Shown here piece by piece: positions 1-32,312 of a stretch of 32,312 bases of DNA. A model generated the notes under the pieces. The model was not told the origin of the DNA and ran no database searches. It saw nothing but the letters and a program-made list of their open reading frames with translations. This DNA is from Clostridiaceae bacterium (GTDB lineage: Bacteria > Bacillota > Clostridia > Acetivibrionales > DUMC01). Location: assembly GCA_012840075.1 (NCBI GenBank), contig DUMC01000038.1:1-32312 (forward strand). The letters run 5' to 3'. The position numbers were made by a program, and so were the translations under genes. Numbering within the stretch: position 1 is the first letter of the stretch; the number at the start of each line of letters is the position of its first letter.

Positions 1-153
1 CCTTGTACAATATAGTTATAATCAAATCACAGCTTTTTTAGCTGTAATAATTAACAAATCTTAATAGTTTACATAACATTTGGTTATAAACTTTTCTAAA
101 CATCAAGCACATCATCGGCTTCACACCTTAGCCATTAATTTTGCCAGCAACCG

Positions 154-183
154 TTGGCCTGAACCTTGAAAATCATGTATAAT
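154..183 (+). promoter_or_regulatory. Candidate promoter in the IS110 5' end
   Basis: TTGGCC (154-159) and TATAAT (178-183) are separated by 18 nt. Transcription would begin near 190 and cover the structured non-coding region before the transposase. The -10 is perfect and the -35 weak, so this is a moderate call. Confidence 0.45.
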
Positions 184-189
184 ATTTCC

Positions 190-375
190 CGGACTTGGAA
201 GGTGTGTGTATCACCTCCTGGGACGGACCTTAACGGGCCGATTACCCGCAATAAAGAGTATTTATCCATTCCGGTAAGTCTACATGATTTGGCTGGTTGA
301 GGCCAGCTTTTTAGCTGGTTCCTCGTGTCACATGCAAGGTTGTTTGCTTACAGGAGTAGGAATGGAAGCTTTTTA
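190..375 (+). ncRNA. Candidate IS110 bridge RNA
   Basis: IS110-group elements encode a bridge RNA of about 150-200 nt in the non-coding end upstream of the recombinase. It guides both donor and target choice. Here the stretch between a candidate promoter and the transposase RBS (AAAGGAGGT, 392-400) has several short stems: AGGTG/CACCT near 200-216, CGGG/CCCG near 234-248, GCTGG/CCAGC at 292-296/303-307, and the competing CCAGCT/AGCTGG at 303-308/313-318. Position and size fit the family. The guide loops have not been assigned, and no covariance model was applied. Confidence 0.45.
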
Positions 376-407
376 AGTCCATTAATATTTTAAAGGAGGT
401 ATTTTTC

Positions 408-1697
408 TTGAATCTCAGACCTATTGCAGGCATCGATGTAGGCAAATTTTTCAGTGAGATGGCGATCCTTTCTCCATCTAATGAAGTAATTGCTCGTATG
501 AAGATCCATCATGATTCCACTTCTGACGTAGAAAAAGCCATTGAATTGCTTAAAAAAACGGAAAAAGACTTTGCTTCAAGGCCTTTCATCGTCATGGAAT
601 CCACCGGGCACTATCACAAAATCCTTTTCCATTCACTTTGTAAAGCTGGATTTGAGGTCTCCATCATAAACCCCATCCAGACTGATTCTATCAAAAATAT
701 TGGAATAAGAAAAGTGAAAAATGATAAAGTGGATGCCCGGAAAATTGCTCTACTTTATAGATTTCAGGAACTTAAAACTACTAATATTCCAGACGAAGAT
801 ATAGAATGCCTAAGGAGCCTATGCCGTCAGTACTATAAGCTTAATGACGAGCTTACTGCTTATAAAAACAGGCTTACAGCCATTGTTGACCAAATCATGC
901 TTAACTTTAAGGATGTATTCCCTAACATCTTTTCAAAAGCTGCTTTGGCTGTATTAGAGAAGTATCCTACTCCTGCTCATATTCTTAAGGCTGACAGGAA
1001 CAAACTGATTTCTCTTATCCGGAATAATTCTCGCAGAAGCCTTAAGTGGGCAACTGCCAAGTATGAGCTTTTGGTCTCCAAGGCCAGAGAATTTGCACCT
1101 TTGAGCATTAATAATTCTTCAAATATTACCATGCTTGGTGTGTATATCTCTATGATTAAAACTTTAGAAGAAAACATTGAGAAGATCCTAAAGGCCATTC
1201 GTTCATTGATTGCTGAAGATATGGCAAAGGACACACCTGTGCTGGCATTGATACTTGAACTTTTACAAAGTATTCCAGGTATAGGACTTCTCAGTGCTGC
1301 TACCATCTTAGCTGAGATTGGTGACTTTTCAGCTTTTTCAAAGCCAAGCAAGCTAGTTGCTTACTTTGGTATTGATCCCTCTGTCATGCAGTCCGGAGAG
1401 TTTACCGGAACACGAAACAGAATGTCTAAAAGAGGTTCAAAGCTGCTTCGGAGGGTACTTTTCACAATTGCCCTTGCTAATATACGCACCAAACGGGATA
1501 AAACAGCTTGCAATCCAGTATTGTTTGAATTTTACAAGTAAAAGTGCCAAAACAAACCTAAGAAGGTAGCTTTAGGAGCTGTAATGCGTAAAATAGTGTG
1601 TATTATTTTTGCTGTGCTCAGGGATAGAAAACCTTATGAACTACGTTCTCCGCAAGAGCATGCTCAAAGGCTTGCAGCTAAGCATGGTATGGCTTAA
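408..1697 (+). pseudogene. IS110-family transposase, interrupted by an in-frame TAA
   Basis: The gene starts at TTG (408) behind the strong RBS AAAGGAGGT. The N-terminal RuvC-like DEDD domain is intact, with candidate acidic residues D10 (GIDVGK), E64 (MESTGH), D106 and D109 (NDKVDA). The C-terminal Transposase_20 domain has the conserved PGIG segment and the QSG serine at about residue 329. Translation stops at TAA 1539-1541 after 377 residues. The same frame continues without another stop for 51 codons to TAA 1695-1697 and encodes a normal family C-terminus (FEFYK, then KCQNKPKKVALGAVMRKIV). The full-length product would be about 429 codons. A single substitution, probably from a Lys, Gln or Glu codon, explains the break. 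The truncated protein keeps the catalytic residues but loses the end of the C-terminal domain. Activity is doubtful but not excluded. Confidence 0.85.
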
Positions 1698-1897
1698 TAG
1701 TACTGTTACTTGATATTTAGTTATCAAAGAACAACTTGCATTCCAGACCAGCCATTTTATGTCGACTCTAAATGGATGGTTTACTTGTTTATGCCATTTT
1801 TTCGCTGTCAAAAGTTTCAAATATTAAATAAAATTTTTGTTAAAAACTCTTGACTTTAATTAGCTGGTCTTCATTAATTTTTATATTAATTAAGACA

Positions 1898-1930
1898 AGA
1901 GGCTACTACTCTAGCAAGAGTAGTAGCTCT
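1898..1930 (-). terminator. Hairpin downstream of the ABC importer operon
   Basis: CTACTACTC (1903-1911) and GAGTAGTAG (1918-1926) form a perfect stem. It is extended by AGAG/CTCT with one bulged G, with a 6-nt loop. It lies 16 nt past the stop codon of the solute-binding lipoprotein gene. On the minus strand it is followed by a T-rich but interrupted tail, so it is probably the operon terminator or a 3'-end-stabilising hairpin. Confidence 0.6.
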
Positions 1931-1946
1931 ATAAAATTAATAGTCC

Positions 1947-3530
1947 TTATTTTAATATTCCAAATTGTTTTAATTGTTTTTCTGCTTCTTCCAAATATAA
2001 GGACAAGTTGTACGCTGAATAACATGTTTCAATAAACTTATCATATTCAGAAAAATCTTTCTGGCCATATATAAACTTTATTACTTCATCACTTTCATAT
2101 TTTGATAGATCACCATAGTTAAATCCCTCAGGATTAATTATATAACCATTCAATGTTTCTATCATAGGAGCAGTTGCAGCATAAATTATTTCATTCTCAC
2201 ATATAGGATACTTAGCTATAAGATATTCCATTTCATTTCTCCCTGTCAATTGATATACCCAACTATAGGATACCTCTCCTATTTCGGGAAGTGCAACTAT
2301 TTTGCCATTTTCTACTTTGTGATGCTTATTCTCAATACCGTAGCATAAAAGATTGTGAATAGGACCTTCTGTTATTAAATCAGCAAATTTTAATGCAGCT
2401 TCAAGCTTTTGCCGATCTTTTTCCAAAGCACTTGAAAAGCACAAAAATGAACCAACAGCTTTACTAGTTGATGTTAAATACTTACCTCCAGGACCTTCTA
2501 AAGGTTCAATATATATCCATTCAGCATTTGGATCTGCTTCCTTCAATTGATCTCCAAAAGGTGGTTTGGTCATTTCAGACCATTGAAAATATGCCATTCC
2601 AACTTGTCCCATAAACATTTTTTGTCTTCCAACCTCGGTAGTATTTACTAAGAACTCGGGATCTACAGCACCAGAGTCAATAAACTTTTTAATATAAGCC
2701 AATGCCTCTTTAAACATTGGTTCTGTTGTTGAATATTTTAACGTGTTATCCACAACATAAATATTTGTCGGAGTAGTAGTACCATATGCTCCGAAAATCG
2801 GTGAAAAACCTCTTATTCCCTGACCACCTGTAGAAAATCCATAAGTATCTTTTTGACCATTTCCATCAGGATCGTTCTCTCTGAATGCCACTGCAACATT
2901 ATAAAATTCGTCAAGAGTTTTTGGTACCTCAAGTCCGAGTTTATCAAGCCAATCTTTTCTTACAAATAAAAGATCATAATTTACATAAGGTCGTTTGCTT
3001 ATTCCATACATTTTACCGTCAACTTTAGCTTGATTAATTATATCTTCACTATAATTTTTCAAAACTGATGGAAGATTGTTCATATATGGATCTAATTGTA
3101 GTAAAATTCCCTGTTTTGCAAATTCTACATACTCTATTTTGCCTGCAGAAAAAATATCCGGTATATTACCACCCGCTATTCTCACATTTAGCTGATTTGA
3201 ATAATCGGTCAATGTATTTACATCCAAGTCAATGTTATATTCCATTAGCTGTTTCTTCAGTTCTTTAAGGATAATATCTTGATCCTTTGCTGGTTGATTT
3301 GTCGCGGCACTAGTCAACATAGTCAATTTTACAATTGTTTTTTCTGTCGAAGAATCATTACTTTTGTTGTCCTTCTCAGCTGAAGAGGTTACTGACTTCT
3401 CTCCTTCAGAAGCTTTTTCTCCTGACGATTGACAACCTACAATCGACAATATTAAAATCACACATAAGAAAAGACTTATAAACCTTTTTAAGCTAATAAT
3501 GCGTGTGATAGACAAACCTTTTTTACACAT
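1947..3530 (-). CDS. ABC transporter solute-binding lipoprotein (family 1, LplA/YtcQ-like)
   Basis: The 527-residue protein has a basic N-terminus, a hydrophobic segment and a lipobox (LSIVGC, Cys33), followed by a Ser/Lys/Glu-rich linker of about 35 residues. This is the layout of a membrane-anchored extracellular substrate-binding lipoprotein. The remainder fits family 1 carbohydrate-binding proteins of the large Lpl/Ytc subgroup (for example FRENDPDGNGQKDTYGFS). Start ATG 3530 follows AAGGGGG. It is the last of three co-oriented genes, 185 nt after the lplC-type permease, and a small hairpin (3667-3685) in that gap may set its level relative to the permeases. The ligand is probably an oligosaccharide, but nothing in the sequence identifies it. 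No ATPase is encoded nearby; a shared MsmX-type ATPase would be needed. Confidence 0.85.
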   Translation of the reverse strand: MCKKGLSITRIISLKRFISLFLCVILILSIVGCQSSGEKASEGEKSVTSSAEKDNKSNDSSTEKTIVKLTMLTSAATNQPAKDQDIILKELKKQLMEYNIDLDVNTLTDYSNQLNVRIAGGNIPDIFSAGKIEYVEFAKQGILLQLDPYMNNLPSVLKNYSEDIINQAKVDGKMYGISKRPYVNYDLLFVRKDWLDKLGLEVPKTLDEFYNVAVAFRENDPDGNGQKDTYGFSTGGQGIRGFSPIFGAYGTTTPTNIYVVDNTLKYSTTEPMFKEALAYIKKFIDSGAVDPEFLVNTTEVGRQKMFMGQVGMAYFQWSEMTKPPFGDQLKEADPNAEWIYIEPLEGPGGKYLTSTSKAVGSFLCFSSALEKDRQKLEAALKFADLITEGPIHNLLCYGIENKHHKVENGKIVALPEIGEVSYSWVYQLTGRNEMEYLIAKYPICENEIIYAATAPMIETLNGYIINPEGFNYGDLSKYESDEVIKFIYGQKDFSEYDKFIETCYSAYNLSLYLEEAEKQLKQFGILK

Positions 3531-3715
3531 TCAAAATCCCCCTTATAATTTTATTTTATAACATTTTGAAAACTAAATCTAACTACTTACTCAGTAGAAC
3601 TTCCTTAACTTATTTTTTATTTCCTCCTTCCTTCTTATTTTGATTTATTCAGAATTTGTTTATATAGAGTTAATCCCTTTAACTCATAGCCCTTTTAAAT
3701 TTTGAATTACTTGAA

Positions 3716-4597
3716 TCATCCTTTTATAGATCCAAGCATTACACCCTGAGTAAAATATTTTTGTAAAAAAGGATATACTATCAACACAGGAAGAGCTGTA
3801 AGTATAACAGCTGTCATCTTTAATGATTCAGGTGCTACTTCTATATCAGGATTGTATTTAGTAATGTCATTCTCTGAACCTGCCAGGAATTGCCTTAATA
3901 CTATCTGTAAAGGCTGTATGTCTGAGTCATCGATATACATGATGGCAGAATAATATTGATTCCAATGAGCAACTCCATAATATAGACCAATTGTTGAAAG
4001 AATTGCTTTGGATAATGGAAGTACTATTTGTACCAATACCCTTGTTTCTCCTGCACCATCAATACGTGCAGCTTCAAATAAACTTTCATCTATATTTGCG
4101 AAAAAATTCTTCATGATAAGTAAGTTATAAGTGTTAACCAATCCAGGAATTATCATTGCCCACACAGAGTTTAAAAGGCCTATAAATTTCACTACCAAAT
4201 AAGTTGGTATTGTTCCTCCGCTAAATAGCATAGTGAAAAAAATCATAAATAGAATTTTGTTTTTACCCGGTAAGTTTTTTCTACTTAAAGGATAGGCTAA
4301 GGTTGTTGTAAAAAGAAGATTCAAAAATGTTCCTATAACTGTAATAAAAATAGTTACCATGTATGCTCTTGGCAAACGGCTTTCTTTAAAAAAAAGAATG
4401 TAAGACTCAAACGTTATTTTTCTAGGTATAACCATAAAACCGCCATTTTTTATAACCTCTGCATATGGAGTTAATGAAACTGAAACAACATAAAGCAAAG
4501 GAAATAATATACATATACAAGAAAATATAAGTGAAAAATATACTATAAAATCAAATATTATATCACTTGTTTTTCTTACCATAATGCTTCTCCCCAT
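3716..4597 (-). CDS. ABC sugar transporter permease, MalG/LplC type
   Basis: A 293-residue inner-membrane permease of the CUT1 class with about six hydrophobic helices. The cytoplasmic EAA loop is visible (EAARIDGAGETRVLVQIVLPLS, about residues 185-206); it docks to the ATPase. The C-terminus ends with FTQGVMLGSIKG, typical of LplC/YtcP proteins. Its first codons overlap the end of the upstream permease by 22 nt, so the two are translationally coupled. MVRKTSDIIFDF, six residues in, is an alternative start. Together the two permeases form the translocation pore for the lipoprotein-bound substrate. Confidence 0.85.
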   Translation of the reverse strand: MGRSIMVRKTSDIIFDFIVYFSLIFSCICILFPLLYVVSVSLTPYAEVIKNGGFMVIPRKITFESYILFFKESRLPRAYMVTIFITVIGTFLNLLFTTTLAYPLSRKNLPGKNKILFMIFFTMLFSGGTIPTYLVVKFIGLLNSVWAMIIPGLVNTYNLLIMKNFFANIDESLFEAARIDGAGETRVLVQIVLPLSKAILSTIGLYYGVAHWNQYYSAIMYIDDSDIQPLQIVLRQFLAGSENDITKYNPDIEVAPESLKMTAVILTALPVLIVYPFLQKYFTQGVMLGSIKG

Positions 4598-5565
4598 TTT
4601 CTTGCTATTTTATTAACTGTAACTATCAATACCATAGCAATTACAGATTTAAAAAGACCTACTGCTGTAGACAGGCTAAAATTCAAATCGTAAATACCTG
4701 TTCTGAATACCCATGTATCAATAATATCAGCTACAGACAAAACCATAGGATTTGACATAATGAATATTTGATCAAAACCGGCATTTAGTATGTTGCCTAA
4801 TCTTAATATTAATAAAAGAGCAATTACATTTGATATGCTAGGAATTGTAATGTAAAGCATCATTTGAATTTTTGATGCGCCATCTAACTTTGAAGATTCA
4901 TATATTGTTGGATCTATACCGGCAATTGCTGCGAGGTAAATAATTGCACCCCATCCTGTATCTTTCCATATTTCTGTAGCCACAAGTATGGTTCTAAACC
5001 ATTTAGTAGAAGTCAAAAATGGAATTGTTTTACCGAAAAGATTTTTGATCCATATATTTACTATACCAAAAGTTTCTGAAAGTAAAGCGAATGTAATACC
5101 ATAAATAATTACCCAAGATAAAAAATGTGGCATATAGGTTATAGTTTGGGTAATTCTCTTAAATGTTTTATTTTTTACTTCATTTAAAAATAATGCTAAA
5201 ATAATGCTTAAAGGCATTCCCCAAAATAGTTTATATATACTTATTAAAAGCGTGTTTTCAATTAATTCTTTAAAATATGGTGTTTTGCAAAAATAAAGAA
5301 AGTGCTTGTACCATGGATTTGCCCATGGGCTACCCCATATACCCTTTAGAAACTGATAATCTTTAAAAGCAATAAGTATACCATACATAGGTCCATATTT
5401 GAAAATAATATAATAAATTAACCCTGGAAGCATCATTATGTACAATGCTCTATAACGCCATATAGTGCTAAGTGTTTTATTTAATTTGACCGTTTTGCTA
5501 TTAGGATTATTATTGGATTTCATTTTATTATGTGATATATTGTCGAGCATGGTAATATGAAACAT
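4576..5565 (-). CDS. ABC sugar transporter permease, MalF/LplB type
   Basis: The 329-residue first gene of the importer operon. After an Asn/Lys-rich cytoplasmic N-terminus come about six membrane helices and the EAA-loop variant ESSKLDGASKIQMMLYITIPS typical of LplB/YteP-type permeases. The phrase LPGLIYYIIFKYGPMYGILIAFKDY near residues 45-70 is characteristic of this family. ATG 5565 has GAGGAG 10 nt upstream, which supports the outermost start over the internal Met residues. The operon is divergent from the decayed ECF sigma locus. Confidence 0.85.
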   Translation of the reverse strand: MFHITMLDNISHNKMKSNNNPNSKTVKLNKTLSTIWRYRALYIMMLPGLIYYIIFKYGPMYGILIAFKDYQFLKGIWGSPWANPWYKHFLYFCKTPYFKELIENTLLISIYKLFWGMPLSIILALFLNEVKNKTFKRITQTITYMPHFLSWVIIYGITFALLSETFGIVNIWIKNLFGKTIPFLTSTKWFRTILVATEIWKDTGWGAIIYLAAIAGIDPTIYESSKLDGASKIQMMLYITIPSISNVIALLLILRLGNILNAGFDQIFIMSNPMVLSVADIIDTWVFRTGIYDLNFSLSTAVGLFKSVIAMVLIVTVNKIARKWGEALW

Positions 5566-5896
5566 TTTCGTTTATACTCCTCTTGAATATTTAAATTAAA
5601 TGGTAATTATGCTAGTCAAAATAATATTTTTAGTCGAGTTATAAGAAGAACCTATTCAATTTATTATGTAGTTTTATTATAAAAAAGATATGTTCATAAA
5701 AATATACATTAAATCTACGATAATGTTTGATTTTTAACGATGATAATAAAAACAGTCATGTAAAATATTAACTATAATAGTTTTTCTTTATTGTCATAAA
5801 AACAAGCACTTATGTGTCATATATACGAAACCTATCGCGATAGGTTTAGAGAGTTAAAAGAAATGATGAAAAAATGGTATAAAGGGGGGAGTTGCT
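5566..5896. other. Divergent intergenic region between the ABC operon and the ECF locus
   Basis: This very AT-rich 331-nt spacer holds the control regions for both directions. The only strong signal is the 20-nt palindrome at 5828-5847. No promoter was convincing enough to annotate. Confidence 0.5.
5828..5847. promoter_or_regulatory. Perfect 20-nt palindrome, candidate operator
   Basis: AAACCTATCGCGATAGGTTT is perfectly self-complementary with no central spacer. It lies 50 nt before the defunct sigma-factor start and about 265 nt before the lplB-type gene, in otherwise AT-rich sequence. Its size and symmetry fit a dimeric repressor or activator site. I do not recognise the regulator. Confidence 0.5.
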
Positions 5897-6469
5897 ATAA
5901 ACCCTGCAAATGCAAAAGGTGCCGGAAATGAAAGAGATACCAAAATGAACTTTGAAGAATGTTATTTATAATATTATCATGAGATATTAAAGCATGTCAT
6001 TTTCATACTGGGCAGATATCCCGATGCGGAAGACATTGTACAAGAAACTTTCATCAAGCTTTATGATGTTTATCCCCAAGTTTCATTCGTACGTACATGG
6101 CTTATAAAGGTATCTACACGGCTTGCATACAATTACCTGAGAAATAAAAAAATTGAAAAAAGCAAATATGAGGATATGGTTGAATCTAAGTCATCAAATA
6201 TGATTTCGATTGAAGATGCAGCTGTCATAAATACTGAAATGAGAATGATCAGAAAGATTCTTGACGGCATGAAACCTCGCGATAGAATATGCCTGCTTCT
6301 TAAATACTCAGGTTATACTTACAATGAAATAGCCGATATGCTAGAAATAAAAAGAACCTCAATTAGCCAGATACTTTCACGGGCTCAAAAAAAATTCATG
6401 AAAAAATACAATAAGGAGGTGCAAAATAATGAAATGCCCGTCAGAAAATATACTGATAGAATATATTGA
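5897..6469 (+). pseudogene. ECF sigma factor, decayed (lost start, in-frame stop)
   Basis: One frame from 5897 to 6469 encodes a typical small ECF sigma factor. Region 2 includes YPDAEDIVQETFIKLYD, followed by TWLIKVSTRLAYNYL. The region 4 helix-turn-helix is GYTYNEIADMLEIKRTSISQILSRAQKKF. Two lesions are visible. The codon at normal distance from the RBS (GGGGGAG, 5885-5891) is ATA, not ATG, and codon 25 is TAA (5969-5971), between CYL and YYHEIL. The next in-frame ATG (5945) still precedes the stop. The ATG at 6176 would yield only region 4. A functional sigma factor is therefore unlikely without suppression or a sequence error. The end overlaps the anti-sigma gene by 41 nt, as in intact sigma/anti-sigma operons. 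Confidence 0.75.
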
Positions 6470-7621
6470 TAATGAAGTCAGTTTGGATTTAAGAAATAAA
6501 ATTGACAGTCATATTCTAGTATGCGAAAAATGCCGTAATCGTTATATTCAGTTAAAAGAAGAAAATGTCTTTATTAAAAATAAATTAACAAATTATTACA
6601 ATTTTATAGATAAAAACATAAGAGTTGCACAAAAACTGTATTTAATTTTAATTATGCTCATAAATCTGCAATTCTCAAAGAGAAAATCTCTAATCCGGAA
6701 GGACAAGAAAAATATTGTAATTTTAAAGATGCGTATAATATTTTGTTACGATATAAAAAAATAATAGCTACACTTTGTATAATTGCAGTGTTAGCCATAT
6801 GTACGTCAATTTCACCTGTCAGAAATGCAATTGCGGTTGCGCTAAGAGTTTTCAAAATAGGAAATATTGAGGATATAAGAATAACTTATGAAGACTTAAA
6901 AGAAATTCAAAGACAAGCTGAAACGGGTAAAGAAATAAATATTGATAAAATCGGTAAAATAAAATTCTTGGGTGGAGAATATATACCTAACGTCAGTTTA
7001 GATTATGTAAAAAAAGAAATAGATTTTAACTTGTTGACAACCGGGATACCCGAAAATTTTAATGCATTATCTACTCCTACAATACTGGAATTTACACCTA
7101 ATGTAAAAAGCTTGAATAAAATAATAAAGTCATATGGTGGAAGCAAAATGCTTCCTGAGAATGTAGATGGAAAAAAAATAATAATCAAGTCAACACATTC
7201 TGTTTATTCAAGCTTCGTAGTAAAAGAAGATATGTATGCCAGTTCATTTTACCTGAATCAAATGGGTATACCGGAAATAATAGTTCCTGATGGTGTGGAT
7301 AAAGAAAAAGTTACCGATGCGTTGATTGATCTTGTTATCATATACCATAATTTTATGACTCAATTGATAACTATGAAAAACATTGAAGATGAAGCTAAAA
7401 CTCCCATCTGGGAGTCAAAAATTGAAGAATGTATTATTAATAATAATAAGGGATATTTTATGACCGTAAGTAATCCTGCTGCCGATTCCGAACACTATCT
7501 TATATTTGGTTGTATTAATAATACAATTTTCTGCCTGGAGACTAACAATACTAGCAAAAAACCTGAGAGTACAGAATGGTCTAAAAAACAACTAATAAAG
7601 ATCGCTGAATCACTAAAGTAA
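6429..7621 (+). pseudogene. Zinc-finger anti-sigma factor with large extracytoplasmic domain, frameshifted
   Basis: The gene starts at ATG 6429 after the excellent RBS AAGGAGGTG. The first part has the zinc-binding anti-sigma motif H-x3-C-x2-C (HILVCEKC, about residues 28-35). That frame ends at 6764 in unconvincing sequence. Protein-like coding resumes in the -1 frame from about 6635 (NYAHKSAILKEKISNPEGQEKYCNFKDAYNILL). It runs through one membrane helix (IIATLCIIAVLAICTSI) to 7621. A one-base deletion between 6611, where the second frame has a stop, and about 6660 explains this; the A5 run at 6631-6635 is a likely site. The outer domain of about 270 residues (GNIEDIRITYEDLKEIQ and onwards) is not one I can name. 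The ORF starting at 6743 is otherwise open, so this may be recent decay or a sequence error. Confidence 0.65.
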
Positions 7622-7708
7622 GCCTTTATTTGAGTAATAACAGGACCGGTATAATAGCAACGGCATTAATATAGCAAGGTTAATATAATGGGGTCAGCAA
7701 TAATAGAG

Positions 7709-7755
7709 TTAGGCTTGAATAATTCAAGTCAGGCTTGAATTATTCAAGCTTGACC
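7709..7755. repeat. 21-bp inverted repeat between convergent genes
   Basis: Arms 7709-7729 and 7735-7755 pair over 21 bp (two G-T pairs) around the loop TCAGG. Each 15-nt inner arm (CTTGAATAATTCAAG and its complement) is itself almost palindromic. It lies between the anti-sigma pseudogene and the 3' end of serS, so it may act as a two-way terminator, but it lacks clear T runs. Related phrases recur at 22131-22160. Confidence 0.55.
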
Positions 7756-7786
7756 TCACTTATTGGGTTCATTTAATTTATGTGAA

Positions 7787-7838
7787 TTATGTGAAGTATT
7801 ATGTGAAGTAATATTTATTAAATAATATTTATTAAATG
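7787..7838. repeat. Two adjacent short tandem duplications
   Basis: ATTATGTGAAGT occurs twice exactly (7787-7798, 7799-7810). AATATTTATTAAAT follows twice exactly (7811-7824, 7825-7838). They lie just past the serS stop codon. Confidence 0.8.
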
Positions 7839-7868
7839 CATCACTACCTAAAATGGATCTCCATTTAT

Positions 7869-9149
7869 TTATGGCTTGATCAACGTCTTGCCGCCCATGT
7901 ATGGCTGCAGTACCTCCGGTATATTAACAGAACCGTCTTCGTTCAGGTTGTTTTCCAGAAGTGCAATAAGCATTCTTGGTGGTGCTGCTACGGTATTATT
8001 CAAGGTATGAGCAAAGTATCTGCCTTTTTCTCCGTCAACACGGATTCTTAAACGTCTTGCTTGTGCATCTCCCAGGTTGGAACAACTTCCTACTTCAAAA
8101 TACTTTTTCTGTCTAGGCGACCATGCTTCAACATCCACCGATTTAACTTTCAAATCTGCAAGATCTCCGGAACAACATTCGAGAGCCCGTACCGGTATAT
8201 TCATTGAACGAAATAGTTCTACTGTGTATCTCCACATCCTTTCAAACCACATCATGCTGTCTTCCGGTTTGCATATAACAATCATTTCCTGTTTTTCAAA
8301 TTGATGTATACGATATATACCTCTTTCTTCAATACCATGGGCGCCTTTTTCCTTTCTAAAGCATGGCGAATAACTCGTTAATGTCTGAGGTAAAGAATCT
8401 TCAGGCAATATCGTATCTATGAATTTTCCAATCATGGAATGCTCGCTTGTCCCGATTAAATACAAATCCTCTCCTTCAATTTTGTACATCATTGCATCCA
8501 TTTCAGCAAAGCTCATGACACCTGTTACAATTTCACTTCGTATCATGAAAGGTGGAATGCAGTATGTAAATCCTTTATCTATCATAAAATCCCTGGCATA
8601 AGATAATACTGCAGAATTTAGTCTTGCAATATCACCCATGAGATAGTAAAAACCGTGACCGGCAACTTTCCTTGCACTTTCCAGATCAATACCGTTTAAT
8701 TTTTCCATCAAATCAATATGATATGGAATTTCGAAGTCAGGCACCTTTGGCTCGCCAAAACGTTCAACCTCGACATTTTCACTTGCATCCCTACCAATGG
8801 GAACACTTGGATCAATTATATTAGGTATTAACAACAAGATCTCTCTGACTTTTTCATCCAATTCCTTTTCTTTTACTTCAAGTTCAGCCAGGCGTTCTGC
8901 ATTTGAAGTAACTTCCTTCTTTAATTCTTCTGCTTCCTCCCGTTTTCCTTGGGCCATTAAAAACCCGATTTGTTTGGAAATCTTATTTCTTTTTGCTCTT
9001 AAAGCTTCTGCTTCTTGTTTTGTTTTTCTTAATTCTGCATCCAATGAAATAACTTCATCTACTAAACCGAGCTTTTCGTCCTGAAATTTGTTTCTTATGT
9101 TTTGTTTTACAATATCTGGGTTTTCTCTAACAAATTTGATATCCAGCAT
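7869..9149 (-). CDS. serS: Seryl-tRNA synthetase
   Basis: The 426-residue class II aminoacyl-tRNA synthetase charges tRNA-Ser in the cytoplasm. The N-terminal coiled-coil tRNA-binding arm spans about residues 30-105 (charged heptads, ending VREILLLIPNIIDPSVP). The catalytic domain includes the motif 2 region (CFRKEKGAHG...GIYRIHQF) and motif 3 (HTLNNTVAAPPRMLIALLENN), then the usual tail NEDGSVNIPEVLQPYMGG. The motifs differ from the common bacterial form, which has an FRSEAGSAGRDTRG-like motif 2 and HTLNGSG in motif 3. The GTSEHSMIG and HTLNNT forms recall archaeal-like SerRS. A second, standard serS elsewhere in the genome is possible. ATG 9149 has AGGAGGG 5 nt upstream. No T-box motif was found in the 390-nt leader. 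Confidence 0.95.
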   Translation of the reverse strand: MLDIKFVRENPDIVKQNIRNKFQDEKLGLVDEVISLDAELRKTKQEAEALRAKRNKISKQIGFLMAQGKREEAEELKKEVTSNAERLAELEVKEKELDEKVREILLLIPNIIDPSVPIGRDASENVEVERFGEPKVPDFEIPYHIDLMEKLNGIDLESARKVAGHGFYYLMGDIARLNSAVLSYARDFMIDKGFTYCIPPFMIRSEIVTGVMSFAEMDAMMYKIEGEDLYLIGTSEHSMIGKFIDTILPEDSLPQTLTSYSPCFRKEKGAHGIEERGIYRIHQFEKQEMIVICKPEDSMMWFERMWRYTVELFRSMNIPVRALECCSGDLADLKVKSVDVEAWSPRQKKYFEVGSCSNLGDAQARRLRIRVDGEKGRYFAHTLNNTVAAPPRMLIALLENNLNEDGSVNIPEVLQPYMGGKTLIKP

Positions 9150-9539
9150 ATTTTCCCTCCTCTTAAATCAACACTGATTCGTGCCAAACACTATCTCTTT
9201 AATGTAAATATTAGCTTTACCTATTTACCTATCATTCTTTATCATTTGTTAAGTTTTCTATCCCATGCTAATCTTAAAAGTTGCTAATCTTAAAAGTAGT
9301 TCAAGTATAACCGTTAACCATATTATGTTACATTATATATGTTTTTATGCTAATTATCAATATTAGCAAATCTGAACCTTTTTCTGACAACTATAATTTT
9401 ACTCTAAACTATAATAATTTTCTCTAAAAATTTGAACTTCATTTAGGAAAGTTTTTCTTAAAACATTTACCTCTTTCAATCTATGTATTTCAGTTTTCAA
9501 CTTTCCTCTTTCCATATACATTTAGAAATTAAAGTAATA
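9150..9539. other. Non-coding spacer upstream of serS
   Basis: This 390-nt AT-rich spacer contains no gene. I looked for a T-box leader (GGGTGGNACCGCG-type bulge) on the minus strand and saw none. Confidence 0.5.
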
Positions 9540-9860
9540 CTATATATCCAAAAGGGATATTACATTAATTACGGGTTTTTCGTATGGATGTACTTTCTTT
9601 ATAGTTTCTACCGCAGCTTTGCAGATTTCCTTTTTACATGTAAATTCTACTTTAGCTTCCTCTGCTTCAAAAACCTTTCCCGTTTCTCCCAGGTATGGAT
9701 TAGCTCCGTCAAGAGGTCTCCAGGAACCTTTTACCTTTGAAACAGACATGCAGTAATCGTAACGTTCATCAATTGTAAGAGCTCCTATTTTATTTAATTC
9801 ATCTCTCAATGCATTAACATATTCTTCAGGAATAAAACACTCTATCTTAACCCAGCTCAT
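9540..9860 (-). CDS. Small NIF3/YqfO-type domain protein
   Basis: The 106-residue protein corresponds to the PII/CutA-like ferredoxin-fold domain found inserted in YqfO/NIF3 proteins and also as a stand-alone family. Diagnostic features are the opening WVKIECFIPEEYVNALRDELNKIGA, the central GSWRPLDGANPYLGETG and the HPYEKPVINVISL ending. The HPYE motif is usual in this family. Biochemical role is unknown; metal or small-molecule sensing has been suggested for relatives. ATG 9860 is preceded by GGAGG. It lies upstream of serS on the same strand but 390 nt away, so co-transcription is uncertain. Confidence 0.75.
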   Translation of the reverse strand: MSWVKIECFIPEEYVNALRDELNKIGALTIDERYDYCMSVSKVKGSWRPLDGANPYLGETGKVFEAEEAKVEFTCKKEICKAAVETIKKVHPYEKPVINVISLLDI

Positions 9861-10156
9861 AAATAATCCTCCATTTTAACATTATTTGCATTTTAACAAG
9901 TTCAATTACAACAAATTCATTCACCATAAATTTGTATAATTACCATAAATTTTATCAATTTTACATTTTTGCAAATTACCATAAATTTGTAATAATATAT
10001 TTAATTAATGTAAAATAATAGATTTAATTAATGTAAAATAAAATAATCTGGTTATAATTATTGCCAATTATAATTTTATAATTATTACTAAATTCATCAT
10101 AGTACATATATCTTATAAAAGCAAGTCTATAAACAGGTTTCAGATTTATACCCCTA
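9861..10156. other. AT-rich divergent spacer with repeats
   Basis: No gene is visible. ACCATAAATTT recurs three times (from 9923, 9942 and 9978). A 23-nt unit beginning ATTTAATTAATGTAAAATAA is duplicated at 9999-10021 and from 10022. The region separates the NIF3-like gene (minus) from the CNNM gene (plus). Confidence 0.6.
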
Positions 10157-10185
10157 TTGACTTAAAAATGTTAATATGCTATTAT
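10157..10185 (+). promoter_or_regulatory. Sigma-A-type promoter of the CNNM-family gene leader
   Basis: TTGACT (10157-10162) and TATTAT (10180-10185) are 17 nt apart, a near-consensus vegetative promoter. Start of transcription is expected near 10192, giving a leader of about 345 nt before the TTG start at 10537. Confidence 0.7.
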
Positions 10186-10230
10186 GTTTTTTGAAACTAA
10201 GGTTCATTTTTTAAGGAGTGTTTTGTTTAA

Positions 10231-10356
10231 GTGGACGATGTACCTTTGCCTGAACGATGCATAAATGCTTACAGGCTTAAATACAAGAAAGCTGTGATAA
10301 AAATTTTATATATGCGGCATTTAGATGAGTATGGAGAATATTCTGTATTCATCTGA
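10231..10356 (+). CDS. Possible 41-residue leader peptide
   Basis: A GTG (10231) lies 12 nt after AAGGAG (10213-10218) and opens a 41-codon frame (VDDVPLPERCINAYRLKYKK...) ending at TGA 10354-10356. The end of the frame runs through the long hairpin at 10312-10365, so translation would disrupt it. This could be a leader peptide controlling readthrough into the CNNM gene, or chance. I do not recognise the peptide. Confidence 0.2.
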   Translation: MDDVPLPERCINAYRLKYKKAVIKILYMRHLDEYGEYSVFI

Positions 10357-10369
10357 GTGCCGCATTTTG
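10312..10369 (+). terminator. Long intrinsic-terminator-like hairpin in the CNNM leader
   Basis: ATGCGGCATTTAGATGA (10312-10328) pairs with TCATCTGAGTGCCGCAT (10349-10365) over 17 bp with two G-U pairs. The inner sequence continues the stem almost to a 4-nt loop. Four T residues follow (10365-10368). It sits about 170 nt before the transporter start, so it would end transcription early unless antiterminated. Confidence 0.6.
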
Positions 10370-10536
10370 GCATTTATTTACTATTAATACAACTTTTGTG
10401 GTTTCATCCTTGTAATTTTATTTGACAGGATGTGTCTTGGCAACGTTGCTTTTTTAACACAGAATGATTTTAAAAAATTAGATAAATGTGAAAAATTTAT
10501 AAATAAAATCATAATGAATCATGGGAGGTTGTCTTT

Positions 10537-11898
10537 TTGTCTGAGGGAGACTCAATAACGTGGCAGATACTTTTACAACTCTTTTTGATCTTTGTTAATG
10601 CAATATTTGCGTGTGCAGAAATTGCAGTCATTTCCATGAATGACAGCAAGCTTGCAAAACTTGCTGCAGCAAATGACAAACGTGCGTTAAGACTAGCTAA
10701 ATTAACCGAACAGCCTTCACGTTTTCTTGCAACCATACAGGTAGGTATCACATTGGCCGGTTTCCTTGGCAGTGCTTTTGCAGCCGATAATTTTTCCGAT
10801 AAATTAGTAGACTGGCTTGCCGGTTTTAATTTGAAAATACCTCTTCGCACTTTGGATACAATATCTGTTATTGTAATTACCATGGTGTTATCATACTTTA
10901 CCCTTGTACTTGGAGAGTTGGTCCCTAAGCGTGTTGCTATGCGATACGCAGAAAAACTTGCTCTTACAATGTCAGGGATAATTTTCTACTTATCAAGGAT
11001 ATTTTCACCTGTTGTCACATTATTAACTGCATCTACCAACGGAGTTTTGAAAGTCCTGGGTATAGATCCCAATGCAGAGGATGATGAAATTACAGAAGAA
11101 GAAATCCGCATGATTGTCGATGAGGGAAGTGAGAAAGGCGCCATAAATGATGAAAAAAAGGAATTGATCCATAATGTATTTGAATTTGATGATAAAACTG
11201 CTGCGGATATAATGACTCATAGGACGGAAGTTACCTTATTATGGCTTGAAGAAACTGACGAGCAGTGGGAAAATACCATTTTTGAAAGCCGGCATACTAT
11301 GTATCCTGTTTGCAGTGAAAGTACTGATAATATTATCGGTGTTTTGAATGCGAAAGATTATTTCCGGCTAAAAGATAAATCCCGCGAAAATATTTTAAAG
11401 TACGCTGTAAAACCTGCATACTTCGTTCCTGAAACAGTGAGGGCTGATATATTGTTCTCAAATATGAAGAATACTAAAAATCACTTTGCAATTGTGTTGG
11501 ATGAATATGGAGGTATGAATGGTATTGTAACCATGAATGATTTATTAGAACAGCTAGTCGGGAATTTGGACGATGATGCATCGACACCTGAAGAACCTCC
11601 TCCTATTGAGCGAATTGATTCAAATACCTGGAAGATAGCCGGAACAACCCCACTGGAACTTGTTTCAAAACAACTTGGTGTGCAATTACCGGAAAATGAT
11701 TACGATACTTTTGGAGGTTTTGTTTTCGGACTATTGGGCAGTATTCCTGAAGACGGCAGTACTCCTGAACTAGAAGAATATGGATTATATATAAAAGTAA
11801 CTGAGATAAAAGATCATCGCCTGATTAAAGCTATCGTTTGTCTTTCAGGAAATAAAAACCAAAAAGAGCAATCTGTAGTAACAGAAAGTTTTACTTAA
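10537..11898 (+). CDS. CNNM/CorC (HlyC) family membrane protein, putative divalent cation exporter
   Basis: 453 residues in the usual order. An N-terminal DUF21/CNNM transmembrane domain (about 1-190) includes NAIFACAEIAVISMND and the conserved GELVPKRVAMRYAE. A CBS pair follows (about 205-340: IMTHRTEV..., VLDEYGGMNGIVTMNDLLEQLVG). A C-terminal CorC/HlyC domain ends the protein (about 355-440: WKIAGTTPLELVSKQLG, DTFGGFVFGLLGSIPEDG). Homologues such as Bacillus MpfA export Mg2+ or related cations, gated by CBS-bound nucleotide; the older label hemolysin is misleading. Start is TTG 10537, 6 nt after GGGAGGTT. The long structured leader suggests control at the RNA level. Confidence 0.85.
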   Translation: MSEGDSITWQILLQLFLIFVNAIFACAEIAVISMNDSKLAKLAAANDKRALRLAKLTEQPSRFLATIQVGITLAGFLGSAFAADNFSDKLVDWLAGFNLKIPLRTLDTISVIVITMVLSYFTLVLGELVPKRVAMRYAEKLALTMSGIIFYLSRIFSPVVTLLTASTNGVLKVLGIDPNAEDDEITEEEIRMIVDEGSEKGAINDEKKELIHNVFEFDDKTAADIMTHRTEVTLLWLEETDEQWENTIFESRHTMYPVCSESTDNIIGVLNAKDYFRLKDKSRENILKYAVKPAYFVPETVRADILFSNMKNTKNHFAIVLDEYGGMNGIVTMNDLLEQLVGNLDDDASTPEEPPPIERIDSNTWKIAGTTPLELVSKQLGVQLPENDYDTFGGFVFGLLGSIPEDGSTPELEEYGLYIKVTEIKDHRLIKAIVCLSGNKNQKEQSVVTESFT

Positions 11899-12000
11899 AG
11901 CTTTACAGTGAGTATAACTAAAATTAAAATAAATAATAAATAGTAATAAAATTATCAAATTATGAAAACAAAATCTATTTTTTATAGGAGGAATTTTTTT

Positions 12001-12834
12001 ATGAAAAATCTTAAAGTAGGGTTGCAGCTTTATTCAGTCAGGGAAGATATGGCAAAGGATATGGACGCAACTTTAAAACAGGTAAAAGAAATGGGTTATG
12101 ACTATGTTGAATTTGCAGGGTACTTTGGCAAGACTGCATACGAAGTTCGAGAGCTTCTTGACAAGCATGGTCTTCAATGCATTTCCGTTCATCAAACCTA
12201 TGATGTTTTCCTAACCAACGAAAAGGAAAATATTGACTTTTTAAAAACAATAGGCGCCAAGTATTGTGCAGTTCCTTGGATGGGAAAGGAAAGACATGCC
12301 GGAACGGAAAGATTTGAACAAACAAAAAAGGAATTCATTCAAGTAGGTCAAGCACTTAAAAATGCAGGCATCCAGTTTCTTTATCACAATCACGACTTCG
12401 AATTTGAAACCTATGAAGGTAAGTTTTTACTGGATTGGTTGTATGAAAGCATACCTGAAGATTTGCTGAAAACACAGCTTGATACATGCTGGGTAAAATA
12501 TGCCGGACAAGATCCTGTACAATACATAAAGAAATATTCGGGCCGTGCACCAATAGTTCACTTGAAAGATTTTATATGCAAGAATTTTAATATGGGGGCT
12601 GTATATTCACTTATTGATGAAACAGGCAAAGAAAAGAAAAAACCTACCAGGGAAGAAGTCGGATTTGAATTCAGACCTTTAGGTCAAGGAATCCAAGACA
12701 TACCTTCTATATTACAAGCAGCAGTAGAGGCCGGAACTGAGTATGTCGTCGTCGAACAGGATCAATCTCCGACATGTCCTGCATTACAGGCAGCTAAAGA
12801 AAGCAGAGATTATCTTAAGAGTTTAGGATTATAA
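12001..12834 (+). CDS. Sugar phosphate isomerase/epimerase-like TIM-barrel protein
   Basis: 277 residues from ATG 12001, chosen over an ATG 39 nt upstream because TAGGAGG sits 8 nt before it. Matches the xylose isomerase-like TIM barrel (AP_endonuc_2) superfamily: GLQLYSVREDM at the start, CISVHQTYDVF, FLYHNHDFEFETYEG, QLDTCWVKYAG, APIVHLKDF, PLGQGIQDIPSIL and a late EYVVVEQDQS. The conserved Glu, Asp and His residues in these strands fit metal binding. Family members include inosose dehydratases, hydroxypyruvate isomerases and epimerases, so the substrate stays open. It follows the CNNM gene by 102 nt and is closed by a strong terminator. Confidence 0.8.
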   Translation: MKNLKVGLQLYSVREDMAKDMDATLKQVKEMGYDYVEFAGYFGKTAYEVRELLDKHGLQCISVHQTYDVFLTNEKENIDFLKTIGAKYCAVPWMGKERHAGTERFEQTKKEFIQVGQALKNAGIQFLYHNHDFEFETYEGKFLLDWLYESIPEDLLKTQLDTCWVKYAGQDPVQYIKKYSGRAPIVHLKDFICKNFNMGAVYSLIDETGKEKKKPTREEVGFEFRPLGQGIQDIPSILQAAVEAGTEYVVVEQDQSPTCPALQAAKESRDYLKSLGL

Positions 12835-12840
12835 AGAAAG

Positions 12841-12869
12841 TTTTATTTCCTGGGAAATAAAATCTTTTT
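12841..12869 (+). terminator. Intrinsic terminator after the isomerase-like gene
   Basis: TTTTATTTCC (12841-12850) pairs with GGAAATAAAA (12853-12862), followed by TCTTTTT. It begins 7 nt after the stop codon. Confidence 0.85.
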
Positions 12870-12942
12870 CCCGTGTAAAAAGGTTTTCCCGTATAAGAAT
12901 AACAAAAAACAAGTAGTGCTAATCTTACATTTGTAAAAATTT

Positions 12943-13028
12943 AAAGGCTCATTTCCCACTCTTTATGATGACACATATTTACTTAGCTTTACATATACAT
13001 ATGGGAATGAGCCTTTCTTCTGTTTTTT
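12943..13028. terminator. Long hairpin between convergent genes, likely two-way terminator
   Basis: The left arm at 12943-12958 (AAAGGCTCATTTCCCA) pairs with TGGGAATGAGCCTTT (13002-13016) with one bulged T, around a loop of about 43 nt. T-rich sequence follows on both strands (CTTCTGTTTTTT on plus, TTTAAATTTTT on minus). It separates the isomerase-like gene from gpmI, which converge here. The large loop is unusual for a plain terminator. Confidence 0.6.
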
Positions 13029-13207
13029 ATATCATTAATTATCAATTTATATCCATCATTAATTTATATCTTTTTGGTATCCTGTGTATATCTTCGCAAA
13101 TATATCAGATGTATCTTCAATATATAGAACACAAAAACACAAATGAAAATAAATAAATAATGTTAAACGCAAAATGTAAACATATCACTTTGCAAAGATA
13201 TTTCCCT

Positions 13208-14743
13208 TTATTTTACAATTAAAGAACTTCCGGTCATTTCCTCAGGTTTTTCCACTCCCATTATATCCAGCAAAGTAGGACTAATATCTGCTAATCTACC
13301 TTCTCTTAATTTAACATCTCCCATACCGATTAAAATCAAAGGCACTACATTTGTTGTATGAGCTGTATAAGGTCCTCCGGTCTCATAGTCAATCATCTGT
13401 TCTGCATTTCCGTGGTCAGCTGTAATTATTGCAACTCCTCCCTGCTTGAGAATTGCAGGTATAATCTTCCCAAGACAGACATCAATTGCTTCTATTGCAG
13501 CTTTTGCAGCTTCGAATACACCTGTATGCCCAACCATATCGGGATTTGCAAAATTCAAAATAATCACATCGTATTTTTGTGAATCTATTCTTCTTAAGAC
13601 TTCCTCAGTAACTTCATAGGCACTCATTTCAGGTTTTAAGTCATAAGTGGGCACTTTAGGTGATGGAATTAACACTCTGTCTTCTCCTTCGTAAACCGTT
13701 TCAACTCCTCCGTTAAAGAAAAAGGTAACATGAGCATATTTTTCAGTTTCAGCAATTCTTAATTGAGTATACCCTAATTTGCTAATATATTCACCGAAAG
13801 TATTGTGCAAACTTTCCGGTTTAAAGGCCACTACTACATTCTCAAAAGTCTTATCATATTGAGTCATGCAAACGTAATGTACCGGAAAGTAACCTTTCTC
13901 TCTTTCAAAACCGGTAAAATTCTTCTCTGTAAATGCTCTTGTAATCTCTCTGGCTCTATCCGGTCTGAAATTAAAGAATATTATTGAATCATTTTCTGAA
14001 ATTGTTGCAACAGGCTTATCTCCATCCATTATAACTGTGGGTTTTACAAACTCGTCAAATTCTTTTCGTGCATAAGACTCTCTTACTGCTTCCTCCGCAC
14101 TCTTGGCAGTTAATCCCTTACCAAACACCATGGCATCATAAGCCAACTTTACCCTGTCCCACCTGTTATCTCGATCCATAGCATAATATCTGCCCATAAC
14201 TGAAGCTATTTTTCCACAACCGATTTCACGAATCTTGTTTTCAAGCTCTTTTACATACCCCAATGCACTATCAGGTGGAACATCTCTGCCGTCAAAGAAG
14301 CAATGAACGTATACATCCTTAAGCCCTTGCCTTTTTGCAAGTTCAAGTAATGCATACAAATGGGTGTTATGGCTATGAACTCCTCCATCTGAAAGCAGTC
14401 CATATAAATGCAGCTTTGAATTATTCTTCTTACAATTCTCGATAGCGTCCAAGAATTCTTTCTTTTCAAAGAAATCTCCGTCTTCAATGGACTTTGTTAC
14501 CCTGGTAAAATCTTGATATACGATTCTGCCTGCTCCTATATTTGTATGGCCGACTTCGGAATTTCCCATTTGTCCTCTTGGGAGACCTACATCCATGCCA
14601 CTGCATTTGATTATTGTATTAGGATATTGAGAAATATATTTATCAAAATTAGGCTTATATGCAGCTTTTATTGCATTTCCTTCTTCTCTTGGATTTATTC
14701 CAAAACCATCAAGTATTATCAATGTTACTAATCTGTCTTTCAT
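13208..14743 (-). CDS. gpmI: 2,3-bisphosphoglycerate-independent phosphoglycerate mutase
   Basis: Interconverts 3- and 2-phosphoglycerate in lower glycolysis using two Mn2+ ions and a phosphoserine intermediate. From ATG 14743 it is 511 residues, the usual family length. D12 lies in IILDGFGIN, and the nucleophile Ser62 lies in [14 protein letters not shown]. Later metal ligands lie in [12 protein letters not shown] and [11 protein letters not shown]. The reading frame stays open 90 nt further upstream, but that extension runs back towards the repeat cluster. AAGGAGAG 9 nt before 14743 fixes the start. It follows pgk-tpiA at 355 nt, with a terminator and repeats between, so it probably has its own promoter. 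Confidence 0.95.
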
Positions 14744-14809
14744 ATTTATATTACTCTCCTTACTTCGAGGATGAATTTCTCTTTTTTGAACAAAGAAACA
14801 ATTTCCTTC

Positions 14810-14938
14810 AGACAAGGGACGTTTTTTAGACAAGGGGACGGTTCTTTTTTAGACAAGGGGACGGTTCTTTTGTCTTGATGAAATTAAGGTGAGACGCGAG
14901 AACCGTCCCCTTGTCTTCCCTTGTCTTTCCTTGTCTTT
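14810..14938. repeat. Cluster of REP-like palindromic repeats (GGGGACGGTTCT family)
   Basis: AGACAAGGGGACGGTTCT is present at 14828-14845 and 14851-14868, with a degraded copy from 14810. Its perfect reverse complement lies at 14899-14916, so 14851-14868 and 14899-14916 can form an 18-bp hairpin with a 30-nt loop. Two more CTTGTCT units follow. The cluster lies in the gpmI leader. Another copy is at 26561-26585. Such repeats are common in clostridial genomes and resemble REP elements moved by Y1 (RAYT) transposases; no such transposase is in this window. Confidence 0.75.
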
Positions 14939-14948
14939 AAAACTCTTA

Positions 14949-14981
14949 AAAAAAGGGGACACTTACAATATCCCCTTTTTT
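14949..14981. terminator. Two-way intrinsic terminator after pgk-tpiA
   Basis: AAAAAAGGGGA (14949-14959) pairs with TCCCCTTTTTT (14971-14981), with T runs on either strand. On the minus strand it lies about 120 nt past the pgk-tpiA stop codon and upstream of gpmI. Confidence 0.8.
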
Positions 14982-15098
14982 CAATTGCTCTAAACAGTAA
15001 CTTTTTTATAGGAAAATTACCGTTAGTTTTAAAAACCAGCGGTTAGATATTTAATTAAGCTTGGTATTCTGCATTAATTAGCACTAATAATTATTTTT

Positions 15099-17042
15099 TT
15101 AGCATTTTGTATAATTAACTATACATGTAAATTCATCTAATTTTAAGCTTGCTCCGCCAACAAGACCGCCATCAATATTAGCTGAGTTAAACAGGTCGGA
15201 AGCATTGGAAGCATTAATACTTCCACCATATTGTATCCTCACTATTTCAGCAATTTCTTTTCCATAAAGCTGTTCAATAGTATTTCTGATTATTGCACAT
15301 ACCTCTTCAGCTTGCTCAACTGTTGCAGTTTTTCCTGTTCCTATAGCCCAAATCGGTTCATAAGCTATAACTACTTGTTTAACCTGTTCTGCAGTTAAGC
15401 CTAATAAAGCTATCTTAACTTGATACCTTACAAGATCTTCAGTAACACCTTGTTCTCTTTGGGTTAAAGATTCACCAACACATATGATTGGCTTAAGGCC
15501 ATATTTGAAAGCTGCATGAACCTTCTTGTTAACAGTTTCATCAGTTTCAGCAAAGTACTGTCTTCTTTCGGAGTGACCTATGATGACGTATTCTACTCCT
15601 AATTCTTTTAGCATAGGTCCGGATACTTCTCCTGTATAAGCACCTTTTTCTTCCCAATGCATGTTTTGAGCACCTATTTTGATATTTGAACCGGCAGCTG
15701 CTTCCACGGCTGCAGGAATGCATACAAAAGGTACACAAGCTACTACTTCATCTTTGGTATCCGCAACTCTTGATTTAAGGTTGTTAATAAAATCAGCGGC
15801 TTCCTTAGGTGTTTTGTTCATTTTCCAGTTTCCCGCTATGATTTTTTTTCTTGGATTCTTATCTAATAAAACGGCTATTCCTGGCAATTCTCTTCCTTCA
15901 AGGAACTCAAGAGATGCTCCTCCACCGGTTGAAATATGTGTTATTTTATCAGCATAACCCAATTGTTCTATTGCTGCAGCAGAATCACCACCGCCGACTA
16001 TTGAAACAGCGCCTGATTCAGCAACTGCTTTTGCAATCTCCTTGGTTCCATGAGCAAAATTAGGAAATTCAAATACTCCCATAGGTCCGTTCCAAACGAT
16101 AGTCTTAGCTTTCATTATAACTTTCTTGAAATCTTCCACCGTCAAAGGACCTATATCCATACCCATCCAGCCGTCAGGCATATCGTCAGAAGGCACGTAC
16201 TTTGTTTCAGTATCATTTTTGAACTCCTTGCCGACAATGCTACCTACCGGAAGATGAATTTCAACGCCTTTCTCCTCTGCTTTTTTCATTAATTCTCTTG
16301 CATAATCAAGCTTGTCATCTTCACAAATTGAATTACCTATCTTGTATCCTTTTGCTTTAAGGAATGTATATGCCATTCCTCCGCCTATAATCAAAGCATC
16401 TACTTTGTCAAGTAGATTTTCAATAACGCCTATTTTATCCGAAACTTTTGCTCCGCCTAAAATAGCAATAAAAGGACGTGCAGGATTTGATAATGCTTTA
16501 CCCATTATTTCAATTTCTTTTTTAATCAAGAATCCGCAGACTGCTGGAAGATAATCTGCAACTCCTGCAGTTGATGCATGTGCTCTGTGAGCCGTACCGA
16601 AAGCATCATTTACATAAATCTCAGCAAGGCTTGCCAATGCTTTTGCAAATTCCGGATCATTTTTTGTTTCTTCTTTATGGAATCTTACATTTTCAAGAAG
16701 CAGAACTTCTCCTTCTTTAAGATTTGCAGCCTTTTCTTTGGCGTCTTCTCCTATAACGTCCTTAGCCATTATAACTTCTTGATTAAGTAGTTCCGAAAGT
16801 CTTTTAGCAACCGGTTTCATGCTGTATTTTTCTTCAAATCCTGACTTTGGCCTTCCGAGATGTGAAACAAGAATTGTTTTAGCCTTATTATCTATCAAAT
16901 ACTTTATTGTGGGCAATGCTGCGACTATTCTTTTGTCATCGGTAATATTTCCGTTTTCATCCTGGGGAACATTAAAATCAACTCTTACTAAGACCTTTTT
17001 ACCTTTTACATCGATATCTTCTATGGTTTTTTTGTTTAGCAT
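15099..17042 (-). CDS. pgk-tpiA: Bifunctional phosphoglycerate kinase / triosephosphate isomerase fusion
   Basis: A single 647-residue frame carries two complete glycolytic enzymes. Residues 1 to about 395 are Pgk ([40 protein letters not shown], ending [10 protein letters not shown]), catalysing 1,3-BPG plus ADP to 3-PG plus ATP. Residues about 398-647 are TpiA (AGNWKMN with the catalytic Lys, GHSERR with His, [13 protein letters not shown] with Glu, YGGSI). The joint is [18 protein letters not shown], with no stop codon. The AGA-AAA-AAA-ATC joint holds an A8 run (complement of 15842-15849). Pgk-Tpi fusions are known from Thermotoga; most clostridia have separate adjacent genes. ATG 17042 follows AGGAG at a rather long 14 nt. 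gapA lies upstream, gpmI downstream. Confidence 0.93.
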
Positions 17043-17461
17043 ACTACTTATTCACACTCCTATATAAATATTTTAAGTGCAAAGTTCGTATATTGTAGAT
17101 TGTAGTATATTAAGTACATTAAGTATATAATTGTTTAAGTGTTTTAAGCATATTAAGTATTTTAAGTACATAAACACTTTTTGCATTTGCAAAACTTACC
17201 GCTTTTGAATTAAAAGTTAATACTTGAAACTTAAACGATATTAGTTTCTGCAATAATACCGTCGTTAATGTTGCCTGAGATAATACCGCCCCTCTTAACT
17301 TAAGTCAAAATCACTATCTATAAAAGGTCCGGTTTTATTTTGCCGGACCTTTTAATCTGCCTTGACAAAAATACATATAATGTACACATAGTAAATATCG
17401 AGAGACACAATTCATACACTTCAATATGTAGAACTGTGCTTCTCTTCATATTTGCATCTTA
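17043..17461. other. Spacer between gapA and pgk-tpiA
   Basis: No gene. From about 17105 to 17172 the motif TTAAGTA/TTAAGT recurs roughly every 10-20 nt (an AT-rich degenerate repeat). The gapA terminator lies at 17322-17353. The pgk-tpiA promoter must be here, but I could not fix it. Confidence 0.5.
17322..17353. terminator. Two-way intrinsic terminator after gapA
   Basis: AAAAGGTCCGG (17322-17332) pairs with CCGGACCTTTT (17343-17353) around a 10-nt loop. On the minus strand it lies about 110 nt past the gapA stop. Confidence 0.85.
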
Positions 17462-18469
<1,008 letters not shown>

Positions 18470-18889
18470 TTAAATACCTCCTAAAATCTAGAATTATATT
18501 AAAATATTGGATTTTTAAGTACATTTAACAAACACAACAAATATATTGCCTAAATTATCTTAAACTCTGCACAACTTAAGTTGGCAGGCTCTAATGAGCA
18601 TTAACTATGTCACTTAAAGTTTATCCGCTTTATAGAACATTTTATATTATTTAGAATTTTTTTTCAATAGTAATGGTAAAATTAATTAATTTTTTAACAA
18701 TATTCTTTCCTGAATATCTCTTTTTATGCAAAAATTCGACCTGAAAATCCTGTGCTCTAATTTATCCCCGGCTATAAAATTAATCTTATAAAATTAATCT
18801 TTTATAAGTTTTAAACTTTCTTAACTTTGACATCACGAAAACGATAACAAATCATTTAACACATCTAAATAGCACTATTTATTTAAAGT
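18470..18889. other. Non-coding spacer upstream of gapA
   Basis: A 420-nt AT-rich spacer with no gene. AAATAG/CTATTT (18868-18881) could be a weak 3' hairpin for the reductase gene. The segment ATAAAATTAATCTT is repeated near 18774-18800. No promoter could be called confidently. Confidence 0.4.
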
Positions 18890-20017
18890 CTAAAGTGCGC
18901 TAAATTCTTTTTGTATTCTCTTAAGCTGATCCCTTATTTTTATAAACTGAGGGCATTTATCTTCACATTGCCCGCATTCTATGCAATCTTCGGGTGAGCT
19001 TCCAAACTCTTCTTTTTTACCCAGATTTTCATATTGCTTTTTCGCATACTCCGTTAAGCCGTAAACCTTATGATAATTCATTATGCTAAATACTTTCGGT
19101 ATATTAATCCCTTGAGGGCATGGCAAGCAATATTCGCAACCTGTACAGTATAAATCGGCAAGTTTCTTGGTTCTTTCAAATGTAATGTTGATGTTTTCCC
19201 AATCTTCTGCGCTTAAAGGTTCCTCGATAGAAGCAACACGAGCATTTTCTTCCACCATTTCAATTGTGCTCATACCGGATAGCGCACAGCTAACATTCGG
19301 GTTCGCTAAGACGAATCTTAAGGCAACTTCAGGTGTGCTTTTTGCTTTACCTTTCATAGCACCGGTGATTATTTCCGAGGCACTTGCTAATCTTCCTCCT
19401 CCTACCGGTCCCATAATGGCCACACCCAAACCTTTGCTTTTGGCATAAGCTATGGCTTCTTCGTTGGCTCGGTCCAGCAAATTATATTGGCATAATACCG
19501 TTTCAAAAATACCTGTATCAATTAACTGCATCATAACTTCCGGCTTATCATGGAATGAAAATGAAATATGCTTTATAAGACCTTCTGATTTCGCTTGGTA
19601 AGCCTCTTTAACAAGATCATATTTTAATACAATATTTTCCCATCTATCCTTCCCAAGGCTATGAAAATGGTAAAAATCAATATAATCCACATCCAATTTC
19701 TTTAATTGTTCCTCCAGAAATCTTCTATAATCACCATGCTGCTTCACATTCCATGTAGACATTTTTGTTGAAAGATAGACTTTATCTCTGTAACCTTTTA
19801 AAGCTTTACCTACCACAATCTCGCTCTTTCCCCCGCAATATCCGTAGGCTGTGTCAATATAGTTTACACCAAGCTCAAAGGCTCTGTGAATTATTTTAAT
19901 AGAAGTCTCCTCGTCAATTATAAACTGCCCGTCCTTTTCTTCTCCCGGTAGCCGCATTGCGCCAAATCCTAAAGCAGATATTTTTACACCCGTATTACCA
20001 AATTCTCTATATTGCAT
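18890..20017 (-). CDS. Aldo/keto reductase with C-terminal 4Fe-4S ferredoxin domain
   Basis: 375 residues. Residues 1 to about 285 are an aldo/keto reductase barrel with the catalytic tetrad in NYIDTAYGYCGG (Asp, Tyr), VYLSTKMS (Lys) and DFYHFHSLG (His). Residues about 290-365 add two cysteine clusters, CTGCEYCLPCPQGINIP and CIECGQCEDKCPQ, which would hold 4Fe-4S centres. This Fe-S AKR subgroup is common in anaerobes; physiological substrates are largely unknown, and the clusters suggest electron transfer by ferredoxin as well as or instead of NAD(P)H. ATG 20017 is preceded by AGGAGGTTGAAAG. It sits between pfk and gapA on the same strand. Confidence 0.88.
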   Translation of the reverse strand: MQYREFGNTGVKISALGFGAMRLPGEEKDGQFIIDEETSIKIIHRAFELGVNYIDTAYGYCGGKSEIVVGKALKGYRDKVYLSTKMSTWNVKQHGDYRRFLEEQLKKLDVDYIDFYHFHSLGKDRWENIVLKYDLVKEAYQAKSEGLIKHISFSFHDKPEVMMQLIDTGIFETVLCQYNLLDRANEEAIAYAKSKGLGVAIMGPVGGGRLASASEIITGAMKGKAKSTPEVALRFVLANPNVSCALSGMSTIEMVEENARVASIEEPLSAEDWENINITFERTKKLADLYCTGCEYCLPCPQGINIPKVFSIMNYHKVYGLTEYAKKQYENLGKKEEFGSSPEDCIECGQCEDKCPQFIKIRDQLKRIQKEFSAL

Positions 20018-20100
20018 CTTTCAACCTCCTCATTATTGTATTTCTTTATATTTATCAATTAAAACTTTTAAATAGGCATTTTGAAAAGTATTCCTGCCAA

Positions 20101-20161
20101 AAAGTATTCTTTGAAGCTTTAAAGAATAAAGTATTCTTAAGTATTCTTAGAAGCTTTAAAG
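20101..20161. repeat. Direct repeat pair upstream of the aldo/keto reductase gene
   Basis: The 24-nt copies at 20101-20124 and 20138-20161 share the core GAAGCTTTAAAG and differ at two positions. They start about 85 nt before the reductase ATG. Confidence 0.7.
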
Positions 20162-20259
20162 GAATTCTGAACGCACACAAAACGAATATTACTTTAAAAT
20201 ATAACTTATAAATATAACTTAGCTTCGATTTTATAACCTATTTACAACTTAATCTCGAC

Positions 20260-21345
20260 TCAATCTCCAAAACTTACACCTATGCTCTTAGCTATCCTTA
20301 CTAATTCTCCGTCGGGAGGTACGGTTTTAATTTTTCCTACTGCTTCATCGAGAGGAACTTTTGATATACAGTTATCGTCCAAGCATACCATATAACCAAA
20401 CTCACCGTTTTTAACTAACTCTACTGCTGCAACTCCAAATCTGGTTGAAAGAATCCTGTCATACGGTATGGGTTTTCCGCCTCTCTGTAAATGTCCCAAA
20501 ACGGTAACCCTGGTCTCTATACCTGACAGTTCTTGAATCTCCTCGGCAATTTTGTGTCCTATACCGCCAAGTCTTATAGGATCAGGGCTATGTTCCACTA
20601 TCTTCTTGATAACCATTTCACCGTTTATGGATTTAGCTCCTTCGGCAACCACAACTATGCTAAAATGCTTACCTGCTTTTTTTCTTTCCAAAATTTTCTC
20701 CACTACTTTGTTAATGTCATATGGTATCTCAGGAATAAGTATAACATCAGCTCCTCCTGCAATTCCAGATTCAATTGCAATCCATCCTGCATATCGTCCC
20801 ATAACTTCGAGGATCATAACCCTGTGATGGGATTCTGCCGTAGAATGGAGCTTGTCAATAGCTTCGGTTGCTGTATCTACCGCAGTCATAAATCCAAATG
20901 TGTAATCCGTTCCTGATAAGTCATTATCTATTGTCTTTGGTACTCCTACAACTTTTAAACCTTTTCTATATAAATCCCTCGCACTTGTTAGTGTTCCGTC
21001 ACCGCCTATTATTATCATGGCGTCTATTCCAAGGGAGTTGACGTTCTCAATCACCTGGTCTGACATGTCCTTAAATTCTATTTTACCGTCTTTTTCTATC
21101 ATAAAATTAAACGGATTATCTTTGTTGGAAGTCCCTAGAATTGTACCGCCCTTATCCAGTATACCTGATGCATCATCAGGACCAAAAATCATGTAATCAT
21201 TTATTACCATGCCTCTGTATCCGTCTTTGAAGCCAATTACTTCCCAACCGTACTTGAACATTGCAGTTTTAGCAACGGCTCTTAAAACGGCATTAAGCCC
21301 TGGACAATCTCCTCCCCCGGTCATAACACCTATTTTTTTAATCAT
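20260..21345 (-). CDS. pfk: 6-phosphofructokinase, mixed-substrate (group III) type
   Basis: 361 residues from ATG 21345. An ATG 15 nt upstream is unlikely because its codons contain the GAGGGGG RBS. Phosphorylates fructose 6-phosphate to fructose 1,6-bisphosphate. The N-terminal MTGGGDCPGLNAV is the nucleotide-binding loop, GGDGT (114-118) is phosphoryl-donor binding, PKTIDND (136-142) carries the catalytic base, and MEVMGR-type EVMGRYAGWIA follows. At the two donor-diagnostic positions it has Gly (GGDG) and Lys (PKTID), the mixed PFK pattern. Gly at the first favours ATP, while Lys at the second is shared with pyrophosphate enzymes, so the donor is not settled. Confidence 0.92.
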   Translation of the reverse strand: MIKKIGVMTGGGDCPGLNAVLRAVAKTAMFKYGWEVIGFKDGYRGMVINDYMIFGPDDASGILDKGGTILGTSNKDNPFNFMIEKDGKIEFKDMSDQVIENVNSLGIDAMIIIGGDGTLTSARDLYRKGLKVVGVPKTIDNDLSGTDYTFGFMTAVDTATEAIDKLHSTAESHHRVMILEVMGRYAGWIAIESGIAGGADVILIPEIPYDINKVVEKILERKKAGKHFSIVVVAEGAKSINGEMVIKKIVEHSPDPIRLGGIGHKIAEEIQELSGIETRVTVLGHLQRGGKPIPYDRILSTRFGVAAVELVKNGEFGYMVCLDDNCISKVPLDEAVGKIKTVPPDGELVRIAKSIGVSFGD

Positions 21346-21406
21346 AAGTAACCCCCTCAACTATAGATTTTTCTCCTTCGGGTACTCAATCAATTCTTTT
21401 AGTTTG

Positions 21407-21500
21407 TTCTGAGTACATCTTTATTTAATTTGGTGCATATTTATTTAATTTATTTTATTCTGAACACATGTTTATTTTTATTTATTCTGAGTACATCTTT
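21407..21500. repeat. Duplicated trmL tail sequence
   Basis: TTCTGAGTACATCTTT occurs exactly at 21407-21422 and 21485-21500, with a diverged copy at 21459-21474. The second exact copy is the coding end of trmL, so the end of the gene has been copied into its own 3' spacer. Confidence 0.75.
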
Positions 21501-21964
21501 CCATAAAGCTGGAGATTTTTAAATGAATGTTGCCTTAATGCTTCATATAATATTATGCAAACCGAATTTGCAAGATTTAAGGAACGTATAGTATCTTTCA
21601 TAGGAATTCTGATACACCATTCTTTATTGGCATAAAGCAGTTCTTCAGGTAATCCTGCAGTTTCCTTACCAAATACAAAGAAGCTGTCTTCAGGATAATC
21701 AAATTCTGTGTATATTTTTGCTGCTTTTGTTGAAGCATAATAAAAATTACTATTTCTATACTTTTCCCTTACTTCTTCAATAGAATCATAAAAATATATT
21801 TCCAATTTATCCCAATAATCAAGACCTGCTCTCTTCAAATATTTATCATCTATTGAAAATCCTAAAGGTCTCACCAAATGCAAAGCAGAACCCGTTGCGG
21901 CACACGTCCTTGCTATATTGCCTGTATTTTGAGGGATCTCAGGCTCCACCAGAACGATATTCAA
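21482..21964 (-). CDS. trmL: tRNA (cytidine/uridine-34-2'-O)-methyltransferase, SPOUT family
   Basis: 160 residues from TTG 21964, placed by AGGAGGG 6 nt upstream and by the family N-terminus NIVLVEPEIPQNTGNIARTC. An open extension of 39 codons upstream has no RBS and is discarded. Uses S-adenosylmethionine to methylate the wobble ribose of some tRNA-Leu species. Trefoil-knot motifs are visible: FVFGKETAGLPEEL and the C-terminal RSLNLANSVCIILYEALRQ. Length agrees with E. coli TrmL (157). Confidence 0.9.
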   Translation of the reverse strand: MNIVLVEPEIPQNTGNIARTCAATGSALHLVRPLGFSIDDKYLKRAGLDYWDKLEIYFYDSIEEVREKYRNSNFYYASTKAAKIYTEFDYPEDSFFVFGKETAGLPEELLYANKEWCIRIPMKDTIRSLNLANSVCIILYEALRQHSFKNLQLYGKMYSE

Positions 21965-22220
21965 CTCTTTCCCTCCTAGAAAGTTACAATATTGTAATAA
22001 ATAGTAATAAGTTACAGTAAAGTAAAAATTTATGGTATTACTTAACATTTTCATATTATCATAAAAAGAAATAAATGACAATATGCGTAATACAACATGA
22101 GGTCAGACTCGTCAACAAACAGCAACATAATATCAGGCTTGAATTGTCACCAACATAGGCTTCGAATTTTCCACGCCTAACTACGTATTTTTACGATCCT
22201 ACCTCGAAACTTTTTCAAAT

Positions 22221-23393
22221 CTAACTCCGTACAAGCCTTTTTCTCCTGCGATATTTTATGTAAAGATCAATTATCGGATGCCGCTTTATATTCACTGCTT
22301 TTTGCGGACATAGCTCCTGACAGCAAAAACAGCTAATGCATTTTGACAGATTTACTTCAGGTTTTTTGTTATTCATTGAAATTACATGGGCGGGACACGC
22401 TCGCATACATTCGGCACATCCGATACACTGATCATAGTTAAATACAGGATAGGGTTTTAATTTTTTTGTTAAGTGTTTTAGAAATCCCCTACTCAAAAAA
22501 GCTATCGATTTTAAAGTATCAAGCTGAGGTATGTCAAATCCCCTTATTTTTACATCTTCGATATTCTCTCCTATGATATTTATCTGATCAATTTTATTGG
22601 GACACAGTTTTCTTTCAATCCCTTGGCTAATAATAGGTACGCTGATCGGATCAGCATCTATTATATTTAAAGCAGTAAAGTCTACTTCAAAGGCATCTTC
22701 TCCTGCTATGATCATGCCTAGGCGTCTGGGTTTGCCGGCAGTAGGTCCTTCTCCTTCCATACCTATAATTGCATCCATTATATTAAGTGATGGTTTTACG
22801 CTTAAATATATATCAATTAATGCATTTGCAAATTCATTATATTCGGGCATTCTATAGTGGTACTCAGCTTTCAATTCACCCGGTACGGCTCCAAACATAT
22901 TTTTAACGGCACCCGTAAATACCATTTGTCCATGGGTCTTTAATTTTGGCAAATTAATGATAATATCTGCATCTTTTATAGCCTTTACTACCGTAACTCT
23001 TTTAAGATATTTTCCTTCCGGGTTATCAATTTCTATTTCGCTTAAATCATAGTTTAAAATTGCACCCGAAGATTCTGCTGCTTTTTCAATGCCGCAATAC
23101 GAGTAAACACCTTTTAATAAAGAAGTTGTAAAAAGTCCACCCGGGCTTTCAACAACAGTAACTATGCCGCCTGCTTCTTTTATAAGGATGGACAGGTTTT
23201 TTATAATAGAAGGATGAGTAGTGGCTCCTTCTTCCGGTCGTTTTTTTCTTACAAGATTTGGCTTAAGAGCTACTTTTGTACCGGGTTTTATAAATCTTTC
23301 AATTCCGCCAAGTGCATCAAAAACTTCCTTCAATGCTTGCAATACATCGGAGTCATCATAACTGTCGCACCTTTTCAACACAACTTGTCCCAT
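22221..23393 (-). CDS. DUF362 domain protein with C-terminal 2x[4Fe-4S] ferredoxin
   Basis: 390 residues from ATG 23393, preferred because AAGGGAG lies 8 nt upstream; the ATG at 23465 has no RBS. The DUF362 domain spans about 5-300 (VALKPNLVRKKRPEEGATTHP, VVESPGG, LPKLKTHGQMVFTGAVKNMFG, MEGEGPTAGKPR). Two ferredoxin clusters follow (CIGCAECMRACP, CISCFCCQELCPQ), then a basic tail (YRRRKRLVRS). The family is widespread in anaerobes; no reaction is firmly established, and a redox or Fe-S role is an inference. It lies upstream of trmL, 256 nt away. Confidence 0.85.
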   Translation of the reverse strand: MGQVVLKRCDSYDDSDVLQALKEVFDALGGIERFIKPGTKVALKPNLVRKKRPEEGATTHPSIIKNLSILIKEAGGIVTVVESPGGLFTTSLLKGVYSYCGIEKAAESSGAILNYDLSEIEIDNPEGKYLKRVTVVKAIKDADIIINLPKLKTHGQMVFTGAVKNMFGAVPGELKAEYHYRMPEYNEFANALIDIYLSVKPSLNIMDAIIGMEGEGPTAGKPRRLGMIIAGEDAFEVDFTALNIIDADPISVPIISQGIERKLCPNKIDQINIIGENIEDVKIRGFDIPQLDTLKSIAFLSRGFLKHLTKKLKPYPVFNYDQCIGCAECMRACPAHVISMNNKKPEVNLSKCISCFCCQELCPQKAVNIKRHPIIDLYIKYRRRKRLVRS

Positions 23394-23949
23394 TGCAGTT
23401 CTCCCTTCAAATATCGAACAGTTTACATCAAAAGAGAAGAGAGCATTCTCTCTTGTCCAATTCATTTTTTTATTTACATCAGATTGTACATTCCATTCCC
23501 CGGTACATTATAGAACATTTTCCTTCATTTGTATAGTGAACTTTTATATTATATAGCAAGTTTTTATTTCAAGAGTTCAAGAGCAGGCTAAAGCTTTTAT
23601 CTTAACATTATTTATTTTATTTATATAATAAGCTTTTAATTTATTGTTTGTATGCAAAAAGACATACTGCATGTTTTGTTACTATGATGACACGTTAAGA
23701 TATTTTCATGATGCCATTTTGCCATCATGTTATCATGTTTGCCACATAGACACGTTGTCATATTGTTATATTGTTATATTGTCATATTGTCATTTTGTCA
23801 TTTTATTATACTATCATGTTGTCATATCGTCATATCATCACATCTTAATTATTGAAGTAATTGCAGCATTAAATGTTTATACTTTTTATATTTTCTAAAA
23901 TAATTATGCGTTTTTATCTGACTAAAAGTTTATTTTTCTTATACATTTC
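23394..23949. other. Repeat-rich spacer
   Basis: No gene is supported in this 556-nt stretch. It contains the octamer array at 23754-23841 and related imperfect copies to its left (from about 23713). The open frame on the plus strand through the array is a product of the repeats. Confidence 0.6.
23754..23841. repeat. Eleven head-to-tail octamers, consensus WTTGTCAT
   Basis: Strict 8-nt periodicity over 88 nt: GTTGTCAT, ATTGTTAT (2), ATTGTCAT (2), TTTGTCAT, TTTATTAT, ACTATCAT, GTTGTCAT, ATCGTCAT, ATCATCAC. The centre is best conserved and the right end is degraded, as in slippage-generated microsatellites. Confidence 0.85.
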
Positions 23950-24111
23950 TTATATATAATAAAGAAAACCTGCATTATTTACAAAAACTCCTCTTATGGG
24001 AACTTTGGCAGAATTTTTATTTAAGAAAATAAATGCCAATATTATAAACAATATCAGCATTAAGCCTAAGGATATTATAATTAATTTATTTTTTCTTATT
24101 ACATCAATCAT
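23950..24111 (-). CDS. Small single-pass membrane peptide (53 residues)
   Basis: ATG 24111 has AGGAG 10 nt upstream and opens 53 codons, too short for many gene callers. The product has a short charged N-terminus (MIDVIRKNK), one hydrophobic helix (about 10-30) and an outside tail NKNSAKVPIRGVFVNNAGFLYYI. Codon use and RBS look real. I do not recognise the family. It lies 440 nt downstream of sigF on the same strand, so a role in sporulation is only a guess. Confidence 0.45.
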   Translation of the reverse strand: MIDVIRKNKLIIISLGLMLILFIILAFIFLNKNSAKVPIRGVFVNNAGFLYYI

Positions 24112-24193
24112 ACTAATATCACTCCTGTTTTTTATAGTTCAAATTTCATAGCCTATTTTCACTTATTATTAGCTCCATTACTTATTATTTGCT

Positions 24194-24427
24194 TTAAACA
24201 TAAAAAAATATTTCAGTTAAAGTTTCAAATTCAAGATCAATAACCCAGGATTCAATATTAGTATGATTAAAAACTAAATCAATATTCTTTTCTTCTAACT
24301 TAAAATGCACGGTAAATTTTTTGGAATACCAACATAGTAGTATTATTGTAATAATAAAAAGTATTATTGTGATAATAAAAAAAAAGAAAATTTTATTATC
24401 TTTTAACGTAAACAATATATCTGTCAT
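24194..24427 (-). CDS. Possible small membrane protein (77 residues)
   Basis: From ATG 24427 the frame encodes a charged start (MTDILFTLKDNK), a strongly hydrophobic helix (about 13-34) and a polar C-terminal domain KFTVHFKLEEKNIDLVFNHTN with alternating pattern. There is no good RBS and the DNA is A/T-simple, so it may be spurious. If real, it lies between sigF and the 53-residue peptide in the same orientation. Confidence 0.25.
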   Translation of the reverse strand: MTDILFTLKDNKIFFFFIITIILFIITIILLCWYSKKFTVHFKLEEKNIDLVFNHTNIESWVIDLEFETLTEIFFYV

Positions 24428-24501
24428 TTTTGTGCAAATAATGGTTATGTATGATAAATATTGGACAACATGTATGATAATTACATGCAACAAATACATA
24501 C

Positions 24502-24549
24502 ACTAAATATATGACTAAATACGTGACTAGATATATGACTAAATATATG
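24502..24549. repeat. Four tandem 12-mers next to the sigF stop
   Basis: ACTAAATATATG, ACTAAATACGTG, ACTAGATATATG and ACTAAATATATG run head to tail and end 2 nt before the sigF stop codon. Confidence 0.85.
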
Positions 24550-24551
24550 CT

Positions 24552-25301
24552 TCAATAATTTATTTTACTCTTTAATTCAGTTAAGATTTTCTTTTCCAGC
24601 CTTGAAACCTGAACCTGTGAAATTCCTAACATTTTTGCGATTTGCGTCTGGGTTTTTTCTTTAAAATACCTAAGAAAAATAATTTGTTTTTCTCTCGGGT
24701 TTAAAGTATCTAACACCTGTCTTAGTGCAATTTTGTCAATTAAATCGGTTTCCGCCTGTCCTTCTTTCTCAGCATCCAATCTGTCAATTAAGAGCACGGG
24801 AGAGTTGTCTCCTTCAGCTACGCTGCTGTATAAATATTCAGGACTGTATGTTGCTTCCAGTGCCATAACTATATCTTCAGGAGGTACGTTTAGATAATCT
24901 GCTATTTCCCCTATTGATGGTTCTCTTCCCGTTTCTTTTTGTATAGCTTCTTTAGCTGCTTTTGCTTTATTAGACAATTCTTTCAATGAACGGCTTACCT
25001 TAATGAGCCCATCATCCCTAAGGAATCTTTTTATTTCACCAATTATCATCGGTACTGCATAAGTTGAAAATTTAACATCATACGAGAGGTTAAATTTAGA
25101 AATGGCTTTTATAAGGCCGATACAACCTATTTGGAAAAGGTCTTCGGCTTCATAACCTCTGTTTTGAAATCTTTTTACTATACTCCATACCAACCCCATA
25201 TTATTTTCAATTAACACAGACAGGGCATCTTTATCGCCTTTTTTGGCTCTCTCTATATATTCAGAAGTATTAACCTCAGAAAAAACACTCATATTATACA
25301 C
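24552..25301 (-). CDS. sigF: Forespore RNA polymerase sigma factor sigma-F (SpoIIAC)
   Basis: 249 residues, a type 3 sigma-70 factor. Region 2 is visible at NMGLVWSIVKRFQNRGYEAEDLFQIGCIGLIKAISKFN and KFSTYAVPMIIGEIKRFLRDD; region 3 at REPSIGEIADYL; the region 4 helix-turn-helix at TQTQIAKMLGISQVQVSRLEKKIL. Position after spoIIAA-spoIIAB distinguishes sigF from sigG. It directs early forespore genes and is held inactive by SpoIIAB. Start: GTG 25301 with AAGGAG 9 nt upstream, or ATG 25292 with AAGGTG 6 nt upstream; the choice is open. The 115-nt gap to spoIIAB is larger than usual and carries a 25-nt tandem duplication. Confidence 0.93.
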   Translation of the reverse strand: MYNMSVFSEVNTSEYIERAKKGDKDALSVLIENNMGLVWSIVKRFQNRGYEAEDLFQIGCIGLIKAISKFNLSYDVKFSTYAVPMIIGEIKRFLRDDGLIKVSRSLKELSNKAKAAKEAIQKETGREPSIGEIADYLNVPPEDIVMALEATYSPEYLYSSVAEGDNSPVLLIDRLDAEKEGQAETDLIDKIALRQVLDTLNPREKQIIFLRYFKEKTQTQIAKMLGISQVQVSRLEKKILTELKSKINY

Positions 25302-25317
25302 CTTATTATACTCCTTA

Positions 25318-25367
25318 AATCTGTGTTATATTGACAATATAAAATCTATGTTATGTTGACATTATAA
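25318..25367. repeat. 25-nt tandem duplication between spoIIAB and sigF
   Basis: Copies 25318-25342 and 25343-25367 differ at three positions and both contain TTGACA on the plus strand. They lie inside the spoIIA operon, just upstream of the sigF RBS. Confidence 0.85.
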
Positions 25368-25416
25368 CCATTTATGTATTATTTTATACATATTGCTAAT
25401 AAATTACTGTAAATTA

Positions 25417-25917
25417 TTACTTATCATTTTTTGCTCTTCTTTCCTTATCTTTCAGTGATTTAAAATATTTTAACATCGTAACTTTCGTACCTTTTCCGAC
25501 TTCTGACTCAACTTTAACTTCATCCATGAAGGTTTCCATTACTGTAAACCCCATACCTGAACGTTCCATATCAGGTTTTGAAGTATACAAGGGTTGCCGT
25601 GCCAGCTCAATATTTTCTATTCCCTTACCTTCATCAATTACAGTTATTTCAACTGAATCATCATAAAGCAGACAGATCATTTTTATATTGCCTGCTTTGT
25701 CTTCATATCCATGAATTATTGCGTTAGTTACGGCTTCTGATACAGCAGTTCTGACATCAGCAAGTTCTTCAATGCTTGGATCAAGCTGAGAAATAAATGA
25801 AGCAGCTACAACCCTTGCAAACGATTCGTTTCTGGACAAAGCCGGAAAAATCAATGTCATTTCATTTATCGGTTTCTTTTTCCCTGCTGAAGCCGTCCCA
25901 TTATCTTTAGCCATCAT
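25417..25917 (-). CDS. spoIIAB: Anti-sigma-F factor / serine kinase SpoIIAB
   Basis: 166 residues with a GHKL (Bergerat) ATP-binding fold: N box EAVTNAIIHGY (about 67-77), G1 box DEGKGI, G2 box SGMGFTVMETF. Binds sigma-F with ATP and phosphorylates SpoIIAA. It has an N-terminal extension (KDNGTASAGKKKP) and a basic tail. The start overlaps the spoIIAA stop (ATGA), so the two are translationally coupled; a second ATG directly follows (25914). Confidence 0.95.
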   Translation of the reverse strand: MMAKDNGTASAGKKKPINEMTLIFPALSRNESFARVVAASFISQLDPSIEELADVRTAVSEAVTNAIIHGYEDKAGNIKMICLLYDDSVEITVIDEGKGIENIELARQPLYTSKPDMERSGMGFTVMETFMDEVKVESEVGKGTKVTMLKYFKSLKDKERRAKNDK

Positions 25918-26273
25918 TTTTTTGTCACCCCCAACATGCTTTTAACAGCCTTATCTGCATCGCTAAAAATTTGTATAACTTTACTTATACCTGACATTTC
26001 CAACAATTTTAATATTTGCGCATTTGAACATGCTACCGCTATTTGTCCGTTTATCCTGCTAATAGCTCTGTACCTACCCATAATTATTCCAATACCTGAA
26101 CTATCCATGAAACTTAGATTTGACAAATCAAAAATTATATTTTTAGTTGTAGGCTTAATCATCTCGCCATCTATCTTCCTTCGAACATAATCCGATGCAT
26201 GATGGTCTAATTCTCCAATCAATCTTACTATCAGAATATTACCCTTATTGGAAAACTTAACTTGCAAGTTCAT
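25914..26273 (-). CDS. spoIIAA: Anti-anti-sigma factor SpoIIAA
   Basis: 119 residues, STAS domain. Ser58 in FMDSSGIGIIMGR matches the residue phosphorylated by SpoIIAB and dephosphorylated by SpoIIE; GELDHH near the start is typical. Dephosphorylated SpoIIAA frees sigma-F in the forespore. The ATG at 26273 directly abuts GGAGGAG, too close for good initiation, while a TTG two codons later (26267) has ideal 6-nt spacing; the mature start may be MQVKFSNKG. It is the first gene of the operon, behind a sigma-H-type promoter. Confidence 0.95.
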   Translation of the reverse strand: MNLQVKFSNKGNILIVRLIGELDHHASDYVRRKIDGEMIKPTTKNIIFDLSNLSFMDSSGIGIIMGRYRAISRINGQIAVACSNAQILKLLEMSGISKVIQIFSDADKAVKSMLGVTKK

Positions 26274-26287
26274 CTCCTCCGTCTCTT

Positions 26288-26332
26288 AATGCAGGTTTAA
26301 GTTTTATAATAATGTAGGTTAAGTTTTATAAT
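26288..26332. repeat. 22/23-nt tandem duplication in the spoIIA leader
   Basis: Copies at 26288-26310 and 26311-26332 share AAGTTTTATAAT and differ by one substitution and one missing T. They lie between the promoter and the spoIIAA RBS. Confidence 0.8.
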
Positions 26333-26357
26333 TTTGCAAGCAAAACATATTATAATA

Positions 26358-26386
26358 TAATTCTATAAACACAAAAAAATCCCTTC
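26358..26386 (-). promoter_or_regulatory. Sigma-H-type promoter of the spoIIA operon
   Basis: On the minus strand GAAGGGATT (26386-26378) and ATAGAATTA (26366-26358) are 11 nt apart. The sigma-H consensus is RNAGGAWWW, N11-12, RNNGAATWW; the -10 matches fully and the -35 has one mismatch. It lies about 85 nt before spoIIAA. Sigma-H control of spoIIA is established in Bacillus. Confidence 0.75.
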
Positions 26387-26560
26387 AAAGAATATTGTAA
26401 TTTTTTGTAATAAAATAATTTTTTTTCGATAAATTGTGACAGAAAAATAAACTATTAAAAAATAAAGAACGACAGGATAAAATTATCTTTCTGAAGAAAT
26501 GTATCCTTTTGATTAAGGTTTGATTAAAAAATTTTTCCATTAATTGATGAAAATGTGTTT

Positions 26561-26585
26561 AGACACAAGAACCGTCCCCCTGTCT
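26561..26585. repeat. REP-like repeat copy overlapping the whiA stop
   Basis: This 25-nt copy carries AAGAACCGTCCCC, the same family as the cluster at 14810-14938, bounded by AGACA and TGTCT. It overlaps the first two bases of the whiA stop codon (complement of 26584-26586). Confidence 0.75.
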
Positions 26586-27483
26586 ATTTTCTTTTTAGTT
26601 CTTCGGCTAATTGTTCCAGTTTTCTAAGTCTGTGATTTACTCCTGATTTTCCTAACGGCGGATTTAGCATTTGTCCGAGTTCTTTAAGGCTTGCATCGCT
26701 GTATTTGAGCCTTAATTCTGCTATTTGTCTAAGGTTTTCCGGTAAATTATCAAGGCCGAAGTTATCTCTTAAATATTCAATATTTTTAATCTGCCTCAAC
26801 GAAGCAGTTACTGTTTTGTCAAGGTTTGCAGTTTCACAGTTTACAATGCGGTTTACGTTATTCCTCATATCTTTTAATATTCTAATATTTTCCAACTCAA
26901 GGAGAGAACCGTGGGCACCTATGATATTTAGAAAATCTACAATATGGTCTCCTTCTTTTAAATATACTACGTAATAACCTTTTCTTTTAATGATTTTTGA
27001 ATTCAAGTCATAGCTATTGATGAGCTCAACCAGTTTATTTGCAAGTTCAAGAGTTTTTACTGATATCTCAAGGTGATAAGTTTTTTCAGGGTCGCTTATT
27101 GAACCTGCCGCCAGAAATGCTCCTCTTAAAAATGCGCGCTTGCAACACTCTCTTGTTTTTATAAATTCGAATTTTCTTCGGTATTTTTGCTCTATTTCCC
27201 TGCCATTTTGAATAGTGAGTATAAAGGTTGTATGTTTTTTTAGCTTTTGACTTTTTCTGCAAACGACTTTAGGACAAATTCCGGATAATTCTTTTATCAA
27301 AGAAAATGTTCTCCTTGCAAACGCTGCGTTTTCCGTTACTATTTTAATACTTGATTTTTCGCTCTTTTTCGAATCAGGCAGGCTATTGACGGAAATTATT
27401 GCTGATAATTCCGCCTCAAGGCAACATTTTTTATTTTTATTTATTCTGCTCAATTCATTTTTCACACGGGAACAAAAAGACAA
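26584..27483 (-). CDS. whiA: DNA-binding protein WhiA
   Basis: 299 residues from TTG 27483, which gives the family start MSFCSRVKNELSR and has GAGGTG 6 nt upstream; a GTG 9 nt earlier is part of that RBS. The N-terminal half is a degenerate LAGLIDADG homing-endonuclease fold (ECCKRAFLRGAFLAAGSISDPEKTYHLE). The C-terminus is a helix-turn-helix (SLKELGQMLNPPLGKSGVNHRLRKLEQLAEEL). WhiA acts in cell division and, in actinomycetes, in sporulation. It is the last gene of the murB-rapZ-yvcK-whiA run. Confidence 0.93.
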   Translation of the reverse strand: MSFCSRVKNELSRINKNKKCCLEAELSAIISVNSLPDSKKSEKSSIKIVTENAAFARRTFSLIKELSGICPKVVCRKSQKLKKHTTFILTIQNGREIEQKYRRKFEFIKTRECCKRAFLRGAFLAAGSISDPEKTYHLEISVKTLELANKLVELINSYDLNSKIIKRKGYYVVYLKEGDHIVDFLNIIGAHGSLLELENIRILKDMRNNVNRIVNCETANLDKTVTASLRQIKNIEYLRDNFGLDNLPENLRQIAELRLKYSDASLKELGQMLNPPLGKSGVNHRLRKLEQLAEELKRK

Positions 27484-27531
27484 TTTCAGCACCTCGCAAT
27501 TTCTTCACAAATTCTTCATTTGTAATTGAAT

Positions 27532-28731
27532 CTAGAAAAAGTATAATCCTTTGCCTTGATTTCTTTGTAAGGAAGTCTCTCCTGAAATTTTATGATTCAA
27601 TTTGTTCCTTTTGTTCTTGTAAATCCGGTTAATAATATCCGTTATTGCCATTGCCAGTTTGCGAGGATCATGTCTCAAAAAATTATTGTTTTCGTCTATA
27701 AGATCACGGTATATCATGTTTATATCCAATTCTTTGATTTTTTCACAATCAATACGTACCACTTGCGCTCCTTCTTCCAGGTATTTTTCTTTTAGTTTTT
27801 GAGGTATTGATGCTGTATTAACAATACAATAATCAATTATTCCATTAAATGTATGATCCTCTATGGCTTTTATGTGATCGGTAACTGTATAACCATCGGT
27901 TTCTCCCGGCTGTGTCATTATATTACATACATATATTTTTATAGCCTTTGAATTTTTTATCGCTTCACTAATTCCCGGAACTACAAGATTGGGCATTATG
28001 CTGGTATATAAACTGCCCGGTCCCATTATTATAGCTTCAGCTTCATTAATAGCTTCCAGCACTTCATCCAAAGGCTTTGCATTTTCAGGTTTTAGATAAA
28101 CCCTTTTAATCCTGCATTTTCTATTTGGATTTCTCTCTCCTATTTTAGATTCTCCTATTATAATCTCTCCGTTTTCCAATTCAGCACAAAGTTGTACATT
28201 AATGGTGGTTACAGGTAGCACCTTTCCTTTTACGGCTAAAACGTCACTCATTCTTTTTACGGCTTCTACAAAACTACTGGAGATTCCGTTCATCGCTGCC
28301 AAAAAGAGATTTCCGAAGCTTTGTCCTTTTAACATACCTTCTTGGAATCTGTATTGAAGAAGCTGTTCCATTACAGGCTCAGTTTCAGCTAAAGCAAGTA
28401 TGCAGTTCCTTATGTCTCCGGGTGGTATTATACCAAGATCCTTTCTTAATATACCCGAGCCTCCTCCGTCATCAGCTACCGTTACTACTGCTGTCAAATT
28501 GGAAGTGTGCATTTTCAAACCTCTCAACATTGTAGATAGACCCGTACCGCCACCAATGGCTACAATTTTTGCTCCTTTTTGCAAATTCTTTCTTAAATTG
28601 CTCACACTTTTTAAGTTCATTGAGTTAAAAATATTAAAATCACTCACCTTACTATTATATTTTTTTTGTTTAAATCCTTTAACATGACTATAAAAATAAT
28701 AAAACCGTTTTAAACCGGTAAAATTTCTCAT
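27532..28731 (-). CDS. yvcK: YvcK/CofD-family gluconeogenesis factor
   Basis: 399 residues. GAKIVAIGGGTGLSTMLRGLK (about 53-73) and VTVADDGGGSGILRKDLGIIPPGDIRNCI are the CofD-like nucleotide-sugar binding signatures; MGPGSLYTSIMPNLVVPGI and CNIMTQPGETDGYT are typical of YvcK. Known members bind UDP-GlcNAc and are needed for growth on gluconeogenic carbon and for wall synthesis. There is an N-terminal extension of about 50 residues rich in Lys, Phe and Tyr. ATG 28731 overlaps the rapZ stop (TAATG), with AGAGGT in place; an internal ATG (28620) lacks an RBS. Confidence 0.92.
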   Translation of the reverse strand: MRNFTGLKRFYYFYSHVKGFKQKKYNSKVSDFNIFNSMNLKSVSNLRKNLQKGAKIVAIGGGTGLSTMLRGLKMHTSNLTAVVTVADDGGGSGILRKDLGIIPPGDIRNCILALAETEPVMEQLLQYRFQEGMLKGQSFGNLFLAAMNGISSSFVEAVKRMSDVLAVKGKVLPVTTINVQLCAELENGEIIIGESKIGERNPNRKCRIKRVYLKPENAKPLDEVLEAINEAEAIIMGPGSLYTSIMPNLVVPGISEAIKNSKAIKIYVCNIMTQPGETDGYTVTDHIKAIEDHTFNGIIDYCIVNTASIPQKLKEKYLEEGAQVVRIDCEKIKELDINMIYRDLIDENNNFLRHDPRKLAMAITDIINRIYKNKRNKLNHKISGETSLQRNQGKGLYFF

Positions 28732-29600
28732 TATATACCTCTATTAGCTTTATCTATATCCCTATGATCTATTACTACGCTATTTTGCTTGCTTAACAAG
28801 TATTGATACAAGCTCTCTGCTATTGCTACCGAGCGATGCTGCCCACCGGTGCATCCTATCCCGATTACCAACTGAGTTTTGCCTTCTTTCTTGTAATTAG
28901 GTAGAAGAAAATCAACTAAATCCGTAACTTTATCAAAAAAAATTTTTGTAATTTCATTATTCATTACATATTTTTTCACTGCTTCATTTTTACCCGTGAG
29001 ATTCCTTAACTCTTCAACATAGTATGGATTAGGTATAAACCTGACATCAAAAACCAGATCACACTCTATGGGGATTCCATACTTAAAACCAAAAGAAATT
29101 ATATTTATTATTATCCCTTTAAACTCAATTCCTCTCAAAAAGATATTGCTTATTTCTTCCTTTAGTTTTGCAATTGAAAAATTTGATGTATCAATAATGT
29201 GGTCAGCATTGTCACGGATACTTTTAAGAATTTTCCTCTCTTCGTTTATCCCGTCAATTAATTTTCCTGAACGCGCAAGAGGATGGGTTCTCCTGGTTTC
29301 TTTATATCTTTTTATTAACACGGCATCAGAAGCTTCCAAAAAAAGTATTCTATAAGTAAAACCTAATTGTTTTAAAGTGTCGAGTGCAGGAAAGATGTCG
29401 TTTAGAAGCTCACCGCCTCTTACATCTATCACCAAGGCTATTCTGTGGAATTTCGTGCTGCTTTGGGAAATAATTTCAGCAAATTTCGGTATCAGAGCAG
29501 GAGGTAGATTATCAACACAAAAAAAGCCAACGTCCTCCATGTATTTGGCAACCATACTTTTACCGGCTCCTGACATTCCTGTTATAACGACGAATTCCAT
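28731..29600 (-). CDS. rapZ: RNase adapter / nucleotide-binding protein RapZ
   Basis: 289 residues. The N-terminal P-loop domain has a Walker A at 8-15 (GMSGAGKS) and VDNLPPALIPKFAEI. The C-terminal ligand domain has DVRFIPNPYYVEELRNLTG and IGCTGGQHRSVAIAESL. In E. coli RapZ binds glucosamine-6-phosphate and controls GlmS via small RNAs; in Firmicutes (YvcJ) the role is less clear. The RBS AGGAG is 15 nt from ATG 29600, longer than normal. The stop overlaps yvcK by one base. Confidence 0.94.
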   Translation of the reverse strand: MEFVVITGMSGAGKSMVAKYMEDVGFFCVDNLPPALIPKFAEIISQSSTKFHRIALVIDVRGGELLNDIFPALDTLKQLGFTYRILFLEASDAVLIKRYKETRRTHPLARSGKLIDGINEERKILKSIRDNADHIIDTSNFSIAKLKEEISNIFLRGIEFKGIIINIISFGFKYGIPIECDLVFDVRFIPNPYYVEELRNLTGKNEAVKKYVMNNEITKIFFDKVTDLVDFLLPNYKKEGKTQLVIGIGCTGGQHRSVAIAESLYQYLLSKQNSVVIDHRDIDKANRGI

Positions 29601-29612
29601 ATACTTTTCAAA

Positions 29613-30593
29613 TTACTCCTCCCCAACAATTTTTATTTCCGGCTCCAAATGCACGCCAAATTCTGCTTTAACCTTATCCTGCACAAATTTAATCAAGGCA
29701 ATAATATCACTTGCCGATGCATTTCCTTTATTTACAATAAATCCACAATGTTTGGTTGATACCTGGGCCCCGCCTATACTATATCCTTTCAATCCGCATT
29801 GTTCAATTAAAGGACCTGTAAAATATCCCGGTGGTCTTTTAAACACACTACCTGCGCTGGGCATTTCCAAAGGTTGGGACTTTGCTCGTTTCTCATTTAA
29901 TATATCCATCTGTTGCCTGATAAGTTCTTTATCACCTATTCGTAACTTTAGTTTTGTTTTCAGTACGATCCCACCTTTTTTTTGAATAAAGCTGGTTCTA
30001 TATCCGAATAAATGCTCATCTCCTACTGCTACTTTTAACTCACCTTCATTATTAAGATAATGAGTGCTGATGACCACATCCTTCATTTCTCCTCCATATG
30101 CTCCGGCATTCATTACTATTGCTCCGCCTAAAGTACCCGGTATCCCGCAAGCAAACTCAAGACCGGTCAAGCTATTCTCACATGCAATTTTTGAAAGATC
30201 AGAAAGTAATATCCCGGCTTCTGCTTCAATAACTTCTCCATCGACATGATAATTATTGAGATATTCCCCGATCTTAATTACAACTCCTCGGATGCCCTTA
30301 TCCCTTACAATCAAATTAGTACCGTTTCCCATTATAAAAAAAGGCACCCCATGAGATTTGCATACCTCAACTATATCGATAACATGAGAAACATTGCGAG
30401 GTGTTATGAAAATGTCAGCAGGTCCTCCTACTTTAAATGAAGTATGGTTTTTTAAAGGTTCACAATATTTTATATTTTCAATTCCTGCTATCTTTTCCAA
30501 CTCGTATTTTATTTCTTCATAACCGCAGGATTGTTTCTTTTCAATGTTTTTTATATTCGCCCCTGCTTTTATAAGATTATATTCATTGCTCAT
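29613..30593 (-). CDS. murB: UDP-N-acetylenolpyruvoylglucosamine reductase
   Basis: 326 residues. FAD-linked reduction of UDP-GlcNAc-enolpyruvate to UDP-MurNAc, committing carbon to peptidoglycan. FAD-domain signatures: [65 protein letters not shown]. The proton-donor serine is in [21 protein letters not shown] ends the protein. The C-terminal arrangement fits the short type II MurB. GGGAG precedes ATG 30593 by 11 nt. Rapid succession to rapZ (12 nt) indicates one operon. Confidence 0.95.
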
Positions 30594-30739
30594 TCCGGAA
30601 TTATCTCCCTACTTTAAAAAATATGTTCTTTAATAGTATGATTATGATATTGTCAATCATTATATGAGAGCTTCTTTCATATGAAACATATCTGCTTTCC
30701 TAAAAACATCTTTTCTCCTATGCTTCTATTTTAGCGTTT

Positions 30740-31702
30740 TTATTTCTGCTCTAATTCCTTATGTTTATTTAATTCTCCCATAATTCTGGCATTTATTCTC
30801 TCATTAAGCACTTTTGCAGCATTGTATCCCATGCTCTTCTGTCTGTTATTCATGGCTGCCAGTTCAACTATTATGGCAAGATTCCTTCCGGGTCTTACCG
30901 GTATGGTTAATGAAGGTACTTTTATCCCAAGTATGTCCGTATATTCTTCATCCAGTCCAAGCCTGTCGTAATTCTTGTTCTTATCCCATATCTCAAGATG
31001 AATTACCAGATTGACCGTTTCCTGTACCTTTACAGAACCCATTCCATACAAGTTTTTAACATCGAGAATGCCAATACCGCGAATTTCTACAAAATGTCTT
31101 ATGATATCAGGAGCAGAACCTAATAAGGTAGTATCGGACACTCTCCTGATTTCCACAATATCATCTGCTATGAGCCTATGTCCTCTTTTTACCAATTCTA
31201 AAGCAGTTTCACTTTTTCCTACTCCGCTCTCACCGAGTATTAGAATACCTTCTCCGTATACTTCAACCATAACACCATGCTTCACAATTCTTGGTGCAAG
31301 CTGCACATTAAGGTATTTAATAAGGCCGCTCAGAAAGTTCGACGTAATATCCTTGGTTCTTAAAATCGGTATCTGGTATTTATTAGAAACCTCTATCATT
31401 TCCGGGAAAATATCTAAGCCTCTTGTAATCACAATACACGGAAAACTGAGTTTAAAATAATTATCAAGCCTTCTGTATCTTTCCTCCGGTGTCATATTTG
31501 AAATATAACTTGTTTCTACCATCCCCATTATTTGAATTCTATCTTTTCCAAAATTTTCCATATAACCTGCAAGTTGAAGTCCTGGTCTATTTATATCGGA
31601 AATAATAATTTTAGTATCATATATTTTATGATGGCAGGTAATTACTTCAAGTTGAAAATCATCGATTATTTCTTTTAGGGTTACATAGTATTCTTCCGAC
31701 AT
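30740..31702 (-). CDS. hprK: HPr kinase/phosphorylase
   Basis: 320 residues. Phosphorylates HPr on Ser46 with ATP or PPi and reverses it, the switch for carbon catabolite control in Firmicutes. The P-loop is GESGVGKS (157-164), the HprK signature EIRGIGILDVKNLYGMGSV follows, and the N-terminal domain includes PCIVITRGLDI. It is the second gene in the gltA-hprK-murB-rapZ-yvcK-whiA array; GGGGGTG lies upstream of ATG 31702. Its neighbourhood with murB, rapZ and yvcK places carbon sensing beside wall precursor control. Confidence 0.95.
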   Translation of the reverse strand: MSEEYYVTLKEIIDDFQLEVITCHHKIYDTKIIISDINRPGLQLAGYMENFGKDRIQIMGMVETSYISNMTPEERYRRLDNYFKLSFPCIVITRGLDIFPEMIEVSNKYQIPILRTKDITSNFLSGLIKYLNVQLAPRIVKHGVMVEVYGEGILILGESGVGKSETALELVKRGHRLIADDIVEIRRVSDTTLLGSAPDIIRHFVEIRGIGILDVKNLYGMGSVKVQETVNLVIHLEIWDKNKNYDRLGLDEEYTDILGIKVPSLTIPVRPGRNLAIIVELAAMNNRQKSMGYNAAKVLNERINARIMGELNKHKELEQK

Positions 31703-31773
31703 ATCATATCACCCCCAATCTTAAATATCTTATGCAATTTTTCTTATTTTGTTCAAGCTATTTTTAGTTTAAG

Positions 31774-32312
<539 letters not shown>

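Follow-up and report, generated by a model that had tools for sequence, protein, structure and literature searches.

How bacteria switch on the genes for Mg2+ efflux is largely an open question, and it is raised in a concrete form by a gene of the CNNM/CorC transporter family in the stretch of clostridial DNA analysed here (32,312 nucleotides, hereafter the window). The gene stands behind a leader of about 345 nt, as an earlier note on this DNA had said; that note described the leader as structured RNA of riboswitch or attenuator architecture in front of a putative divalent-metal exporter, and named control by a leader peptide as an alternative only. The question is which of the two, the RNA or the peptide, is the conserved element, and to what it could respond. 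We consider it rather probable that the leader is a ribosome-based attenuator, in which intrinsic ribosome destabilization (IRD) senses Mg2+ and the exporter gene is turned on at high Mg2+.

It has been reported that acidic residues together with proline near the N-terminus can abort translation, that Mg2+ counteracts this effect, and that the EPDP sequence of MgtL exploits it (PMC11282234; PMC9718836; PMC11552253); acidic residues 2 and 5 of mgtQ have been described to act similarly (PMC8092293). Furthermore, Mg2+ efflux has been linked to several of the CorC-domain proteins characterized so far, an IRD sequence has been described at the start of CorC/YbeX, and corC is expressed more strongly in high Mg2+, while the mechanisms governing mgpA and corC are said in the same paper of 2025 to remain unclear (PMC12421838). 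Among the matches listed in a search of the open-access literature (titles and starts of abstracts, with few subscription papers and no preprints) none described leader peptides upstream of CNNM genes in Clostridia, and the main text of a survey of short open reading frames (ORFs) in S. aureus mentions neither mpfA nor CNNM nor CorC (PMC13009471).

The CNNM gene and its leader in the window

Table 1. Positions of the features of the CNNM gene and its leader in the window
Feature	Position	Strand	Basis
Sigma-70-type promoter, TTGACT-17-TATTAT	10157..10185	+	sequence scoring; predicted transcription start near 10192
Shine-Dalgarno (SD) AAGGAG of the leader ORF	10213..10218	+	sequence
Leader-peptide ORF, GTG start, 41 codons, (M)DDVPLPERCINAYRLKYKKAVIKILYMRHLDEYGEYSVFI	10231..10356	+	ORF listing; similar ORFs before the CNNM genes of relatives
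Codons 2-9, DDVPLPER, acidic/proline segment; proposed Mg2+-sensitive ribosome-destabilizing stretch	10234..10257	+	third-position bias in 12 leaders
Hairpin of 24 bp in which the leader ORF ends; putative intrinsic terminator	10312..10365	+	folding; counterparts in relatives
Weak U-tract after the hairpin	10366..10378	+	sequence; tail score 3.39 (range 2.8-5.7 among 52)
SD GGGAGGT of the CNNM gene	10523..10529	+	sequence
CNNM/CorC-family transporter gene, TTG start, 453 aa	10537..11898	+	Pfam PF01595, PF00571 and PF03471 above gathering score

The product of the gene contains the CNNM transmembrane domain, one CBS match above the cut-off and the CorC_HlyC domain, which bears out the earlier assignment of this frame; the NCBIfam models PaeA, GldE, PRK11573 and CorC match it only below their own cut-offs. 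Judged by its family, the protein is probably a Mg2+ exporter. It shares its upstream intergenic region with a divergent gene (9540-9860, reverse strand), which has a weak CutA1-like (divalent-cation tolerance) match just under the Pfam cut-off. Elsewhere in the window, genes for a short sigma-70 region 4 protein, a zf-HC2 zinc-finger protein and a 292-aa protein without a Pfam match lie at 6176-7621 on the forward strand, a possible sigma/anti-sigma unit (zf-HC2 as in anti-sigma factors), and at 13208-17042 on the reverse strand a phosphoglycerate mutase gene adjoins a fused phosphoglycerate kinase/triosephosphate isomerase gene.

The near-consensus promoter that had been claimed was found again. 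It agrees with the consensus at 10 of 12 bases, and a TG precedes the second hexamer. Since 12 promoter-like sites were counted across the window against 6.5 in shuffles, this promoter taken alone is weak evidence; it is credible because relatives place a promoter in the same way (see below). The 41-codon GTG frame with its ribosome binding site likewise runs into the hairpin as had been described, with the stop codon (10354-10356) inside the 3' arm, and a GGAGTG element is repeated in most of the 12 nearest leaders in their alignment.

As for the hairpin, an outer stem of 17 bp had been claimed, and the actual structure is stronger: the stem is uninterrupted over 24 bp, with a loop of 6 nt and a folding energy of -36.2 kcal/mol (z -8.9), a stability that was equalled by 0 of 200 shuffles. 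The T-run noted after it does exist, but it is a poor one, TTT(T) GGCA TTTATTTA, and makes a weak U-tract (TTTTGGCATTTATTTA). From the 3' end of the hairpin a further ~160 nt, in which no element was recognized, lead to the CNNM gene. When the leader of the window was folded, a 9-bp long-range pairing appeared between 10261-10269 and 10369-10377 (AUAAAUGCU with GGCAUUUAU, one G-U), which in this single fold would cover part of the U-tract.

Similar leaders before the CNNM genes of relatives

We have compared the regions upstream of CNNM genes in a set of 133 regions, made up of those of 29 CNNM homologues, a further 28, 65 of 66 that were fetched in addition, and 11 of 68 named loci; L119, which lacks the N-terminus, and L199, with 231 nt, were left out. 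The wider homologue search contributed about one region per genus, and an order-wide search for CNNM genes gave nothing beyond the earlier homologue set. After two duplicates were dropped (L029 is identical to L165, and L075 to L184, over the stretch compared), 131 regions remained. As a composition criterion, which was fixed after a first look at the peptides, we required an acidic second residue (D or E), four or more D/E/P among residues 2-9, an SD and a length of 8-80 codons. ORFs of this kind were found in 40 of the 131 regions and in 0 of their 131 reverse complements, and 60 dinucleotide shuffles gave a mean of 0.73 and a maximum of 4; these regions are related, and the counts are accordingly not independent trials. 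Two of the 40 (L159 and L232) were removed by eye as pieces of ordinary genes, and 15 leaders were added by eye to the other 38, giving 53 leaders, which fall into 21 labelled families plus five leaders without a family label.

The frequency of leaders varies with the identity of the CNNM protein to that of the window, being 22/28 at 60% or more, 5/13 at 50-59%, 22/55 at 43-49% and 4/35 below 43%. Under the criteria used, 78 of the 131 regions have no leader, including six of the 28 nearest (L096, L100, L157, L159, L161 and L166). Among these six, L166 is a plausible missed leader (MEDSTDGDNPRIW...), and L159 apparently has an ordinary gene just upstream; L111, L166 and L240 are further likely leaders outside the count. 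When 59 named CNNM loci were scanned, 48 with spirochaete, alphaproteobacterial or other labels had no ORF judged comparable; some ORFs at these loci hold at least three D/E/P, but no acidic pair at the start.

Leaders that resemble MDDVPLPERC... of the window are MDDSPLPERYVLMLVINMVILL (G004), MDDSPIPERWYIK... (G041), MDDSPLPERSKNYLRYLSMLI (G201) and MDDSPVPERSIIYIKKIIVYLLI (G300). A second CNNM group has leaders such as MDDIPEDIR..., MDDYPADIR..., MDDNPEDT... and MDDDPADVD..., and others, such as MSDSSDSDSEPPSPQ, MDEGDDGSAGPDNRPAPGRR and MDYSDSSDGGKPP, keep the composition and not the sequence. Residues 2 and 3 are both acidic in 46 of the 53 leaders, and 33 have the exact form DDxP. By position, D/E is found at residue 2 in 94% and at residue 3 in 92% of the leaders, and P at residue 5 in 75%, although the start was partly selected for, since 38 of the 53 were chosen by a criterion that itself demands D/E/P at residues 2-9. 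At residues 9-26 D/E drops to 0-11%, and the length of the ORFs varies from 14 to 78 codons.

Searches with the leader as a whole recovered little. Five leaders tried against NCBIfam and Pfam gave no match to a peptide family. For the full 41-aa peptide, searched against 148 relatives, no match beyond the window had an E-value below 0.03; the weak ones came from 22 further genomes, and the best of them (L003), the only one inspected, has in-frame stops and was rejected. With the leader DNA, one relative among 60 genomes was found at E 1.1e-5 (G041, upstream of its own CNNM gene), and E-values up to 1 were reached in 53 of the 60, which is noise.

A promoter scoring at least 10/12 lies no more than 75 nt upstream of the short ORF in 47 of the 53 leaders; in composition-shuffled stretches such a site was present in 10 of 265. 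The short ORF therefore probably opens the message, with only ~20-50 nt of RNA between the predicted transcription start and the ORF.

A more independent test than the related upstream regions is offered by counts of the motif over whole genomes. In 119 genomes, an SD followed by RTGGAYGAYNNYCCNNMNGA occurs at 12 places, 10 of which are directly upstream of CNNM genes; of the other two, one lies inside a 529-aa ORF, which we take to be a dockerin-bearing cellulase, and one has no following ORF of 100 aa. The reversed control gave one place. In 291 genomes, an SD followed by MDDSP occurs at 16 places, eight before CNNM genes and eight within ordinary ORFs (reversed control, five), so that all eight of the SD-preceded MDDSP short ORFs stand at CNNM genes. 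The leader motif is thus linked near-exclusively to CNNM in the genomes searched. A stricter form of the motif, searched in 398 genomes of the phylum, was found at three places, all within longer frames, with three in the reversed control; in this form there is no sign of the motif beyond the class.

Comparison of the peptide start, the RNA fold and the hairpin

The first codons look like protein-coding sequence. In the 12 leaders of the MDDSPLPER type, the pairwise differences at codon positions 1/2/3 are 97/64/257 over codons 2-9 (175 synonymous against 123 non-synonymous codon differences) and 240/300/295 over codons 10-16 (28 against 415), the differences in the latter being inflated, because no alignment was made beyond codon 9. 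In the 20 leaders of the second group the values are 138/111/387 over codons 2-5 (233 against 249); the bias is weaker over codons 2-8 (265/384/624; 281 against 624) and absent over codons 9-20 (1100/1173/1177; 130 against 1718), with the same inflation in the later codons. Because the third-position bias is confined to the first codons, the first residues look selected as protein and the rest do not. The GTG frame that had been put forward as an alternative therefore holds the conserved element, namely the encoded start of the peptide.

A conserved RNA structure, on the other hand, was not found. No Rfam family matches at gathering score anywhere in the window, which agrees with the remark of the earlier note that no known metal riboswitch consensus could be recognized; a permissive threshold gave 15 matches in 10100-10600, all far below gathering score and nine of them to microRNA models, and 20 related loci yielded nothing but two tRNAs. 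The M-box (RF00380) has no match in the window, and a search of the genome to which the window belongs gave none at E 0.001. RNAalifold, applied to leader alignments of 12 and 20 sequences, predicted two pairs in each, none of them changed on both sides. The region 10190-10380 of the window does fold beyond its shuffles (z -5.2), which can be accounted for by the hairpin alone. The folded domain proposed ahead of the hairpin is weak in the window fold and has no conserved structure in either alignment. The comparative folding that had been suggested as a check thus speaks against a structured RNA as the main feature, and this headline is not supported, since there are no covarying pairs, only ~20-50 nt precede the ORF, and it is the peptide start that is conserved. 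The attenuator part of the earlier description stands.

A hairpin with a U-tail follows in 52 of the 53 leaders, against 81 of 159 dinucleotide shuffles, and with a stricter score in 41 of 53 against 16 of 159; in 48 of the 53 the hairpin is better than in the leader's own three shuffles. The distance from the start of the ORF to the hairpin is 15-172 nt (median 88, 52 leaders), and in all 52 the ORF reaches or nearly reaches it: the stop lies in the 5' arm in 34, in the loop in three, in the 3' arm in one (the window), beyond the hairpin in 11 and 3-8 nt short of it in three, and in no case more than 8 nt before it. The two other frames end short of the hairpin by more than 8 nt in 37 (frame +1) and 47 (frame +2) of the 52 and reach or cross it in 15 and 5, respectively, frame +2 being a biased control in that GAT GAT codons create TGA there. 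Covariation in the terminator helix was little in the one alignment analysed: one pair is changed on both sides, which was matched by 427 of 500 shuffles, the covariation score was reached by 24 of 500, and helices displaced by +1 to +3 form pairs almost equally well. In the second leader group (L105, L109, L112, L101, L107 and others) shared C-terminal RRP/PRP residues overlie the 5' arm of the terminator (AGAAGGCC, CCAAGGCC), and these residues may reflect base pairing rather than a function of the peptide.

A possible Mg2+-responsive attenuator and other readings

These observations can be combined in the following scheme. The promoter would start the RNA ~20-50 nt upstream of a short ORF that opens with an acidic, proline-rich segment. 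At low Mg2+, ribosomes would drop off on the DDVPLPER stretch by IRD; the RNA downstream would be free of ribosomes, the hairpin would form, and transcription would stop before the CNNM gene. At high Mg2+, ribosomes would pass this stretch, reach the stop codon within the hairpin and keep the hairpin open, so that transcription would enter the exporter gene and the exporter would be made under Mg2+ excess. As the ORFs run to or through the hairpin, a ribosome completing the ORF reaches it, and early drop-off leaves it free; if the hairpin terminates, the sign is fixed, in that complete translation means read-through. We infer the direction in Mg2+ by joining the published IRD effect with the Mg2+ efflux by CorC proteins, which gives an exporter off at low and on at high Mg2+. 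This predicted direction would suit an exporter and be opposite to that of MgtL.

Several points count against the scheme. In some Gram-positives it is doubtful that the ribosome is coupled to the polymerase. The U-tract of the window is weak, 78 of the 131 regions are without a leader, and the terminator shows little covariation. Di-acidic residues alone are reported to be insufficient to destabilize ribosomes (PMC11282234), laboratory tests of IRD are described with runs of ten residues, by comparison with which the acidic stretch of the leader is short (PMC9718836), and whether Mg2+ is sensed via mgtL translation or via the RNA is described as not fully settled (PMC11552253).

Among known systems, the M-box (ykoK), a Mg2+ riboswitch, also attenuates a transporter gene in dependence on Mg2+; unlike the attenuator proposed for the window it does so through an RNA aptamer, with output off at high Mg2+. 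MgtL, the peptide encoded in the leader of mgtA, a Mg2+ importer gene of Salmonella and E. coli, is alike in being a short ORF in the 5' leader of a transporter gene, with an acidic/proline N-terminus and with ribosome stability as the proposed Mg2+ sensor (PMC11282234, PMC11552253), and differs in shutting off an importer at high Mg2+ through Rho, whereas the leader here has a probable exporter, an intrinsic-type terminator over the end of the ORF and a predicted on-state at high Mg2+. CorL, the leader of corA, and mgtQ share with it the setting of Mg2+ transporter expression by translation of a small ORF (PMC8092293, PMC11552253); the former is described as Rho-dependent and the latter as translational between two genes, both for importers of Enterobacteria. 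YoaL ahead of mgpA/yoaE, with the IRD start of CorC/YbeX, is similar in that CorC-domain genes are suggested to be raised at high Mg2+ via translation of a leader or N-terminus; YoaL overlaps the upstream region of mgpA, and no terminator is named in the passage concerned (PMC12421838). Set against the MgtL/CorL type, the clostridial leaders have the short ORF, putatively translated, with third-position bias in its first codons and a Mg2+ substrate suggested by the family of the target; where that type has Rho-dependent termination with alternative leader structures, and an importer as target, they have a terminator-like hairpin with a U-tail (52 of 53) and a CNNM/CorC target read, from its family, as an exporter. 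Our guess is that MgtL and these leaders are a case of convergence rather than of common descent.

Other readings of the leader have to be weighed against the Mg2+ attenuator. Attenuators of the trp/ilv type are built in this way, with a terminator that the leader ORF overlaps, and the ribosome could be stalled by a shortage of charged Asp or Pro tRNA, or by a small molecule at an arrest peptide; we consider this very improbable, for there is no run of regulatory codons longer than DD, the target is a CNNM and not a cognate biosynthetic gene, and arrest peptides conserve the arrest site, whereas conservation here is N-terminal and leaders such as MSDSSDSDSEPPSPQ and MDEGDDGSAGPDNRPAPGRR keep composition alone. 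Little credence is likewise given to the view that the ORF encodes a small protein made constitutively, or is what remains of a duplicated CNNM start, and that the hairpin serves in RNA processing or stability: the similar starts of several CNNM proteins (DDNPLL, DSEPLL) and the weak U-tract of the window would fit it, and it is opposed by the conservation of the first residues only, by the range of lengths and by the position of the stop, which in 52 of 52 leaders is inside the hairpin, past it or no more than 8 nt short of it.

An ion-sensing riboswitch, with an aptamer ahead of the terminator and the ORF incidental, is suggested by the long leader and hairpin before a metal-transport gene and by the fold of 10190-10380. 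This reading was set aside on the Rfam and RNAalifold results and the conservation of the ORF, with its third-position bias and in-frame openness; there is also little space upstream of the ORF, and we hold it to be highly unlikely. Somewhat more weight, though still that of an unlikely case, falls to the same leader-peptide attenuator answering to polyamines, to general cation balance or to how much of a helper factor, for example EF-P or an ABC-F protein, is present. The best NCBIfam match of the CNNM protein is the polyamine exporter PaeA, below its cut-off (240 of 500 bits), and the ABC-F protein EttA is reported to act on MgtL (PMC11282234), against which stands the tie of characterized CorC-domain proteins to Mg2+ efflux (PMC12421838).

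Returning to the Mg2+ attenuator, what we call new here is a putative IRD-type leader peptide in a new lineage, with a probable exporter as target, an intrinsic-type terminator and a predicted, inverted output. We give somewhat better than an even chance to the wider view that these leaders form a Gram-positive leader-peptide family, present in no fewer than 21 families of a single class, in which the Mg2+ dependence of the ribosome acts as sensor and is coupled to an intrinsic terminator, turning on a Mg2+ exporter when Mg2+ is in excess. This would be a separately evolved mirror image of MgtL; sensing would lie entirely with the first residues, and the remaining codons would only lead the ribosome into the terminator. 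The leader would be a concrete and cheaply testable answer, for these Clostridia, to how Mg2+ efflux genes are switched on, and a compact element for reporters that are on at high Mg2+; it also suggests that evolution has on more than one occasion made a sensor of the destabilization of the ribosome by the nascent chain, with either sign of response.

Two further arrangements were seen in the relatives. In L029 (identical in L165) two successive short ORFs precede one CNNM gene, the first, MDADPHLCNF..., crossing a terminator-like hairpin and being followed by the second, MDDESHCCCCGNDFSCW..., as if two sensors stood in series. In addition, the apparent starts of some CNNM proteins are acidic and proline-containing like those of the leaders (DDNPLL, MDDKDPILWQ), for example in L028, L096, L097, L035, L037 and L054, and also in spirochaete-labelled genomes without a leader; by analogy with CorC of E. 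coli, the beginning of the CNNM gene itself may serve as a further checkpoint for Mg2+.
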